Below the pieces are notes generated by a model. It was given only the letters and a program-made list of their open reading frames with translations, was not told where the DNA came from and ran no database searches. Shown piece after piece: positions 1 to 64,000 of a DNA stretch of 64,000 nt (within the stretch, counting starts at the first letter, position 1; every line of letters starts with the position of its first letter). Location: positions 1 to 64,000 of the IMG/VR virus record IMGVR_UViG_3300021197_001931, one strand, 5' to 3'. The position numbers and the translations under genes are program-made. This stretch comes from a virus.

Positions 1-8
1 AATGTACC

Positions 9-638
9 ATGAAGTTTACAAAAGAGCAAGTTAAACAAATAATCAAAGAAGAAATAGAGAAGTATGTCTTTGAGGTGTCCGATCTTTTGGGTGATCCCTT
101 TTCGCCATCATATAAAAGTGCACTTGCAAGAGCTTATCCTGGGGGTGGTGCCACAAAAAAACCCAAAAAGTCTCCCGGTATCTCACCCCCTACAGGCGTG
201 CCAACAGAAAAAGGATACCCTTTAGGTTTTGTATCAGACCCAATGTACGACACTCCAGAAAGACAAGAAATAGAGAATATAAAATCAGAAATGGAGCGCC
301 AGTCGATTGTAAGTAAGCCAGGATGGGCTAAGGCTGAAACAATTGATGGTATTCAAGCATGGGCTGACACCCTAGGCCCTGACGAAATAAAAGAACTTGA
401 AACAATCTTCCCTGATGAAGAAGACATGGATTATCTTTTAAGGTTTGGAGCGATCCGCCCTAGAGACTTGGCTAAAACAGAATTATTAGATTTGCTAGAT
501 CCTGACAAGGTAGATCCTGACAAAGATCTAACTTCAGCGGTGCAAAAGGTAGAAGCCGCAGCAGAGTCTGGAGTTTCTCAAAAAATAAAAGATGTTTGGA
601 AAAAACTAGAAAAAAGCTTGTTAAAAACAAAAACTTAA
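9..638 (+). CDS. Hypothetical phage protein with N-terminal amphipathic helix
   Basis: Function unknown; 209 residues. Residues 1-20 (MKFTKEQVKQIIKEEIEKYV) form a charged amphipathic helix. Residues about 25-75 are rich in Pro, Gly, Ser and Lys and look disordered. The C-terminal half is acidic and helical, with a short tandem LDPDK/VDPDK repeat near residue 165. From memory, N-termini of this K-x-x-x-K-x-I-I-K-E-E kind recur in virion-associated proteins of marine phages, but I cannot test homology here. It heads a run of small co-directional genes and ends just before a hairpin. Its upstream region is outside the window. Confidence 0.75.
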   Translation: MKFTKEQVKQIIKEEIEKYVFEVSDLLGDPFSPSYKSALARAYPGGGATKKPKKSPGISPPTGVPTEKGYPLGFVSDPMYDTPERQEIENIKSEMERQSIVSKPGWAKAETIDGIQAWADTLGPDEIKELETIFPDEEDMDYLLRFGAIRPRDLAKTELLDLLDPDKVDPDKDLTSAVQKVEAAAESGVSQKIKDVWKKLEKSLLKTKT

Positions 639-648
639 TTAATTTAAC

Positions 649-668
649 CCCCTATTTTATAATAGGGG
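649..668 (+). promoter_or_regulatory. 8-bp hairpin covering the next gene's Shine-Dalgarno
   Basis: CCCCTATT (649-656) pairs perfectly with AATAGGGG (661-668) around a TTAT loop. The 3' arm and the next bases form AGGGGAG, the obvious ribosome binding site of the gene starting at 678, so folding would hide it. The hairpin is followed by AGAATTTTT and could instead be an intrinsic terminator or attenuator. The pairing is seen directly; the role is inferred. Confidence 0.6.
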
Positions 669-677
669 AGAATTTTT

Positions 678-929
678 ATGACAAAAGACCCACTGATAGA
701 AGAATTATATAAAGGCAAAGCTACAACTTACCCAAGCGTAGTTGTTTCTGGTAGCGGTGATGCCTGGTTTTTAAACCCAGAAACTAGGTCTATGGAGAGG
801 ATCTACAGAGGGTCAGTTGCAAAGAAAATCTCTTTGAGCACAGATAGCAAGGGACGACACCTTGTCCAAGTCGGAACAATATATATTCTTGTCCCGGAGG
901 AGGAGCTGTTCTCTGTAGGCGATAATTAA
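678..929 (+). CDS. Hypothetical small protein
   Basis: Not recognised; 83 residues with alternating hydrophobic and polar stretches (for example SVVVSGSGDAWFLNP and LVQVGTIYILV) suggesting a small beta-rich fold. No membrane segment or catalytic motif is visible. The AGGGGAG ribosome binding site lies in the 3' arm of the hairpin just upstream, so translation may be regulated. The TAA stop overlaps the ATG of the next gene by one base (TAATG), a sign of translational coupling. Confidence 0.7.
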   Translation: MTKDPLIEELYKGKATTYPSVVVSGSGDAWFLNPETRSMERIYRGSVAKKISLSTDSKGRHLVQVGTIYILVPEEELFSVGDN

Positions 930-1192
930 TGGAACCAAAACAAAATATTTTTGGAAACTCGAAGATAAACAAAATTAATACAGGCGACATAGTTCGATGG
1001 CATACTCTAAAAAGAGACGGAGAAAGAGAGTATATCGAAAATGTTGGCATAATTACTAAAGTATACATTGATTTCCGGGGGGGTAGAGATGTTGCAATGG
1101 CCAAGGTTATTCCGCTGGGTAGCGGCACTGATGCGGGAAAAGAAATAGAGATTTTTCTTGCATGTCTAAAAATAGTTTCAAGGACACAATAG
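929..1192 (+). CDS. Hypothetical small beta-rich protein (tandem paralogue 1)
   Basis: Unknown function; 87 residues. The core GDIVRWHTLKRDGEREYIENVG, then a beta stretch with KV and a C-terminal LKIV, resembles small SH3-like barrels found in phages. The next gene has the same order (GDLV..., a central G-I-G-I strand, an A-K-V strand, a C-terminal L-x-x-L-S), so the two look like diverged tandem paralogues. It starts on the ATG that overlaps the preceding stop and overlaps the next gene by about 30 bases. Confidence 0.7.
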   Translation: MEPKQNIFGNSKINKINTGDIVRWHTLKRDGEREYIENVGIITKVYIDFRGGRDVAMAKVIPLGSGTDAGKEIEIFLACLKIVSRTQ

Positions 1193-1413
1193 GCGTAAAA
1201 CAAGGAGATCTTGTTACTTACCGAGCTATAAAGGAGATAGTGTCTCGATATAGGGAAAAAAAGGTAGTTCCAAATGGAATAGGTATAGTGATCTTAATTG
1301 ATGATGAATTTGCAAAAGTTTATTGGATTCATGCAAAAAGCTACTTATGGGTTTTAGTAGATAAATTAAGCACTTTTAACAATTTAAAGGATTTGGAAAC
1401 TAGAAAACACTAA
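1162..1413 (+). CDS. Hypothetical small beta-rich protein (tandem paralogue 2)
   Basis: Unknown function; 83 residues. It carries KQGDLVTYRAIKEIV, a basic loop, then GIGIVILIDDEFAKVYWI, the layout of a small SH3-like barrel and similar in order to the upstream gene. The ATG lies inside the end of the previous gene (31-base overlap), which is long for this genome; a start further in is possible but no better-placed ATG is obvious. It sits in the same co-directional run as the following metallopeptidase. Confidence 0.65.
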   Translation: MSKNSFKDTIGVKQGDLVTYRAIKEIVSRYREKKVVPNGIGIVILIDDEFAKVYWIHAKSYLWVLVDKLSTFNNLKDLETRKH

Positions 1414-1416
1414 TTA

Positions 1417-2010
1417 ATGATAATGAAATGTAAAGTTAAAAATAGTTCGAATTTGGATATGTCTACAGCATTACCGTTGTTAAGAAGTTTGTATTCTCAT
1501 ATGCACACAGAGATGGGCTTTGATAAGCCAGCAGGCGTGCACTTCTATTCAGACCAGGACAATGCTCAAATGACCTTGGGAAAGACTGCCCATTACAGCC
1601 CGAATTCACACACCATCACAGTATACACCGATGGAAGGCACCTAAAAGACATTCTAAGGTCCATCGCCCACGAAATAGTACACCATGACCAAAACTGTAA
1701 CGGAGAGTTTGACAAGCCGTTTAAAACAGGCCCTGGATATGCCCAAAAGGATCTCCGCATGAGAGAATTGGAGAGGGATGCATACGAAAGAGGGAATATG
1801 ATGTTCAGGGACTGGGAAGATAAACAAAAGTGGAACTTGCACGAAAACAAAGAATATACAAAGGAGCTACCAAAAGTGTCTAAAGAAACACAAGATAAAA
1901 AAGTTATAAAAGGAAATGAAAAGCCTGTTGATAATAAGCCTGTCTCTAATGATGAGTGGTATCAAAACAATCTTTACAAATCCCTGATGAATCGGTGGAT
2001 TAAAAAATAA
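1417..2010 (+). CDS. Putative zinc metallopeptidase (HEIVHH)
   Basis: A 197-residue protein with the gluzincin-type motif H85-E86-I-V-H89, preceded by a hydrophobic helix (LKDILRSIA) as usual for such active sites. A downstream Glu in RELERDAYERG (E117 or E119) is a plausible third zinc ligand. The C-terminal 50 residues are Lys/Asn/Glu-rich and probably flexible. HExxH proteins of this size are common in phages, where their substrates are mostly unknown. No signal peptide is visible, so it should act in the cytoplasm or in the virion. ATG at 1417 and at 1423 are both possible starts. Confidence 0.7.
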   Translation: MIMKCKVKNSSNLDMSTALPLLRSLYSHMHTEMGFDKPAGVHFYSDQDNAQMTLGKTAHYSPNSHTITVYTDGRHLKDILRSIAHEIVHHDQNCNGEFDKPFKTGPGYAQKDLRMRELERDAYERGNMMFRDWEDKQKWNLHENKEYTKELPKVSKETQDKKVIKGNEKPVDNKPVSNDEWYQNNLYKSLMNRWIKK

Positions 2011-2014
2011 TATT

Positions 2015-2023
2015 TTAGGGGGG
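2015..2023 (+). promoter_or_regulatory. Unusual G6 Shine-Dalgarno for a TTG start
   Basis: TTAGGGGGG lies 7 bases before the TTG start at 2031. It is an exact reverse complement of the C-rich loop bases 6135-6143 in the structured region after the ClpP gene, so it could be a pairing target as well as a ribosome binding site. The match is seen; regulation is speculation. Confidence 0.5.
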
Positions 2024-2030
2024 ACCTAAT

Positions 2031-2237
2031 TTGCATGAAAAATGGGACCATGGGGTAACAACAAAAAACGATCAAGGAAGAAAAGTATACAAACGGTTTT
2101 ACACAAAAGATAAAGCTTTAAATTATATGTACTCTCTTCTATCCAAAGGAAAGTGGGCCGTTTATTGGGATGTAAGTCAATCACCCAATTTTTATTACTT
2201 TTCTGAAATTTTTAAAGGAAAAACATACAATGGATAA
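2031..2237 (+). CDS. Hypothetical protein, TTG start
   Basis: Unrecognised; 68 residues rich in aromatic residues (Trp, Tyr, Phe), for example KWAVYWDVSQSPNFYYF. The TTG start is chosen because the nearby ATG at 2035 is in another frame and stops at once, while a strong G-rich ribosome binding site sits 7 bases before the TTG. The basic N-terminal half (KTNDQGRKVYKRFYTKDKAL-like composition) and compact size would suit a nucleic-acid-associated or structural accessory protein, but nothing decides this. Its end overlaps the next gene by 8 bases. Confidence 0.65.
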   Translation: MHEKWDHGVTTKNDQGRKVYKRFYTKDKALNYMYSLLSKGKWAVYWDVSQSPNFYYFSEIFKGKTYNG

Positions 2238-2442
2238 AAAAGAGCAAATAAAAAAACTCTTGACTAAGATAACTGAATTAATTGAAGAAGTGCTCGATGA
2301 GAAGGATACGGTCGAAGAGATTAGCACGGGTGTCGGCCTTGGTGGAGCACCGGGTGGTCCCCTCGGAAGCTTAGGTATGCCACGAAAGAGAAGCACCCGC
2401 AGAAGGATTGTGCGACCTGACCCACCTAAACAAAAAAGATAA
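2230..2442 (+). CDS. Hypothetical protein: helix, Gly-rich linker, basic tail
   Basis: Unrecognised; 70 residues in three visible parts: a charged amphipathic helix at residues 1-30 (MDKKEQIKKLLTKITELIEE), a Gly/Pro-rich linker at about 35-50, and a strongly basic tail (PRKRSTRRRIVRP) at 51-62. The basic tail may bind nucleic acid. The N-terminal helix resembles in style the first helix of the gene at the left edge. It starts within the last codons of the previous gene, so the two are probably coupled. Confidence 0.65.
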   Translation: MDKKEQIKKLLTKITELIEEVLDEKDTVEEISTGVGLGGAPGGPLGSLGMPRKRSTRRRIVRPDPPKQKR

Positions 2443-2462
2443 TTCTATCTTATTATTAAGTA

Positions 2463-2478
2463 ACTATTTACATTAATA
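2463..2478 (+). promoter_or_regulatory. Candidate phage promoter motif ACTATTTACATTAATA
   Basis: ACTATTTACATTAATA ends 15 bases before the ATG at 2493. A copy differing at one base (ACTATTTATATTAATA) ends 15 bases before the ATG of the gp6-like gene at 45222. The same sequence at the same distance from two unrelated starts suggests a shared transcription signal, possibly for a phage-encoded sigma factor. Not experimentally known to me. Confidence 0.4.
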
Positions 2479-2492
2479 CGGGAGTTTATACT

Positions 2493-3368
2493 ATGCCAGA
2501 TAAAGAACGAAGTCAAGAAGAAATTCTACTGAGAGAGAACATTCGAAAAGCAATCAGGGTTGTACTAGATCGCCGCTCTAAGGAAAGCGAGCGTGAGCGT
2601 TTAGAGGAACAAACACTTCGTAAGGTTATTCGTGGCATGGTCGCTGAGGCCAAGGAAAAGCAAATATATGACACCACAGGCGAAAATGACCTTAGCAAGT
2701 ACATGGATACTAACGCTAAAAACATTATAGACTCATATAGGGAACTACAAACTAGTGATACTCAAAAGTTAACTTTTATGGCAGTTTTAAAATTTGCAAT
2801 AATAAACTTATTTCAAGAACTTGATGTAAAACAAGACAGACTAGGTGTGGATAAGTTAGCAGAGGTTCTTAACACTTTGGGCGAAGAAATAGAGGTAGAC
2901 ATAAAAGATGAATTTGAGGGAGACCCTCTGCAGGAGCCAGAAGATCCGGAAGATACCCCGGAGGCAATTAGGTTTGCAAAAGAACTAGGATTTGAGATGC
3001 CAGAAAAGCTTGACACAAGAGGATTAAGCCAGGCCGTGGATGTTTTTAATGCAATGATAAAGAACCAAGTAACAGATGCTTACAATAAATATGGACCAGG
3101 ACAATCACAAGACGCAAGCCAATTTAAAAGTAAATTCTGGCCCACCTTGAACGATAAACTAAAGGCTGCACAAGCTTTGGATCCTAACAATGATCCGGAA
3201 GATCTGTTGTCTAGTATCTCTAAAGCAGAAGAAACTTTAGCTACTGAGCCAGAGGCAGCCGACACGGAGATTCCAGAAATTCCAGAAATCCCTGAAGAAG
3301 AACAGGAAGAAGAGGTAGTGGGATTAGAAGAGTTTGTTGATCTTGATGAATTATTATCTAATCTTTAA
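2493..3368 (+). CDS. Hypothetical acidic helical protein
   Basis: Function unknown; 291 residues. Residues 1-60 are densely charged and helical (RENIRKAIRVVLDRRSKESE), then a mixed helical middle (about 75-110, with LTFMAVLKFAIINLFQEL) and a very acidic C-terminus with repeated IPEIPEIPEEEQEEE. The composition would suit a scaffold, chaperone or virion-internal protein, but I see no family motif. A clear ribosome binding site (CGGGAG) precedes the ATG, and the recurring 16-base motif lies just upstream, implying its own promoter. No gene follows in tight overlap. Confidence 0.7.
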   Translation: MPDKERSQEEILLRENIRKAIRVVLDRRSKESERERLEEQTLRKVIRGMVAEAKEKQIYDTTGENDLSKYMDTNAKNIIDSYRELQTSDTQKLTFMAVLKFAIINLFQELDVKQDRLGVDKLAEVLNTLGEEIEVDIKDEFEGDPLQEPEDPEDTPEAIRFAKELGFEMPEKLDTRGLSQAVDVFNAMIKNQVTDAYNKYGPGQSQDASQFKSKFWPTLNDKLKAAQALDPNNDPEDLLSSISKAEETLATEPEAADTEIPEIPEIPEEEQEEEVVGLEEFVDLDELLSNL

Positions 3369-3403
3369 TTTATTTTAATCTAAAAATATATTTTCTTCTA
3401 TTG

Positions 3404-3409
3404 TATAAT
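3404..3409 (+). promoter_or_regulatory. Possible -10 box (TATAAT), leaderless transcript
   Basis: A perfect TATAAT lies 6 bases before the ATG at 3416, and no Shine-Dalgarno is present between them. Transcription starting 6-7 bases downstream would give a leaderless mRNA. No convincing -35 box is seen 16-18 bases upstream, so this remains tentative in AT-rich DNA. Confidence 0.3.
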
Positions 3410-3415
3410 CTTTTT

Positions 3416-3736
3416 ATGAAAGAAGTTTATACTAATATAGGGGCTACAATTGGTCACCTAGTACAAGAGAAGAATGAAGCTTATGGAAGCTCATTTGAAA
3501 GATCACAAGAAATTTTAAAAATTCTTTATCCTAATGGAGTTCAACCTTCTCAGTATAAAGATATGTTAGCTATAACAAGAGTAGTAGATAAATTATTTAG
3601 AATAGCTAATAAGAAAGATGCATTTGGAGAAAACCCTTGGCAAGATATTGCAGGGTATGGCATATTAGGTACAGCCAATGAGTTGGAAGAAGAAGAAGAA
3701 ACTGTACGGGACCAACAAGAATTACAGTTTAGCTAG
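3416..3736 (+). CDS. Probable DUF1599/Nmad1-like protein
   Basis: A 106-residue all-helical protein. The pattern EKNEAYGSSFERS, then the signature VVDKLFRIAN, then ENPWQDIAGYGIL follows the DUF1599 layout (DKxxRL ... ExxxDxxGYxxL), a MazG-like all-alpha group also listed as nucleotide-modification-associated domain 1. Members probably act on nucleotides or modified bases; the reaction here is unknown. The first ATG (MKEVYTN) is preferred over the upstream in-frame TTG at 3401, which would overlap the TATAAT box. The acidic tail (ELEEEEE) overlaps the following gene. Confidence 0.6.
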   Translation: MKEVYTNIGATIGHLVQEKNEAYGSSFERSQEILKILYPNGVQPSQYKDMLAITRVVDKLFRIANKKDAFGENPWQDIAGYGILGTANELEEEEETVRDQQELQFS

Positions 3737-4043
3737 AAAACTCAGAAGAGAGGGCAGGACAACCGAAGAGTTTGAAATGATGTTAAATTCTATAAGCTTA
3801 GAAGAACTTATAGGATTGAAATTAGAACTAGCGTCAAGTGCAGTTGACAACAAATTGTTTGGGTTGGCCTTGTGGAATGGAATGCCCTTTATTGTTAGGG
3901 AGGCAGTCTTTAAATATGCGTTTTCTGCTAGCAGGACCAAGACAGAATGTATGAATTTTCTTGGGCTTAAACCTAAGAACTTTTTTGAAATATCAAAAAA
4001 TTATGAAGTTGAGAGTTTTTTCTCAAACGAAGAAGAAGACTAA
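3678..4043 (+). CDS. Small putative DNA-binding protein (Fis-type HTH-like)
   Basis: A 121-residue protein with a basic N-terminus (MSWKKKKKL; LARKLRREGR), a helical middle, and a C-terminal segment AFSASRTKTECMNFLGLKPK that resembles a Fis-type (HTH_8) helix-turn-helix, where such proteins read xxAARxxLGLxxxxF. It may be a phage regulator. The ATG gives a 59-base overlap with the previous gene; a later start near residue 34 (MMLNSISLEELIGL) would also keep the HTH-like part and avoid the overlap, so the start is uncertain. The tmRNA gene begins 10 bases after the stop. Confidence 0.55.
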   Translation: MSWKKKKKLYGTNKNYSLARKLRREGRTTEEFEMMLNSISLEELIGLKLELASSAVDNKLFGLALWNGMPFIVREAVFKYAFSASRTKTECMNFLGLKPKNFFEISKNYEVESFFSNEEED

Positions 4044-4053
4044 TTAAAATCAT

Positions 4054-4390
4054 GGGGATGAAATGGTTTCGACAGGATAAGGAAGTTGGATAGTGCAAGC
4101 AACCTAATAAAATCAATGGTTTAAAACTTAATTTTAAAAATCAATTGCCAATAACAGCAATTACTCTGAATTAGCTCTAGCAGCTTAATTCCTGGGCTTC
4201 CCTGAGCCCAGTGTCCAAGAGGGGAAAATTAAATTGGATCCCTACTTTGTAGGTGTGCCTCACCTTTGACCACGGGGAGGTGTTGGAATTAGTGGCGAAT
4301 TTGCTGATTTAAGTTAAATCAGATAAGCTTGTGAATGACTTGAAAAAATAATTATTGTGGACGTGGGTTCGACTCCCACCATCTCCACCA
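4054..4390 (+). ncRNA. ssrA: Phage-encoded tmRNA (one-piece, CCA encoded)
   Basis: The 5' end GGGGATGAAATGGTTTCGAC is the standard tmRNA start. The 3' end carries a T-arm (GTGGG-TTCGACT-CCCAC) and CATCTCC-ACCA; GGGGATG pairs with CATCTCC to close the acceptor stem (one G-U). An internal open frame at 4147-4188 encodes the tag ANNSNYSELALAA and stops at TAA. tmRNA with SmpB rescues stalled ribosomes and adds a degradation tag. The tag follows the bacterial pattern (N-rich start, ALAA end). CCA is encoded and there is no sign of the two-piece permuted form. SmpB is not in this window, so host SmpB is presumably used. Confidence 0.97.
4147..4188 (+). other. tmRNA tag reading frame (ANNSNYSELALAA)
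   Basis: The resume codon is read as GCC (4147-4149), followed by AAT AAC AGC AAT TAC TCT GAA, then TTA GCT CTA GCA GCT and TAA. The 13-residue tag ends in LAA, the C-terminal signal bound by ClpX in bacteria. The resume codon is assigned from the usual Ala start and the ANN opening; it is not marked by sequence alone. Confidence 0.9.
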
Positions 4391-4405
4391 GAAAGGAAGA
4401 AAATT

Positions 4406-4537
4406 ATGTTAAATAGACTACGTGATGAAGTGAGCCATGTTTGTGGCGAATTAGTTCGTGGCGATCATCGTGCAGCATGGTGGGTCGTCTTGGCCGCCGA
4501 CGCTGTTGGTGTTCTTTTGCTTACGAACTTACTATAA
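4406..4537 (+). CDS. Small membrane protein (43 aa)
   Basis: ATG at 4406 follows a ribosome binding site (AAAGGAAG) and lies 15 bases after the tmRNA end. The product has a charged N-terminus (MLNRLRDEVSHVCGELVRGD) and a C-terminal hydrophobic segment, WWVVLAADAVGVLLLTNLL, long enough for one membrane helix. The frame is also open upstream into the tmRNA, but the ATG after the ribosome binding site is the sensible start. Function unknown; a single-helix protein might be holin-like or a stress peptide, without real evidence for either. Confidence 0.55.
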   Translation: MLNRLRDEVSHVCGELVRGDHRAAWWVVLAADAVGVLLLTNLL

Positions 4538-4540
4538 AAT

Positions 4541-4554
4541 ACTAGTTAATAATG
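4541..4554 (+). repeat. 14-base repeat ACTAGTTAATAATG, copy 1
   Basis: ACTAGTTAATAATG occurs here before the HNH gene and again, identically, at 7365-7378 before the PhoH-like gene. Both copies are in short intergenic gaps just upstream of a gene start, so the repeat may be a promoter or regulator site related to the ACTATTTAYATTAATA motif elsewhere. Confidence 0.45.
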
Positions 4555-4563
4555 ATGGAGCTA

Positions 4564-5070
4564 ATGACTCTAAAACTAGATTCAGCTTACAAACCCGTTG
4601 GGATTGTTTCCTGGCGGGATGCACTTGTGTTAGTTATAACTGAAAAGGCTTATGCTGTTGAGTTGTATGAAACATATGTGCGTTCCGCCAGGCAAGTCTT
4701 TCAGCTTCCATCAGTAATAGCTTTAAAAAAATATATTAATATTGATTTTTTAAAACCAGTGTGTAGCAGAAAAAATATTATTCTTAGAGATAACAATATA
4801 TGCCAATATTGCAGTCAAGAGTTCTCATCTGATGACCTAACAATGGACCATATAAAACCTAAGTCCCAAGGGGGCCAAAAGTCTTGGAAGAATATTGTTG
4901 CAGCATGTAAGCCCTGTAACCAAAAAAAAGGTAACAGGACACCGGAACAGGCCGGCATGAGGCTGTTAAAGGAGCCTCAACCACTATCAGGACCAGGAAT
5001 GCTAAAAAGACGTTCAGATAATCTTCACGATCATTGGAAAAATTATCTTGACGTCTACTCAATACCGTAG
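4564..5070 (+). CDS. HNH endonuclease (McrA-type zinc finger)
   Basis: A 168-residue HNH nuclease. The zinc-binding pairs C80-x2-C83 and C115-x2-C118 flank the catalytic core D95-H96, the SQGG turn and N110; it continues with KKGNRTPEQAGM, the standard ending of the McrA-type HNH family. Residues 1-65 form an N-terminal domain (LDSAYKPVGIVSWRDALVLV) typical of bacterial and phage members. It should nick or cut double-stranded DNA; its target is unknown and could serve homing or packaging. ATG at 4564 is chosen because GGAG lies 5 bases before it; ATGs at 4552 and 4555 are in frame. It sits between the tmRNA and a tRNA, a common place for homing nucleases. Confidence 0.88.
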   Translation: MTLKLDSAYKPVGIVSWRDALVLVITEKAYAVELYETYVRSARQVFQLPSVIALKKYINIDFLKPVCSRKNIILRDNNICQYCSQEFSSDDLTMDHIKPKSQGGQKSWKNIVAACKPCNQKKGNRTPEQAGMRLLKEPQPLSGPGMLKRRSDNLHDHWKNYLDVYSIP

Positions 5071-5089
5071 TAGGTTGTTGTCAACTTTT

Positions 5090-5162
5090 GGGGCAGTAAC
5101 TCAGCGGTAAGAGTAGTGTTCTTATAAAGCACCGGTCGCGGGTTCGAATCCCGCCTGCCCAA
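5090..5162 (+). tRNA. tRNA-Ile (anticodon TAT)
   Basis: Cloverleaf: acceptor GGGGCAG/CTGCCCA, D-arm ACTC/GAGT with GG in the loop, anticodon stem GTGTT/AGCAC around CTTATAA, T-arm GCGGG-TTCGAAT-CCCGC. Loop bases 34-36 are TAT, reading AUA (Ile), a codon that is frequent in this AT-rich phage. Position 1 (G) faces an A at position 72, an odd mismatch; CCA is not encoded. The mismatch and rare anticodon lower confidence in full function. Confidence 0.75.
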
Positions 5163-5173
5163 TTAACAAGACA

Positions 5174-5347
5174 ATGTGGTTTAAAATAACAGCCGACTAC
5201 GGTAATATGGAGCGTCTGCAGTTTTGGCTCTGGGCTGAAAATAGGGGGGCGCTGGATGAACTCATCCTAGAAAAGCAAAATAAGAAAAAAAATATCAAAA
5301 AAGTTTATAAAGTTGAAGAGGGTCTTTCACCCCCCTTTGAAGATTAA
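5174..5347 (+). CDS. Hypothetical 57-residue protein between two tRNAs
   Basis: An open frame from ATG to TAA that fills the gap between tRNA-Ile and tRNA-Arg exactly, ending on the base before the tRNA-Arg acceptor. The product begins MWFKITADYGNMERLQFWLW, has a basic middle (KQNKKKNIKKVYK) and an acidic end. Codon use looks like that of the neighbours. No good ribosome binding site is seen upstream (AATTAACAAGACA), so expression is uncertain. Not recognised. Confidence 0.5.
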   Translation: MWFKITADYGNMERLQFWLWAENRGALDELILEKQNKKKNIKKVYKVEEGLSPPFED

Positions 5348-5424
5348 GCATCCTTAGCTCAGTTGGATAGAGCAACGGCCTTCTAAGCCGTAGGTCACAG
5401 GTTCGAGTCCTGTAGGATGTACCA
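5348..5424 (+). tRNA. tRNA-Arg (anticodon TCT), CCA encoded
   Basis: Acceptor GCATCCT/AGGATGT (first pair G-U), D-arm GCTC/GAGC, anticodon stem ACGGC/GCCGT around CTTCTAA (anticodon TCT), T-arm ACAGG-TTCGAGT-CCTGT, then ACCA. It reads AGA/AGG; AGA is used very often in the genes of this window, so it plausibly supplements a scarce host tRNA. Confidence 0.97.
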
Positions 5425-5450
5425 TTTTATTTTTAGGAACCTATTTATAT

Positions 5451-6059
5451 ATGATGTACAAAAAAGATCTCCTATGGGAGAATAAAGCAGAGGCCGTAAG
5501 TGAAGCGGCCTCGAACTCAGAAAATAACAAAGTTGATATAGGAAGAAATAGAATTTACTTTTATTCTGAAGTGAATCGTCCTAAAAATCTTGCTTTAAAT
5601 AAGTCCATTGTTTCTCTGGGGAACACTTTGTATAACCGTGGCCAATCTCTTCAGATGGACCCTGGAAGAATCTATGTTCACATAAATTCATTTGGAGGAA
5701 GCGTATTTGCTGGCTTATCGTCTGTAGATTATATCCTCAATAGCAAAGTCCCGGTAACAACTATAATTGATGGATGTGCTGCGTCTGCCGCCACTATCAT
5801 GAGTGTAGTAGGCCACCATAGGATTATGCACAAACATTCTTTCATGCTAATCCACCAACTCTCCTCGGCCATGTGGGGAAAGTTTGAGGAAATGAAGGAT
5901 GATATGAAAAATAGTGAACTACTTATGGAGACTATTATAAGGATATATGAGGAGAGGACTCGCATCCCAAGAAGTGAATTAAAGGATCTACTTAAGAGAG
6001 ATCTATGGTGGGATGCGGATACTTGTCTAGAATATGGATTAGTTGACGAAATAATTTAA
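5451..6059 (+). CDS. clpP: ClpP-family serine protease (Clp proteolytic subunit)
   Basis: A 202-residue S14 peptidase. The family triad is visible: Ser112 in CAASAATIMS, His135 in MLIHQ, and Asp184 in KRDLWWDAD, followed by the usual CLEYGLVDEI ending; GGSVFAG (82-88) is the oxyanion-loop region. ClpP assembles into a barrel and degrades unfolded proteins passed on by ClpX or ClpA. ClpP-like enzymes also serve some phages as prohead proteases, but this one is far from head genes and lies about 1 kb from the tmRNA whose tag ends in LAA. No ATPase partner is in the window, so it would need a host unfoldase. A CTATTTATAT sequence directly precedes the ATG; a ribosome-site-like TAGGA lies about 12 bases upstream. 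Confidence 0.9.
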   Translation: MMYKKDLLWENKAEAVSEAASNSENNKVDIGRNRIYFYSEVNRPKNLALNKSIVSLGNTLYNRGQSLQMDPGRIYVHINSFGGSVFAGLSSVDYILNSKVPVTTIIDGCAASAATIMSVVGHHRIMHKHSFMLIHQLSSAMWGKFEEMKDDMKNSELLMETIIRIYEERTRIPRSELKDLLKRDLWWDADTCLEYGLVDEII

Positions 6060-6089
6060 CAAACAGGTATGCAATCTATATAATCTTTA

Positions 6090-6167
6090 AGTCAGTTACA
6101 AAAGCTGACTAGAAGTTTTAAAGTCTCTAGCCAACCCCCCTAACCCCCTGCCCTGGCAAAGGACTTT
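6090..6167 (+). ncRNA. Candidate structured RNA: two hairpins, C-rich loop
   Basis: After the ClpP stop, AGTCAGT (6090-6096) pairs with GCTGACT (6104-6110) around a 7-base loop. A second hairpin pairs AAAGTC (6120-6125) with GACTTT (6162-6167) and GCCA (6130-6133) with TGGC (6154-6157), leaving a 4x4 internal loop and a 20-base apical loop that is almost only C (two runs, CCCCCC and CCCCC). Such C-rich loops can bind G-rich ribosome sites. CCTGCCCTG (6147-6155) could also pair, with one bulge, to CAGGGAGG at 6179-6186, giving an alternative fold. No protein frame of note lies here. Structure is by eye only. Confidence 0.4.
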
Positions 6168-6219
6168 TACTTCTCGCACAGGGAGGCATGGCGTCATTGA
6201 TGTCTCTTCACTTTTCCGC

Positions 6220-6248
6220 TTGACAGCGGCTCCAATTAAACATATTAT
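6220..6248 (+). promoter_or_regulatory. Near-consensus sigma-70 promoter for the tRNA operon
   Basis: TTGACA (6220-6225), a 17-base spacer and TATTAT (6243-6248) make an almost ideal bacterial sigma-70 promoter. Transcription would start near 6255, just before tRNA-Leu at 6259. It implies early transcription of the three-tRNA operon, and perhaps of the genes up to the terminator at 7331, by unmodified host RNA polymerase. Confidence 0.85.
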
Positions 6249-6258
6249 ATTCCCATAA

Positions 6259-6341
6259 GCCGATGTGGTGGAATGGTAGACACGACGGATTCAAAATCCG
6301 TTGCCTGTAGGGGCGTGCGAGTTCGAGTCTCGCCATCGGTA
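6259..6341 (+). tRNA. tRNA-Leu (anticodon CAA)
   Basis: Acceptor GCCGATG/CATCGGT (first pair G-U), a class II long variable arm (GCCTGTAGGGGCG region), anticodon stem ACGGA/TCCGT around TTCAAAA (anticodon CAA), T-arm GCGAG-TTCGAGT-CTCGC, discriminator A. CCA is not encoded. It reads UUG and is the first of three tRNAs behind the sigma-70 promoter. Confidence 0.96.
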
Positions 6342-6350
6342 CTAAGTTGA

Positions 6351-6423
6351 TCCGATATAGCTCAGTTGGTAGAGCAAGCGGCTGTTAACCGCTAGGTCGT
6401 AGGTTCGAACCCTACTGTCGGAG
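6351..6423 (+). tRNA. tRNA-Asn (anticodon GTT)
   Basis: Acceptor TCCGATA/TGTCGGA, D-arm GCTC/GAGC, anticodon stem AGCGG/CCGCT around CTGTTAA (anticodon GTT), T-arm GTAGG-TTCGAAC-CCTAC, discriminator G. CCA is not encoded. It lies 9 bases after tRNA-Leu. Confidence 0.96.
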
Positions 6424-6427
6424 TTAT

Positions 6428-6504
6428 GCCGCCTTAGCTCAGTTGGCCAGAGCAGCTGATTTGTAATCAGCAGGTCGTCGGTTCGAATCCGACAGGCGGC
6501 TCCA
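6428..6504 (+). tRNA. tRNA-Thr (anticodon TGT), CCA encoded
   Basis: Acceptor GCCGCCT/AGGCGGC, D-arm GCTC/GAGC, anticodon stem GCTGA/TCAGC around TTTGTAA (anticodon TGT), T-arm GTCGG-TTCGAAT-CCGAC, then TCCA. It reads ACA. Of the three clustered tRNAs only this one has an encoded CCA. Confidence 0.97.
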
Positions 6505-6516
6505 AGGAGAAATAAA

Positions 6517-6819
6517 TTGAGAGATTTTAGAAAAAGTGCAGTAGCAATTAAGAATATCAAAGAGGCAAAAGGTCGAGCCTGTCTCTATAAATTATCAGAT
6601 CCACTCATGGGATATGAATATGTTGTGGTATCAGCAGCTAAGGATTGTAAAGACAATTATGATAATATGACTGGAGAGACTTTTATTTTTGGTTCAGACG
6701 AACTAGGAAAAATTAAAAGCTTTCTTGAACTCCCTGGCTCTTATAAGGGGGGTCTAGATCACCAAAAGGCTCTAAATGATGCTGGTTATGATATTAACTT
6801 TTGTGAAAGTTTTAAGTGA
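6517..6819 (+). CDS. Hypothetical protein, TTG start
   Basis: Unrecognised; 100 residues, mixed alpha/beta, with YEYVVVSAAKDCKDNYDN and a C-terminal NDAGYDINF. The TTG start is chosen because a strong AAGGAGA lies 6 bases before it and no ATG is nearby. It directly follows tRNA-Thr, so it may share the tRNA transcript. It overlaps the methyltransferase gene by 4 bases, which suggests coupling. No motif reveals its role. Confidence 0.65.
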   Translation: MRDFRKSAVAIKNIKEAKGRACLYKLSDPLMGYEYVVVSAAKDCKDNYDNMTGETFIFGSDELGKIKSFLELPGSYKGGLDHQKALNDAGYDINFCESFK

Positions 6820-7343
6820 GAATAGAAACCAGAAGAGAGCGTTACGATAAAAAACTTAATCTAGCGCAAAAATTCCCAATTGAATTAGCGACAGTTAATT
6901 TTCACCATGATGTTAATTTGGCCTACCTTGTTAGGGCAGCAGCATGTTTTGGCATTCCAGTTATTAATGTTATAGGCTCAACGCCGCCAAGAAGGATTAT
7001 TAATCAATTAAGCGGTAGTACGTTAGACTATGTGCAGATAAGGCAGTTTTCAACTCCGTCTGATTTTATGGAGTATAAAAGGAAAAACAATATTAACCTT
7101 GTATCAGTCGAGCTAGAATCTGGCGCCAAGACACTTCAAGAGTATAGTTTTGATTTTTCATCAAAGATTTGTATAGTGGCGGGCCATGAAACATCTGGTA
7201 TTCCAAATGAGATATTATTTAATAGCGATATTGTCTATATACCAATGCCTGGTGTTGGCTTTTGTTTAAATACGTCGCAAGCTACAAATATTGTCTTGTA
7301 TGAGGCAGTCAATCAATGTCAAAAGTTTCTAACCCGCATTTAG
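6816..7343 (+). CDS. SpoU/TrmH-family RNA 2'-O-methyltransferase
   Basis: A 175-residue SPOUT-class methyltransferase. All three SpoU motifs are visible: motif 1 NLAYLVRAAACFG (about 33-45), motif 2 IVAGHETSGIPNEIL (about 124-138), and motif 3 IPMPGVGFCLNTSQATNI (about 145-162), which together form the trefoil knot that binds S-adenosylmethionine. The family methylates ribose 2'-OH in tRNA or rRNA. It begins with GTG overlapping the previous stop. Next to a tRNA operon, the phage tRNAs are an attractive substrate, though this is inference. The TAG stop lies inside the loop region of a terminator. Confidence 0.85.
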   Translation: MRIETRRERYDKKLNLAQKFPIELATVNFHHDVNLAYLVRAAACFGIPVINVIGSTPPRRIINQLSGSTLDYVQIRQFSTPSDFMEYKRKNNINLVSVELESGAKTLQEYSFDFSSKICIVAGHETSGIPNEILFNSDIVYIPMPGVGFCLNTSQATNIVLYEAVNQCQKFLTRI

Positions 7344-7356
7344 CGGGTTTTCTTTT
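7331..7356 (+). terminator. Intrinsic terminator overlapping the stop codon
   Basis: AACCCGC (7331-7337) pairs with GCGGGTT (7343-7349) around ATTTA, followed by TTCTTTT. The TAG stop of the methyltransferase lies at 7341-7343, at the loop-stem border, so the last ribosome covers the hairpin while it forms. It closes the transcript from the tRNA promoter. Confidence 0.85.
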
Positions 7357-7364
7357 GTCTGAAA

Positions 7365-7378
7365 ACTAGTTAATAATG
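7365..7378 (+). repeat. 14-base repeat ACTAGTTAATAATG, copy 2
   Basis: Identical to 4541-4554. It lies after the terminator and 13 bases before the PhoH-like start, where a new transcript is expected to begin, which supports a promoter role. Confidence 0.45.
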
Positions 7379-7391
7379 CCTCGGAGGGCAA

Positions 7392-8705
7392 ATGGCTAAG
7401 AAAAAAATTTATGTGATCGACACTAGTGTCTATCTAACTGACGCTCAAGCGATCTACCAATTTGGCAATAACGATATTGTCATTCCACTTAAAGTTCTAG
7501 AAGAAATAGATAAACACAAAAAACGCCAAGATGGTGTTGGTTCTCATGCAAGAAAAATTATAAGAATTCTTGATGAGTTGAGGGCTAAAGGAAATCTACA
7601 AAAAGGTGTGAGAATAGAAAAAGGTAAGGGAATTCTTAGGGTTAAGGGTTACCACGCACTCACAGAACTGCCGTCAGACTTGAACCCAAATCTAGCTGAT
7701 AATATCATCATTGGAGCTGCCTTAACCGAGAGCATAGAGAATCCTAGTCGAAAGGTGATAGTTGTATCCAAAGACGTGAACATGCGCGTTATATGTGACT
7801 CTGTGGGCGTTGTTGCGGAGGATTTTAAAGCCGAGAAGGTTTTAGATAAAGACTCACAGCTATATTCTGGATTTGCTAGTGTTTTGGTGGACGATCAAAT
7901 AATCGACCAATTTTATAATGGAGAACCAATATCTTTGGATGAAGAGTTAGGGGCTTGCCCAAATGAATTCATCATGTTGGTTTCGAATGCAAACGAGAAG
8001 AAATCCGCTTTAGCTAGATACATAAACCCCCACGTTCCATTGGTTAGGGTGAACGAACTTAAAGATGGCGTGTGGGGAGTCCGTGCTAGAAACAAGGAAC
8101 AATCATTTGCTCTAGATATTTTAATGAACCCCGAGATTCCTATAATCTCATTAGTTGGCCGCGCAGGCTGTGGAAAAACCTTGTGTGCAATCGCTGCTGG
8201 TATGGAGCAATGCTTGGGCAGCAAGACATATAATAAACTTATTGTGTCTCGCCCCGTTCAACCTATGGGTAAAGATATAGGCTTCCTACCAGGTACTCTG
8301 GAGGAGAAGATGATGCCATGGCTAGCACCAATTAGGGATAATTTAGAATTTCTGATGGATGGAGACAAGGATACTTTAGATATGTATCTAGAGCGTGGCC
8401 TAATAGAGATTGAGGCTCTTACATATATTCGTGGAAGATCAATAGCAAGTGCCTTCATCATAATTGACGAAGCTCAGAATTTAACAAGCCACGAATTAAA
8501 GACTATAATTACTAGAGTTGGCGAAGGAACAAAAATAGTTTTAACAGGAGACATTGAACAAATAGACAACGCTTATATTGATCAATCGTCAAATGGGCTA
8601 ACATATGCGGTAGAAAAATTTAAAGCATATGATCTATCCGGCCACGTTACGTTAAAAAGGGGAGAGAGGTCAAAAGTTGCTAGCTTGGCAGCTAAAATCT
8701 TATAA
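7392..8705 (+). CDS. PIN-PhoH fusion ATPase/ribonuclease
   Basis: A 437-residue two-domain protein. Residues 5-150 are a PIN domain with acidic residues D10, E38, D103 and D128 expected to bind metal and cut RNA. Residues about 240-437 are a PhoH ATPase with Walker A GRAGCGKT (256-263), Walker B FIIIDE (355-360) and a GDIEQID motif (387-393). PIN-PhoH (PhoH2) proteins act as RNA helicase/RNases in bacteria; phoH genes are very common in marine phages. A CGGAGGG ribosome site precedes the ATG, and the gene follows a terminator, so it opens a new transcript. The name phoH reflects homology only; a link to phosphate is not shown. Confidence 0.92.
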   Translation: MAKKKIYVIDTSVYLTDAQAIYQFGNNDIVIPLKVLEEIDKHKKRQDGVGSHARKIIRILDELRAKGNLQKGVRIEKGKGILRVKGYHALTELPSDLNPNLADNIIIGAALTESIENPSRKVIVVSKDVNMRVICDSVGVVAEDFKAEKVLDKDSQLYSGFASVLVDDQIIDQFYNGEPISLDEELGACPNEFIMLVSNANEKKSALARYINPHVPLVRVNELKDGVWGVRARNKEQSFALDILMNPEIPIISLVGRAGCGKTLCAIAAGMEQCLGSKTYNKLIVSRPVQPMGKDIGFLPGTLEEKMMPWLAPIRDNLEFLMDGDKDTLDMYLERGLIEIEALTYIRGRSIASAFIIIDEAQNLTSHELKTIITRVGEGTKIVLTGDIEQIDNAYIDQSSNGLTYAVEKFKAYDLSGHVTLKRGERSKVASLAAKIL

Positions 8706-8706
8706 T

Positions 8707-8991
8707 ATGGAAGAACTAAACGCTGAAAAATTTGATGAATGGGATAATCCCGACCTTAGAAAAGTGGTCGAAGAAGACAACGAGTTAAAGTCGTGGCTTG
8801 TGGAGTATGTTGGGAACAAACATGAACCAGAGGACGGCAATGTCACTGTAGAAATGATTGTAGTAACATTGGCTGAAGAGTTTCCTGAGTTTACGCTAGC
8901 TGTTGCTGGAGAAAACTTCCTTAGAGGGTATCACCAGGCACTTTGCGATCTTGAGACGGAATCCAATGAAAATAAACATAACAAGGCGTAA
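8707..8991 (+). CDS. Hypothetical acidic protein
   Basis: Unrecognised; 94 residues, acidic, mainly helical (KWLVEYVGN-type and MIVVTLAEEFPEFTLAVAGENFLRGYHQA). The ATG at 8707 directly follows the stop of the PhoH-like gene; the frame extends 10 codons further upstream into that gene, but this start is preferred to avoid overlap. It shares 26 bases with the next gene. No catalytic motif is seen. Confidence 0.65.
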   Translation: MEELNAEKFDEWDNPDLRKVVEEDNELKSWLVEYVGNKHEPEDGNVTVEMIVVTLAEEFPEFTLAVAGENFLRGYHQALCDLETESNENKHNKA

Positions 8992-9676
8992 CCTTAGTAT
9001 CTATATTAAGGAGAGTGCCACCCACAATTTATCAAGAAGAAAAGAATATTATTTTTTTGGGGACATTTTAGTTTTAGTAAAAGATCCTGTTCCACATGAC
9101 ATTGATTTGCACGCCTGCCTAAGAGAGGTGGAGGTTAGAATACCAAAACACTTAGTATATGGTTTGGATTCAATTTTTGTTGGTCAATTCCCTGAATTTG
9201 AAAAGCAGCAAATAAACGCTTTTTATAGAGATGGCGCCATATATATTACAAATGACCAAGAGACTGATGATGATTTTATTGATGATTTGGTGCACGAAAT
9301 AGCCCATTTAGCTGAAAAGACTTATGGAGCAGATATTTATGGAGATCAAAGTGTATCAAGAGAGTTTTTAGGAAAAAGGCAGAAGCTCTTTTATATGCTA
9401 AAAGAGGAAGGTTTTGATGTCTCCCCAAAAGACTTTATGAATCTTGACTATTCTTTTGAATTTGATATGTTTTTGCTTGAAAAAGTCGGATATCCGATGC
9501 TTACACAATTAACTGTTGGTTTGTTTTTAACTCCTTATGGAACAACAAGCTTGGCAGAATATTTTGCTGAGGCTTTTGAATTTTATGTTTTAAGGGATCA
9601 AAAAACAGTAAAGAGCATATCTCCCCTTTGTCATTTAAAAATAAAAGAACTATTGGAAATTAAAGATGCTTTCTGA
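8966..9676 (+). CDS. Putative zinc metallopeptidase (HEIAH ... EYFAEAF)
   Basis: A 236-residue protein with HEIAH in LVHEIAHLAEKTYG (about 99-112) and a downstream glutamate-rich helix, SLAEYFAEAFEFYVL (about 194-208). The HExxH plus E-x-F-A-E-x-F arrangement resembles the catalytic domain of the anthrax lethal factor-like (ATLF) gluzincins, where the downstream Glu is the third zinc ligand; I infer this from the motif only. No signal peptide is seen. The ATG (MKINITRR) is preferred over an upstream start that would lengthen the overlap. Its substrate is unknown; it might act on host proteins or on phage structural proteins. Confidence 0.7.
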   Translation: MKINITRRNLSIYIKESATHNLSRRKEYYFFGDILVLVKDPVPHDIDLHACLREVEVRIPKHLVYGLDSIFVGQFPEFEKQQINAFYRDGAIYITNDQETDDDFIDDLVHEIAHLAEKTYGADIYGDQSVSREFLGKRQKLFYMLKEEGFDVSPKDFMNLDYSFEFDMFLLEKVGYPMLTQLTVGLFLTPYGTTSLAEYFAEAFEFYVLRDQKTVKSISPLCHLKIKELLEIKDAF

Positions 9677-9962
9677 AAACTTAAACAAAATAAATGTTGC
9701 TATATCCGAGAATAATGATAATATAACTTGTACTGTAGAGATAACACCTTTAGGAAGATTTTGTAGAAAAAAAATCTATGTAGATACAAAAGACGTTGTT
9801 AACTATCTTTTACAACAAGGCCTACAATTTATTGAAACTAGTGAGCCACATAAAAGGTTAAAAAATTATAAAGAAGGTGTTTCAAACAAGGGAACTTGGG
9901 TTTTTTTGAAAAAAAAACCTCCCATAAAAAAAACAACTAGAAAAAGAACAAAAAAACAATAA
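9666..9962 (+). CDS. Hypothetical protein with basic C-terminal tail
   Basis: Unrecognised; 98 residues. The first 80 are mixed alpha/beta (ITCTVEITPLGRFCRKKIYV); the last 18 are almost entirely Lys, Arg, Thr and Pro (PPIKKTTRKRTKKQ), suggesting binding to nucleic acid. It overlaps the metallopeptidase by 11 bases and touches the nuclease gene, so it is probably co-translated with both. Confidence 0.65.
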   Translation: MLSENLNKINVAISENNDNITCTVEITPLGRFCRKKIYVDTKDVVNYLLQQGLQFIETSEPHKRLKNYKEGVSNKGTWVFLKKKPPIKKTTRKRTKKQ

Positions 9963-10733
9963 ATGCAACACATTTCCTTTTCCGAACTTAAAAACTGGGC
10001 TAAGTGTGCCTTTTATCACAAACTTGTAAATATCGACAAACTTAAAGGCTTTGTTGGTAGCGAACATACTGCGTTTGGCACAGCTTTACACGAAGTTTGT
10101 GAAAAAGGTGTTTTAGGCCAATTGACTAAGGGAGATGAAGCAAAATTATTTTTAGAAACATTTGAAAAAGAAATTGCCTCTCTAATCATAGATAAAGTTT
10201 CTCTTGAGCAAGAGCTTGTAACGCAAATGGAGGCCCAAGGAGTTAATTTGGCTCCATTGGCTGTGCCTGCTCTAACAAAGAAATTTGGAGATTACAAGGT
10301 CATATCAGCCGAGGAAAAGTTATATGAGCCAATTGAAGAGGTTGATTATTTTTTTAAGGGGTATATCGATCTGGTCATTAAGACATCGGATGACAAATAT
10401 CACATCATTGATTGGAAGACAACTTCGTGGGGCTGGGACGCACGCAGAAGGTCCGATCCAATGGTAACCTACCAATTAACACTGTATAAACACTATTTTT
10501 CTCAGAAGCACGGCTTGGACCCTAAAATGATTGAAACACATTTTGCTTTACTAAAAAGAACAGCCCAGAAAGATAGGGTGGAAATTTTTCGAGTTACAAG
10601 TGGGGCCAGAAAAACGCAAAACGCACTTAAATTGTTGAATCAAGCCTTGTATAATATAAAAAGAAAAAAGCACATTAAAAATAGACTTTCATGCAGCAGG
10701 TGTGAATTCTATAAAACTAAACACTGTGGATAG
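9963..10733 (+). CDS. PD-(D/E)XK nuclease, Cas4/RecB-like with Fe-S cysteines
   Basis: A 256-residue nuclease. The active-site pattern is visible: H in GTALHEVCE (about 43), D in GYIDLVI (about 136), and IIDWKTT (about 147-153, D-x-K). Cys15 (WAKCAF) plus C244, C247 and C255 near the C-terminus (CSRCEFYKTKHC) match the one-plus-three cysteine layout that holds a 4Fe-4S cluster in Cas4 and AddB. Such enzymes are exonucleases in recombination; phage versions replace host RecB-like activity. No cas genes or arrays are nearby, so this is a stand-alone recombination or DNA-processing enzyme. It is the last gene before the sugar cluster. Confidence 0.85.
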   Translation: MQHISFSELKNWAKCAFYHKLVNIDKLKGFVGSEHTAFGTALHEVCEKGVLGQLTKGDEAKLFLETFEKEIASLIIDKVSLEQELVTQMEAQGVNLAPLAVPALTKKFGDYKVISAEEKLYEPIEEVDYFFKGYIDLVIKTSDDKYHIIDWKTTSWGWDARRRSDPMVTYQLTLYKHYFSQKHGLDPKMIETHFALLKRTAQKDRVEIFRVTSGARKTQNALKLLNQALYNIKRKKHIKNRLSCSRCEFYKTKHCG

Positions 10734-10738
10734 AATAT

Positions 10739-12007
10739 ATGGATAATAATAAGTTAACCGTGATGGTTTTGTCAGACCATCCACTTTCCCCTTCAGGGGT
10801 AGGAACTCAAACAAGATATTTCATTGAAGCGATGCTTAAGACTGGTAAGTATCGCTTTATTTGTTTAGGTGGTGCAGTAAAGCACCAAAACTATACCCCA
10901 ATACAGGTTAATCCTTACCCGAATGATTGGGTAATATACCCTGTAGACGGATACGGAACCCAGGACATGATTCGTGGAATGATGATAAAGCACAAGCCTG
11001 ATATCTTGTGGTTTATGACTGACCCTCGTTTTTACGGATGGTTGTGGGAAATCGAGAATGAGGTAAGAGATGTTGTACCAATGGTGTACTATCATGTATG
11101 GGACAATTATCCATATCCATCATTTAATAATTCATGGTACAGGTCTAATGACGCGGTAGCAACAATTTCTAAAGTTACAAGTGACATAGTTAAAACTGTC
11201 TGCCCAGAAGTGGAGGAAACTTATATTCCACACATGATTAATACAAACATATTTAAGAAACAAGACGAGAACGCAGTTCTTAAATTTAAACAAGAGGCAC
11301 TAAAAGCAAGCGATACCTCTGACAAACTTTTGTTTTTTTGGAATAATCGAAACGCACGTAGAAAAATGTCTGGCTCTTTAATTTTTTGGTTTAAAGAATA
11401 TTTGGACCAAGTTGGGCACGATAAGGCGTTTTTGCTGATGCACACGGATCCTGTGGACCCTCACGGACAAGACTTGGTCGCAATTTTATCTGAGTTGGGC
11501 TTAAATCAGGGCCAAGTGTTGCTATCTAGGGAAAAAATTCCACCAGAGCAATTAGCTATGATTTACAATATGGCTGATTGCACTGTTAATATTTCAGATG
11601 CAGAGGGCTTTGGATTGGCAACATTTGAATCTTTAGCTTGTGAGACCCCTATTGTAGTAAATATGACCGGAGGACTACAAGAACAGGTCACTGATGGAGA
11701 AAGGTGGTTTGGTATAGGAATTGAACCTTCATCAAAGGCAGTTATTGGGTCTCAAGACGTTCCCTTTATTTACGAAGACCGTGTTTCAAAAGAGGACTTT
11801 GTACAAGCGTTAATTAAAATAACAAATATGACAAAAGAAGAGCGTGCCACTCTTGGCAGGCAGGGTAGAGAGCACATACTGAAAAATTACAGTATGGAGC
11901 AGTTCGCAAAAAGATGGGATGAAACTCTAACAAGAGTGCATGCTCGCTGTGGGTCTTGGGAAACAAGGAAAAATTATAATTCTTGGGAGTTTATGGAAGT
12001 AAAATGA
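10739..12007 (+). CDS. GT4-type glycosyltransferase
   Basis: A 422-residue GT-B fold enzyme. The N-terminal Gly loop (PLSPSGVGTQTRY, about 15-27) and the C-terminal EX7E motif EGFGLATFE (E289, E297) define a retaining GT4 transferase that moves a sugar from a nucleotide donor. The acceptor is unknown. It opens the 22-kb glycan block, starts 6 bases after the nuclease gene and overlaps the next glycosyltransferase by 4 bases (ATGA). No signal sequence or membrane helix is seen; it should act on the cytoplasmic side of the membrane. Confidence 0.9.
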   Translation: MDNNKLTVMVLSDHPLSPSGVGTQTRYFIEAMLKTGKYRFICLGGAVKHQNYTPIQVNPYPNDWVIYPVDGYGTQDMIRGMMIKHKPDILWFMTDPRFYGWLWEIENEVRDVVPMVYYHVWDNYPYPSFNNSWYRSNDAVATISKVTSDIVKTVCPEVEETYIPHMINTNIFKKQDENAVLKFKQEALKASDTSDKLLFFWNNRNARRKMSGSLIFWFKEYLDQVGHDKAFLLMHTDPVDPHGQDLVAILSELGLNQGQVLLSREKIPPEQLAMIYNMADCTVNISDAEGFGLATFESLACETPIVVNMTGGLQEQVTDGERWFGIGIEPSSKAVIGSQDVPFIYEDRVSKEDFVQALIKITNMTKEERATLGRQGREHILKNYSMEQFAKRWDETLTRVHARCGSWETRKNYNSWEFMEVK

Positions 12008-13281
12008 AGAAAAAAATCATAGTAGTCGGTCCCGCTCTGTCGCAAACGGGATACGGAGAACAATGTAGATTTGCACTTAGGGCGCTGATGTCTAATCAGG
12101 AAGATTTTGATGTTTATCTGAAGCCCGTTCCTTGGGGAAAGAGTAGCTGGATACCTTTTGATAGCGAAGATCGCAACTGGATTGACATGTTAATTAGGAA
12201 AACTATGTTGTATGGTCAAAGTAACGGCCACTTTGATGCCAGCCTTCAAGTAACAATACCCAACGAGTGGGAAAAGGTAGCACCTATAAATATAGGTTAT
12301 ACCGCTGGGATAGAAACAACAAAGGTAAGTCCAGAGTGGATAGAAAAATCTAGATTAATGGATAGAATTATTACTATCTCTAATCATTCTAAAAATGTGT
12401 ATCTAGAAACATCTTATGACGCCAGAATGAGCGACTCAGATCAAGTATTTAAAGTTAGATGCGAAACTCCGATCGATGTTGTCCATTATGGAGTTAGAAA
12501 TCACAAACAAGAAGATATTAAAATTGATCTAGATTATGACTTTAACTTTTTAGTGGTAGCACAATGGGGACCTAGAAAGAATCTAGAAAATACTGTTAGA
12601 TGGTGGATTGAGGAATTTAAGGACGAAGAAGTTGGACTCGTAGTTAAGACCAGCTTATATAAAACTAGTATTATTGATAGAGAGCACACACTAGAAAGAA
12701 TGAAAAAGGTCATAGCAGATTATAAGGACACAAAGTGCAAAGTTTACCTTATCCATGGAAACATGACTGCTGAAGAATTAACAGGCCTCTATAGGCACCC
12801 AGATATAAAGTGCATGACCAGCCTCACGCATGGCGAGGGTTTTGGATTGCCATTATTTGAGGCAGCATACAACGAGTTGCCTGTAATAGCACCAGATTGG
12901 AGTGGCCATAAGGACTTTTTGTACGCACCCAAAAAACACAAAAAGAAGGGTAAAACGGTTACAAAAATAAAAGCTCACTTCGGAAAAGTTGAGTATGATA
13001 TAAAGCCAATTCAAAAGCAGGTTGTCTGGAAAGGTGTTCTACAGGAGGACTCAAGTTGGTGTTACGCAAAGAAAGAAAGCTACAAGTCTAGGCTTCGTGA
13101 TGTTTATTCAAATTACAATAGGTATAAAAATCAATCTAAATCTTTGAAAAAATCACTGATTAATAATTTTAATGAGCAAGACAAGTACAATGAGTTTTCT
13201 CATTCTGTTAAAACCGCCTGTGGATTATTGATTGATGATGAAGTGGATTCTATGTTTGAGTTTGCGATGCAGCAAAAATGA
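12004..13281 (+). CDS. GT4-type glycosyltransferase
   Basis: A 425-residue GT-B enzyme; the EX7E motif is EGFGLPLFE (about 278-286), followed by PVIAPDWSGHKDF. The N-terminus VVGPALSQTGYGEQCRFALR carries the donor-side Gly loop. The ATG overlapping the previous stop is chosen. A Lys-rich insertion (KKHKKKGKT, about 314) precedes the final helices. The C-terminal 30 residues overlap the next gene by 4 bases. Acceptor and donor sugar are not predictable. Confidence 0.88.
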   Translation: MKKKIIVVGPALSQTGYGEQCRFALRALMSNQEDFDVYLKPVPWGKSSWIPFDSEDRNWIDMLIRKTMLYGQSNGHFDASLQVTIPNEWEKVAPINIGYTAGIETTKVSPEWIEKSRLMDRIITISNHSKNVYLETSYDARMSDSDQVFKVRCETPIDVVHYGVRNHKQEDIKIDLDYDFNFLVVAQWGPRKNLENTVRWWIEEFKDEEVGLVVKTSLYKTSIIDREHTLERMKKVIADYKDTKCKVYLIHGNMTAEELTGLYRHPDIKCMTSLTHGEGFGLPLFEAAYNELPVIAPDWSGHKDFLYAPKKHKKKGKTVTKIKAHFGKVEYDIKPIQKQVVWKGVLQEDSSWCYAKKESYKSRLRDVYSNYNRYKNQSKSLKKSLINNFNEQDKYNEFSHSVKTACGLLIDDEVDSMFEFAMQQK

Positions 13282-14876
13282 TAGTTTTTGTGGCAGATGC
13301 ATTTGTTGAACATTTTAATGGGGGCGCAGAACTTACTACTGAAAGTATAATCTCTTCGTGCTTACTGCCAAACGTAAAGGTGTTGTCTCAACAAATTACA
13401 GTTGAGTTGTTAAAGCAAAATAAAAATCATTTTTTTGTATTTGGAAATTTTCAAAATTTAAAATTTGATTGTATTCTATATGCTATTAAAAATTTGAATT
13501 ACTCAGTGCTTGAGTACGATTATAAATATTGTAGTTTTAGATCACCTGGTAAGCATGCGGCTGCCGATGGAATCTGTGATTGCCACCAGACAAAAAGGGG
13601 AAAACTAATATCTTTATTTTTAAATTCTGCTAACAAGTTATGGTGGATGTCTAAAAATCAAAAAAATCAATATATTGAAAAATTCCCCTTTTTAGGGGGC
13701 AACGTATTAAGCTCTGTTTTCTCAGACGAGACCTTAGATTTTATCCAATCTTTAGATATTTCCAAGAAACAAGAAAAGTGGGTTATTTTAGATTCAAAAT
13801 CTTGGATAAAAGGCGTTGAAGATGCAGTTAATTATGCTAAAGAGAACGATCTAGAATATGAGCTTGTTTGGGGGATTAGTCACAAAGAGTTGCTTAGAAA
13901 GTTAGCCCGCTCAAGGGGACTTATCTTCTTTCCAAAAGCTGGGGACACATGCCCAAGGATGGTTATAGAGGCAAAATTATTGAATTGTGATTTAATTTTA
14001 AACGAGAATGTTCAACATGTGGGCGAATCATGGTTTGAAACTAGAGATTCTTGTTTTAACTATCTTAGGGAGAGGACTTCTTCTTTTTGGAATTCTCTAG
14101 AGGAGGAAATAGGCTGTCTCCCCTCAAGCGAGTTCCAGTCTGACCAAAAATATATTTTTATAATTCCCTTCTTTAATGCGGCACCATTTTTGACAAAGTG
14201 CATAACAAGCATAAAGAGACAGAGGCATACAAAATTTAAATGTATTTTAATTGATGACATGTCAACTGATAATTCTAATGAAATTATTGATGATCTGATC
14301 TCAGGTGACCCCAGGTTTATTTTGAAAAGAAATGCACAAAAAGGATATGCCTTAAAAAATATTTATCACTCCCTGTTGGATGAAGAAATAGATGATGAGG
14401 ACGTCGTTATACTTTTAGATGGGGATGACTGGTTATCGTCAAGCAAAACTTTAAATGCTTTGAACGAGGCGTACAACGAAGACTGCTTGGTCACCTATGG
14501 TAGCTATATTATGCACCCTCACGGAATCCTTGGCCCCGAGCCATCCAGGTACCCGAAAGAGGTTGTAGACAACAATCTTTATAGACAAGATAAATGGAGA
14601 GCTTCGCATTTGAGAACATTCAAATATCATGTTTGGAATAGAATTGATGTTGATGACCTAAAAGATAAAGATGGTAATTTCTACAGCGTTTCTTACGACC
14701 AAGCTATAATGCTTCCGTTGCTTGAGATGGCTTCTGATAGGGTAAAATATGTTAATTCTGTTTTACATGTGTATAATAAAGAGAACCCTCTCAATGTTGA
14801 CAAAATAAAGCAAAAGCTACAATATGACACCGCCCAAGAGATAAGAAAAAAGAAAAAATATGAGAGAATAAAATAA
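13278..14876 (+). CDS. Bifunctional glycosyltransferase (GT4-like plus GT2)
   Basis: A 532-residue protein in two parts. Residues 1-280 resemble a degenerate GT-B domain with FFPKAGDTCPRMVIEAKLL (about 215-235), close to the end of the GT4 EX7E region. From residue 291 a complete GT2 domain begins (IFIIPFFNAAPFLTKCITSI, then LIDDMSTDNS, then the metal-binding D-G-D-D-W at about 380). One protein could therefore add two sugars in turn. The GT2 domain ends with a basic helix (EIRKKKKYERIK). It overlaps the upstream gene by 4 bases. A gene fusion is the simplest reading; a frameshift is not indicated. Confidence 0.8.
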   Translation: MIVFVADAFVEHFNGGAELTTESIISSCLLPNVKVLSQQITVELLKQNKNHFFVFGNFQNLKFDCILYAIKNLNYSVLEYDYKYCSFRSPGKHAAADGICDCHQTKRGKLISLFLNSANKLWWMSKNQKNQYIEKFPFLGGNVLSSVFSDETLDFIQSLDISKKQEKWVILDSKSWIKGVEDAVNYAKENDLEYELVWGISHKELLRKLARSRGLIFFPKAGDTCPRMVIEAKLLNCDLILNENVQHVGESWFETRDSCFNYLRERTSSFWNSLEEEIGCLPSSEFQSDQKYIFIIPFFNAAPFLTKCITSIKRQRHTKFKCILIDDMSTDNSNEIIDDLISGDPRFILKRNAQKGYALKNIYHSLLDEEIDDEDVVILLDGDDWLSSSKTLNALNEAYNEDCLVTYGSYIMHPHGILGPEPSRYPKEVVDNNLYRQDKWRASHLRTFKYHVWNRIDVDDLKDKDGNFYSVSYDQAIMLPLLEMASDRVKYVNSVLHVYNKENPLNVDKIKQKLQYDTAQEIRKKKKYERIK

Positions 14877-14878
14877 AA

Positions 14879-15853
14879 ATGATTAGAAACAACAAACTTA
14901 TTAATATTCTAATGTGTTCTAGACCAGGAGGCGACCGTGGTCCTGGGCTAACTTATGGCCACCACGTAAAGGCTTTGAACGAAGATGAAAAAGGCAGGTT
15001 TTACGTCAATGAATTGTGGAAAATTTCTGATCAAAATGAAATTAACAATTATGATGTTTTTTGGTTTTATGCAAAGGGTTTTGACCCCAGAACGTATTTG
15101 TTTTTAAAAGAAAATTATCCACATAAAAAGTTTGTTTTTGGCCCAAACATCCTTCTAGATAAGCCGGATGTTGGAGCTGCTGATCCGTGGGATGAATGGT
15201 TCTTAGGCAATGTTGAGTTTGATTTATACATTGATCAGGTAGAGTATTATAACAATCATGTTAAGAAGTTTATAAGACCAGACCTTGTACACAAAGCAGA
15301 TTATCTTGATAAATGTGTGACATTTGATATAGATCCATCAATTATAGAAAACAAAACAATTAAATATGATTGCCTGGTGTACTCTAAAAAAAGAAGATAT
15401 GATGATAACTATGAACAGTTTCATGGTGGCCTTATTGGTCTTTTGAATGAAAATAATATATCTTTTGTAGAATTAACTTATGGAGATTATAAAAGACAAG
15501 AATATTTTGATGCCCTCTTGGAGTCAAGGTGCTGTATAAACTTGAGTCTTGATGAGTGCCCCGGCATAGCAACTTATGAATCTATGTTCATGAATACTCC
15601 AATTATTGGCTCTCCGCACAATACTCCAAGCATTTTTGACACTAATTTTTGGGTGCATGATACTGATAAAATGACTGATAAATATATCAAGAGGAAAGAA
15701 GACGCACATATAAAGTATTACGAAAAGATATCCTCTTTTCTCAGTGGAGAAATAGACCTTCGAATTAGCCCAAGGGAATATATATTAAAACACGCTGGGT
15801 ACAAAAGATATGTTAACGATGCACACAAATTAATGATAAAATACTGTCTCTAG
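14879..15853 (+). CDS. Putative GT4-like glycosyltransferase
   Basis: A 324-residue protein without an obvious full N-terminal Rossmann motif except ILMCSRPGGDRGPGLTYG (about 10-27), a Gly-rich loop. The C-terminal half has ECPGIATYE (E226, E234), an EX7E motif, followed by TPIIGSPHN. This fits a divergent, short GT4 enzyme. Cys are frequent around 219-229 (RCCINLSLDEC). It lies between two enzymes of the glycan block and has no overlap with them. Confidence 0.7.
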   Translation: MIRNNKLINILMCSRPGGDRGPGLTYGHHVKALNEDEKGRFYVNELWKISDQNEINNYDVFWFYAKGFDPRTYLFLKENYPHKKFVFGPNILLDKPDVGAADPWDEWFLGNVEFDLYIDQVEYYNNHVKKFIRPDLVHKADYLDKCVTFDIDPSIIENKTIKYDCLVYSKKRRYDDNYEQFHGGLIGLLNENNISFVELTYGDYKRQEYFDALLESRCCINLSLDECPGIATYESMFMNTPIIGSPHNTPSIFDTNFWVHDTDKMTDKYIKRKEDAHIKYYEKISSFLSGEIDLRISPREYILKHAGYKRYVNDAHKLMIKYCL

Positions 15854-15862
15854 GGAAATTAA

Positions 15863-16675
15863 ATGTTAGATAAAAAAACTTTTGAACAGAGAAAACAGGC
15901 CTTCGAAACTCTATTTCAAGAGAAAAAAAATGAGGGCAAATTTGATGATTGGGAGACTCAATTTTGGAATAGTCCCCATATTCGAGATAAGTCTTATGGT
16001 GTCTTATTTAATGAAAATATTAAAAGCCCTGTTAGGAACGCTGCAGCCTTGCTAATGATATCCATGATTGAAAAAATTTATCTTTTTGATTATGATGAAT
16101 ACTGCAAGATAAATGATGTTTTTGAAAAACTATTTTTGATGCCGTCAAATGTCCAACCTGAAAAGTACGAAATAATAAAAAAGTACCTAAATAAGGACAC
16201 TTTAATGTTTGAGTGGGGATCTGGGTATAGTACAATTCACTTTGCTAAAATTTGTAGATTTGTTTTTTCTGTTGAAAGCGATCCATTTTGGTTATCTAAG
16301 ATAAGTATGGTGTCCTCTATTCTCAACATTGACAATATTAGTATTGCAGGGTCTTTTATGCCACCCTATGGTCAGGGGCCCGAAAACACTACTTACCCCT
16401 CTGCAATAGAAGGCATATCACAAGCAACTGGCATTAAGTCTTTTGATGTTGTCTTAGTTGATGGAAGAATGAGGGAGAAGTGTTTAGAAAATGCCCTGCC
16501 TCTTTTACATGATGAATCGGTGGTTATCGTGGACGATTTTGATAGAGATTATCCAAAAGGCATCACCCAGAAGTATAGCAAAATTGTTAAAGATAATTAC
16601 GAAATAGTTGAAAGAACAGACTGCAGCACTGGCCTAGTTGTATTAAAAAAGATTGGAAATAAAAATGAGCTTTGA
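15863..16675 (+). CDS. Class I SAM-dependent methyltransferase
   Basis: A 270-residue protein with the glycine motif FEWGSGYSTIHFA (about 116-128), an acidic end of strand 2 (VFSVESDPFW), and the strand-4/5 signatures VVLVDGRMRE and VVIVDDFDR. These match Methyltransf_24-like class I enzymes that methylate sugars or small acceptors. The N-terminal 110 residues are a helical cap. The substrate is inferred to be a sugar because of the surrounding glycosyltransferases. The reading frame shares about 10 bases with the next gene. Confidence 0.75.
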   Translation: MLDKKTFEQRKQAFETLFQEKKNEGKFDDWETQFWNSPHIRDKSYGVLFNENIKSPVRNAAALLMISMIEKIYLFDYDEYCKINDVFEKLFLMPSNVQPEKYEIIKKYLNKDTLMFEWGSGYSTIHFAKICRFVFSVESDPFWLSKISMVSSILNIDNISIAGSFMPPYGQGPENTTYPSAIEGISQATGIKSFDVVLVDGRMREKCLENALPLLHDESVVIVDDFDRDYPKGITQKYSKIVKDNYEIVERTDCSTGLVVLKKIGNKNEL

Positions 16676-17522
16676 ATTTAAGGTGCCAAATTACGAAGAA
16701 ATAATTTCACAACAAAAGTCATATGAATGGTATCATTTCTTGTGTGAATATTACGATGTAACTCCAGACCAAGCTTTGGAGCTTGGAACCAGAAAATTTG
16801 GTAGAAAGCCAACCCTTCCCGGTTCAAAAACCTGCGATCCGGTTTCTGATATGACTTTTGAGGATATTTGGGAACTTCAAGAAAGAGAGACCCCAGAACA
16901 GATATTCCAGTTCTACAAAGACCAAGGTGCTTGGAGTACGTTTAGGCAAACTGTTAGACACTTAGAGCTTGCTGGCATGCACAGATCCGTGTTAAAAATA
17001 ATGGCTTCTCCTGGCATACACCTTTGCGAATACGGGTGTGGCGTTGCTCCTTTTTCAACGACTCTTCTTTTAAACTGTGGCGAAGATTTCAATATTGATA
17101 TCTCTATTTCTGATGTTGTGGAATCAGAACACCTGTATTTTGCCGAGTGGAAATTGAAAAAGATTATTAAAGAAAGGGGACTTAAAAATGTCAACCTTTA
17201 TGTGAAACCTGTCACAGCAAACAGTCTCCCCGAATATCACAAGCCAATTGATAGGTTTATAATATTCGAAGTTTTGGAACATGTTCTTAGTCCTGTAGAA
17301 ACAATCACCAATGTAGTTAATCAGATGAACCCTGGGGCACTGTATTTAGAAAATTTTGTTAAACTCAATATGGAAGAAATGGATGACCCTGGCCCAGACC
17401 TAAAATCTGCAACTTCCGAAAGGGCAAAGTATTATAATCTAATTGAGAGCAACTTTAATCTTTTAACTTCAAACTCTGATGATATAGATCCTAACGGTAC
17501 TAGGATATGGCTTAAAGGGTAA
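16665..17522 (+). CDS. Class I SAM-dependent methyltransferase
   Basis: A 285-residue protein. The SAM-binding loop CEYGCGVAPFS (about 121-131) and the FEVLEHVLSP motif (about 202-211) are typical of the Methyltransf_23/12 group that acts on small molecules and sugars. The extra N-terminal region of 100 residues holds a helical domain. ATG at 16665 is preferred over an in-frame TTG four codons upstream because it limits overlap with the previous gene. Its likely job is O- or N-methylation of a glycan residue. Confidence 0.75.
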   Translation: MSFEFKVPNYEEIISQQKSYEWYHFLCEYYDVTPDQALELGTRKFGRKPTLPGSKTCDPVSDMTFEDIWELQERETPEQIFQFYKDQGAWSTFRQTVRHLELAGMHRSVLKIMASPGIHLCEYGCGVAPFSTTLLLNCGEDFNIDISISDVVESEHLYFAEWKLKKIIKERGLKNVNLYVKPVTANSLPEYHKPIDRFIIFEVLEHVLSPVETITNVVNQMNPGALYLENFVKLNMEEMDDPGPDLKSATSERAKYYNLIESNFNLLTSNSDDIDPNGTRIWLKG

Positions 17523-17535
17523 GGGTAGTAAAATT

Positions 17536-18315
17536 ATGAGCAGTTACGATTGGACACATTATGCGTTTGGGGATGATTTAGTTAAAGATCGGTATCAACA
17601 ATTTTATGATAATTGGGAGGTATTAATTCAAAATGACCAAGAGTTAGCCCAGTTCTCGAAAGAGGTTGGAGAGATAAAGGACACCGTGGTTCCAGATAAT
17701 TATATGGAACTTTGGAATAAAATAAATTTACCAATTCAAGTACAGAAAGCCAATAATTATCGCCTCACCGAAGAGCATGCACTAAAATGCTTTGAGGGCT
17801 TACATAAAAGAGCTTTTTACTTAGTGAAGGTTGCAAAGTTTTTTAATGCGAAAAATATACTAGAGGTTGGCACTTCTCAAGGGTGGCAATATTTCTCATT
17901 TGCCGAGTATGCAAAAGGTGTCAAGGGCCACGTTTGGAGCTGTGATATAAGAGACGTTAGACATCAAGAATCAATCGAAAAATACGACAACAACACTACT
18001 TTTCATTATGGACGAAGTGAAACTTTGAAAGATATAGTTGGTGACAATAAGATAGATATGTTTTATATTGATGGCGCTCATGACAAGCTTTCTGTTTTAA
18101 GAGATGTTTATAATTTACAAGATGTGCAGGCAGATGAGTGTGTTTGGGTTTTTGATGATTTTGATCATCGATTTGGATGCTTTGATGACATAGAAAAACT
18201 TTGCACATATTACAATAGATGTAAAGTTTATAATGTTGGGGAGGCTGCGAGTGGAAACCCAAGCCACCAAGCAATAATATTTGGTAAAATTGATATAAGA
18301 ACAGATAATAGGTAG
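17536..18315 (+). CDS. Class I SAM-dependent methyltransferase
   Basis: A 259-residue protein with NILEVGTSQGWQYFSFA (about 107-123), the SAM-binding loop, VWSCDIRD, then MFYIDGAHDKLSVLRD and VWVFDDFDHRFG. The IDGxH signature is typical of the Methyltransf_24 family, as in cephalosporin hydroxylase-like and glycan methyltransferases. Two further class I methyltransferases precede it directly, so the glycan could be methylated at several positions. A short spacer separates it from the following GT9 gene. Confidence 0.78.
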   Translation: MSSYDWTHYAFGDDLVKDRYQQFYDNWEVLIQNDQELAQFSKEVGEIKDTVVPDNYMELWNKINLPIQVQKANNYRLTEEHALKCFEGLHKRAFYLVKVAKFFNAKNILEVGTSQGWQYFSFAEYAKGVKGHVWSCDIRDVRHQESIEKYDNNTTFHYGRSETLKDIVGDNKIDMFYIDGAHDKLSVLRDVYNLQDVQADECVWVFDDFDHRFGCFDDIEKLCTYYNRCKVYNVGEAASGNPSHQAIIFGKIDIRTDNR

Positions 18316-18319
18316 CACA

Positions 18320-19165
18320 ATGGGATTAGGTGGATATTTAACTTGGACTGCTGTTGCAAGAGAGCTAGTTAAAAACAATAAAGCAAAAAAACTATTTCCA
18401 TCTGAAGTGCATGGGAATAAATATAAGGAAGTGAAGAGCCCAATATGGCTTAATAATCCATACTTGTCTACAGACAGACAAGAGCTTATAGAAAAGCAAG
18501 CCGCAGTCTTGCCTTTAAATAATCGAGAAATAAGTTATTGTAAATATGATGACGCTGTAAGGTGCGTTCAACGAGCCGATAAGCACTGCATTGAACAAAT
18601 GTGTGATTTCTATGGATTAAAAGATCCAGAAATAAAATGTGATTTATTTTTTTCTGACGAAGAACACAGAGATGTAGACAAAATAATCTCAGGCCTTAGT
18701 GAGAGGTTTATAACAATTGAACCACATTCAAAGAAATCATATACTCCAAATAAAGAATATTCTTTTGAAAAGTGGCAGAAAATAGTCAACGTGCTTTCAA
18801 AAGAGATACAAATTGTCCAGGTCGGCAACAAGGATATGCCAATTTTAGAAAATGTTGTTAATATGGTGGGATCAACTACCTTTAGGGAGTGTGCTGGAGT
18901 GATTGGAAGATCCGAATTGTTCCTAAGCACTGAGGGAGGTTTAGCTCATGCCAGCACAGCAGTGAATACAACAGCATTAATAGTTATGACAGGATACCAG
19001 TCTCCAGTTCTCTGGTCATACCCACAGAATATAAACGTTTATATAGGCAACCATGGCCCCTGTGGGTTTAAGATACTTTGCAAAGAATGCGTTCAAGATA
19101 TACACATGCACGATGAAAGCGAAATAGCTGAAAAAGCTATGGAATTTTTAAGGGGTTTGGAATGA
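18320..19165 (+). CDS. GT9 (heptosyltransferase-like) glycosyltransferase
   Basis: A 281-residue GT-B enzyme. The N-terminus MGLGGYLTWTAVARELVKN and the C-terminal LSTEGGLAHASTAVNTTALIV, equivalent to the D/EGGxxHxA signature, match the GT9 family (ADP-heptose:LPS heptosyltransferases). It should transfer a heptose from an ADP-activated donor in the cytoplasm. It is followed at once (4-base overlap) by genes for an HldE-type nucleotidyltransferase and kinase, which strongly supports a heptose role. It is shorter than typical WaaC/WaaF proteins (about 330). Confidence 0.8.
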   Translation: MGLGGYLTWTAVARELVKNNKAKKLFPSEVHGNKYKEVKSPIWLNNPYLSTDRQELIEKQAAVLPLNNREISYCKYDDAVRCVQRADKHCIEQMCDFYGLKDPEIKCDLFFSDEEHRDVDKIISGLSERFITIEPHSKKSYTPNKEYSFEKWQKIVNVLSKEIQIVQVGNKDMPILENVVNMVGSTTFRECAGVIGRSELFLSTEGGLAHASTAVNTTALIVMTGYQSPVLWSYPQNINVYIGNHGPCGFKILCKECVQDIHMHDESEIAEKAMEFLRGLE

Positions 19166-20040
19166 ACAAAAAGCCAGTAGTCCTCGCTTCTGACCACAAT
19201 GGTATCAGCCTTAAAAAAAGTCTTTCTACTTTTTTAAAACAAAAGGGTTATATTTGTTTAGATATTGGGCCATTTGATCATTCTAAAAAGGTAGACTATG
19301 TTGACTATGCAAACCAACTTTGCCAAATTATAGCTAATGGTGACGCTGATCGAGGAATTTTAATTTGTGGCACCGGAGTTGGAATGAGCATCGCTGCTAA
19401 TAGGTTTTCCGAGATTAGGGCGGCTTTGGTTCATAATGTTCTTACTGCTCCAAAATGTAGAGAGCACAATAATTCTAATGTTTTGTGCTTAGGATCTTGG
19501 GTAACCTCCGAAGCGGAGAGTGAAGAAATTCTTAGCCTATGGATGGATACGCCGTTTGGTGAAGGTCGCCATGTAAAAAGAATTGAAAAAATTTCCAAAA
19601 AGGGTGAGGATGAAATTGTTTTTGCAAATGGAGTTTTTGATATTCTTCATACTGGTCACCTTGAGCTTTTGCGATTTGCTAAAAGCTTGGGAGGTAAGCT
19701 TGTAGTTGGGATTAACTCAGACCGAGCAGTAAAGGCCCTCAAGGGGCCAACACGTCCCATAAATAACGAGAGTGATAGAAAGAAAATGCTAGAATCAATA
19801 GACTGCGTTGATGAAGTTGTTGTTTTTGATGATACAGACACCAAGTCTGTAATTGCCTCTGTGTGTCCTGATGTGCTTGTAAAAGGCGGGGAGTGGACTG
19901 CCGACCAAGTAAGGATCCGAGATGAGGTTCCTGGTAATATAAATATAAAAATCTACCCTCTTGTGGCCGATTATTCCACTACAAATGTTCTAAAAAAAAT
20001 AAAGACTATCGATGGGTGGCAGAAAAGTGGAAATTCTTAA
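19162..20040 (+). CDS. Fusion: RpiB-like isomerase plus HldE-type nucleotidyltransferase
   Basis: A 292-residue two-domain protein. Residues 1-145 are RpiB/LacAB-like: ASDHNGISLKK, catalytic Cys69 in ILICGTGVGMSIAAN and CREHNNSNVLCLG. Residues about 150-292 are an HldE C-terminal-type nucleotidyltransferase: FANGVFDILHTGHLELL with the HxGH motif, VGINSDRAVKALKGP, and LVKGGEW. In Gram-negative heptose synthesis the isomerase step is normally GmhA (a SIS fold) and this transferase makes ADP-heptose. Here an RpiB-type isomerase seems fused to it. Whether the isomerase acts on sedoheptulose 7-phosphate or a pentose phosphate is unknown. The next gene begins 29 bases before this one ends. Confidence 0.85.
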   Translation: MNKKPVVLASDHNGISLKKSLSTFLKQKGYICLDIGPFDHSKKVDYVDYANQLCQIIANGDADRGILICGTGVGMSIAANRFSEIRAALVHNVLTAPKCREHNNSNVLCLGSWVTSEAESEEILSLWMDTPFGEGRHVKRIEKISKKGEDEIVFANGVFDILHTGHLELLRFAKSLGGKLVVGINSDRAVKALKGPTRPINNESDRKKMLESIDCVDEVVVFDDTDTKSVIASVCPDVLVKGGEWTADQVRIRDEVPGNINIKIYPLVADYSTTNVLKKIKTIDGWQKSGNS

Positions 20041-20968
20041 TAAAATATCTCAAAAACGAGTTTTGGTATTGGGCGATACCATTTTAGATAAAACGGTTAA
20101 ATGCCAAACAATAGGGCTTTCATTGGAATCTCCTACCCTGAAAACCAAAGAGGTGGGGAGGGAGATCGCACTTGGAGGCGCTGCCAATGTAGTCAAAAAT
20201 TTGTTGGCGTTAGGGTGTGAATGCACTTTCCTAACGGTTTTAGGTAATGATGAGTATCTTAAATATTATGAAGATTGGAAGTCCAAATCGTTACGATTGC
20301 GCCCCCTGATTACAAAAAGGCAAAATGTAGTAAAGAGCAGATATTGGGTAGAGCGCGGAAATGTAAGTTATAAATACTTGCAAATAAACAGGGGTGATAA
20401 AGATAAATTAAAAAAAAATGAATTTAAAAAATTGTATTCCATTTATGAAGAATGTATAAAAAATGTAGACGCCATTGTCTTAGTTGACTATAATAATGGC
20501 ATATTTTTAGATTCACAATATATAGAAAATCTTATTATTGCGGCTAAAAAGGTGGGAGTTCCAACCGTCTCTAGTTCTCAAATTTCAGATGGATGTAATC
20601 GATATCCTTACTTTAAAAACTCAACGTATATTTGCATGAACCAAGCTGAGGCTTCCTCTAATTTAAGAAATTTTTCTCCGAGTGATGATACAATAATACA
20701 ACTTGTCTCTATTTTAAATTCCAATGTTTGTGTAACTCTGGGAGACAAAGGGTCCATTTTTAGTGATGGTGTGGATATTTTTCGTGAACCACCAAGTAAA
20801 GTAAATGTGATGGATCCATGTGGCGCTGGTGATTCGTTTTTGGCCGCATTCTCTGCTTGCTTGGGGGACAATAATCTTAAATTTTGTAATAAATGGGCAT
20901 CACTTGCCACAACAAAGCTTGGGACAACATGTCCACAAGTGGAGGATCTAAATGAGCCATTCTGTTAA
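20012..20968 (+). CDS. HldE-type PfkB sugar kinase (heptose 7-phosphate kinase-like)
   Basis: A 318-residue PfkB/ribokinase-fold protein. ALGGAANVVKNLLALGC (about 51-67) is the substrate-binding Gly motif, and DPCGAGDSFLAAF (about 269-281) is PfkB signature 2 with the catalytic Asp. The order LVLGDTILDKTVKC at the N-terminus matches the RfaE domain I of HldE, which makes heptose 1,7-bisphosphate. It encodes the kinase half that is normally joined to the nucleotidyltransferase in HldE; in this phage the halves are split, with the second half fused to an isomerase upstream. ATG 20012 and GTG 20027 are both possible starts. Confidence 0.85.
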   Translation: MGGRKVEILNKISQKRVLVLGDTILDKTVKCQTIGLSLESPTLKTKEVGREIALGGAANVVKNLLALGCECTFLTVLGNDEYLKYYEDWKSKSLRLRPLITKRQNVVKSRYWVERGNVSYKYLQINRGDKDKLKKNEFKKLYSIYEECIKNVDAIVLVDYNNGIFLDSQYIENLIIAAKKVGVPTVSSSQISDGCNRYPYFKNSTYICMNQAEASSNLRNFSPSDDTIIQLVSILNSNVCVTLGDKGSIFSDGVDIFREPPSKVNVMDPCGAGDSFLAAFSACLGDNNLKFCNKWASLATTKLGTTCPQVEDLNEPFC

Positions 20969-21638
20969 AAAGATGGTCCTAGAGGCAAATCAGTGGATTG
21001 TGTCTACAGGACTTGTATCATTAACTTGGGGAAATGTAAGCGCATTATCTACAGATAGGCAAAGAGTAATTATCAAGCCTTCTGGTATTGATTTAAAAAC
21101 TGCTACTCCCGAAGACATGTCTGAGTTAAGCCTCTCCGAGAATTATATTTCTGGAAAAAAGCCATCAGTAGATACGCCAACTCACGTTTGTTTGTATCAT
21201 AATTTTAAAAACATTGGGTCCGTTGTACACACTCATTCAAAGTATGCTACAATATGGGCTCAAGCCTATAAAAATATTCCATGCTTTGGAACAACACATG
21301 CAGATTATTTTGATGGGTCAGTACCTTGCATAAGGCCACCAACACCTAAAAAAGTTAAAGATAATTATGAGACTTACACCGGATATTGTATAGTGGAATA
21401 CTTCGAGGACAAAAAGATAGACCCGTTAAGAGTGCCGGGTGCATTAATAGGAGGCCACGGTGTTTTTTGTTGGGGCGAAACTGTTGAAAAAGCTCTGGAA
21501 AATGCTTTTGTTTTAGAAAAGGTTGCAGAGATGGCGTATCACACTAGGCTGCTAGGGCATAAGCGATCTTTGCCAAAATATATTTTACGGAAACATTTTG
21601 ATAGAAAACACGGAGATAAAAAATATTATGGCCAATGA
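20952..21638 (+). CDS. araD: Class II aldolase / L-ribulose-5-phosphate 4-epimerase-like
   Basis: A 228-residue AraD-type enzyme. The zinc ligands H93 and H95 (VVHTHSKYATIWAQA) and H169 (GGHGVFCWG), the SVDTPTH motif, TTHADYF and the ending KHFDRKHGDKKYYGQ are typical of L-ribulose-5-phosphate 4-epimerase, which links L-ribulose 5-phosphate and D-xylulose 5-phosphate. In a glycan cluster it may instead act on another phosphosugar, and the surrounding RpiB, transaldolase and kinase suggest sugar-phosphate interconversion feeding heptose. The overlap with the kinase gene is 17 bases. Confidence 0.82.
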   Translation: MSHSVKKMVLEANQWIVSTGLVSLTWGNVSALSTDRQRVIIKPSGIDLKTATPEDMSELSLSENYISGKKPSVDTPTHVCLYHNFKNIGSVVHTHSKYATIWAQAYKNIPCFGTTHADYFDGSVPCIRPPTPKKVKDNYETYTGYCIVEYFEDKKIDPLRVPGALIGGHGVFCWGETVEKALENAFVLEKVAEMAYHTRLLGHKRSLPKYILRKHFDRKHGDKKYYGQ

Positions 21639-22038
21639 GGCAAAGTACGGTCGCCAAGAACTTCCTCCGGTGAGCGGGGTAATCAAGGATATCGATAAAT
21701 ATTGGGGCAATATAAAAACTCTTTTTGAAAATGATCAGTATACTGTGAAGAGGATTTATATGCGCGCTGGTACACAGAGTAGCATGGAGTACCATGTTAA
21801 CAAACAAGAAGCATATTACATAGAAACAGGTCGCCTTAAGGTTGGAACTCGAATTGGTAGGGCAAAAAATACCTCATTGATCTTAAACGAGGGAGATGTA
21901 TTCCACATTCCAGTAGGTTTTATGCATATGAGGATAGCCTTAGAAGACACAACAATCATTGAATTTTCTACACTAGATGATGATGCAGACTCTCATATTG
22001 TGGAAGATGGAAAAACATATAAACACATAGAGGAATAA
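21628..22038 (+). CDS. Cupin-fold sugar-phosphate isomerase-like protein
   Basis: A 136-residue single cupin domain. WGNIKTLFENDQYTVKRIYM followed by SSMEYHVNKQEAYYIETGRL is the first cupin motif (H and E ligands) and EGDVFHIPVGFMHMR the second, as in the C-terminal domain of type II mannose-6-phosphate isomerases. It might isomerise a sugar phosphate or bind a nucleotide sugar. The ATG at 21628 overlaps the AraD stop by 11 bases; an upstream in-frame ATG would lengthen the overlap. Its reaction is not certain. Confidence 0.7.
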   Translation: MANEAKYGRQELPPVSGVIKDIDKYWGNIKTLFENDQYTVKRIYMRAGTQSSMEYHVNKQEAYYIETGRLKVGTRIGRAKNTSLILNEGDVFHIPVGFMHMRIALEDTTIIEFSTLDDDADSHIVEDGKTYKHIEE

Positions 22039-22042
22039 TATA

Positions 22043-22711
22043 ATGAAGCTTTTTTTAGACACAGCAAATATTGAACAAATTGAAGACGCATTTAGAACTG
22101 GGGCCATCTCTGGTGTAACTACAAATCCGTCCTTGTTATCAAAGGAGCCAAAGGCTGACTTTTACGAACACATACAGAAGATCGCAGATCTATGCTCCTC
22201 TAGAGGCAATGGGTGCCCACTAAGTGTGGAAGTTTTTGCCAAGGAGCCTAGAGCAATGGTTGATCAGGCAATGAGGATTGTTAATACTTTGGATTATGAT
22301 AATGTAAATATTAAAATTCCTGTGGGCTACGAGGAACTAGCAGCTATCAATACTCTGTCCAAGGAAGGAGTTAGGGTTAACTGTACATGTTGCTTTACGA
22401 CGACACAAATGCAACTTGCCGCAGCCTCTGGTGCTAGGTATGTTTCCCTGTTTTATAACAGACTCATAGATGTGGGGGGAAATCCCCTGGAGGTGTTAAC
22501 AAGAACTCGTGAATTTATTGAACAAAACAATTTAAATTCAGAAATTATTGCAGGTAGCATTAGAAACTCTTATGATCTGGAAGATTGCTGGAATGCAGGG
22601 GCACATATTGTTACAGCCGGGAGCAATGTTGTAAAGAAGGCAATGGCACACGTTAAGACAGACGAGTCTGTTAATGGATTTCTATCTGATTTTGAAAAAT
22701 GGATAAAGTAA
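22043..22711 (+). CDS. talC: Transaldolase (TalC/MipB type)
   Basis: A 222-residue short transaldolase, the size of bacterial TalC/fructose-6-phosphate aldolase. MKLFLDTANIEQIEDA and GVTTNPSLL are the family start, the Schiff-base Lys91 lies in NVNIKIPV, and VNCTCCFTTTQM and SLFYNRL follow. Transaldolases move a three-carbon unit to form sedoheptulose 7-phosphate or fructose 6-phosphate. The short form is well known in marine cyanophages, where it is an auxiliary metabolic gene. Here, placed in a heptose cluster, it could supply sedoheptulose 7-phosphate. It is followed by a HAD phosphatase in a 13-base overlap. Confidence 0.9.
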   Translation: MKLFLDTANIEQIEDAFRTGAISGVTTNPSLLSKEPKADFYEHIQKIADLCSSRGNGCPLSVEVFAKEPRAMVDQAMRIVNTLDYDNVNIKIPVGYEELAAINTLSKEGVRVNCTCCFTTTQMQLAAASGARYVSLFYNRLIDVGGNPLEVLTRTREFIEQNNLNSEIIAGSIRNSYDLEDCWNAGAHIVTAGSNVVKKAMAHVKTDESVNGFLSDFEKWIK

Positions 22712-23028
22712 CTTACGTTTTTGACATAGATGGCACTATTTGCACGAATAGCGGGCCAAACTACGAGCTATCTTCGCCCTACCCAGATAGGATAAACAAG
22801 ATAAACGCACTTTATGATCAAGGGCATACAATTTTGTTTTTGACTGCTAGGGGCATGGGAAGACATAAGAATAATCAAATTAAAGCAATTAATAGTTTGT
22901 ATGAGTTAACCAAAGAACAGCTAGATTCATGGGGTGTAAAGTATCACGATCTATTTTTAGGAAAACCACAAGGTGATCTTTACATTGATGATAAAGGGAT
23001 TAACGATAAAAAGTTTTTTGATTGTTGA
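22699..23028 (+). CDS. Small HAD-family phosphatase
   Basis: A 109-residue HAD-fold enzyme. DIDGTIC (about 9-15) is motif I with the nucleophile Asp, FLTARG (about 48-53) is motif II, and YIDDKGIND (about 98-106) is motif III/IV. Short HAD proteins of this type occur in capsule and lipopolysaccharide clusters. Between kinase and transferase steps of ADP-heptose synthesis a phosphatase (GmhB) removes the 7-phosphate; this gene, in the right neighbourhood, may fill that role, but it is smaller than GmhB. Confidence 0.75.
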   Translation: MDKVTYVFDIDGTICTNSGPNYELSSPYPDRINKINALYDQGHTILFLTARGMGRHKNNQIKAINSLYELTKEQLDSWGVKYHDLFLGKPQGDLYIDDKGINDKKFFDC

Positions 23029-23036
23029 GGAAGTAA

Positions 23037-23951
23037 ATGAAAATATATGTAAATAGGGAGCCGGTATATGGCCCTTGGGGCGGCGGTGCAAAAACAGTCA
23101 TAGCGCTTGTTGAATCGCTAAAATCAGCTGGGCATGAAGTTGTCTTTAGGTTATGTCACGACATAGACGTTATTTTTTGTATAGATCCGAGGCCAAATAA
23201 ATATGGAGAATGGTATCAACATTTCTTAAACTACAAAAACCAGTTCGGAACAAAAATAGTCCATAGAGTGGGAGATGTTGGAACTCATAGCAAACCAGAG
23301 CTAACGAGCCTGGTAAAGCAAACAGTTCAGTATTCAGACTTCTTAATATTCCCTAGCGAGTGGGCAAAAGAGTGGATTAATTTTCAAGGTAATAATTTTC
23401 AAGTAGTGCACAATTGCCCCATGAAACAGTTCCATCAGTTCAAAAACACAGCTGTTGAAATAGGTGATAAAGTAAAACTGGTTACGCACCACTGGTCTAC
23501 AAATCCGAAAAAGGGTTTTCACTTTTACAAACAACTGGAAAATTATATTCAAAAAACAAACAAATATGAATTTTCTTATATTGGAAGAAAACCAGACAGC
23601 TACAGCTTTACCAATTACATTCAACCAATAGGCGCTGAAAGGCTCGCTGCTGAGCTTCCTAAGCATCATATATACATCACTGCCTCTATAGAAGAAGCTG
23701 GCGCAAACCACGTCCTAGAGGCAATGGCATGCGGCCTTCCCGTGGTTTTTCACAAGGATGGCGGAAGTATTGTAAATTATTGCGAAGATTACGGGCTTAA
23801 ATTTTCAAGTTTTGATGAAATGATTCAAAAGATTGATCAAATGGCGCAGGAGTACAAGACGTATAAAGCAAAAGTATTATCTTATGATAACAACATTGAA
23901 CAAGTCAAGAACAAGTACCTTGAGATAATTTTAGAGGTTTCAAGACGATGA
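23037..23951 (+). CDS. GT4-type glycosyltransferase
   Basis: A 304-residue GT-B enzyme: the donor loop GPWGGGAKTVIALVESL (about 12-28) and the EX7E motif EAGANHVLE (about 222-230) followed by AMACGLPVVFHKDGG. The acceptor is unknown. It is short for GT4. The next gene starts in a 4-base overlap, indicating co-translation with the deacetylase-like enzyme. Confidence 0.85.
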   Translation: MKIYVNREPVYGPWGGGAKTVIALVESLKSAGHEVVFRLCHDIDVIFCIDPRPNKYGEWYQHFLNYKNQFGTKIVHRVGDVGTHSKPELTSLVKQTVQYSDFLIFPSEWAKEWINFQGNNFQVVHNCPMKQFHQFKNTAVEIGDKVKLVTHHWSTNPKKGFHFYKQLENYIQKTNKYEFSYIGRKPDSYSFTNYIQPIGAERLAAELPKHHIYITASIEEAGANHVLEAMACGLPVVFHKDGGSIVNYCEDYGLKFSSFDEMIQKIDQMAQEYKTYKAKVLSYDNNIEQVKNKYLEIILEVSRR

Positions 23952-24667
23952 GCGAAGAAAACAAAATAAACATTAGCATTGATGATGTTTCTCCTCACCC
24001 TCTTTCATCAACTAGGGTTCTTGATCAATGTTTTTCTCTTATAGAGAAGCACCCAAACATTAAATTTACACTGTTTATACCAACAGCTTATTGGCGTACA
24101 TCGGGAACGCCAAAGGCGATTACCGGAAAACCCATGTATATTCACGAAGATACACAGTTCTGTGATACTTTAAGGGGACTCTCAAAAGATCATTTTGAGA
24201 TAGGGTATCATGGTCATTATCATGGGATCCCGGAAAGCAGGAATAACAATGACGAGTTTAAACATTTAAATTATAATCAAGCCATACACAAAATAGATCT
24301 AATGAAGGCTTTTGCTGAATCAACAGGGTTGCCGTTTAAAAAATTATTCAGGCCACCGGCTTTTCAAATGTCTGCAGAGGCAATAAAAGCTTTTCGAGAC
24401 ACTGGGTTTGAGGTGTTGGCCTTAAATAATCTGAAGCAGTATCTTTCAACGTATGATGATGAACACAAGAAAAAAGATGATGTTGTATATGTAACAAGTT
24501 GTCCACCTTATTCTCCACTCAGCTTAACACCAAAAACTGAAATAGTGTATCATGCCTGCGAATGGTTAGAAAATTACTTAAGTGTTGGAAAATCTAACGA
24601 GCTGTCAACTTTTTTGAACGATAACCATGGCAACTTTGAGTTTTGTTTTCTAAAAGATTTAATATAA
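23948..24667 (+). CDS. Polysaccharide deacetylase-like protein
   Basis: A 239-residue NodB-like fold candidate. SIDDVSPHPL (about 11-20) supplies an Asp-Asp pair near the first strand, and GYHGHYHG (about 86-93) has two His for the metal site; RPPAF (about 136-140) matches the usual RPP motif. The family removes acetyl groups from amino sugars. It might trim N-acetyl sugars in the glycan made here. The fit to the motifs is good but the metal ligands are not fully typical, so a related hydrolase (DUF2334 type) is possible. Confidence 0.7.
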   Translation: MSEENKINISIDDVSPHPLSSTRVLDQCFSLIEKHPNIKFTLFIPTAYWRTSGTPKAITGKPMYIHEDTQFCDTLRGLSKDHFEIGYHGHYHGIPESRNNNDEFKHLNYNQAIHKIDLMKAFAESTGLPFKKLFRPPAFQMSAEAIKAFRDTGFEVLALNNLKQYLSTYDDEHKKKDDVVYVTSCPPYSPLSLTPKTEIVYHACEWLENYLSVGKSNELSTFLNDNHGNFEFCFLKDLI

Positions 24668-24680
24668 AAGGCAGGGCCCC

Positions 24681-25283
24681 ATGGGAAGAAGTGATCCATA
24701 TTTAAAACAGTTTTGGGGGAGCCATATAAAGCCCAGTGGGGACGTTGCCTTATTAGGGTTTACCGACAATAATAAATTTTATGGTGACTTATATGATTTA
24801 CAACTAAAAAATTGGGATATTAATTCTGATTGGGTTTTGCCAAGAAAATATGATACTATCATATGTACACGATGTGCTTACTTTTCAAAAGATCTCAGCT
24901 CTTTTTTTAAAAAATGCCACGACTCCTTAAAAGAAGGAGGCTCTCTTTACGTTGATTTTGGACTAGGAGACCACTGGAGATTTCAAGATTATAAAATTGG
25001 TTGGATTAAAAACGGTGAACAGGAGCATGCGTATGAAGAGGGTAATTTTTTATGGTCAACTGTTTGGGATGATCAATTCTTGCTAAGCCCCCATTACCAG
25101 AGGTTTTCATCATATGTCGAGAGATATGGATATACAGACGTGAAGAAAGCAATTTTTGAAGAAGTCCCAGAAGTGCTGCACCTTACAAAGTTATCGAATC
25201 TTTTTAATATTCAATTTAGCTTGCTATCTTTATGGCCAGACAGCCCACAGTTATATGTTTTGATAAAGGCAACGAAGGTTTAA
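24681..25283 (+). CDS. Probable SAM-dependent methyltransferase
   Basis: A 200-residue protein. YDTIICTRCAYFSKDLSSFF, CHDSLKEGGSLYVDFGLGDHWRF and the C-terminal WPDSPQLYVLIKATKV follow the late strands of a class I methyltransferase (xDxIxxxxxLxHxxD ... LKPGGxLxxD). The usual N-terminal Gly loop is weak (VALLGFTDN, about 23-31), so SAM binding is less certain. It is the fourth methyltransferase-like gene in the block. Confidence 0.6.
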   Translation: MGRSDPYLKQFWGSHIKPSGDVALLGFTDNNKFYGDLYDLQLKNWDINSDWVLPRKYDTIICTRCAYFSKDLSSFFKKCHDSLKEGGSLYVDFGLGDHWRFQDYKIGWIKNGEQEHAYEEGNFLWSTVWDDQFLLSPHYQRFSSYVERYGYTDVKKAIFEEVPEVLHLTKLSNLFNIQFSLLSLWPDSPQLYVLIKATKV

Positions 25284-25285
25284 TT

Positions 25286-26245
25286 GTGAATTTTATTCTA
25301 GTTGAGATGACGTTCTTACGATATTATATACCTCTTATTGCAGAGGGTAACAAAAGGGGTATAAAATCAAAAGTTTTTGTTGGCCCAAGTCATAAGTACA
25401 ATTGTCCACTAAGATTCAAGGGAGTGTTACTTGAACTTTCAAGGGAATATAATTTTGAAATTATAGAAGCCTCTAAAGCAAAAGAATATAATGGATATTT
25501 TTTCTTAATTGAGGCAACGGCCATAGATCTATTGAACCCCAATCAGAAAAAAGTTTCTTTATCTTATACAACAACTTTTTCTTATCATGCTCACACGTAC
25601 AGAGACAAAGTTGATTACATAGTATATCCTAGTGAGTTTATGGTTGATTTTTACAACCTAAAAAGAACAGAAAAGGATTTATGTCTTGGAGTTCCAAAAT
25701 ACGATATTGTCTTGAATAAGGAAGAAATAAATAAAAAGTATAACTTAACTGACAACAAAAAGGCCCTTTTTATAGCGCCAAAATTAAGAGATCTTAATAA
25801 AATAGATCTATCAAGAATATACAAAATTTTTAAAAATGAAGGATACGATATTTTAGTAAAAACAAGAGGAAAAGACCCAATTCCCAATAATCTTAGAGGG
25901 GATCGATATTTTACAGACAATAGTTGGCACCCACACACTTCAATGGAGCTAATGGAAGCCTCCAATATAGTGGTAAACTTTAGTTCCTCTGTTATTAAAG
26001 AAATAGTCATGCTTAGAAGACCAGTGGTAAACTTTGACATTAAGCCATTTAAGATGTGTTTGCCATTCTTGTATGATTATGAATATTGTCGTAATCTTAA
26101 AAAAGATGCAAACGAACAGCAGATAAAAAATGCAATTAAAGAGTTGACGACAAGACCGTTAGATGATATATTTGATTTATCAATAAAAAGTCATTTATTT
26201 AGTGGCAATTCATCAAAAAGAATTTTAGATCGACTAGGATTATAG
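25286..26245 (+). CDS. GT-B-like transferase (glycerophosphotransferase-like)
   Basis: A 319-residue protein. Signature-like parts are LIAEGNKRGIKSKVF near the N-terminus, YPSEFMVDFYNL, LGVPKYDI, and MEASNIVVNFSSSVIKEIVMLRRPVV near the C-terminus, the layout of CDP-glycerol/UDP-GlcNAc 2-epimerase type GT-B proteins. The actual transfer is unknown. GTG at 25286, just after the previous stop and 8 bases after GAAGG, is chosen; the frame runs open 18 codons further upstream. It is followed without gap by the NeuA-like gene. Confidence 0.65.
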   Translation: MNFILVEMTFLRYYIPLIAEGNKRGIKSKVFVGPSHKYNCPLRFKGVLLELSREYNFEIIEASKAKEYNGYFFLIEATAIDLLNPNQKKVSLSYTTTFSYHAHTYRDKVDYIVYPSEFMVDFYNLKRTEKDLCLGVPKYDIVLNKEEINKKYNLTDNKKALFIAPKLRDLNKIDLSRIYKIFKNEGYDILVKTRGKDPIPNNLRGDRYFTDNSWHPHTSMELMEASNIVVNFSSSVIKEIVMLRRPVVNFDIKPFKMCLPFLYDYEYCRNLKKDANEQQIKNAIKELTTRPLDDIFDLSIKSHLFSGNSSKRILDRLGL

Positions 26246-26808
26246 TGAAAATAGTTGCAATTATACCTGCTAGGGGCGGAAGCAAAAGATTAAAAAGAAA
26301 AAACATATACCCAATATGGGGAAAGCCAATGCTATATTGGTCAATTTTAGCTTGTAAGCAATCAAATTATGATATTGATGTTTGGGTTAGCACTGAAGAT
26401 ACAGAAATTGCAAATATTGCTAAACAATACGGAGCAAAAGTGGTGACTAGAGACGATTCTTTAGCTGATGATAAGACTTTTAAACAAGCAGTCATACGAG
26501 ATGCTGCTAGTAAAATTAATAACTTAGAGGGTAAAAAAGATATTTATATATCACTACAAGCAAATTCGCCAAACATACATTCTGAAAACATAGACGATGC
26601 TATCGATGTTCTCCTAAAACACAATAGAAAAGAAATTATTAGTGTTGATGAGAATTTAATGCAAAACGCAGCCTTCCGAGTTTTTAGAGGCGATTATGTT
26701 TTTCAAGAGGATTTGAGCACATGTTGTGGTGTTTTCGTTTGCCCACTAGAGGATGTTCATACCTTGGATGATGTAAAACAAATAGAGAAAAAAAGGAGAA
26801 GAACGTGA
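26245..26808 (+). CDS. neuA: CMP-nonulosonate (sialic acid) cytidylyltransferase-like
   Basis: A 187-residue protein, shorter than typical NeuA (about 220-230). The start IIPARGGSKRLKRKNI (about 5-20) is the family CTP-binding signature, followed by GKPMLYWSI and STEDTEIANIA. It should activate a nonulosonic acid with CTP. The GTG start overlaps the previous stop by one base. The next gene is a NeuB-like synthase, so the two form a nonulosonic acid pair. A C-terminal part common in longer relatives is missing. Confidence 0.82.
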   Translation: MKIVAIIPARGGSKRLKRKNIYPIWGKPMLYWSILACKQSNYDIDVWVSTEDTEIANIAKQYGAKVVTRDDSLADDKTFKQAVIRDAASKINNLEGKKDIYISLQANSPNIHSENIDDAIDVLLKHNRKEIISVDENLMQNAAFRVFRGDYVFQEDLSTCCGVFVCPLEDVHTLDDVKQIEKKRRRT

Positions 26809-27518
26809 CAGATATTTATATAATCAGCGAACTGTGTGGCCAATGGGGTGGATCTATCCGAAGAACGGAGCAGATGATACTACAATCAAAACTTGCTGGT
26901 GCCGATGCTGTAAAAGTTCAACTATACGACACATATCGAATGCCGGGAGAGAATCGTCAAATTTGGGAGTACCTCTCGATGACCAAGGAGCAGTTCCTAC
27001 ATCTTAAAGATTTTTCCGATTCTCTAAATATAGACTTTTTTGCATCTGCTTTTCATCCTGATAGGTTCCAGTGGATTTTGGACGCAGGATTGCAAACAAA
27101 TAAAATTGCAAGTATGCTGGTAAATCATGACCCTACCCTTTGCAGGGAAATGATTGACAGCGGCATGTTAACATACTGCTCTCTCGGACGCTGGGATGGA
27201 GAGGGTTACCCCTTTGAACAAGAGAATGTAAAATATTTTCACTGTGTATCAAAGTATCCACATACAATTGATGAGGCACTAGCATTAATGCCTGATAGAT
27301 TTGATGATCGTCTAGTCGGATACAGCGACCACACAGACAGCATTGAGGCTTGTGTTGAGGCTGTTAAACGAGGGGCAAAGATACTAGAAAAACATTTTAC
27401 AATAGACAAGGGCCTCCAGAGCAAGACCGAGGGGGCACACACTTGTTCTATGGTTATGGAAGAGTTAGCAGAGTTAAGAAATTTGTGTGATAAACACACG
27501 GGAGGAAATAATGGGTAA
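26805..27518 (+). CDS. neuB: NeuB-like nonulosonic acid synthase, lacks SAF domain
   Basis: A 237-residue TIM-barrel protein that keeps the NeuB core: ISELCGQWGGSIRRTEQMI (about 6-24), AGADAVKVQLYD (about 31-42), YSDHTDSIEACVEAVKRG (about 174-191) and EKHFTID (about 196-202). NeuB condenses phosphoenolpyruvate with an N-acetylated hexose to make sialic acid or relatives. Typical NeuB is about 340 residues and has a C-terminal SAF (antifreeze-like) domain; here it is absent. The gene overlaps NeuA by 4 bases. Confidence 0.82.
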   Translation: MTDIYIISELCGQWGGSIRRTEQMILQSKLAGADAVKVQLYDTYRMPGENRQIWEYLSMTKEQFLHLKDFSDSLNIDFFASAFHPDRFQWILDAGLQTNKIASMLVNHDPTLCREMIDSGMLTYCSLGRWDGEGYPFEQENVKYFHCVSKYPHTIDEALALMPDRFDDRLVGYSDHTDSIEACVEAVKRGAKILEKHFTIDKGLQSKTEGAHTCSMVMEELAELRNLCDKHTGGNNG

Positions 27519-28710
27519 TAAAGTTTTTGTACTAGGTGGAGATGGCTTTTGTGGTTGGCCCACATCCTTACACCTTTCTAATAATGGATATGATGTTGTT
27601 ATAGTTGACAATCTTTCTAGAAGAAATATTGATAATGAACTTTTTTGTCAATCGTTAACTCCAATAAGCAATATTGAAACTAGAATTAATGCGTGGAAAG
27701 AAATAACTGGTAAAACAATTTCTTTTTATAATATAAATATAGCAACAGAGTACGACAATTTTCTCTCACTTTTGAAGCATGAGCGTCCGGATACGTTGGT
27801 ACACTTTGCAGAACAACGTGCTGCTCCTTATTCTATGAAGTCTGCAAAGAATAAGAGATACACAGTCAATAACAACCTTAATTCAACTCACAATGTACTT
27901 TGCTCTATTGTCGAATCAGGATTGGATGTGGCCCTTGTTCACCTTGGTACCATGGGCGTATATGGTTATAGCTCTGTGGGTCTAACAATCCCGGAGGGGT
28001 ACTTGGATGTTAAGGTTGATGCACCAGACGGAGAAAAAGAATTAAACATTATGTATCCTGCTAATCCAGGTAGTGTTTATCACATGACAAAAACGCAAGA
28101 CGCACTGTTTTTTAATTATTATAATAAAAACGATAAATTGAGAATTACTGACCTACACCAAGGAATTGTTTGGGGCACGAATACAAACGAGACCATGCTT
28201 GATGAAAGGCTAATTAATAGATTCGACTACGATGGGGACTATGGCACCGTTCTAAACAGGTTCTTGGTTCAAGCCGCAGTTGGGCACCCCCTTACAGTGC
28301 ACGGCACAGGTGGGCAAACTAGGGCATTTATACACATCTCAGACACGGTTAGGTGTATTGAGCTTGCGATTAAAAATCCACCCAATAAAGAGGATAAAGT
28401 TAAGATCTTCAATCAAACCACCGAAACACATAGGATTATTGATTTAGCTCGTAGAGTCTCTAAGTTTACGGGAGCTGAAATCAAGTTTTACAAGAATCCT
28501 AGAAATGAAGCAGTTAGAAACGATTTGAAAGTTTGTAATGATAACTTCTTATCTCTAGGCCTTAACCCAACAACACTAGAAAACGGATTACTAAGAGAGG
28601 TTGAGGAGATCGCCTCTAAATATAAAGATAGGTGCGATTTGGATAAAATTGTGAGCACCTCAGCCTGGGACAAAAATAAGAAAATAGGATTGTTAGATAA
28701 TCAAGAGTAA
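27511..28710 (+). CDS. sqd1: UDP-sulfoquinovose synthase-like (SQD1 family)
   Basis: A 399-residue SDR protein, very close in layout to plant and bacterial SQD1. GGDGFCGWPTSLHLS (9-23) matches the NAD-binding start with its unusual DGYCGW form; IVDNLSRR, VHFAEQRAAPYSM (97-109), T147 in LGTMGVYG, Y190 and K194 in YHMTK, GIVWG and QAAVGHPLTVHGTGGQTR all follow the family order. SQD1 converts UDP-glucose and sulfite to UDP-sulfoquinovose, the head group donor of sulfolipid; archaeal Agl3 uses it for a protein glycan. The ATG is set by GGAGG 6 bases upstream. Sulfite supply is not encoded here. Confidence 0.9.
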   Translation: MGNKVFVLGGDGFCGWPTSLHLSNNGYDVVIVDNLSRRNIDNELFCQSLTPISNIETRINAWKEITGKTISFYNINIATEYDNFLSLLKHERPDTLVHFAEQRAAPYSMKSAKNKRYTVNNNLNSTHNVLCSIVESGLDVALVHLGTMGVYGYSSVGLTIPEGYLDVKVDAPDGEKELNIMYPANPGSVYHMTKTQDALFFNYYNKNDKLRITDLHQGIVWGTNTNETMLDERLINRFDYDGDYGTVLNRFLVQAAVGHPLTVHGTGGQTRAFIHISDTVRCIELAIKNPPNKEDKVKIFNQTTETHRIIDLARRVSKFTGAEIKFYKNPRNEAVRNDLKVCNDNFLSLGLNPTTLENGLLREVEEIASKYKDRCDLDKIVSTSAWDKNKKIGLLDNQE

Positions 28711-28722
28711 TATAAAAAAGGA

Positions 28723-30027
28723 TTGTCAGTGCTAGGAAACAGCATATATGATTTTGTAAAGCAAATTTTTCCAATTTGTAGGAGTATAATGGGAGATGGC
28801 AACCGTCAGACCCTATCGTTAATACGGGAGCACATTCCTATTCAAATACATGAAGTCCCTACTGGATACACAGCGTATGATTGGGAGGTTCCAAAAGAAT
28901 GGAAGATAAAGGATGCTTATGTTTTAAGCCCTGGTGGTGAGAAAATAATAGACTTTAAGAAAAACAATCTTCACGTTGTAAATTATTCAATACCAGTTGA
29001 TATGGAAATTGATCTCTCTGAGTTACAAGAGCATTTGCATTCTACTGCAAAGTTACCAGACGCAATTCCCTACGTTACCTCGTATTATGATAGAAAATGG
29101 GGATTTTGCTTATCAGAAACACAAAGGAAAAGCCTAGTAGATGGAAAATATAAGGTTTATATTGATAGCGATCATGTAGACGGCTCCCTATCGTATGGAG
29201 AACTTATAATACCTGGTGAGACAGATGAGGAAATATTTTTAACATCTTATATATGTCACCCTTCTATGGCGAACAATGAGTGTTCTGGCCCTGCAGTCTT
29301 AACATTCTTGGCAAAATGGTTGATGAATAGAAATAACAAGTATACCTACAGGATTGTGTTCGCCCCAGAAACAATAGGAGCCATTATCTACATAAGCAAG
29401 AATTATGATGCTTTAACAAACAACGTTATTGCTGGTTTTAATTTAAGTTGTGTGGGAGACAATAGAGGATACTCTTTCATGCCATCCAGGCTTGGAAATA
29501 CCTTAGCAGATAAAACTGTTCAACATGTCTTAGAGAACTATGTTGAGTCATACACAAAGCATTCATTTTTATACAAGGGCTCAGATGAGAGGCAGTATTG
29601 TCATCCAAAAGTTGATCTTCCGCTGGTTTCGATCATGAGGTCAAAATACGGAACATTTCCAGAGTACCATACATCAAAAGATGATCTAAACTTTGTCAGC
29701 CCAGAGGGCCTAGCTGGTGGTTTTAGTATTGCGAAGAAATGCTTAGAAGCCTTAGAAATTAATGTTAAATACGAGAATTGTATAACTTGTGAACCAAAAA
29801 TGAGCAAGAGAGATCTACGTCCAAAAGATTGGCACAATAGACACTCTGGAGGAAAGGAAGATATGAGGAAGAATGTTAGAGATATGATGAACGTCATGTT
29901 TTATTGTGACGGGGATCACGATCTAATTGACTTATCCAATAAAATTGAAATACCGTTTCATAAGTGCCAAGAATATATTAAATTATTACGAAATAATGGT
30001 ATTATTAGGGAAATGGATGAAGAATAA
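28723..30027 (+). CDS. DUF4910 aminopeptidase-like protein
   Basis: A 434-residue protein. The pattern CHPSMANNECSGPAVLTFLA (about 178-197), FAPETIGAIIYISKN (about 210-224), KGSDERQYCHP (about 281-291) and FPEYHTSKDDLNFVSPEG (about 308-325) matches the DUF4910 aminopeptidase-like family, which has a zinc-peptidase M28 fold and often sits in polysaccharide clusters. A winged-helix-like tail (KIEIPFHKCQEYIKLLRNNG) follows at the end. Its substrate is unknown; hydrolysis of an amide on a sugar is possible. The TTG start with AAAAAGGA upstream is used; GTG at 28729 is an alternative. Confidence 0.78.
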   Translation: MSVLGNSIYDFVKQIFPICRSIMGDGNRQTLSLIREHIPIQIHEVPTGYTAYDWEVPKEWKIKDAYVLSPGGEKIIDFKKNNLHVVNYSIPVDMEIDLSELQEHLHSTAKLPDAIPYVTSYYDRKWGFCLSETQRKSLVDGKYKVYIDSDHVDGSLSYGELIIPGETDEEIFLTSYICHPSMANNECSGPAVLTFLAKWLMNRNNKYTYRIVFAPETIGAIIYISKNYDALTNNVIAGFNLSCVGDNRGYSFMPSRLGNTLADKTVQHVLENYVESYTKHSFLYKGSDERQYCHPKVDLPLVSIMRSKYGTFPEYHTSKDDLNFVSPEGLAGGFSIAKKCLEALEINVKYENCITCEPKMSKRDLRPKDWHNRHSGGKEDMRKNVRDMMNVMFYCDGDHDLIDLSNKIEIPFHKCQEYIKLLRNNGIIREMDEE

Positions 30028-30799
30028 AGTGAAGCTTATTACAATTATAAAAAATAGATTAGAACATTTTCTAAAAACGTTTCCATTTATGGTTTCCCAA
30101 TATGGAGTTGATTATGAGCTTTTTATAGTTGATTACCACTCCAATGACGGGCTACAAGAAGCTATAAAAGAACAAATAGGCTTTAGAAAAGACTCGTTTT
30201 CTCCTTATTTAAAAAAGATAGTTTCCATAAACCTACTAGAAGACTTGAAGTTTAGCACCAAAAAGTCAAAAAACTTAGGCGCCTCTTATTGTAGTAGAGA
30301 CGATGTCCTAGCGTTTACAGATGTAGACGTTCTTCTTAGTATGGATTATTTGCTGCACTGGTCGGCAAAAATTGAAAAAGGATCCACGTTTGTTACCACG
30401 AGACGCAAGGATACAGCGGCAAGTAATCCAAAAAGAATAAGACCAGAAATAAATTATGGGAATTTTATTGTTCATGCGGAAGATTATTTTAATATTTGCG
30501 GCATGGATGAAAGCAGACTACATTGGGGCGGAGCAGATGATGATATATTTCATAGATTAAAATTATATGGCCTCGATGAAATAAACCCCTATGGCGCATT
30601 TGATGCCAAACAATATTCTATATTACATGGAGATGAATTAAGGCTCTCCTCTTTAGAGGATACGAATCGATATAATAGTGACACAATATTTAAAGATATT
30701 TTTTCCAACAAAGACAGGCATAGATCCAAGGAAAGCAGTTTTTTAAATTTTGACTATTCAAGCAATAAATCAGAAAAAGTAATTTTGTATGAAAAATAA
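30017..30799 (+). CDS. GT2-like glycosyltransferase
   Basis: A 260-residue GT-A candidate. The start LITIIKNRLEHFLKTF and IVDYHSNDGLQEAI resemble the GT2 nucleotide-binding region, AFTDVDVLLS (about 97-106) has the DxD metal site, and HWGGADDDIFHRLKLYG (about 165-181) resembles the C-terminal galactosyltransferase (Glyco_transf_7C) motif. The ATG at 30017 overlaps the previous stop by 11 bases; GTG at 30029 is possible. It is co-translated with a second GT2 enzyme downstream (11-base overlap). Confidence 0.75.
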   Translation: MKNKVKLITIIKNRLEHFLKTFPFMVSQYGVDYELFIVDYHSNDGLQEAIKEQIGFRKDSFSPYLKKIVSINLLEDLKFSTKKSKNLGASYCSRDDVLAFTDVDVLLSMDYLLHWSAKIEKGSTFVTTRRKDTAASNPKRIRPEINYGNFIVHAEDYFNICGMDESRLHWGGADDDIFHRLKLYGLDEINPYGAFDAKQYSILHGDELRLSSLEDTNRYNSDTIFKDIFSNKDRHRSKESSFLNFDYSSNKSEKVILYEK

Positions 30800-31415
30800 A
30801 TCACCAGACGTGTCTGTAATTATAACAAATTATAACTATGGAAAATATGTAACTAGGGCAGTGCGCAGTTGCCTTGCGCAGAAACACATAAACGTTGAAG
30901 TAGTTGTTGTTGATGATTGTAGCGATGACAATTCATTAGAAACATTGTCCACTTTTAAAGATGATATAAATCTGATAGTTAATAAGAAAAATGTGGGCGT
31001 GGCTGAGTCGTCAAATGTAGGAATAAGGGCGGCAAAAGCTCAATTTGTAATAAGGGTAGACGCAGATGACTTTATAAATTCAGATACGTGCTACATTATG
31101 AAAAGATATTTAGTAGATAACCATGATGCCTTTTGTGTCTCATGTGATTATATTTTAGTTGATGATCATGAGAATTTAATTGAAAGAAAATATGCTGAAA
31201 AAGATAATATTTCTTGTGGTATCATGTATAGGAGAGATCTGCTCATTGAGTCTGGCGGATATAATTCTGATATGCGCCATAAAGAAGAAGAAGAACTGAG
31301 AAAAAGACTAGGAAGTTTTTACAAAATACACCACCTCAGAATGCCATTCTACAGATATAGAATGCACAATACTAACAAAACAAAACAACCGGAGTATAAA
31401 GAATGGAAAATATAG
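30789..31415 (+). CDS. GT2-family glycosyltransferase
   Basis: A 208-residue GT-A enzyme: VSVIITNYNYGKYVTRAVRS (about 8-27), VVVDDCSDDNS (about 39-49), and the DxD-bearing VDADDFINS (about 95-103). It should transfer a sugar from a nucleotide donor with inversion. It is short and ends with a basic helix. It lies between another GT2-like gene and the UDP-glucose dehydrogenase (13-base overlap), matching its use of a precursor made next door. Confidence 0.88.
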   Translation: MKNKSPDVSVIITNYNYGKYVTRAVRSCLAQKHINVEVVVVDDCSDDNSLETLSTFKDDINLIVNKKNVGVAESSNVGIRAAKAQFVIRVDADDFINSDTCYIMKRYLVDNHDAFCVSCDYILVDDHENLIERKYAEKDNISCGIMYRRDLLIESGGYNSDMRHKEEEELRKRLGSFYKIHHLRMPFYRYRMHNTNKTKQPEYKEWKI

Positions 31416-32257
31416 GTATCATCGGGAACGGCTTTGTTGGGTCTGCTATAGCCCATGGGTTCTCATTGCATGGAAATATTAGGATTTATGACCTAGACCC
31501 AATTAAGTCAACACACTCTATAGCAGAGGTTGTAAATGGCTCTAAGTTTATTTTTGTCTCTGTTCCTACGCCTATGAAAAACGTATTAGGCGGGGACATT
31601 GATACTTCCATTATGTACTCCGTCTTTGATGAAATATCAGAAATTAACGATAGAGACGATAATATTTTTATTGTCAAATCCACAATTGTTCCGGGTACCA
31701 TGGAAAAATTAATAGAAAGATATCCGCTATTAAATATAATTCATAGTCCTGAATTCTTAACTGAACGAAGCGCCAGACTTGATTTTATTAATGCGTCTAG
31801 AATTATTTTAGGCGGGGATCCACCCCTCTTAGACGAGGTGGAGGGTCTTCTAAGGGAAAGATTCCCATACATACAAGTAATTAAAACCGATGTAACAACA
31901 GCCCAATTTATAAAGTATATGGCAAATTGTTTCTTTGCAACAAAAGTTTCATTTATGAATGAAATGAAGCAAGCAGCAAACGTGCTAAACGTTGACTGGG
32001 ATGATGCGATGCGAGGCCTTATAACTGATGGAAGAATAGGCAATTCTCATCTAGATGTTCCAGGACATGACGGATATAACGGCTTTGGAGGCAAGTGCTT
32101 TCCTAAAGATTTAAATGCTTTTATCGGATTGTTTAAACAAGTGGGTGTTGATCCAAAAGTTATGACGTCTGTTTGGGACAAAAATTTAGAAGTTCGACAA
32201 GAGTACGATTGGAGAAGCATCGAGGGCGCCGTATCTAAAGGAGAAGAAAATGAGTAG
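31403..32257 (+). CDS. ugd: UDP-glucose/GDP-mannose dehydrogenase, compact form
   Basis: A 284-residue enzyme. The NAD loop GIIGNGFVGSAIA (5-17), VKSTIVPGTM (91-100), HSPEFLTE (114-121) and the catalytic Cys232 in GFGGKCFPKDL (227-237) identify a UDP-glucose 6-dehydrogenase type enzyme, which oxidises a UDP-sugar to its uronate. The usual C-terminal UDP-binding domain (about 100 residues) is missing, making it shorter than typical family members (about 390-450). K171 and N175, the helper residues in IKYMANCF, are present. Compact versions are known from phages. It overlaps the epimerase gene by 8 bases. Confidence 0.82.
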   Translation: MENIGIIGNGFVGSAIAHGFSLHGNIRIYDLDPIKSTHSIAEVVNGSKFIFVSVPTPMKNVLGGDIDTSIMYSVFDEISEINDRDDNIFIVKSTIVPGTMEKLIERYPLLNIIHSPEFLTERSARLDFINASRIILGGDPPLLDEVEGLLRERFPYIQVIKTDVTTAQFIKYMANCFFATKVSFMNEMKQAANVLNVDWDDAMRGLITDGRIGNSHLDVPGHDGYNGFGGKCFPKDLNAFIGLFKQVGVDPKVMTSVWDKNLEVRQEYDWRSIEGAVSKGEENE

Positions 32258-33125
32258 ATGTTTGGTTACGGGACACCGTGGATACATAGGCTCCAAAGTA
32301 TATGCAGCCTTGCAGGACAGAGGCCACGAAGTAATGGGCATAGACTTGCAGGATGGGCATGATATATTAATCCGCCTAAAACCAGATACTGATGGAAAAT
32401 TTCATCCGCACTGGGCGTCGTTTAAACCAGAATATATATTTCATTTTGCAGCTATTCCAAGAGTTGTATACAGCATCGAGCAACCAGTCCATGTAATAGA
32501 GAACAACCTATTAAGCAGCCTCTATATTCTAGAGTTTGCAAGACATGTTGGAGCCAAACGAGTTATTTATTCTAGCTCTTCATCCGTAAGAGGGAATGGA
32601 AACGGGCCTGAAAGCCCTTACGCTGCGTCAAAATATATGCCTGAAAGCATGTGCAATGTTTGGTCTTCTTTATACGGCATAGATACTGTGTGCCTTAGAT
32701 ACTTTAACGTATATTCGCCGTGTCAAAACGCATCAGGTCCGTATGCCACTGCAATAGCAAATTTTATGGAGTTTATACGCCAAGATAGGGATCCATACAT
32801 TACGGGAGACGGAGAGCAGACCCGAGATATGGCGCACCTTGAAGATGTTGTCTCTGCAAATATATTTTGTATGAATCACGAAGGACCATTTGGTGGATCT
32901 TTTTTTGATGTTGGTACGGGAGACAATATTTCACTAAACGATATTAAAAAAATTGTTCTAGAATATTTTCCGGATACTAATTTTAAATATGTTGAAGACC
33001 GCCCAGGCGACGTTATGCACACAAAGGCAAATATTCAACCCCTTCGTGATCTTGGATGGCGTCCAAGAAATCAGATAAACAGTGGAATAAGAAGCTGTTT
33101 TAAATCTTTAAAAGATAATTTATAA
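32250..33125 (+). CDS. NAD-dependent SDR epimerase/dehydratase
   Basis: A 291-residue extended SDR. GHRGYIGSKVYAAL (about 8-21) is the NAD loop, FHFAAIPRVVYS follows strand 4, SSSSSVRG carries the catalytic Ser region and YAASK (about 128-132) the Tyr/Lys pair; RYFNVYSPCQ and DMAHLEDVV are the typical late motifs of UDP-glucose 4-epimerase/UDP-glucuronate decarboxylase families. The direct neighbour makes a UDP-uronate, so epimerisation or decarboxylation of that product is likely. It closes the 22-kb glycan block. Confidence 0.85.
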   Translation: MSRCLVTGHRGYIGSKVYAALQDRGHEVMGIDLQDGHDILIRLKPDTDGKFHPHWASFKPEYIFHFAAIPRVVYSIEQPVHVIENNLLSSLYILEFARHVGAKRVIYSSSSSVRGNGNGPESPYAASKYMPESMCNVWSSLYGIDTVCLRYFNVYSPCQNASGPYATAIANFMEFIRQDRDPYITGDGEQTRDMAHLEDVVSANIFCMNHEGPFGGSFFDVGTGDNISLNDIKKIVLEYFPDTNFKYVEDRPGDVMHTKANIQPLRDLGWRPRNQINSGIRSCFKSLKDNL

Positions 33126-33143
33126 AAAAGAAAGGTAAATAAA

Positions 33144-33332
33144 ATGCCAAGAGCAACAAAAAAGGATAATAATATGGAAAACAAGTACACTTCACTTAGT
33201 AAGAGAATTAGCACCATGGCCGATAAGATTGCATCTCTAGAGAACGATCTGTCAATGACTCAAAAGCTTATTCGAGAAGATATGAAAAAAATAATTGATT
33301 TAGTAAGGGAGAATAGAAATGCAAGTCTTTAA
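33144..33332 (+). CDS. Hypothetical coiled-coil protein
   Basis: Unrecognised; 62 residues. Beyond a basic start (MPRATKKDNN) the rest is one long helix with heptad-like hydrophobic spacing (ISTMADKIASLENDLSMTQK), consistent with a short coiled coil. The GAAAGG ribosome site precedes the ATG. It overlaps the following small gene by 14 bases. It marks the return from sugar genes to small phage genes. Confidence 0.7.
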   Translation: MPRATKKDNNMENKYTSLSKRISTMADKIASLENDLSMTQKLIREDMKKIIDLVRENRNASL

Positions 33333-33534
33333 TCTTTCCGATCAAGCACTGGGAGCAGTTATGATGGCTTTGCAAAAGTCCCTAATGGAGCAGTCTGACA
33401 TTGTTCCTGTTTTAAAGGAAATGAATTTTGTTCCGACTGATAGCGGCTTGGTTGTAAATAATCCTCCGTTGGTTAAGTATGAGGCAGACGGAATGGCCCT
33501 CTATGATGAAGTAGAAGATTCAGATAGTGAATAG
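33319..33534 (+). CDS. Hypothetical small acidic protein
   Basis: Unrecognised; 71 residues, helical N-terminus (LSDQALGAVMMALQKSLMEQ) and a very acidic C-terminus (YDEVEDSDSE). AGGGAG upstream of the ATG gives a good ribosome site. Its stop is directly followed by the ATG of the zinc-ribbon gene. It could be a small structural or regulatory factor; nothing decides this. Confidence 0.68.
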   Translation: MQVFNLSDQALGAVMMALQKSLMEQSDIVPVLKEMNFVPTDSGLVVNNPPLVKYEADGMALYDEVEDSDSE

Positions 33535-33798
33535 ATGCCAACTTATACATATAAGTGCATAGAGTGTGACCACATATTTGATGAATTTCATTTAATGAGT
33601 GAGACAATAGACAAATGTGTTAAATGCGATTCAGAGCATGTTACTAAGGTTCTGCCTAAAAGTATGAATATGGTATCTAGATCCAATCCCTCTAAGCCTA
33701 AAGTTGGCAACATAGTTAATGATTATATTAAAGATGTAAAACAAGAATTAAAAGAGCAAAAAGAACAATTGTCTTCAAAAGAGTATAAAATTAAATGA
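33535..33798 (+). CDS. FmdB-like zinc-ribbon protein
   Basis: An 87-residue protein with a zinc ribbon: MPTYTYKCIECDHIFDEFH contains C8-x2-C11 and CVKCDS contains the second CxxC pair (C28, C31). The start MPxYxYxCxxCxxxF is the FmdB/CxxC-family signature, thought to be a small regulatory or metal-binding domain. The C-terminal half is Lys-rich and helical (KDVKQELKEQKEQLSSKE). Such genes are frequent in marine phages; their job is unknown. It overlaps the next gene by 4 bases. Confidence 0.82.
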   Translation: MPTYTYKCIECDHIFDEFHLMSETIDKCVKCDSEHVTKVLPKSMNMVSRSNPSKPKVGNIVNDYIKDVKQELKEQKEQLSSKEYKIK

Positions 33799-34109
33799 TA
33801 ACACTGTCCATAATACTTTTTATATCTCTTGGAATTAACGTTCTTTTAGTCTGGTATTGTCGAAGACTAACCAGGCAGTTTGTGTTTTTTACCAAGAATG
33901 TTATTGAGTTAGAGAATAAGTTAAATCTTTTTGATACTCATTTGAATAGCGTCTATCAGCTTGAGATGTTTTATGGGGACGATACTCTAGATTCTTTAAT
34001 TAAACATTCAAAAGATCTAGTTAGTTCTATGAAACAATTTAATGATAGTTTTATTTTAGAAGATGAAGAGGGTTCCGAAGAAGAACAAAATTTTGAGGAA
34101 CAAGAGTAG
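33795..34109 (+). CDS. Single-pass membrane protein
   Basis: A 104-residue protein with one N-terminal membrane helix (ITLSIILFISLGINVLLVWY, residues 2-21) followed by a basic patch (CRRLTRQ) that should stay in the cytoplasm, then a helical domain and a very acidic tail (EDEEGSEEEQNFEEQE). It resembles spanin- or holin-like organisation only superficially. It is adjacent to the sigma factor gene with no gap. Confidence 0.7.
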   Translation: MITLSIILFISLGINVLLVWYCRRLTRQFVFFTKNVIELENKLNLFDTHLNSVYQLEMFYGDDTLDSLIKHSKDLVSSMKQFNDSFILEDEEGSEEEQNFEEQE

Positions 34110-34811
34110 ATGGCAGCTAGAAAAGGTCGTAAAAGATCAAAAAATAAGCAATACTATTTTACCAAAGAGCACGAAAACGCAATAGTTCAATATGCCAACA
34201 CAAGAGATGTTCGTAAGAGAACAGAGCTATATATTGAATATATAGAGCCAGCCTTTAGTGAAATGGTTGATAAAGTAGTTTTTACTTATAAGTTTACATC
34301 TTTACCAAACATAGACGCCTTGAGAGAGGAATGTAAGGTTTGGCTAACGACAATACTTGATAAATATGACCCGTCCAAGGGGTCAAAGGCATTTTCATAC
34401 TTTTCAGTAATAACGAAAAATTGGTTCATACATAAAGTAAAAAAAACAACTGCCCGTTCTAGAAGAGAGACAGATCTTGAAGATATAACAGGTGATATAG
34501 AGCAAAGATACCTGTCATCATACAACCCCTATCACCACGATAGAGAGGATAAGGAATTTTGGCATTTTTTGTGGAAAGAGATAGACACCTGGGACAGCAT
34601 ATCTTTAAAAGAAAATGAAAAAAAAGTTTTAGAAGCTGTAAAGATAATACTTTCAAGCCCAGACGAAATTGAAATTTTTAATAAAAAGGCTATTTATTTA
34701 TACCTTCGTGAAATAACCGGCCTCAATACAAAACAAGTCGTAAATAATTTAAATAAGATGCGTATTAAGTACCGTGTTTTCAAAGGTAAATGGAATCGCG
34801 GGGACATTTAA
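34110..34811 (+). CDS. T4 gp55-like late sigma factor
   Basis: A 233-residue protein. The segment LREECKVWLTTILDKYDPSK then GSKAFSYFSVITKNWFIHKV (about 70-110) corresponds to sigma region 2, in the gp55 style (KYDPSKGKAFSYFSxIxKN). The N-terminus is strongly basic. In T4, gp55 directs host RNA polymerase to late promoters together with gp33 and the sliding clamp. Its place at the left edge of the structural block fits late-gene control. I did not see clear TATAAATA-type late promoters upstream of structural genes; the ACTATTTAYATTAATA motif is a candidate instead. Confidence 0.8.
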   Translation: MAARKGRKRSKNKQYYFTKEHENAIVQYANTRDVRKRTELYIEYIEPAFSEMVDKVVFTYKFTSLPNIDALREECKVWLTTILDKYDPSKGSKAFSYFSVITKNWFIHKVKKTTARSRRETDLEDITGDIEQRYLSSYNPYHHDREDKEFWHFLWKEIDTWDSISLKENEKKVLEAVKIILSSPDEIEIFNKKAIYLYLREITGLNTKQVVNNLNKMRIKYRVFKGKWNRGDI

Positions 34812-35101
34812 TGAGAGACTTAAACGCATATCTTGCTGAAGCTATAGAAAATATTAGAAAAGACCGAGAAGTAACAAAAGAACTGCTTGACGATGTAATG
34901 CAATACATGTCTAAGGACGAGAATAGTCACAAAGAAGTTGGACAAACAGCAGCTAAATATGTTGAAACGCTTCAAAGATCAAACGAGCAGTTGGTAAAAG
35001 TCAGCACTATTATACATAAGCGAGAGAGCGCCGTAGGCCACCTTGGCCTATCTGATAAAGATAAGGATGATCTATTTGACTTGATTAAGGAATCACAGTA
35101 A
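34811..35101 (+). CDS. Hypothetical helical protein
   Basis: Unrecognised; 96 residues, almost entirely helical and charged (NAYLAEAIENIRKDREVTKE, SNEQLVKVSTIIHKRESA). The ATG overlaps the TAA of the sigma gene (TAATG) and the stop overlaps the ATG of the hub gene, so it is translated between a transcription factor and a baseplate protein. It could be a baseplate chaperone or a structural adaptor, without direct evidence. Confidence 0.7.
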   Translation: MRDLNAYLAEAIENIRKDREVTKELLDDVMQYMSKDENSHKEVGQTAAKYVETLQRSNEQLVKVSTIIHKRESAVGHLGLSDKDKDDLFDLIKESQ

Positions 35102-36504
35102 TGGCAGACGAATCTATAACTGTTGTATCTTTAGATGAAGAGCATAATGATAAGAGGTCAAACCCATATAGATCGACTGCTGACCCACTTGCCCTTGCCT
35201 CTGGCGAAGATATGCCACATAAGATTATTAAGGAATCGGCATTAGAAAACCAGAGAAAAAACTACTTTGAAGACACAAAAACGTTCCAAGCCACTGTATT
35301 AAGAGTAAATGGTGATAGATCTACCGTAAAAAGAAGGGCCGTTTTCTCAGGGACAGGAGAAAATGAAAGGGATTTCATATCAGTTCAAGCAAGAATACCA
35401 GTATTGCACAAGATGATCCCAAAACCCAAAATGATCCCACCTTCCAGCGAAGATGCTATAAAAAATAAGGGCATAATAGAGATGCACCCAACTTTTGTAG
35501 CTAGGTCTGAGGGAGAATTGTCAACTATAGGCGAGGGCGATGTAATATTGGTTCAATTCAACAAAGGCCCTGGGCACGGGATGCAGATTGATGGGCACAT
35601 TTTAAAAATTTATCAGAAGGCAACCATAAGAGGTGACTCTGAAAACGGGGAAGACTCAGAACAATTAGCAAGAGTTTTTGTTTCTGATACTGAAAATGCA
35701 ACCATGGGCGAAATACTCTCATCAGAGAGAACCAGGCTTAATGCTCCAGGGCAGGCCTCAGAAGAGCCCGCATCTATATTTACTTGGGACCAATTAGGAA
35801 CAATTGTAGAAAAGGGTGGCCTGGAAAAAATTCTAAACTACCTTTCAAGCAAAGAAAGTTTAAACAACTTTAATGCTGTAAATCGTGGCCGAGGCGGAGA
35901 CTCTCCTGGGGATGCGCGTGATTATATTATTGAAAATCCTCAGAATTTAACAGAGATGAACATTTCTAAAGTCATTGAGCTTCAAAAGGGAGGGTCTTAT
36001 ACACAGAATGTTGATATGACCCCAGTCCGCGCGACTGGAGTAACCCCTAGTGAAAGACCAGGGTTTCTTGCTGTTGGTGCGTATCAGATGATACCCGAAA
36101 CTTTAAAAAGAATTAAAAATAGGGCCGGCTGCCCTACAAATACGATTTTTAATGAAAACACTCAGAAAAGACTATGTGCCGATTTATTGCTTTCAGATAA
36201 TAAAAACTTAGGAAATTATTTACTAAGTAAATACGATAATTCAGAAAGAGCTGCTCAAGTTGTAGCATATATTTGGGCCTCCATACCATTGCAATATTAC
36301 TACGAAGAAACTGGTTGTAATAGAGGAGACAGCGCATATTGTAGAGATAGCGCTGGTAACAGGGCCTCATCGTCAACTAGTCCAGAAGAGGTAATATCAA
36401 TAATTCAAAGTGCTAGACAAGACATGCAACCTCTTTTAGAGGAGCTGGGAATATCAAGAGAAACAGAAGAAGCTGCTAGCGAACCCACGGAAACGGCGGA
36501 GTAA
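35101..36504 (+). CDS. Baseplate hub protein with OB-fold and lysozyme-like domain
   Basis: A 467-residue protein. Residues about 60-175 look like the OB-fold of T4 gp5/gpV-type hub proteins (FQATVLRVNGDRSTVKRRAV, then EGDVILVQFNKG). Residues about 230-370 carry a lysozyme/transglycosylase-like domain: E252 in SSKESLNNFNAVNRGRGGD, MNISKVIELQKGG and VGAYQMIPETLKRI, as found in marine T4-like phage hubs. The enzyme would open peptidoglycan during entry. C-terminal tail is acidic. It starts the structural block and is followed by a spike-type protein. Confidence 0.8.
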   Translation: MADESITVVSLDEEHNDKRSNPYRSTADPLALASGEDMPHKIIKESALENQRKNYFEDTKTFQATVLRVNGDRSTVKRRAVFSGTGENERDFISVQARIPVLHKMIPKPKMIPPSSEDAIKNKGIIEMHPTFVARSEGELSTIGEGDVILVQFNKGPGHGMQIDGHILKIYQKATIRGDSENGEDSEQLARVFVSDTENATMGEILSSERTRLNAPGQASEEPASIFTWDQLGTIVEKGGLEKILNYLSSKESLNNFNAVNRGRGGDSPGDARDYIIENPQNLTEMNISKVIELQKGGSYTQNVDMTPVRATGVTPSERPGFLAVGAYQMIPETLKRIKNRAGCPTNTIFNENTQKRLCADLLLSDNKNLGNYLLSKYDNSERAAQVVAYIWASIPLQYYYEETGCNRGDSAYCRDSAGNRASSSTSPEEVISIIQSARQDMQPLLEELGISRETEEAASEPTETAE

Positions 36505-36506
36505 AA

Positions 36507-37463
36507 ATGAGTAACGACAAAAGAAAATCAAGAGATTTTTCTGGGCTAGACCCAAAAGAGCAAAAAATGTGGGCCGCAGGGCTCACAGGGGATGAGAATG
36601 CTAGAACATCTGGTGTTGGCAACAGTCCCTTAAAAGAGGCAGTTCCAAATTATCAACGTGGGTTGTTTGGTGGCTGTGAAACTAAAATATCTGGAAAAAA
36701 CAATACATGGATCATTTTAGGTCGAGATAGGCCACATGATTCCATGTCTGGATATGGAGGTAAAGCGAACACCCAAGCCGGTGCGATTGACATTGTTGTC
36801 GGTAGGATGGGAAACCTAAAAGAGACCCCCAAAGGGGGTATTAGGGTAGATCCTAATTTCTTTGCTGATTCAGCTAGAATTTACATCAGTCAGAAGGCAG
36901 ACATTGACGATTATTTTAAATTAGTTGGAGATACACAGCACGAGGGAATGTCAGGAATCGGTATTAAGGCAGATGGCGTCAGAATAATTGGAAGAAGGGG
37001 TGTTAAAATAGTTTCCGGTGCTGGTAAAAATAAAGCATTAGGCAAAGAGCTTGACTCTTTGGGGCGCCCGCTGGAGAGCAAGGAAGGTATTGAATTAATA
37101 GGGGCAAATGATGTTGGCGCAAACCCTTTAGAGCCCTTAGTGAAAGCCTACAGGCTTGCGGATACGTTGAAGATTTTAGTAGATGAAATTATGGATTTAA
37201 GAGGTATTGTCGATGCGCTCTCTGCAAAGCAAACAAAGATAAACCAGGTTATAGGGGCACATACGCATCAAGTTGCAGGTGTCCAGGCCACCCCTTCAGG
37301 AGAGTTGGCATCATTCACATCTATATATGAAGCGCAAAAAATGGACCAAGTGAATAGCAAATTATATAAACTTGGCATCAAGATGGGAAATAATTTTGTT
37401 ACTAATCGTTTAGAACCAACGGGCAATAAATGGTTTGGAAGTATGTTTAACAAAACTAACTAG
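36507..37463 (+). CDS. Baseplate spike-type structural protein
   Basis: A 318-residue protein rich in Gly and beta strands. AGAIDIVVGRMG, DSARIYISQKADIDDYF, GIGIKADGVRIIGRRGVKIV are the kind of short repeated strands seen in central tail spikes (gp5 C-terminal part, gpV). IGAHTHQVAG has H252-x-H254, the His pair that in P2 gpV-type spikes binds iron at the tip, though here it is followed by another 60 residues. It sits between the hub and a giant structural protein. Assignment is from composition and position. Confidence 0.55.
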   Translation: MSNDKRKSRDFSGLDPKEQKMWAAGLTGDENARTSGVGNSPLKEAVPNYQRGLFGGCETKISGKNNTWIILGRDRPHDSMSGYGGKANTQAGAIDIVVGRMGNLKETPKGGIRVDPNFFADSARIYISQKADIDDYFKLVGDTQHEGMSGIGIKADGVRIIGRRGVKIVSGAGKNKALGKELDSLGRPLESKEGIELIGANDVGANPLEPLVKAYRLADTLKILVDEIMDLRGIVDALSAKQTKINQVIGAHTHQVAGVQATPSGELASFTSIYEAQKMDQVNSKLYKLGIKMGNNFVTNRLEPTGNKWFGSMFNKTN

Positions 37464-37475
37464 GGAATTGGCATT

Positions 37476-40400
37476 ATGACAGTTGAAGTAGGCAGTTATA
37501 TCAAGAGAGTGAGGTGGTTGCAAGAGATCATTGAGCCTCTTTTTGCTAGCACATACATTAGAAGATTTTTTGAAGACTTAGGTACTGGTGATCCCCTACA
37601 GTCAAATCGGGCAGATGGTTATGTAAACGGCGAGGTTATTGTTTATGGTGACGGTGGCCGTGATCCATACGATCCTTATTTTCAAAATGAAGATTTAGAG
37701 TTTATAAATCCAGAGGATGGGCCAACATTTAGGGTCTATTCAGAGTGGCGCATAAGGTTTTTAAGCGAATGGAGCGACTCAGAACTTATCTCCTGGCTTG
37801 CAAATACCATGTCCCCAAGAATATTTCAAGCTCTTACTTATCTTACTAACGTCTATGGTCCGCTAGATAAGTACGATGAAATGCTGGGGAATAATTGGGG
37901 CACAGCGACAATGGCGGCTATGAGAGACTATTCCTCTGGAGTTAACACAAATTTTTTCGATAACCTAGGCATCCGCCACACCACTCTTGGCCCAGCAGCC
38001 CCGGACATAGACGTACAAATTATTAATGCTTCAAAAGTCGTAAGGACGCTTTTGATATTTGATGATGGGTATGGTTGCGTCTCTAGAGAGGAGAGGCAGA
38101 ACCCAGAACTATATTCATATCCAGATAAAATGCCTGTTAAATTCTCTACGACTTATTTCACATCGAGATTTAAGGCATTAGGGTATCCTCCACATGGAGA
38201 GCCAGCAGGAGTATTTTCTTATTCAACCCGTGTTGGGATAGAGAATCACCCAGATCGCCGAGATGGCGCGTGCCCATTTCCGATAAATCCAGCGTACTTT
38301 ACTGCATGGACTGAAAATGCATTCCCACAGGAGGAGGAGGTAGAGGTCACAGAATACAGTTCAATTGGAACTGAGCATGGTAGCTATGATTATACAACTT
38401 ATCGATACCCTGGCGTTAGAGAGATAGCATGTCCGATACTCCCGGATCCAACGTTTCTTGGAGCAGGGGAGGCAGGAATTCCTCCAACTCTACAGGCTAG
38501 GCACCCATGTCCTGAAACAGATTTAACAGAGGAGTTTATAAGAGAACCAGTATGCACGCCAGATAGTAGTTTTTTGGAACCAGAATGGACAGCGGAGATG
38601 CGTTCTTTTTTGAATTCCAGAGTTTGTGAATATTATGTTCCTGTCCAAACCCCATATGGGTGCCCAGGAGGGGATGGACTGGCAGAATATGCAAGAGAAT
38701 TTTCTGAACAAGCCGTTCAAAGTTTACTTGACTTTTTGAACAAGGAAGCTACCGAGCAACAGACAAATATACTAGTAAATTTTGTTTTAGAAGAATTATA
38801 CTATGACTTTGATAAAGCTCCAAATGTTGATCTTAAGTTATTATACAGGTGGCCGTTTGCTCTGGTTAAAGCACTAAAGCTTGATGACAGAAATTCCCCC
38901 TCAATTAACGAATCTCCAAATGCGGGAAGCGATGTGGAATTTTCTTCTTCAAGCTTACTTTCAGATCTTGATACATTAAAATTAATTTTAGAAATTATAG
39001 GACCACAACAGGTAGATCTCTGGTCATCAGAGAAAGCGAAAATTATAATTACTGGTACAGCGAGAGAGGCAGACATCTTACAAGAGTCGCGCAACATACT
39101 AACCCTTAAGACTGCAATAACTGACTTTTTAAATTCAAATAATTACGTTTTCCCACCAGCAGTGGTTGAACAGGCTGCAGGGTCTCAATTCCCCATACCA
39201 GATAGTGGCGTAGCGGCTGACAGTCTAAAGATCGTTTATGACGAACAATATAATTTTGTATCTATTTTTGTGCGTGGTGATGGCTCTGATTATTTACAAT
39301 TAAATGAGAGGCTTTTGCCAGAAGACAGCGCTCTTCGAAATCAGACAATGGTGTCCTACTTGGCAAACTTAAATGACATAATCCTTGATTACAATAATAG
39401 CCAAGAGTTGCAGTTACTACCATTCTTACAAAAATATCATCAACCTGCTGTTCGTATTTCGTATCAATCGGGAATCTCAGAGCCCACACTTCTTCCAGAC
39501 AATTGCTCAGGTGGAGTTCTTGAAGATGTTACCAATTCGATATTAGATAGCTTAGTTGATTCTGCAAATGAGTTTGTTGGCAAGTTTGCTAGTAATTTGT
39601 GTATGACATCTGAACAAGTGGCACAAAAGGAGCGCGATTATCTTTCATCTCTGGAGAGTCTTAAAGATATTGTAAGCGAGCAGAATTTAAAAAATGTTTT
39701 TCTACAAGATCCGCTCATAGCGAATATTGATAGGCTCATAAAATCAATCAACAATAGTGAGGATGTGGTTAAAGCTGCTTGGGCAAACTTGTTTGATAAA
39801 ATGACCGCATGTGGCTTATTTAATCTTGTAACAAAAACAATAGAAACAATTGCAAAAGTAGACTTCTGTGGGCTATCGCCAGAGGCCATCTTGACAGTAG
39901 CTATAAAATCATCTTTAAAAAATATAGACACGGGCGTATTGCGAAGAATATATGAAGGACTGCCAGAAAATACAAAAAATGAGTTACTTGATAACTACTC
40001 AGAAAGATTTAGACAGTTTATTGAGGATAGTGGATATAATGGATCAACTGCATTCCCATGGGATCTAGAGGAGCAAAACAGGCAAGCAGAGAGAGACTCC
40101 AGAGAAAACAGAATAATATATGATGGTTCTTTGTTTACTTCTCCATCACTGGAGCAAACACAATCTAGGTACGTAAATTCTTATAGGGCCGGATATCGTG
40201 CTGGCTTAGAGTATGACCCACTTTCGGAGGACGAGGAGGAAATAGATTTATCATCCGGACAGTTTGATGAAGGATCTTTTTGGGCTGGGTATGTAGCTGC
40301 CAGAGGAGATGTAGAGCTAGGAATACCAGGAGACCCAAACTCAATTGTTCCTCCTCGCAGATCGGATGTATTAACTGATGCTGAGAGATTAGAAACTAAT

Positions 40401-43400
40401 TCTCCAAATGTAAACTCTAGCGCCTTTGGCAGGTTGGCTGGTGGGCTTGTTGCCGATACATTTAAGATTTCAATTGAAATATTTGTGGAGACATTGGGGG
40501 ACTTATTGAGCTTTGATGAGCTGCTAGAACAGACTGGCGACTTGCCTGTTGTCGGTGCATTAATTAAATCAGTTCCAGAAATAGCAAAATGTGCTGTTGA
40601 TATAAAGTTAATATCTAATGGGCAAGAACTTAACGTAGGATCAATACAAAATAATCTACAAAATGGTTTTAAAGGAGACATATGTGATATTATAGGAGGA
40701 TTAAAATCTTTGACATTGCCAGATATTGAGGCAAAGCTTAATTCTTCTTTGAATACCAGGACGCTAAAGGCGGCTTTTCTAAATGCTCTTTTGCCTGTTA
40801 TTAGAAATTTATTAATAAAGATTTTATTAAATACTTTGTTGAAAATCATAAGTAAAACAACTGGAGTTTTAAAGGGCGCTCTATGTGAGGCTGCAAAAAG
40901 CAATATCTCATCGGCTATCGAGGGATCCATAGCTGGAAATGTAGCAACACAGGTGTACATTCCCCCAGGGAATATAGGCAACTTGTTTGCTGAGGCCTTC
41001 TGCGGACCCTCTACCACCCCAGAGCAGGCAGCTGACCAGGCCTTCTCAACCATCTCTTCTTTGGTTGAGGGCGGCACTCCTGATTCTTCTTGCTCTTTGA
41101 TAGATTCATTATCTAGACGCCTTAGAATGGATCAATTGCTAGACCTACTACAAGGAGACGCTAGTGAAAGCGTAGTTCAGGTTGTATTAAGTATATCAAG
41201 GAATGATTGCCCTGAATTTTCAGATTTCTTATTTGATGAAGCATCAGTAAGATCATTTTTTGTAAACCTCTCAACTTCGTTTACTGATGAATTCCTAAAC
41301 GAAACTAGAGATAGTTTGGAAACTTTTGGGGCAAACCGAGGAGATATAGTTACGACTTGTGATATTGATCCTGATATATCTGGACTAGAGCAGGCGCTTC
41401 GAGAAGAGTGTGGAGATAACATATCAGAGGAACAGATACAGCAACAGATAGAATCATTTAGAAGGAGGGTGGAACAAACAGTAGATGATTTGACCTCCAT
41501 AATGTCAAGTGGCTTTGATAGTTCCATGGAAGACACAATTCAAAATACCTTAGCAAGTGTAGTACCTAAAGACGACCCTACAAATGTAATTTTGGTAAAA
41601 CAGGTTGTTGATAGTATGTTTGACCCTCTATATTCATCTTACTCAAGAGGATTACTGGCGCCGGTAGCTCCAAATGGGAATTGTGGGTATCTAAACGCAG
41701 TCTTATCTAATAAGAAGGCAGTGCCACTAAAAGGCCAGTTTACCGCATTTCGAGCACTTTCATCTCTAGCCTTTGGACCAATGTCTGCCATGTTACCAGG
41801 CGGGGGAGGTGCAGCAGAGGAGATTATTAGCAGTTTAAGGATGGATTTTTTTGGACCGGACACTGGAGAAAGGCCCACTGAAAAACCAGGGACAATTGGC
41901 TCTCAGCTATTAGATGTTTTTAATAATGGAGAATATTTTTCATTTTCTTCTGATTTTTCAAACGATTATATCGAATTAACTTATGATGGCCCAATAGAAT
42001 TACCAATATTTAATTTAAATTATAATTTTATTACAAATGAAGCGTCTTTAACAAGATATAGTGCTCTTGGGATTGAGAGAAACCAGGACAGCACGACCCT
42101 GGGACCGGGGTCTATGAGACTTGTGGCCCCAGAATCAGATGAAACTTTTGGGGAAGTGCAGGAATATCTAAATAATAATTCATCCGGAATATCCCCAATC
42201 GAGCTTGCTAGGCCATTTTTTCCATCTTTAGCAAGTTCGCCGACTCCACTTACAATAGGTTCATCGGTTATACTACATAACTTGTCTTCAACTGGCGTTG
42301 TTGATCCTCTTTCGCCTGGTTTGTATGGTACGAATTTTTCAAGTATAGCAGTGAATGTAGCTTCTTTTATAAAAACACTTAGAGCCAGAGTGCTCCTATC
42401 TTTAGCAAAATCAATAACGTATAATTCTAATGCGTTTGCATATGGAGAATACATATTTGATGAAGTATCGGATACACAACTTATTCCATCCGTTGACCCA
42501 GCCCTCACTGAAAGGGGTTATGATGTATTTTATCTAGATGATGGAAATATAGTAGTGGTGCCACCAAGGAAAGGAGGGTGGCTTGAATTAAAAGACATTC
42601 TTTTGCCCGAGAGGCAAAGTGAATATTGCTGTCCTGACAGGAGAGACTTGCTAGATGTTCAATCAATTAAGAGCGCGGCTTTAAGCTCTTTTGAATCTTT
42701 GTCTGAGGATCCAAGATTAAACGAAAACCCACGAACAGTAAGGGAGGCTCCGTATGCACATATTTTAGGCAGGACCACTGCTGCTTGTATGGAGGGTGTC
42801 GTTGTAGCAACCATAAGAACACATATAATCGAATGCATGTTGAATGGCTATGCAAGTTTCAGTAAGTATAAGACAAATATCCCATCTGCTTATTCTGATT
42901 TACTAGCAGATTATGTTAGCAAAAAAATGAGGGGCGGCCTTAGAACGCAGCGCCCCACCCCGCAGTTCCCAGCATCTCAGGGCACCGACCTTTATGGATA
43001 CTGGAATGAATTTCTTGAACAAGCTGTTCAGGTGTATATAAATCGTGCGAATTCTGGACGAATAACAATAACAGCGGCGGCAGACGCCGCACTTAGATCG
43101 ATAAGTAGCTTTTCTGCGCAATATAGATACCCCCAAAGAGGAGACCTCAGAGAAGCCCGAACATCTAGGCCTGGGATTACTCTTAAAAAATTGAGAAGAG
43201 ATGAGAATATAAAGGCAATTCAACAAACTGAAGACGAGGCAATTGTTATTTTAAGACATTTAGTAAAGGAAGAATTTAATAGAATATCTCAAACAATAGA
43301 TGAAATCTTCCCAACTCCTGGGGGCGGTTGGGTCTCCAACATTGGTATAGATTTTCTTAAAAATGGCTATTACATAGAAAATAGAAATGTTTTTGATATT

Positions 43401-44738
43401 CCAATGTTTGACGAAGATATCTTAGATGGCCTTCGAAACCCTGATTTGTCATTTGAGGAGAAGGGGCACTTTATTCTGCAGTCTTATGTGAGGCCGGTAT
43501 TGGTTGGAGATCCCACAGGGTTATCTGGCCCAGAAAGAGACTTCTATGAGAGAATGCAATCTCGAACTTCAACAGCCTCTCTTTTTGGTCTTCGTGAGAT
43601 GAGGGAATATATCCAAGAAGATGCATCTGCCTCTCTACTGTCGGCATACCCACAGATAAACTCTATATTTTCGTCTTTTAAATATGGACTTAGGCTTGTT
43701 TATGTTTTAGGAGATCAGGAAGTATCTGATTTTGAGTCTTCGGGGGGAGGTTTAGTCAGGCTCCTTGATCAATCGGATCCAATCACAAGGCTGTTCAGAC
43801 ACCCATCCGATGGGTCAGATAATAGATACTCCATTCCAATGGTTTCTTCTGAATTTATTGAAATTGAATTTGAGGGAGAAAGTTTTAACGATTTTGTTAG
43901 CGCTGCCTCAATCACTTCTTTGCAACTGCAGTCTATAGATAGGGCTGAGGAGTTTAATTGGCCTCTATTGGTAGAGTTAATGTTGAACACCTCACAATAT
44001 AAATCAATTTTTGAATATGCCGTCCCAGTTAACACAATGCAATCTTTAAACACAATTTATAATATAGAATCCTTTTTATATTCCATAGGTCGCGATGATG
44101 GGTGGGCTGCCAATACTTTAGTTTTGCCCGAATTACCTCTTGGGCCTCCCGTTGCGATACCTTTAGCAAACTTTAATAATTGGAACAAGAAAGCCTTTCC
44201 ACAAATGAAGCGAAAACTGAAGAGGATGTTCAATTTGCTTTATAGGTCAAATGATTTTACTTATGATCCCTTCGCAAACATTAATAGCCAACAAGATGAA
44301 ATTAGCGAGGAATCCAGAAACGCAAATGCAGATTCTTGGACTGATGGCCTGACACCGGAAACAAGGTCTAGAATTATATTTGAGAATCCACTTTGTTTTA
44401 GCCCCTCAGACAGAGAGGGGGATACTTCGTCTAGCGATAGTGGGGACACCTCCAGCGACGACGGAGGCTCGCCATCTGGCCCAAGAAGGAGAGATACTAC
44501 GGGAGACCACCTTGGCGGGAGGGGAGAGAGAGCCGTAGACGCGCGAACATATGTTTGTGTTACATACTACAATACTAGGTTAGAAGGTACATACTATCAA
44601 ATAATGACACTATCAGAAGCAGAAGCTCTCGCTGCCGAGGATAGGGATACTATAGTTGGTGTAAGTTGGGTCGATGCTCCTGGTGCTACTGGTCCTGCGG
44701 GCCCCTCTCGAACTAATTTGTGTGAGGACATATCATAG
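37476..44738 (+). CDS. Giant virion structural protein (2420 aa)
   Basis: Not recognised beyond context. It has 2420 residues, no signal peptide, and no obvious repeats. Residues about 1100-1135 form a long hydrophobic/amphipathic stretch (ALLPVIRNLLIKILLNTLLK). Cysteines recur through the whole protein. Near the C-terminus lies a Ser/Asp/Gly linker (SSSDSGDTSSDDGG), then a small Tyr-rich domain and a short collagen-like GATGPAGPS. It lies between spike and gp25 genes, so it should be part of the baseplate or tail tip. A tape measure protein is possible but its place after the hub argues against it. Confidence 0.7.
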   Translation: MTVEVGSYIKRVRWLQEIIEPLFASTYIRRFFEDLGTGDPLQSNRADGYVNGEVIVYGDGGRDPYDPYFQNEDLEFINPEDGPTFRVYSEWRIRFLSEWSDSELISWLANTMSPRIFQALTYLTNVYGPLDKYDEMLGNNWGTATMAAMRDYSSGVNTNFFDNLGIRHTTLGPAAPDIDVQIINASKVVRTLLIFDDGYGCVSREERQNPELYSYPDKMPVKFSTTYFTSRFKALGYPPHGEPAGVFSYSTRVGIENHPDRRDGACPFPINPAYFTAWTENAFPQEEEVEVTEYSSIGTEHGSYDYTTYRYPGVREIACPILPDPTFLGAGEAGIPPTLQARHPCPETDLTEEFIREPVCTPDSSFLEPEWTAEMRSFLNSRVCEYYVPVQTPYGCPGGDGLAEYAREFSEQAVQSLLDFLNKEATEQQTNILVNFVLEELYYDFDKAPNVDLKLLYRWPFALVKALKLDDRNSPSINESPNAGSDVEFSSSSLLSDLDTLKLILEIIGPQQVDLWSSEKAKIIITGTAREADILQESRNILTLKTAITDFLNSNNYVFPPAVVEQAAGSQFPIPDSGVAADSLKIVYDEQYNFVSIFVRGDGSDYLQLNERLLPEDSALRNQTMVSYLANLNDIILDYNNSQELQLLPFLQKYHQPAVRISYQSGISEPTLLPDNCSGGVLEDVTNSILDSLVDSANEFVGKFASNLCMTSEQVAQKERDYLSSLESLKDIVSEQNLKNVFLQDPLIANIDRLIKSINNSEDVVKAAWANLFDKMTACGLFNLVTKTIETIAKVDFCGLSPEAILTVAIKSSLKNIDTGVLRRIYEGLPENTKNELLDNYSERFRQFIEDSGYNGSTAFPWDLEEQNRQAERDSRENRIIYDGSLFTSPSLEQTQSRYVNSYRAGYRAGLEYDPLSEDEEEIDLSSGQFDEGSFWAGYVAARGDVELGIPGDPNSIVPPRRSDVLTDAERLETNSPNVNSSAFGRLAGGLVADTFKISIEIFVETLGDLLSFDELLEQTGDLPVVGALIKSVPEIAKCAVDIKLISNGQELNVGSIQNNLQNGFKGDICDIIGGLKSLTLPDIEAKLNSSLNTRTLKAAFLNALLPVIRNLLIKILLNTLLKIISKTTGVLKGALCEAAKSNISSAIEGSIAGNVATQVYIPPGNIGNLFAEAFCGPSTTPEQAADQAFSTISSLVEGGTPDSSCSLIDSLSRRLRMDQLLDLLQGDASESVVQVVLSISRNDCPEFSDFLFDEASVRSFFVNLSTSFTDEFLNETRDSLETFGANRGDIVTTCDIDPDISGLEQALREECGDNISEEQIQQQIESFRRRVEQTVDDLTSIMSSGFDSSMEDTIQNTLASVVPKDDPTNVILVKQVVDSMFDPLYSSYSRGLLAPVAPNGNCGYLNAVLSNKKAVPLKGQFTAFRALSSLAFGPMSAMLPGGGGAAEEIISSLRMDFFGPDTGERPTEKPGTIGSQLLDVFNNGEYFSFSSDFSNDYIELTYDGPIELPIFNLNYNFITNEASLTRYSALGIERNQDSTTLGPGSMRLVAPESDETFGEVQEYLNNNSSGISPIELARPFFPSLASSPTPLTIGSSVILHNLSSTGVVDPLSPGLYGTNFSSIAVNVASFIKTLRARVLLSLAKSITYNSNAFAYGEYIFDEVSDTQLIPSVDPALTERGYDVFYLDDGNIVVVPPRKGGWLELKDILLPERQSEYCCPDRRDLLDVQSIKSAALSSFESLSEDPRLNENPRTVREAPYAHILGRTTAACMEGVVVATIRTHIIECMLNGYASFSKYKTNIPSAYSDLLADYVSKKMRGGLRTQRPTPQFPASQGTDLYGYWNEFLEQAVQVYINRANSGRITITAAADAALRSISSFSAQYRYPQRGDLREARTSRPGITLKKLRRDENIKAIQQTEDEAIVILRHLVKEEFNRISQTIDEIFPTPGGGWVSNIGIDFLKNGYYIENRNVFDIPMFDEDILDGLRNPDLSFEEKGHFILQSYVRPVLVGDPTGLSGPERDFYERMQSRTSTASLFGLREMREYIQEDASASLLSAYPQINSIFSSFKYGLRLVYVLGDQEVSDFESSGGGLVRLLDQSDPITRLFRHPSDGSDNRYSIPMVSSEFIEIEFEGESFNDFVSAASITSLQLQSIDRAEEFNWPLLVELMLNTSQYKSIFEYAVPVNTMQSLNTIYNIESFLYSIGRDDGWAANTLVLPELPLGPPVAIPLANFNNWNKKAFPQMKRKLKRMFNLLYRSNDFTYDPFANINSQQDEISEESRNANADSWTDGLTPETRSRIIFENPLCFSPSDREGDTSSSDSGDTSSDDGGSPSGPRRRDTTGDHLGGRGERAVDARTYVCVTYYNTRLEGTYYQIMTLSEAEALAAEDRDTIVGVSWVDAPGATGPAGPSRTNLCEDIS

Positions 44739-44800
44739 ACTAGCGCACATTATGAAAAAGAAACTCCGACAGCCACTAATTAAAGAAAGAGGGATACTTT

Positions 44801-45184
44801 ATGTCGGGAATCGCTGTACAACTACCACTTATAAGAGACCAAGAAGACGGGTTTGGATTATTAAAAAACTATGATGATGTAGTCGCCCAAAACCTTAAAA
44901 TGCTGATATTAACAGTCCCTGGGGAAAGGATAATGGATCCTGATTTTGGTGTTGGCGCTAGAAGATATCTTTTTGAACAGCTCACTGAGGAAACTTTTCA
45001 ACTTTTTAAGAGTAGGTTGTTGCAACAACAACAAAAGTATTTGCCATATTTAGTTATAAAAAATGTTGAATTTGTCTCCTCACTTAGTAATAAAGAGGTT
45101 GATGAAAATACTTTACAAATTAAAATTTCTTACTTTAACAAAGTTTTCAAGAGTTCGGGAATTCTTTCCTTGCCATTAACCTAA
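44801..45184 (+). CDS. gp25-like baseplate wedge protein
   Basis: A 127-residue GPW/gp25 family protein. DDVVAQNLKMLILTVPGERI (about 25-44) and MDPDFGVGARRYLFEQLTEE are the family signature: a helix, then PGERxMxPxFGxGxxxxLFE. The gp25 protein sits in the inner baseplate wedge and is lysozyme-related in name only. Its ATG follows AGAGGGAT. It lies right before the gp6-like gene, the order found in T4-like phages. Confidence 0.92.
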   Translation: MSGIAVQLPLIRDQEDGFGLLKNYDDVVAQNLKMLILTVPGERIMDPDFGVGARRYLFEQLTEETFQLFKSRLLQQQQKYLPYLVIKNVEFVSSLSNKEVDENTLQIKISYFNKVFKSSGILSLPLT

Positions 45185-45191
45185 GAAAACA

Positions 45192-45207
45192 ACTATTTAT
45201 ATTAATA
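45192..45207 (+). promoter_or_regulatory. Candidate phage promoter motif ACTATTTATATTAATA
   Basis: ACTATTTATATTAATA differs from 2463-2478 only at one base and ends 15 bases before the gp6-like ATG at 45222, the same spacing as the first copy. It lies in one of the few short non-coding gaps in the structural block, as expected for a late promoter. Confidence 0.45.
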
Positions 45208-45221
45208 ACCGAGGGCTTTTG

Positions 45222-47018
45222 ATGACAAAAAATAAGGTGCCGATTAAATACACCAGCCGAGACTTTGAATCGATTAGAAGAGATTTGATCGATTACGCAA
45301 AGAGATATTATTCTGAAACGTTTAGAGACTTTAGTGATGCTTCGTTTGGGTCTCTAATGATAGATAGCGTTGCCTACATAGGCGATATCTTGTCTTTTTA
45401 CTTAGATTACCAGGTTAACGAAACGTTTCTAAACTCTGCCATCGAATACAACAACGTTATCAACATAGGCGAGCAAATGGGGTATAAATTTAAAGGCCCT
45501 GCATCCTCATACGGGGTGTGTGCGTTCTATGTAAAGATCCCCTCAAACACATCAGGAATTGGACCAGATACTTCCTATGTTCCAATATTAAAGAAGGGTG
45601 CCACTGTTTCCTCTACTGGAGGGGCGACCTTCATACTACTTGAGGATGTTGATTTTAATAACCCAACAAATGAAATTGTCAGCCTAGAACAAAATACAAC
45701 GACTAATCAAACAACTTTTTGGGGTATCCAGGCGTTTGGAAGTGTTGTCTCTGGAGAGTTGGGAACAGAAACTATAAATGTGGGCTCTTTTGAAAGATTT
45801 AAGAAGCTAGATTTAAAAGCTCTTGATATAGTTGAAATAATATCTGTAACAGATTCGGAAGGTAATGTTTACTACGAAGTCCCATTCTTGTCGCAAAACG
45901 TAATACACAGAGGTATTCCAAATCGTAATCAGGCAGATAATACTGCGCCCGCATCTATTATCAAGCCTTTTGTTGTTCCTAGGAGATTTGTTATAAAAAG
46001 AACATCTAGGAGGACTTCTCTCCAGTTTGGATATGGCTCTGAAGACGAGACCAACGAAGCATCTGTTGCAGAACCAACAAACGTTGTATTGCAAAAGATA
46101 GGAAAGAACTACATTAATGATACATCTTTTGATCCATCCAAGCTTTTAGATTCAGATAAATTTGGAGTTTCTCCGTCTAATACAACTTTAAGAATTAACT
46201 TTAGAAGAAATACAATCACAAATGCAAATGCATCAGCAGGATCAGTGACAAACATTGTTAGTTCAAGGGTGATCTTTCAAAATCCCACCTCTTTAAACAC
46301 AAACTCTAGATCCTCTGTTGCAAACTCTTTAGCAGTGACCAATTTAAAGCCAATATCTGGCGAATCATCAAACCCTGGATTAGATGAGCTTAGGCAACAA
46401 ATAATGGATAATTTTTCCGCTCAAGATAGAATAGTTACCGAGCAAGATTACAAAGCCTTTATATACACAATGCCAGGAAGGTTCGGGTCAATAACAAGAT
46501 GTGCTATCTATAGAGACACTGATGCGTTTAGAAGAAATTTGAATTTGTATGTCATTTCTTCTGATAAGGATGATTATCTTGTAGAGACAAATTCACAAGT
46601 AAAAGAAAATTTAAAAACTTGGATAGGCCAAAGTAAGATGATCAATGATACTATTGACATTTTGGATGCAAAGGTAGTTAATGTCCAATTAAGGTACACC
46701 CTCCTATCCTATAGCATTAGAGATTCACTAGAGCTTATTGTCAAAGCAAATAGCGCCCTCAAAAAAAGATTTTCTAGAAAATTTGACATAGGGGAAAACT
46801 TCGATTTAGATGAGGTAAGGAAAATTCTCACAAAACTACCAGGAGTTGATGGTGTAAGGAATGTTAGGCTGGTAAATAAGTTTGGTGGTGCGTATTCAAA
46901 CATTTCTTACAACACGGCTGAATATACTGATGCAGAAAACAGATTTGTTGAAGTGCCAAAGAATGTAGTATTGGAAATTAAATACTTAGATACCGATATA
47001 ATAGGAACGTTGAAATAA
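45222..47018 (+). CDS. gp6-like baseplate wedge protein (baseplate J family)
   Basis: A 598-residue protein. The start IKYTSRDFESIRRDLIDYAK, then FRDFSDASFGSLMIDSVAYI, and LSFYLDYQVNETFLNSAIEY are typical of the gp6/gpJ family in T4-like phages. The C-terminal part (DNFSAQDRIVTEQDYKAFIY; MPGRFGSITRC) is the gp6 core that dimerises between wedges. ATG at 45222 has GAGGG upstream; a TTG directly before it is disregarded. It is followed by a 1-base overlap with a structural gene. Confidence 0.93.
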   Translation: MTKNKVPIKYTSRDFESIRRDLIDYAKRYYSETFRDFSDASFGSLMIDSVAYIGDILSFYLDYQVNETFLNSAIEYNNVINIGEQMGYKFKGPASSYGVCAFYVKIPSNTSGIGPDTSYVPILKKGATVSSTGGATFILLEDVDFNNPTNEIVSLEQNTTTNQTTFWGIQAFGSVVSGELGTETINVGSFERFKKLDLKALDIVEIISVTDSEGNVYYEVPFLSQNVIHRGIPNRNQADNTAPASIIKPFVVPRRFVIKRTSRRTSLQFGYGSEDETNEASVAEPTNVVLQKIGKNYINDTSFDPSKLLDSDKFGVSPSNTTLRINFRRNTITNANASAGSVTNIVSSRVIFQNPTSLNTNSRSSVANSLAVTNLKPISGESSNPGLDELRQQIMDNFSAQDRIVTEQDYKAFIYTMPGRFGSITRCAIYRDTDAFRRNLNLYVISSDKDDYLVETNSQVKENLKTWIGQSKMINDTIDILDAKVVNVQLRYTLLSYSIRDSLELIVKANSALKKRFSRKFDIGENFDLDEVRKILTKLPGVDGVRNVRLVNKFGGAYSNISYNTAEYTDAENRFVEVPKNVVLEIKYLDTDIIGTLK

Positions 47019-48667
47019 TGGCTATCAAAAGATATGTCGCTGCTAGCGACACAACTATTACAAATGCTTTTAAATCCAACTTGAGAACAAGAGGCACTGG
47101 TTCAAACATGGGTCGTGCCGATAGTCTTGAGGTGTTTTCCATTTATGGACAGGAGAGTTCTGGGTCTTCCGAATTATCTAGAGTTTTAGTGCATTTTGAC
47201 ACTGACGCCATATCAACAGATAGAACAAACGGGACAATACCTGTATCTGGCAGTGTTAGCTTTCATTTAAAAATGACAAATGCCGTGACCCCTTTTACCG
47301 TTCCTCGTAATTTTACGCTTGTTGCTGCCGCTGTTTCTGGGGCTAGTACCAGCATTCATGCCTCTATCGATTTTAATTGGCAAGAGGGTCACGGTATAGA
47401 TATGGACGGGTATACCGATATAACTCGTAATGGCGAAGGGTCCAACTGGATAAATATGGGCTCTAGCAGCACTTTAGGAGTTGTAAAGTGGGGAAATCAG
47501 GCCTCACCCACGGTGGGGGGCATTTATATTGATAATGCTAAATCTACATTTAAGCAATCTTTTGATACTGGTGTAGAAAACCTTGAAATTGATATCACTA
47601 CTTTAGTAGAACAGTGGGTAAACAGTGATGGAAACGTCTTAGGGACTATACCGAACTATGGACTTGGATTGCGATTATCAGCCTCGCAAGAAGCATATAT
47701 TGCAACGGCAGATGCAGCAACAAATGTTCCCGCCAATGATGGCGGTTCAAAAAGATCATATTACACAAAAAAATTCTTTGCAAGAAGTTCTGAGTTCTTT
47801 TACAGGCGCCCTATTATAGAGGCAAGATGGGACTCCGCAACGAAAGATGATAGAGGAAACTTTTATTATAGCAGTTCTTTGGCAACCGCTGATGAAAATT
47901 TAAATACTCTTTACTTGTATAACTATTTTAGAGGCCAGCTTAGAAATATACCAGAAATACAGGGAGGTAAAATATATGTCTCTATATTCTCTGGTTCGAT
48001 GTCAGACGAAGGCTCCGGTAGAGAGGCTCTGCATCTAGTTGCTGATGGAACCCATGTGTTGGCTGCCTCGCCTACTGTTGTTACGGGAGGTCATGTTTCT
48101 ACCGGCATATACTCTGCATCTTTTGCAATAACTGGGTCAAAACCTAAAGCACTAGAGACTTTGTATGATGTCTGGTTCAAGGGCGGAGTTGGCGAAATAA
48201 ACAATGCTTTGGATGCAACGGTGCAGTATCAAACTGGCACAATAGAGCCAAAAAGACTAATGCTGCATCCAGAGAATCCGTCCACCGCTTTTGTTTCAAA
48301 AATAACAAACTTAAGGCCATCATATTCAAATCTAGAGACCGCTAGATTTAGAGTTTTCACGAGACAAAAGAATTGGTATCCATCTATTTATACTAAGGCA
48401 GTTGCCACTGTGCCGCCATTTATAATAGAAAGTGGCTCATATTCAGTTACAAGAGTTGTTGACAATTATAGAGCTATTAGTTTTGGAACAGGTAGTGCTT
48501 TACATACTCAGATGTCCTTTGATGTTTCGGGCAGTTATTTTGACTTGGATATGAGTATGTTGGAGCCAGGCTATGCTTACAAGATCAAGCTTGCTTTCTA
48601 CAATGGTTCTATCGGCGGCTGGCAAGAACAAACGCAAGAATTTAAATTCAGAGTTGAAGAAGGTTAG
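47018..48667 (+). CDS. Tail/baseplate structural protein with DNRLRE-like domain
   Basis: A 549-residue protein. Residues about 5-70 and 110-250 (SDTTITNAFKSNLRTRGTGS, LSRVLVHFD, SIDFNWQEGHGIDMDGYTD, LEIDITTLVEQWV) follow the DNRLRE/TGF-propeptide-like beta-jellyroll pattern (D-x-x-I ... N-x-G ... R-x-L-x-x-F-D ... V-x-x-W). This is a surface domain in bacteria and archaea and recurs in marine phage tails. The C-terminal half is beta-rich (SYSVTRVVDNYRAISF). It lies between gp6 and a LamG-bearing giant, so it is likely a wedge extension or fibre base. Confidence 0.65.
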   Translation: MAIKRYVAASDTTITNAFKSNLRTRGTGSNMGRADSLEVFSIYGQESSGSSELSRVLVHFDTDAISTDRTNGTIPVSGSVSFHLKMTNAVTPFTVPRNFTLVAAAVSGASTSIHASIDFNWQEGHGIDMDGYTDITRNGEGSNWINMGSSSTLGVVKWGNQASPTVGGIYIDNAKSTFKQSFDTGVENLEIDITTLVEQWVNSDGNVLGTIPNYGLGLRLSASQEAYIATADAATNVPANDGGSKRSYYTKKFFARSSEFFYRRPIIEARWDSATKDDRGNFYYSSSLATADENLNTLYLYNYFRGQLRNIPEIQGGKIYVSIFSGSMSDEGSGREALHLVADGTHVLAASPTVVTGGHVSTGIYSASFAITGSKPKALETLYDVWFKGGVGEINNALDATVQYQTGTIEPKRLMLHPENPSTAFVSKITNLRPSYSNLETARFRVFTRQKNWYPSIYTKAVATVPPFIIESGSYSVTRVVDNYRAISFGTGSALHTQMSFDVSGSYFDLDMSMLEPGYAYKIKLAFYNGSIGGWQEQTQEFKFRVEEG

Positions 48668-48669
48668 AG

Positions 48670-51600
48670 ATGAGCAGTAGTGATCAATTTAATTCAGGAC
48701 CTAAAACAATCTCAGCAAAAAGCATGGCAGATCTTGGGACTGATGCTGAATCTGCAGAAAATATCATAGCAAAAAAGAATAGGTTAAAAGTCTTTTTACC
48801 TCCAATTGATTATTCCACTGCTTCAAACTTTGCTGTTTATGGATCGGCTGAAAAATATTACACGGACGCAGTAAAAAGAGTTTATTTAGAGTATCCGTAT
48901 GATGGGTCCGAGAAGGAAATAAATGAATATATTTTAAGTTCCTCATTTCTTGATCAATACATTTTTAATAAAAGATATCCGAGAACAAATGGGTTCGCTA
49001 GATTTGCTACAAAAAACTCATGGGGGTCTCTTGTTGACTCATCCGGGGACTACGGAGCACCAGCTACAAGCTCATATGAATATATAACATTTTATGGTGG
49101 ACCAAACACATCTTACAACACCAATGAATCAATCGCCAGCGCGTTCTCTTCATCTCATAATCAAAACAATATTTTTGATTTATCAAAAAAGAGAGGGTCA
49201 AACCTTGCTTTAAATCCGACTAGTGGCTCTACAGTTGAGTTCTGGTTAAATAAGTCTGCGTTTTTGCCGGCATTGACTAAAAAAGAGGTCATCTTAGATA
49301 TATGGAATGGAAATGGTGTTCGCGCCGATTCTAGCTATGGCCGCTTTATGATAGAAATTAGTGCTAGTGGTCACGCTTCTCAAGACGCTACTGGTCGCGG
49401 CGGTCTAAATCCTTTTCGTTTAACATATCTGTCTGGCACAACTGGTATAAGTAATCAAGTAATTGGTTCTACTTCCTTGACCACATCTTCGATAGCAGAT
49501 AACACATGGGCGCATTACGCTATTACTGTTGTTTCATCTTCTGATGAAGGGTTGAACGCCAAATTGTATATAAATGGCGAATTAGATGATTCTAGGGATT
49601 ATGCAGCAATTGGGACCATGAATGAAGTAACTGGCGCATTTAGAGCCAATATCGGTTCTCTTATGTATGAGCCACCAATTGGAACTGATGCACCAAACAT
49701 AGGTTGGGGCAAACTTTCCGCCGATTTAGATGAATTCAGATATTGGAAGATAGAGCGGTCTGCCAAAGACATAGGGAGGAACTGGTTTACACAAGTGCGC
49801 GGAGGCACTAACACAGACGACGCGAACGTTGATCTTGGAGTATATTTTAAATTCAATGAGGGTGTTACTGGAGAAGACTCAGCAGATTCAACCGTTTTAG
49901 ATTATTCCGGTAGGATATCAAATGGTTCGTGGACTGGGTATGATAGCCAATCAAGAAATAGTGGGTCTGCAATTGTCCTATCTAGAGCAGCTTCGTCTGA
50001 ATTCAAGGATCCAATCATATATTCCAGCCATCCGGACGTGGAGTCTATTTTATCTGAATTGAAACTAGAGGGTAGGGTATATGATCAGGAAAACAACTCT
50101 TCAATAATAAACTCTATGCCAGCATGGATCGTTGAGAGTGACACAAATGGTGATTTACAAAATTTGGTGCAAATTGTAGCAAGCTATTTTGATAGGCTGC
50201 AGAACCAAATTAGAGAATTGCCAAGAATAAAAAATATAAGTTATTTAAGCTCTAGCTACGCCTCCCCCGCGTTTGCTTCAGAGTTGGTTAACAGCACGGG
50301 AATGTTTGCGTCTGAGATGTTTATTGATTCTAACATAATAGAAGAAATAATGTCTCGTGATGAAGATAGGAATTTTGATTTAGATTTTGATGAGATAAGA
50401 AATAGAATCTATCAAAACATTTATAATAACCTTATTTACATAAACAAGACAAAAGGGACAGAAAAGGCATTTAGGAATCTTATTCATTGTTATGGGGTAG
50501 ATGAAAGCCTCATAAGAATGAACATGTATGGGGACGAAGTAACATATGAACTAAAAGACAATTTTAGATCATCTGTTGTAGCGAAGAATTTAGTAGATTT
50601 CACCGGGCCAGGAAAAAACCAGGGAACCATTTTCCAAATGAGTGCCTCAAATAATAGTGATAGCGTCTCATTTATAACTGGTTCGGGAGCTACTGGTAAA
50701 GAAGACTTCATTGGCTTTACTTTGGAAAGTGAGATTCTTTTCCCTACGACCCCTGGTATCTGTGAGACAACAGCTAGCATAGGAAACCCAATAGTAACAT
50801 CGTCGTTGTTTGGAATGCATGGGGCAAATGGATATACTCCCGCTGACACTACTTGGCCCGAAAATGATTATGCTGATATTAGAGTTGTAGCCATTAGGCC
50901 TGGTGGGGATTTTAATGAAGATGACGCATATTTTATGGTTACCTCATCATTTGCGGGTCTCCCTACTTTAACAACCGACACTTACAAAGATGTCTACAAC
51001 AATAATAAATGGAATTTTGCTATAAGGATTATAAATGACAAGTATCCTTTAGGCGACGTTGTTACAGGGGTCTCAGGAAGTGATACAGGATATAAGTTGG
51101 AGTTTTATGGGGTCAACCAAACACTTGATGTCACAGAAGACGAATTTTATATAACTGGAGATATTAGCACACAAGATGCCGTAAATGTTTTAAGAAGCGA
51201 CAAGAGGGTTTTTGCTGGCGCCCACAGGACTAATTTTACAGGCTCAATACTCCAGTTTAGTGACGTAAAACTATCCAGTGTTAGGTACTGGGCCAATCAA
51301 ATCTCAAATGATGTTATAAAGGCACATGCTAGAGATACAAGTAATTACGGAACATTTTTCCCACATAGGAATGCGTTTTTAAACCAGTCGACAGCTATTG
51401 GGACATATATACCAGAAATAGAAACGTTAGCCCTTAATTGGAGCTTTGATAACCTGACAGGCTCAAGCCCCACTGGTAGACTAGAGGTGCTTGATAGTTC
51501 TTCTGGTTCACTAGAATTACAAGATAGGTATGGTTGGCTTGGAAAAGTAGTGAAAGCCCAACATACTGCAGTTGGGTTTGGTTTCCCATTTGATGATAAA

Positions 51601-54600
51601 AAAGTCATAAATAGAGAGTTTATCCATACAGCAAAACAATCATTACCAGAAAATGTGCAGTCATCAGAGATGGTTAACATATTGTCTCGTGATGATGAGG
51701 TTTTCACGAGAGACCAGAGGCCAGTAAATTATTATTTCTCTATTGAAAAAAGTATGTATCAGGTAATTTCTGACGAAATATTAAATACGTTTGCAACAAT
51801 AGTTGAATTCAACAACCTAATAGGAGACCCTGTTAACAGATACCGTCAAGATTATAAAATACTTGAAAAAGCTAGGAGTCTTTATTTTGAAGATGTGGAA
51901 AATGTTCCAAGTTTAGATAAATTCATTGATTTTTACAAATGGATTGATTCTTCTTTATCAAATTTCTTGTACCAGCTAATTCCCGCATCTGCTAAGTCGT
52001 CAAACCAAATTAGAACATTGATTGAAAGCCATATATTAGAGAGAAATAAATATTGGACTAAATTTCCAACGCTAGAGAAAAAGGTCCCTGGAGGGCCGTC
52101 TGGGCTAGTAACTGCAGCAGCATCATTGGGGGGAGGAACTAGCGATAGCCCATATCGTTCTCGCGATGGAGCGAATGCTGTACTCGACAGCGCCCCAATA
52201 CCATATGTTGAAACTAAACATGCGTCATATTGGAAAAAGAGAGCATCAAGAACTGAATCGCCGCTAGCGACTGGAATTACAGGCGTTGATAATGATAAGC
52301 AAACAATCTTAAATGCTTTACAGTCTGGGTACGATCGAGATATTAGTAGACCTTTTGTATTAAATAAAAAAGTTGATAAAACTTTTCATGGTGGTACAAA
52401 CTATCCGAAGATAAAAAAGAAAGATATTATTTTTAACGCAACATCCCCAGATGGGCCCCAAGCGACGTCTGGAGTTCCCCTAAATGTAATGCTTGTTAAC
52501 GATACTGAAGTTCAAAATTTTGAAAACATAGACGACATTTTAGATCCAAATAAGAAGAAATTTTATTCCTTCACCTGTAGAATACGCAGGGAAGACGAGA
52601 CTGGCCTACAATATGTAAACAATAACACATATACCTCGGTTCTAAAGGGAGACATAGCAGCCCCATTTAGATTAGTTAGTGGATCAATTACAACAGGATA
52701 TAACAAGTTAATAGCTGAAAACTTTAAAACTGGAACGATACTAACAAATTTGCACGAGGATACGTTTGTAACTAATGAGAGATCTTTACAGGGACCGTTT
52801 ACAGATGCACATGTTGGTGGCCATCAATCTAGGCACATAGACATAAACCGCTTCGATCCGCTGAAAGCTACAATAGACAAAATTGATAATCAGGAAACTC
52901 GACCGGAGGCATGGAGAATCCTAATAGGCACCGAATATGGGACTGATACGACTATGTTGGGTATAACAGGCCCAGACTACCCATATCCTGTGGGCCCGTA
53001 TCCGTATACTTTATTTAAAAAGGCGTCAAGATACAGAAACGTTGGTGCAAAAAGACCAGTAAACATTAGAAACATAAATTATACGACTGCGTCAAATGTA
53101 GTGGGCAATTACTCAAATAATTATGAAATATTTCAAACTGCTGGTAGAAGCATTAACAATAAATATTTTGTGGCCAATGAGGGTATCTCTTTGCCGACCT
53201 CCCCGCTTGATCTAAAAGCTGCACTTCCGCAAACAAACACTTTGTCCACCTTGCTTGGGTTAAAATTTGGATACACATCTTTGGGTAACTACTTTGGAGT
53301 CAAGCTGGCGTCCGATGGGGCTCTAGATGTCAGCAACAGGTATGAAATTTTAGGAAATTTTGATACGATTATGCGAACAGGGTCGGCTACAAAATCTATA
53401 TTTGTAAATAGGTTTTCCGCCCCAGGAGGCCCAGAAGTAAATACCGTAAGCTATTTAGATATCGCAGCGGCAGAAAAGTCAGCTTACAACGCTTTACCAT
53501 TTAGAAATCTATCCGTTCTTACCTCTGGTAGCGGTGAGGCAGCCGCAATACGAGCAGACAATTTAAATAGAAGAATTGGATTAAGAACTCTGCTGAAAGA
53601 GCATGCAGGTTCTTTCGGAACCGGGCTAAATGCAACAATCCCCACCGATGAATATGCATCAGTTCCTTCTTGGCACAAAGTAAATAGAAATCCTGTAAGG
53701 AGGATAGAGATCAATGGGGATAAGAGTCCATCAGACAATTCTTATGTGACCGGCACAATTTATGATAATGGGTTTATATCTCATGCAATACCGAGAGGTG
53801 ATCACCAGTATTCCTGGATATCTGCTTCAGCAGCTCCTTTTGAGAGAATCTATGGGCACGCTTATGGAGATAGCGTTATTTCAAGTTCTGTGGGAGGATT
53901 CCAGCAAGCCATATTGTTTTTGTCGCAAAGCCACAATACTGTTAGTGCTACGTCTGGTAAGCCAATAGTTGTAGATTTTGTTGGCTTAAACACTCTAATT
54001 GTTGAAAATATAGACGTAGAAAACAATATCGCAAGTGGAAGCTCTGGAAAAGGCCGATTGGGTGATTATATAAACATAGACTTTAAAGATGATAACTTGT
54101 CTACTACGTTTGCAGCTGGTGAGGTTTTAAACGCTTTATTGCTGCATAGGAATGGCCCATATGGAGTTAACACATGGACACAAATACGAGGGGGAGATAA
54201 AAAGCTAACCAGATTGTTGAGAAATAGAAACATAATTTCACACTTTAACAAAACAGAGTATGAGTACCCCTTAAAAACAGATAATATAAGGCCAAAGCAG
54301 CTAAGGGGAAAGCTGTTTAACTTTACCGAAGCTCCACTACAGAAAAAGTTTAATTCATTATCACATAATGTTTCTATAAAAACAACTACATCTGATGGTA
54401 GAGAAATAACCAAGAATGCTTCATTTGAAACAAGTTATGGAAACGCATTAAGCTACTTTAATAATGCTGAGTTGGATAATCTACTTGCTGATCAAACTGA
54501 GCAAATTAGTGTTCCCGCCTATGATAAAATAATAAATCTATACACTGGCGATCAAACTAATAACCCAGATAGTCCAATTGAAAAGTTTAACTCACTAACA

Positions 54601-57468
54601 TATAAAGAGAGAGTTTACCCATCTTCTATAAACGTTTTTTCCGCTAGTGTTAGAGTGAGGCAGGACTATAGCAATACTTTTTGGAGAAATGACAGAACCG
54701 GAAGAGCACGCTCAAATGTCTTCAGTTTTGGCAAAACTATATCAGACATTAGCATGTGGTCTCTAGACGCAGATACGGATTGGGCAACAAGGCAACCAAA
54801 TACTAGAGTTGGAACTAGCGGTGGCCCCGGTGTCTTGCAGAACAACTACTCACAGATACACAACGGCGATACAACTAAAATATTTGGATCGGTTCAGTAC
54901 GCAAGAAGGCACACGTTAGAAAATGTTCGATCTGTCGTTGGACCAGAGGGCTTGGATATACCCGCAACTGGAACCTATTATACGTCTCCCCTAGGATATA
55001 GGAGATCACACGATGAAGATAGGTTTGGAGGCCAAGCTCTATGGGAGGCCGCATCTCAAGCTGGAAAAACCCCATGGTATAATTCATATGATGACTATGT
55101 TCAAGAAATGAGACTAGCTGGTAAAGAATATTCAATTGTTCCAGAGTTTAGAATAAGCGACCACATAGAGTTGTACTACAAGGCAGATAATAGTAATTTC
55201 TTAGCTGATAGGCTTGATCTATTGAAAATAGAAGGAGGAGATAGCAACAAAAATAATAGTTCAAAACGCGATTTCTTTAAAACATATACAAACTCTGACT
55301 TTTTGAAATATTTTGGCGTTGTTCGCGATGACCTTAAAGATACTGGTTCTCCATCATCCATAAAACTCACATGCGGAGCTTTGTTAAAATTCCTTCCTTA
55401 TAATGGGTTTTATCCATCAGAACGAACGGTGGAAATTGCTTCAATGTTTTCTTCATCATATGGAAATTATCTAAACCTTGATCGAAAAGCTGGCATGGCA
55501 CCAGAAACGGCGTTTAGAACTTTTAACGCCCCAATGTTCGCTCCTGGTGTTATGTACAATACTATTAAGAGTGGAATAGCGGTAGACTACCCAGTGATGA
55601 CCTCTAGTTTCGATACACATGGTCTGGCATCGGCTGAGGATTCTTGTAGTTACATATCAGGAACGAACGGACTTGGGCTTTTTGGATATAGAGTTCCGTT
55701 TGAGTCCCTGGTGGAACCAGAGTCTTATTTATCTGATGTTGATCTTTTTGATATGGAAACACACCCAAGTGCAGCACTTAGTGTTACTGCTTCTTGGGCA
55801 GGTCAGGGCGGAAACTTGTATAAGATGATGGCCAGCAACTTCTTAGCAGAAAGTATAGATTTCTTCTTACCAGAGGGTAAATTAACAACTATAAGTTCAA
55901 AACCAGAGGATCAGTGGGAGTCTGCTGAAAAAGGAAGAGTGTATGCTGCGAGAGTTAAGATGCGCAAGACATATAATAAGTCTACGATAAGAACAGGATC
56001 GCAGGGATACTACAATCCACTAACTCCTGCGTCTCTATGGAGGCAGGCTGATTACCATGAGACATTCACTATGTACAGCCGTCCTAGCGCATTTGGGCCC
56101 CCCGTGGGTGGAGGAACACAAGGAACAGCTATTTACGGCTCTACCAACGGATTTAATCCTTGCTTTACTCCGCCTTACTATTATGGTGAATGTTGGGCTG
56201 ACATATTCTGGACAGCTGATAAAGCTGGAAATATTACTGCAGAGGATATCACAAATTCAAACAGTTTGGCGATCTCCTATATTAGAATTGGAAATGACTG
56301 GGCTCTGTCAAACGCCACAGGTAAGGGCACTGTGGGAGTGTCTTCAAGGAATACCTTACTTCATTCTGATAATATTGAGTCGAACTCAATGCAGTTAGAT
56401 GCGTCGTTAAATTTGCTAGCAAAAGCTGAGACTAAGAAAATAATTTATGACGCCAATACAGGGAAACCAACAATAGCGGAAGACGGTGGACAGGCAGTGT
56501 TAACTGTCCAAACAAAGTTTGAAACGCCTATGCTTAATTTTGCAGAAGTATCTGTCACCAATCCAACGCACGGAAGCGCCAGTATACCCAGGGGCATGTG
56601 GCACCAATACGCTCAGCCACCTTCATCGCCAGACATAGGGGTATTTTTGTCTATAAATGATGTACCAGATAACTATATTGAAAATGCATTAGGTGGCGTC
56701 CCCGCTTCCACTGGCTCATTAATCGATTTGCTTGGATTTAAGACAGAGGAACAAAGGCTTGGAGAGGTTTCGGAGACCAAAAAAATAAGTGAAGCTATCG
56801 TTGCGATACCATATATTGAAAAGGGTGGTGAAAGAAAGTTTTTTGAAATTTCTAGAAAAGTAGTAGACGAGGCGTTGCTAGACAACCCGACAGTTTCAAA
56901 TAGCGTAAAGCAGATGGTGGATTCTATGCAAAAATATATATTGCCACCAAAGCTTGACTTTGTAGAAAACCCTGATGCCGTCGACCCGTTTGCGATGTAC
57001 ATATTTGAATTTGAACATGTACTAGACCGGGATGATTTAGTTGATATTTGGCAAGGACTGCCACCAAAAATAGGACAGGCCTTTGATTCGGAGTCGACTC
57101 AGTTTACTTCTGGTAAAGGGCCACACACTTCTCAAATTATAAAAGAAGTTGAGATATCTCACCCATTGCTAGTTGGGGAATTATTAAATAAAGACAATAT
57201 ACCCAGCAAACTAAGATGGATGGTCTTTAAGATCAAGAAAAAAGCGCAAAAGAATTATTTTGACAAAGTCATAAAAGATCATGCAAGCAATGGGGGAAGA
57301 TTTGATAGTTCTAAATTAACCAATGTTGGTAGAATAAATTCTAGCAAAGGCTCTAGTCCAAAGTATACCTACAATTGGCCTTATGATTTCTTTTCTTTAG
57401 TAGAACTAGTTAAACTAGACGCAGAAATAGAGATATCAAACGACTTAGACAGCCAGGAAAAATCATAA
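48670..57468 (+). CDS. Giant tail/baseplate protein with LamG-like domains (2932 aa)
   Basis: The largest gene, 2932 residues. Residues about 180-375 are a LamG/concanavalin A-like jellyroll (STVEFWLNKSAFLPAL, NTWAHYAITVVSS, DLDEFRYWKIERSAKDIGRN). A second similar fold seems to lie at about 665-880 (GFTLESEILFP, KLSSVRYWANQIS). LamG-like domains bind sugars. The remainder (about 900-2932) is beta-rich with no recognised domain. No signal sequence is seen. Adjacent to gp6-like and other baseplate genes, it is probably a baseplate periphery or host-binding protein; tail fibre is possible. Confidence 0.72.
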   Translation: MSSSDQFNSGPKTISAKSMADLGTDAESAENIIAKKNRLKVFLPPIDYSTASNFAVYGSAEKYYTDAVKRVYLEYPYDGSEKEINEYILSSSFLDQYIFNKRYPRTNGFARFATKNSWGSLVDSSGDYGAPATSSYEYITFYGGPNTSYNTNESIASAFSSSHNQNNIFDLSKKRGSNLALNPTSGSTVEFWLNKSAFLPALTKKEVILDIWNGNGVRADSSYGRFMIEISASGHASQDATGRGGLNPFRLTYLSGTTGISNQVIGSTSLTTSSIADNTWAHYAITVVSSSDEGLNAKLYINGELDDSRDYAAIGTMNEVTGAFRANIGSLMYEPPIGTDAPNIGWGKLSADLDEFRYWKIERSAKDIGRNWFTQVRGGTNTDDANVDLGVYFKFNEGVTGEDSADSTVLDYSGRISNGSWTGYDSQSRNSGSAIVLSRAASSEFKDPIIYSSHPDVESILSELKLEGRVYDQENNSSIINSMPAWIVESDTNGDLQNLVQIVASYFDRLQNQIRELPRIKNISYLSSSYASPAFASELVNSTGMFASEMFIDSNIIEEIMSRDEDRNFDLDFDEIRNRIYQNIYNNLIYINKTKGTEKAFRNLIHCYGVDESLIRMNMYGDEVTYELKDNFRSSVVAKNLVDFTGPGKNQGTIFQMSASNNSDSVSFITGSGATGKEDFIGFTLESEILFPTTPGICETTASIGNPIVTSSLFGMHGANGYTPADTTWPENDYADIRVVAIRPGGDFNEDDAYFMVTSSFAGLPTLTTDTYKDVYNNNKWNFAIRIINDKYPLGDVVTGVSGSDTGYKLEFYGVNQTLDVTEDEFYITGDISTQDAVNVLRSDKRVFAGAHRTNFTGSILQFSDVKLSSVRYWANQISNDVIKAHARDTSNYGTFFPHRNAFLNQSTAIGTYIPEIETLALNWSFDNLTGSSPTGRLEVLDSSSGSLELQDRYGWLGKVVKAQHTAVGFGFPFDDKKVINREFIHTAKQSLPENVQSSEMVNILSRDDEVFTRDQRPVNYYFSIEKSMYQVISDEILNTFATIVEFNNLIGDPVNRYRQDYKILEKARSLYFEDVENVPSLDKFIDFYKWIDSSLSNFLYQLIPASAKSSNQIRTLIESHILERNKYWTKFPTLEKKVPGGPSGLVTAAASLGGGTSDSPYRSRDGANAVLDSAPIPYVETKHASYWKKRASRTESPLATGITGVDNDKQTILNALQSGYDRDISRPFVLNKKVDKTFHGGTNYPKIKKKDIIFNATSPDGPQATSGVPLNVMLVNDTEVQNFENIDDILDPNKKKFYSFTCRIRREDETGLQYVNNNTYTSVLKGDIAAPFRLVSGSITTGYNKLIAENFKTGTILTNLHEDTFVTNERSLQGPFTDAHVGGHQSRHIDINRFDPLKATIDKIDNQETRPEAWRILIGTEYGTDTTMLGITGPDYPYPVGPYPYTLFKKASRYRNVGAKRPVNIRNINYTTASNVVGNYSNNYEIFQTAGRSINNKYFVANEGISLPTSPLDLKAALPQTNTLSTLLGLKFGYTSLGNYFGVKLASDGALDVSNRYEILGNFDTIMRTGSATKSIFVNRFSAPGGPEVNTVSYLDIAAAEKSAYNALPFRNLSVLTSGSGEAAAIRADNLNRRIGLRTLLKEHAGSFGTGLNATIPTDEYASVPSWHKVNRNPVRRIEINGDKSPSDNSYVTGTIYDNGFISHAIPRGDHQYSWISASAAPFERIYGHAYGDSVISSSVGGFQQAILFLSQSHNTVSATSGKPIVVDFVGLNTLIVENIDVENNIASGSSGKGRLGDYINIDFKDDNLSTTFAAGEVLNALLLHRNGPYGVNTWTQIRGGDKKLTRLLRNRNIISHFNKTEYEYPLKTDNIRPKQLRGKLFNFTEAPLQKKFNSLSHNVSIKTTTSDGREITKNASFETSYGNALSYFNNAELDNLLADQTEQISVPAYDKIINLYTGDQTNNPDSPIEKFNSLTYKERVYPSSINVFSASVRVRQDYSNTFWRNDRTGRARSNVFSFGKTISDISMWSLDADTDWATRQPNTRVGTSGGPGVLQNNYSQIHNGDTTKIFGSVQYARRHTLENVRSVVGPEGLDIPATGTYYTSPLGYRRSHDEDRFGGQALWEAASQAGKTPWYNSYDDYVQEMRLAGKEYSIVPEFRISDHIELYYKADNSNFLADRLDLLKIEGGDSNKNNSSKRDFFKTYTNSDFLKYFGVVRDDLKDTGSPSSIKLTCGALLKFLPYNGFYPSERTVEIASMFSSSYGNYLNLDRKAGMAPETAFRTFNAPMFAPGVMYNTIKSGIAVDYPVMTSSFDTHGLASAEDSCSYISGTNGLGLFGYRVPFESLVEPESYLSDVDLFDMETHPSAALSVTASWAGQGGNLYKMMASNFLAESIDFFLPEGKLTTISSKPEDQWESAEKGRVYAARVKMRKTYNKSTIRTGSQGYYNPLTPASLWRQADYHETFTMYSRPSAFGPPVGGGTQGTAIYGSTNGFNPCFTPPYYYGECWADIFWTADKAGNITAEDITNSNSLAISYIRIGNDWALSNATGKGTVGVSSRNTLLHSDNIESNSMQLDASLNLLAKAETKKIIYDANTGKPTIAEDGGQAVLTVQTKFETPMLNFAEVSVTNPTHGSASIPRGMWHQYAQPPSSPDIGVFLSINDVPDNYIENALGGVPASTGSLIDLLGFKTEEQRLGEVSETKKISEAIVAIPYIEKGGERKFFEISRKVVDEALLDNPTVSNSVKQMVDSMQKYILPPKLDFVENPDAVDPFAMYIFEFEHVLDRDDLVDIWQGLPPKIGQAFDSESTQFTSGKGPHTSQIIKEVEISHPLLVGELLNKDNIPSKLRWMVFKIKKKAQKNYFDKVIKDHASNGGRFDSSKLTNVGRINSSKGSSPKYTYNWPYDFFSLVELVKLDAEIEISNDLDSQEKS

Positions 57469-57471
57469 AAA

Positions 57472-58482
57472 ATGACGTTTTTTAATAAAAAACAAGAAGT
57501 TATAGACCTTGAGTTGACGCCATTTGGAGAACAACTTCTTTCGGAGGGGTCTTTTGAGCCTGTTTATTACGCTTTTTTTGATGATGATGTTTTATACGAT
57601 GCCGGTGGAGCTGCAAATGCCGGGGAAGTACAAAATGAAATAGAGGCTAGAATACAGGATAACACTCCTAGTAGGAAAGCGCAATACATATATAAGGGCG
57701 TTGAAACAAATGTTGACACAATAGTAGCAGCTAATAGGATTGCGGCAGCTTTTTTCCCAGAGATAAGGCAACAAGAATTGGTTCTATTCCCACCGCTAAT
57801 AGATGGTGACTACTCTCTCATTGAGCCACTTGGATCTATGGAGATTGGTAGCGAGAATGCTCCATCTTGGGATATTAGAGTCTTAAAGGGAGAACTTTCG
57901 GGAGCCATTAACTATCTAACTAGTTCAGCCGACAATGGAGAAAATTCTAAAGTTCAAAGAATACCTCAACTAGATTTTGATGTGTCATACAAAGTAGCAA
58001 TTGGATGGGGTCCTGCACCTGGAGATAGAAATATAATCGGGGGCCCATATAATGATGGAACTTATCTATACTTACCAGAAGGCATCCCTGAATTAATTTT
58101 TAGTGTCGATGAAAAAAATGCTTCTAATGAGACTGAGTATGATATTGAAGTATATGAAGTAAATACTGTAGGTAAACAAAGAATTTTGACACCAAAACTA
58201 TTTCGAGAAAAGATTCCAATTGTAGTTGATGGATTGCTATTAGATAATGAAGAGAGAGCCGCTATACTTCGTGATGAAAGGCCACCAACTGAGGACATGG
58301 TAAGATACTATTTTAATATAGATACGGATCTGGATATTCCGGAAGAGCAAATATGTGAACTAATTCAGCATCTTAAGACACGAGGGGTTCAGGTTGATGA
58401 CATACCATACGACTGCCCAGAAATACTGCCTGTTGGTAGGTTTAATATTTACGAGTCTGACGCATCGGGAGAAGAATGTTAA
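57472..58482 (+). CDS. Virion structural protein (small wedge/tail type)
   Basis: A 336-residue protein. The start MTFFNKKQEVIDLELTPFGE, then LLSEGSFEPVYYAFFDDDVL, is a pattern I associate with a conserved tail/baseplate protein of large marine phages (a short beta domain, then a Tyr/Asp motif). The rest is beta-rich with acidic surface. It directly follows the LamG giant with a 3-base gap. Function: probably assembly of the outer baseplate; no enzyme motif is seen. Confidence 0.65.
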   Translation: MTFFNKKQEVIDLELTPFGEQLLSEGSFEPVYYAFFDDDVLYDAGGAANAGEVQNEIEARIQDNTPSRKAQYIYKGVETNVDTIVAANRIAAAFFPEIRQQELVLFPPLIDGDYSLIEPLGSMEIGSENAPSWDIRVLKGELSGAINYLTSSADNGENSKVQRIPQLDFDVSYKVAIGWGPAPGDRNIIGGPYNDGTYLYLPEGIPELIFSVDEKNASNETEYDIEVYEVNTVGKQRILTPKLFREKIPIVVDGLLLDNEERAAILRDERPPTEDMVRYYFNIDTDLDIPEEQICELIQHLKTRGVQVDDIPYDCPEILPVGRFNIYESDASGEEC

Positions 58483-61400
58483 ATGTTAAAAATTAATGAA
58501 CAAAGCGTAAAAAGCGGACTTGCCCCAAATGTTTATATTCGTAAAATAAAAATATCTGAGGCTCCAGGCTCTTTTACAAAAACAAATAATTTAACAGACA
58601 ATACAAGGAAACCTACTCCTGTTCTGAATAGAATTGATGGATCATTGTCCTATGGTGCTCCAAATAATCAGGAAGATGAAGAATTACAAGGTACTCCACT
58701 TAATGTGCACATTGATTTGTCAGTTGTTGCTATAGATAATAAAAATAATAAAAAACTTAATTGGATAGATGACAGCCGTGCCAGGTCCCCCATGATTATC
58801 AAGGTGGTTCAAAGTTCCAATGTAAAACTAACGCAAGACTTGCTGTCAAATGGCGGCAGAAAGTTTTTTGACCAAAACAATGGGGAGGTTTTTAATAAGT
58901 ATAATAAGTTTATTGATTATCAAATCCAAGAGATTTCTTTATCATCGCGCGCTAATGAGGAGCCCGGCATTGTAAAGCAAAAGAACGCATTATCAAAAAG
59001 TAACATCCTTAGTCTAGTTAAGAGTGTTAAATTTGACGTTCAAAAGAATCCTAAACATTTGACATATTTTGTATTGTGCCAGATAGGAGATTCTCCCAAT
59101 GCAAGCCCACTCATACCACACAGTCCGGTGATTGTTGAAAATGTCATAAGAAATTCAAACATTGTGAAAGAGGCGTTTAAATTTATTGACCCCAGCAATG
59201 GAGCTATTTGGGCATCCTCGGTTCACTACCATGAACCAACTGGCTGGATGGAGGGGTCTTTTCACACAAACAAGCCTCACAAGAAGCTGATCAAGAGACC
59301 AGAAAAAAACACAAAAATAATTTATCAGCCAATTGTTGACAAGTTTAGCAACTTAGATATTAATTTGTCTAGTAATACCATTGACACTCCAATTAATTAT
59401 TTTTCTGATCTTTATATTACAAGAGATAAAGATGGAAACGCCTTATTTGGATTTAATTTTGATCATCTAAATTTTATGATAAATAATTCCAATTTTAATA
59501 ATCTATTTAAAAATTCTGATTCAAAGGTTGTGTCAGAGCTGCTGGCGGCTTCTCCAATTATTGATTTATCAATAAATAGAGATAGAGTTCGCACACACAT
59601 GGCAAGCAATCGATTACAGACACCGGCCAAAAGAATTGTGGACTTTAATGTAGAGGAGGGGCCCGATGTAATTGCTTCATCATACGATGATTTAGGAACT
59701 CTAAAGCCGAACGTCAAGTATTATTTTGAAGGAGAAAAGTCTTACAATAACGCCAGACTAGTCTTCAGTGGAGATGAGGTCCCAGATGGCTTTAAGCCAT
59801 ATGGTGAAATACAAGAGGTCCCTATAAGCAATAATCACTTTAGAATGTTTTCGGGAAGGGACCTATCTGTATCTGAGAAAACAGACGGGATATATCAATA
59901 CTCTGTTTCCATGCAGATAAAGGATGGAACAAAACAATTTATTCAAAACAAGCTAGCCGAGCTTCATTTTTCTATAAGTAATGTCGAGGATTATCTAGGA
60001 AGGGCATCATTTTCAAAAAACTACAATTATGGCACGGACAAATTCGAACAATCTTTTATCTCATCAGAGTTTGATTCAAGTAAATATTTGATACTGCCTG
60101 CCAATTCTTTACAAGATATTTATTCCGGGATACAAAAGACGAAGGGGCCCACGACCGTTCAGGATTGGTTTTCAGCAATAGTAAAATATATAGAGATATT
60201 GGACTTAATTTTCGATGTAGGCGATAATGACAAAGTTTCTTTAACAAATGTTTTATATTCCATGGTTAGCCCAACTACGGCGACTTTAGATAGTATTCAA
60301 GAGTTTATAAATGTATTGAAACTACTTTATAGTAAAATTGAGCACGCAATAGTTGATCCCTATGGCTCCCACTCTAAAGACAGAAGTTCAATATCTGGCG
60401 GGGGATCATATCCAATCTATAAAACTTCCTACAATTTTGTAGATTTGTATGATTCAAATGTAGTTAAAAATTCTGGAGTTGATTATTTGGGAGCCCAGCC
60501 GTCGCGCGGCTTTGCATCTGTCTCTAGGCAAGAGTTTGTCTCTAGAATACAAAGAGAATACGAAAGAATAGCAAATGATACAATGTCTGAGAGTGAAATA
60601 AAAAAGAATTTTAAATTTTTAACGGACAAAAATGTTAAAGCATTGTTTGGCAGTGATACTAAGGGCTCAGATATTGCCCCTGCTTTTATTGATCTAGATG
60701 GCAAAAGAGTTAACCTTTTGTCACAAAACGTAGATTCTTTAGATTATGTATCTGCAACGGCGGTTGCTCAAAACTTGTTGTTTGATAACGCTGCAGGATC
60801 CTTGTTCGTTGGCACTTCGGACGAAGTTTTAAGTGTTTTGGATCAGGTTGGAAAGGGAAGCTCGGCTAAACGCACCAAAGCAATAAAAGATATACAAAAC
60901 AAAACAAGCAAAACCCTGGGCTTTTCAGTAAAAGACGCCAATATGAAAAACCAAATTAATGCTGGAACAGTAAGCTCGGAAAAATACTTAGGAACAAATA
61001 ATAAATTTACAAGCACAAAACCCGCAGCAGACATAATATCTGTTAAGTTAGAAAAGACAGACCAAGAGACAGCAATTTCTGTTGTCAACAGGGTCCTGGA
61101 AATTTTAAATGTTTCTCCCAATTTACAATCATTTGTTGACAAAAATGATTCAACTAATATTTCATTTGACTTGAGTAAGGAAAATAACTTTCTTTCCAAG
61201 AATATAATACCATCCAAACAAAGTGACGATTTAAAAAAATCTGCAGAGCAAATTAATGATTTCATTAAAAATGAAATACCACATCAACAGAAGCTATTAA
61301 CATTAAAAAAAGATAGGCTATATAATGACTCAGCCGCAAAGGCATCAAGCGATGACGATGTAAAGTCAGACGGATTTATATACAATTTTGGAATGTTAAG

Positions 61401-61968
61401 AAGAGTAGAATATTTGAGTGGCTTTAAAAATAACTCAATTAAAGATGAAATTTGGAAAAAGCTGACATTTCAAAATATAGCCTCTACCGCAGGCACCTTA
61501 TTGTGTAGAATAAAAAAATATGATGAGCCTCTTTTAAATATAGGAAGTTACGAGCTTGTTAACAGCCTCCCAGTTTATAATGAGTATTTTACAATTACTT
61601 TAAATGGAGATAGCGCTGGTATGAATAGTAGACAGGCCGCAACTCAAACTGGCCTAAGTTATACCGATAACACACAGTTGTTATATAATGGAACACAGAG
61701 GGGGGTCATTGACGAATTATTGCGACTAACGTCTCTGGAATTTAACACAAACGGGGAGGTACAATATCTTATGACACAAATCCCCAGGGCTCCCACTAGT
61801 GCGTTTAGGAGAACAACAGGTATTGGAAAAGCTAAGAATATAACAAATCAATCTTCTCAAGTTGAACAAAGAGCAGACGCACCTAGATCGGGGGCTAGTG
61901 GTGCACCTGTTTCAAGATCCTCAACAAGGGGACGTAGAATAACCAGATCTTCAGGAGGGTCTTATTAA
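58483..61968 (+). CDS. Large tail structural protein (1161 aa)
   Basis: Not recognised; 1161 residues. Low in cysteine, rich in Asn, Ser and Lys, with mixed alpha/beta. The C-terminus is Ser/Arg-rich (SRSSTRGRRITRSSGG) and likely disordered or nucleic-acid-facing. It begins immediately after the previous stop (TAAATG) and ends in TAATG with the next gene. Position suggests a baseplate or tail-fibre attachment protein. No signal, membrane helix or enzymatic motif is visible. Confidence 0.68.
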   Translation: MLKINEQSVKSGLAPNVYIRKIKISEAPGSFTKTNNLTDNTRKPTPVLNRIDGSLSYGAPNNQEDEELQGTPLNVHIDLSVVAIDNKNNKKLNWIDDSRARSPMIIKVVQSSNVKLTQDLLSNGGRKFFDQNNGEVFNKYNKFIDYQIQEISLSSRANEEPGIVKQKNALSKSNILSLVKSVKFDVQKNPKHLTYFVLCQIGDSPNASPLIPHSPVIVENVIRNSNIVKEAFKFIDPSNGAIWASSVHYHEPTGWMEGSFHTNKPHKKLIKRPEKNTKIIYQPIVDKFSNLDINLSSNTIDTPINYFSDLYITRDKDGNALFGFNFDHLNFMINNSNFNNLFKNSDSKVVSELLAASPIIDLSINRDRVRTHMASNRLQTPAKRIVDFNVEEGPDVIASSYDDLGTLKPNVKYYFEGEKSYNNARLVFSGDEVPDGFKPYGEIQEVPISNNHFRMFSGRDLSVSEKTDGIYQYSVSMQIKDGTKQFIQNKLAELHFSISNVEDYLGRASFSKNYNYGTDKFEQSFISSEFDSSKYLILPANSLQDIYSGIQKTKGPTTVQDWFSAIVKYIEILDLIFDVGDNDKVSLTNVLYSMVSPTTATLDSIQEFINVLKLLYSKIEHAIVDPYGSHSKDRSSISGGGSYPIYKTSYNFVDLYDSNVVKNSGVDYLGAQPSRGFASVSRQEFVSRIQREYERIANDTMSESEIKKNFKFLTDKNVKALFGSDTKGSDIAPAFIDLDGKRVNLLSQNVDSLDYVSATAVAQNLLFDNAAGSLFVGTSDEVLSVLDQVGKGSSAKRTKAIKDIQNKTSKTLGFSVKDANMKNQINAGTVSSEKYLGTNNKFTSTKPAADIISVKLEKTDQETAISVVNRVLEILNVSPNLQSFVDKNDSTNISFDLSKENNFLSKNIIPSKQSDDLKKSAEQINDFIKNEIPHQQKLLTLKKDRLYNDSAAKASSDDDVKSDGFIYNFGMLRRVEYLSGFKNNSIKDEIWKKLTFQNIASTAGTLLCRIKKYDEPLLNIGSYELVNSLPVYNEYFTITLNGDSAGMNSRQAATQTGLSYTDNTQLLYNGTQRGVIDELLRLTSLEFNTNGEVQYLMTQIPRAPTSAFRRTTGIGKAKNITNQSSQVEQRADAPRSGASGAPVSRSSTRGRRITRSSGGSY

Positions 61969-64000
61969 TGTCTACAATACCTCCATCAGGACCAGGTCCG
62001 TATCCACCACCAGGCGGGGGCTCTGGGCCCACTTTGCCCGACCTAGGTCCATCCGCAACGGAGCCATCGATTGCTGGTGATTTTCCGGGATTAAGAAATG
62101 GCTCAGAGCATGCAAAAAATGTTATTGTTGTTGACAAAGAGAACGCCTCTTTGTCTCTAAGTCCAAATACAGACCCAATTAGAAGAGACTCGCTCGCCCA
62201 TTGGGCCACCTTTGAAGAGAGTGGTTTACCGAATCAAACATTAGCTTGGATCAGAGATGGAAGACATGATAGCCTAGTAGAGTCTGCAAGAATAAACAAT
62301 ATTGAATATAGAACGTCAACTGATGATGGTGTGCCATCTGAACTTTTTCCATATGGCGTTAGAGAAGAGACGATAAGAATTACGTATAAAGATAATTTCT
62401 TAGGTGACGACCCAGAAGCTTTTCTTAGCTATCTTTTAGCAAATGGATTCGCCAACGTTGGTAGAGAATATTTTGACCACGCTTTAGAATATTTTGAAGC
62501 GTTTACGCCAGAACAAAACCAAGCTCTTTATGGGGATACAAGCGGGATGTCCCACCAATTGACTTCCCAGGTCGCGTTTGATTACAATTTTTATACAAAA
62601 TTATACGAAGAGAATGTAGGCAGATATACGATACCTGAGACAATATATCCCCATATATACACTTTTTATTTAGAAAAAGAAAGGGCACTAGAGGGAGGAG
62701 ATAGTCCATTTTACGGCGATATAGTCGATGCTTCTTACCTTGACCCCAGAATTGATCAGGAAGGGTATAGTGAACAGTGGATATACCATGATTTTATCAC
62801 ACTAAATAGGCCAATAGAAGAGCAGCGCATTTTTATAAATTTAATAAGAGAAACATCGGTTAGCTCTGAAAAAATTGGAGAAATAGATAGGGGAGAATAT
62901 TTTGATGTTTGGGCAGATAGATATCCAAATGCCCTGGCAGGCTCTGTTGAAACAGCAGCTGGCTCAACGCTGATTCGAATCGGAATAGACAAACTTACAG
63001 ACAAGTATAAAAATGTAATTATACCTTTGACCACTGAGGATAGAATTCATTCAAGCTACAATTCGTATAAAGAGTTGTTCCCTATGTTTGCAGATATACA
63101 ATTTTCACAAACGTCTCCGAACAAAGTGGTTCAAAGCCTAACAGACACACCAGATGATGATGCTAATTTTTCAATTTTTAATAATTTAATGAGAGATGTT
63201 ATTTCTGATTTTATAGCCCTAAGCAGAGTTGGCGGGATAAACGTATTTTCAACAGTTAAGAATTTTGCAGAAAACCACGAACAAGCATACCCAGACTCAC
63301 TAGGTAACCCTTCTCTTTTGCCTACTGCTGGAAACGCAACTAGAAGAGTTTTTAATTTGGGAGATTGGGCTCTCGGAGAAGAATCCATTGATTACAACGA
63401 ATCAGATTACATATTTTTACAAAATTTTGCTTCTGAAGAAGCTGAAACAACATTATCTGATCTGATTACAATAAGAAGAAATTCTGATGTCTTAGTTGAG
63501 GATTTTGTTTTAGCAGACATCCTGCCTAATTTAAGAAATACATTACTTAATGCGTACAACAATCACCGGAGAACTTATAGAGACATATTGTCTGGAAATA
63601 GGGCCTACTCTGAAGATGTGTTTTTTAAAGTTAGCAAATTTGCTATTTCGCCAAGCGGAGTCCGCTCTTCGACGCCCATTCAAAGTTTTTATCTTGTGAA
63701 TGACGAGCATAATAGAAGTGTGGTTAATCTTATAGATACGCAGTTAAAGTATGGCGAAACATATGAATATGAAATTAACACATGTAGGCTGGTGTATGGG
63801 ACCAAGACACGAATAACATCTGCTAGATATTTTAGACCTGATAGTTTTAGAATACGAACAGATGGGGAGCCTGGCTTTATGGTTTCTGGCGTGTTTAGGC
63901 CCGTTGTTGCTGGTGAAGTTTCTTTTATAGATGAAGCAACCACGCCAACAACCCCACCAATCGGCCCAGGCGGAGGCCCTGGCTCAGGGGGGACACCCCC
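61968..64000 (+). CDS. Large structural protein, truncated at right window edge
   Basis: An open frame from ATG at 61968 (AGGAGGG ribosome site 6 bases upstream) runs to the last base without a stop: 677 codons are visible. The N-terminus is Pro/Gly-rich (PPSGPGPYPPPGGGSG), probably a flexible linker, followed by a globular region from about residue 40. Near the window end a second Pro/Gly linker (PTTPPIGPGGGPGSGGTP) begins, so another domain should follow. The visible part has no enzyme motif. By position it is another baseplate or fibre component. Confidence 0.8.
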   Translation, partial: MSTIPPSGPGPYPPPGGGSGPTLPDLGPSATEPSIAGDFPGLRNGSEHAKNVIVVDKENASLSLSPNTDPIRRDSLAHWATFEESGLPNQTLAWIRDGRHDSLVESARINNIEYRTSTDDGVPSELFPYGVREETIRITYKDNFLGDDPEAFLSYLLANGFANVGREYFDHALEYFEAFTPEQNQALYGDTSGMSHQLTSQVAFDYNFYTKLYEENVGRYTIPETIYPHIYTFYLEKERALEGGDSPFYGDIVDASYLDPRIDQEGYSEQWIYHDFITLNRPIEEQRIFINLIRETSVSSEKIGEIDRGEYFDVWADRYPNALAGSVETAAGSTLIRIGIDKLTDKYKNVIIPLTTEDRIHSSYNSYKELFPMFADIQFSQTSPNKVVQSLTDTPDDDANFSIFNNLMRDVISDFIALSRVGGINVFSTVKNFAENHEQAYPDSLGNPSLLPTAGNATRRVFNLGDWALGEESIDYNESDYIFLQNFASEEAETTLSDLITIRRNSDVLVEDFVLADILPNLRNTLLNAYNNHRRTYRDILSGNRAYSEDVFFKVSKFAISPSGVRSSTPIQSFYLVNDEHNRSVVNLIDTQLKYGETYEYEINTCRLVYGTKTRITSARYFRPDSFRIRTDGEPGFMVSGVFRPVVAGEVSFIDEATTPTTPPIGPGGGPGSGGTP

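Follow-up and report, generated by a model that had tools for sequence, protein, structure and literature searches.

In silico analysis of a 64,000-nucleotide window from the 161,719-base record of a marine-type virus (IMGVR_UViG_3300021197_001931) revealed a unit of six genes in nearly fixed order (19162-23028), namely an RpiB-nucleotidyltransferase fusion, a kinase, an AraD-like enzyme, a cupin, a transaldolase and an HAD phosphatase. On balance we favor reading this unit as a virus-borne route that starts from sugar phosphates of central metabolism and ends in a nucleotide-activated heptose; all its substrates, its nucleotide, its stereochemistry and the fate of its product are inferred. 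Profile searches recovered every domain that an earlier note on this DNA had named, each where the note had placed it, and neighboring genes of the cassette abut or overlap (Table 1).

Table 1. Genes of the cassette region, with positions in the window.
Feature	Position	Strand	Evidence and remarks
GT9-like glycosyltransferase, 281 aa	18320..19165	+	PF01075 28.6 bits; outside conserved unit
RpiB/LacAB-type isomerase (aa 1-145) + HldC/HldE-C-type nucleotidyltransferase (aa 146-282)	19162..20040	+	PF02502 165.6 bits; PF01467 78.3; TIGR02199 145.7
PfkB-family kinase, nearest HldA / HldE kinase domain	20012..20968	+	TIGR02198 128 bits
AraD-like class II aldolase/4-epimerase, optional member	20952..21638	+	PF00596 152; PDB 1jdi 1e-66
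Cupin	21628..22038 (listed ORF 21598-22038)	+	PF00190 40 bits; PF01050 26.7 bits
TalC/FSA-family transaldolase, TalC type	22043..22711	+	TIGR00875 169 bits; phrog_440 3.6e-54
Short HAD phosphatase, EcbF/BcbF type	22699..23028	+	TIGR01689 1.7e-9; DxDxT motif

At least 28 distinct viruses, all of them uncultivated, have kept the cassette together, with differing flanks. Among 28 distinct viral cassettes, the kinase, the cupin and the transaldolase were present in all 28, the phosphatase in 26 and the AraD gene in 25; synteny across 28 distinct viral contigs rules out that the domains are adjacent by chance. The fusion was also observed in six cellular contigs, and it was not found among 50,697 isolate-phage records. 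A viral search with the kinase as query reached few loci. In a tree of RpiB proteins the fused copies formed one clade (support 100/97) and, judged by sequence, the fusion is of single origin. No earlier description of such a cassette was found in the open-access literature searched.

While the six genes proved to be a real unit, the GT9 gene that the earlier note had grouped with them did not belong to it. Its product passes the PF01075 cut-off of 22 bits, but contains GLGGYL where WaaC has SMGDVL, with the catalytic Asp (Asp13) changed to Gly. Most cassettes are without an adjacent GT9 gene. The rarity of GT9 next to cassettes, together with the Asp-to-Gly change in the window copy, led us to exclude it from the pathway unit. 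A similar gene (283 aa) lies 5′ of the cassette in locus L118, as in the window, and the catalytic Asp is kept in the GT9 proteins of L014, L015, L019, L101, and L102. In three cellular contigs, a complete GT9 gene encoding the catalytic Asp adjoins the fusion in divergent orientation, which favors the heptose reading.

The isomerase domain of the fusion shares with the RpiB/LacAB family the fold and Asp11, His12, Cys69, Thr71, His102, Arg136, and Arg140; the best-matching RpiBs in the PDB are 37-43% identical to it, and the NF051858 and LacB models match it as well. The RpiB catalytic residues Asp11, Cys69, Thr71, and His102 were present in every one of the 38 distinct fused copies. Unlike the family, the domain has a nucleotidyltransferase attached and carries Asn13, His91-Asn92 and Trp instead of Arg at position 113. 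This Trp was found in all 38 distinct fused copies, whereas 93% of 76 unfused RpiBs had Arg, and a Taylorbacteria genome encodes a fused copy with Trp113 beside a stand-alone RpiB with Arg. Arg113 is the ligand of RpiB for the phosphate of its pentose phosphate. According to published structures, LacAB, which acts on hexose 6-phosphates, differs in its active site from the RpiB of M. tuberculosis by the loss of Arg113 alone (PMC3755991). Lys43 as a substitute comparable to Arg39 of LacB was ruled out, as Ser occupies this position in 21 of the 38 copies. Trp113 alone does not reveal whether the substrate is longer or shorter, and the RpiB of E. coli accepts allose 6-phosphate while retaining the Arg. 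Since the known products of RpiB/LacAB enzymes have C2 in the R configuration, direct action on sedoheptulose 7-phosphate would give the gluco and not the manno isomer.

Sequence identity of the nucleotidyltransferase domain was 41% with HldE-C of E. coli and 43-45% with HldC of B. pseudomallei. The domain's 146 bits stay below the NCBIfam equivalog cut-off for the HldE adenylyltransferase (181.5), with HldE/HldC as the nearest family. The kinase reached 128 bits against an NCBIfam equivalog cut-off of 345 for the HldE kinase, and HldA/HldE is its nearest family; its best PDB match in a profile search was HldA (4e84, 7e-27), and it has S-x-E-x-P and K-x-R motifs in common with E. coli HldE. 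The rearranged HldE proposed in the earlier note was supported: it is split, the nucleotidyltransferase is joined to the RpiB domain, and kinase and nucleotidyltransferase are nearest to HldA and HldC. The protein proposed for the role of GmhB is indeed an HAD phosphatase, but not a recognizable GmhB; in profile searches the GmhB model gave no match to it, while TIGR01689 (EcbF/BcbF) and a capsule biosynthesis protein (9iqw, 2.7e-20) did.

The transaldolase call was upheld by its residue signature, with Lys91, Glu63, and Phe137 kept in 37-38 of 38 aligned copies. We take Lys91 to be the Schiff-base lysine and Glu63 and Phe137 to replace Gln59 and Tyr131 of FSA, as in a transaldolase and not an F6P-aldolase. 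An obligate transaldolase with Glu63 and Phe137 fits a need for sedoheptulose 7-phosphate.

The AraD-like protein is 50% identical to E. coli AraD and shares all its metal and acid-base residues. H93, H95, H169, and D118 were found in 34 of 34 copies and Y226 in all 31 that reach this position; in E. coli AraD their counterparts are the three Zn-binding His, Asp120, and Tyr229. The two differ in the phosphate pocket, where Ser75 is replaced by Val in 30 of 34 copies (Val, Ile, or Thr overall), and the score of 264.5 bits lies below the TIGR00760 equivalog cut-off (389.1). The gene is absent from four whole virus records and is dispensable to the unit. For the cupin, an ATG start at 21628 fits its relatives, while the listed ORF opens at a TTG (21598). 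Its AlphaFold model (pLDDT 85) shows a cupin fold, and D-lyxose isomerase was among the structure matches; these were unspecific, including oxalate decarboxylase, cysteine dioxygenase and CapF too, and identification through structure was given up because even this good model matched generic cupins. In its HxH motif the second His is replaced by Lys or Asn. The cupin lacks an explanation in the heptose reading, which counts against that reading.

No GmhA (SIS_2, PF13580) was detected in the 161.7-kb record or in 45 virus records. None of these 45 records encoded a protein above the TIGR02197 cut-off for HldD (274.6 bits), in line with the earlier remark that HldD was not obvious. The SDR at 32250, once suggested to stand in for it, scored 99 bits for GalE and 93 bits for HldD; as it is as GalE-like as HldD-like, it was dropped from this role, and there is no evident HldD.

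Compared to the reference route, the canonical ADP-heptose pathway (GmhA, HldE or HldA plus HldC, GmhB, and HldD), the cassette shares an HldA-like kinase, an HldC/HldE-C-like nucleotidyltransferase, an HAD phosphatase and a predicted supply of sedoheptulose 7-phosphate. It differs by the absence of GmhA (SIS) and HldD, the split of kinase and RpiB-fused nucleotidyltransferase, the EcbF/BcbF-type HAD protein, and the extra AraD-like enzyme, cupin and transaldolase. A nucleotidyltransferase-kinase-HAD-cupin-HldD set is found in the cyanophages P-SSM2 (PSSM2_309-313), S-SM2, Sf-FS3, and S-CAM3, with identities to the cassette of 52-59% (HAD), 38-45% (nucleotidyltransferase), 32-36% (cupin) and about 25% (kinase). 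The cyanophage SDRs scored 207-230 bits for HldD and about 50 for GalE. The cyanophage set has neither RpiB nor transaldolase, S-SM2 carries a distantly related class II aldolase, and no GmhA was seen in the cyanophage regions read. The ADP-heptose route of the earlier note is partly supported, namely by the kinase, nucleotidyltransferase, transaldolase, HAD phosphatase, missing GmhA, loss of Arg113 and HldD-containing cyanophage sets, but not as to HldD, GmhB or GT9.

In the heptose route, the transaldolase would form sedoheptulose 7-phosphate, and the AraD-like enzyme, if present, would invert C4 of this ketose; the resulting D-manno-heptulose 7-phosphate is the homologue of tagatose 6-phosphate with seven carbons. 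Instead of GmhA, the RpiB/LacAB-type domain would turn the ketose 7-phosphate into an aldoheptose 7-phosphate, the HldA-like kinase would place a phosphate onto C1, the HAD protein, instead of GmhB, would remove the C7 phosphate, and the HldC-like domain would add the nucleotide, probably AMP. The cupin might be a second isomerase or might work on the nucleotide sugar, and glycosyltransferases encoded in the polysaccharide block around the cassette might use the product. This product is probably a stereoisomer of ADP-D-glycero-D-manno-heptose. Neither the cupin nor AraD, which belongs to a family of C4-epimerases, has a place in the classical route, so the product need not be the classical ADP-manno-heptose; the earlier note had given these two proteins no role. 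More tentatively, the cassette may be a mobile GmhA-free route in which a LacAB-like isomerase fused to a nucleotidyltransferase, together with an optional AraD-derived C4-epimerase, gives heptose configurations foreign to the classical route (e.g., D-glycero-D-galacto-heptose if AraD is present and another isomer if it is absent); acquiring or losing a single gene would then lead to a different sugar.

RpiB, AraD and transaldolase are pentose-phosphate enzymes too, which counts against the heptose reading. Also against it stand the kinase and nucleotidyltransferase scores below their equivalog cut-offs, the gluco outcome of direct action on sedoheptulose 7-phosphate, the limited meaning of Trp113 and the missing WaaC Asp in the window GT9. 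In a nucleotide-pentose route, which we consider unlikely, AraD would convert xylulose 5-phosphate to L-ribulose 5-phosphate, RpiB would form an aldopentose 5-phosphate, and kinase, HAD protein and nucleotidyltransferase would yield an NDP-pentose, while the transaldolase would just replenish pentose phosphates. The RpiB family consists of pentose isomerases, and the AraD-like protein is near authentic L-ribulose-5-phosphate 4-epimerase with complete catalytic residues; however, Arg113, the pentose phosphate ligand, is gone from every fused copy, AraD is dispensable while the transaldolase is not, and the nearest relatives of kinase and nucleotidyltransferase are heptose enzymes. Pentose modification of DNA does occur in some phages, but for these a SIS isomerase and other nucleotidyltransferases are named, not the cassette set (PMC6024577, PMC12838424). 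As the 161,719-base record also contains no thymidylate-synthase homologue, a role in DNA modification was ruled out.

Less probable still, RpiB, AraD and transaldolase might be a mere carbon feed to sedoheptulose 7-phosphate. The cupin, which occurs both in the full cassette and in the smaller cyanophage set without RpiB and GmhA, resembles the PF01050 mannose-6-phosphate isomerases and has cupin sugar isomerases among its structure matches, but that search was unspecific and the HxH motif is altered. Such a feed would also leave the RpiB-nucleotidyltransferase fusion and the Arg113 change unexplained, and the window is without HldD. Activation of a tetrose or hexose by the same chemistry (erythrose 4-phosphate/erythrulose 4-phosphate, tagatose/galactose 6-phosphate) seems the most doubtful alternative. 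RpiB relatives use erythrulose 4-phosphate and tagatose 6-phosphate, in keeping with the NF051858 and LacB matches, and erythrose 4-phosphate and fructose 6-phosphate are further transaldolase products. Against it speak the kinase and the nucleotidyltransferase, whose nearest relatives are of HldA and HldC type, and the GT9 adjoining the fusion in cellular contigs.

GmhA is a target for antibacterial inhibitors. If the heptose reading is true, the cassette would be an independent way to nucleotide-activated heptose, with a non-homologous isomerase for GmhA, and viruses would be its main carriers. The cassette further suggests that transaldolase genes of phages, mostly taken to serve carbon flow, may encode a step devoted to sugar-nucleotide synthesis. 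The cyanophage genes labeled phosphoheptose isomerase and cysteine dioxygenase are shown to encode the HAD phosphatase and cupin of an ADP-heptose-type set.

The unit comprises six genes that abut or overlap in an operon-like manner. All genes that the earlier note had named in this region were confirmed where it had placed them.

Start positions of the six genes of the unit in the window
Gene	Start	Remark
Isomerase–nucleotidyltransferase fusion	19162	within the GT9 stop region
Kinase	20012	
AraD-like	20952	
Cupin	21628	ATG
Transaldolase	22043	
HAD	22699	

The nucleotidyltransferase domain of the fusion shares 41% identity with E. coli HldE-C and matches HldC of Burkholderia pseudomallei structurally (43–45% identity). 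In profile comparison the first match of the kinase was HldA (7e-27), the next sugar kinase following ten orders of magnitude behind, and the motifs S-x-E-x-P and K-x-R are common to it and E. coli HldE. The transaldolase carries Lys91, Glu63 and Phe137, residues that in this family mark a transaldolase and not a fructose-6-phosphate aldolase. The AraD-like protein retains every metal and acid-base residue of E. coli AraD; in 30 of 34 copies, however, Val takes the place of Ser75, presumably a phosphate-pocket position. The HAD protein belongs to the EcbF/BcbF capsule type.

Relatives in other viruses were searched with the fusion protein as query. The first seven loci compared all had the identical six genes in identical order, with differing flanks. 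Among 28 distinct cassettes (fusions below 95% identity, each followed by at least 4 kb of sequence), kinase, cupin and transaldolase were always present, HAD in 26 and AraD in 25. As HAD at times preceded the fusion and AraD and kinase were at times swapped, selection acts on the set, not on one fixed stretch. AraD was absent from the whole record in four viruses (33 to 197 kb), which fell in two separate places of the isomerase tree, each beside AraD-bearing cassettes; AraD is therefore an optional module, and the transaldolase is not. The fused isomerase domains grouped in a single clade (support 100/97), separate from 75 RpiB proteins without the fusion, so that a single origin of the fusion is most likely on this phylogeny.

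The fusion was absent from 50,697 isolate phage records. Six cellular contigs carry it, one each from an archaeal, a Longimicrobiales and an Acidobacteria MAG, two from Taylorbacteria and one from a Prochlorococcus single cell. The cassettes of L016 and L017 are nearly identical, yet their MAGs are assigned to Gemmatimonadota (Longimicrobiales) and Acidobacteriota; because of this near-identity, at least one copy probably reflects misbinning or a recent move. A complete GT9 gene that retains the catalytic Asp adjoins the fusion in divergent orientation in three cellular contigs, and two of these three genomes, the MAGs being incomplete, showed no other HldE-C-like gene. A reduced second set of nucleotidyltransferase, kinase and cupin, without RpiB, AraD and transaldolase, was observed at L006:12669-14179, L098:11679-13161 and L013:7637-9087, twice located shortly after a full cassette of the same virus.

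The catalytic RpiB residues were kept in all 38 distinct fused copies. Position 113 was Trp in all of them but Arg in 93% of their unfused relatives; Asn13 and His91-Asn92 likewise set the fused clade apart. In M. tuberculosis RpiB, Arg113 is a ligand of the ribose 5-phosphate phosphate group, and its loss is the only active-site difference described between that enzyme and LacAB, which uses a six-carbon phosphate substrate (PMC3755991). One Taylorbacteria genome encodes two versions, a Trp-bearing fused copy and a separate RpiB that has Arg. Together with the replacement itself, this is evidence against the fused domain acting as an ordinary ribose-5-phosphate isomerase, judging from sequence. 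The same replacement speaks against a pentose product of the unit, which we consider unlikely. It is no proof that the substrate is longer, since the LacB residue substituting for Arg113 is not conserved in fused copies.

We somewhat favor a nucleotide-heptose made without GmhA as the product. Sedoheptulose 7-phosphate and xylulose 5-phosphate, the natural AraD substrate, are identical in C3-C4 configuration, and LacAB-type isomerases convert tagatose 6-phosphate to the galacto aldose. On stereochemical grounds, the AraD-like enzyme would epimerise sedoheptulose 7-phosphate at C4 to D-manno-heptulose 7-phosphate, the seven-carbon homologue of tagatose 6-phosphate. Given this stereochemistry and the LacAB precedent, transaldolase, AraD and RpiB would form a coherent series leading to D-glycero-D-galacto-heptose 7-phosphate, which would then pass to kinase, phosphatase and nucleotidyltransferase; AraD-less cassettes would yield a different heptose isomer. 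The cupin might serve as an additional isomerase or have the nucleotide sugar as its substrate. Alternatively, the cupin could be the true GmhA substitute and the product ordinary ADP-heptose. Its predicted structure (pLDDT 85) does match D-lyxose isomerases, but also cupins generally, and we regard this alternative as rather improbable. That the unit makes another sugar seems very unlikely.

The ADP-heptose pathway proposed earlier is thus supported in part. The HldA/HldC-like kinase and nucleotidyltransferase, the transaldolase residues and the absence of GmhA (SIS_2 protein) from all 45 virus records agree with it. The SDR at 32250, suggested to stand in for HldD, is equally close to GalE and HldD, no SDR in the 45 records exceeded the HldD cut-off, and GT9 was rejected as a member of the unit, not being part of the conserved set.

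Four of the six genes, those for the nucleotidyltransferase, the kinase, HAD and the cupin, have homologues in cyanophages P-SSM2, S-SM2, Sf-FS3 and S-CAM3. Unlike the window SDR, the SDRs beside this set that were scored (P-SSM2, S-SM2 and Sf-FS3) reached 207–230 bits for HldD and about 50 for GalE. These features indicate that the reduced cyanophage set is of ADP-heptose type, a point in favor of the shared core having a heptose role. The SDR neighboring the cyanophage HAD and cupin is a genuine HldD relative. The cyanophage HAD proteins (L181:9110-9454, L182:13357-13686, also L183 and L184) are 52–59% identical to that of the window; the label "phosphoheptose isomerase" is wrong for this HAD phosphatase gene. 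"Cysteine dioxygenase" is likewise unfitting, as genes so labeled, or labeled cupin, group with the cassette cupin.

The virus record spans 161,719 bases and encodes a tmRNA, five tRNAs, PhoH, a head maturation protease and a baseplate gene. The unit is surrounded by glycosyltransferase, methyltransferase, NeuB-like, cytidylyltransferase and UDP-glucose dehydrogenase-like genes, followed by endolysin-like and baseplate genes; its product is likely destined for a glycan of the virion or the infected cell. The cytidylyltransferase-like (187 aa), NeuB-like (237 aa) and UDP-glucose dehydrogenase-like (284 aa, N-terminal and central domains) proteins (26245-27518 and 31403-32257) are all below usual length, and a DUF4910/DUF2172 peptidase-like protein with a winged-helix domain lies mid-block (28723-30027). 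The virus-encoded tmRNA (4054-4390, tag ANNSNYSELALAA) adjoins tRNA genes. A zinc-protease-like protein next to PhoH (8903-9676; weak PF07737 match, under cut-off) is kept in related viruses (L003, L004, L005 and L006), with a HEIAHS motif in the L002 relative. Upstream of PhoH, related viruses also carry a further small nucleotidyltransferase, from the same superfamily as the one in the unit (L002:405-905, L006:1122-1628).
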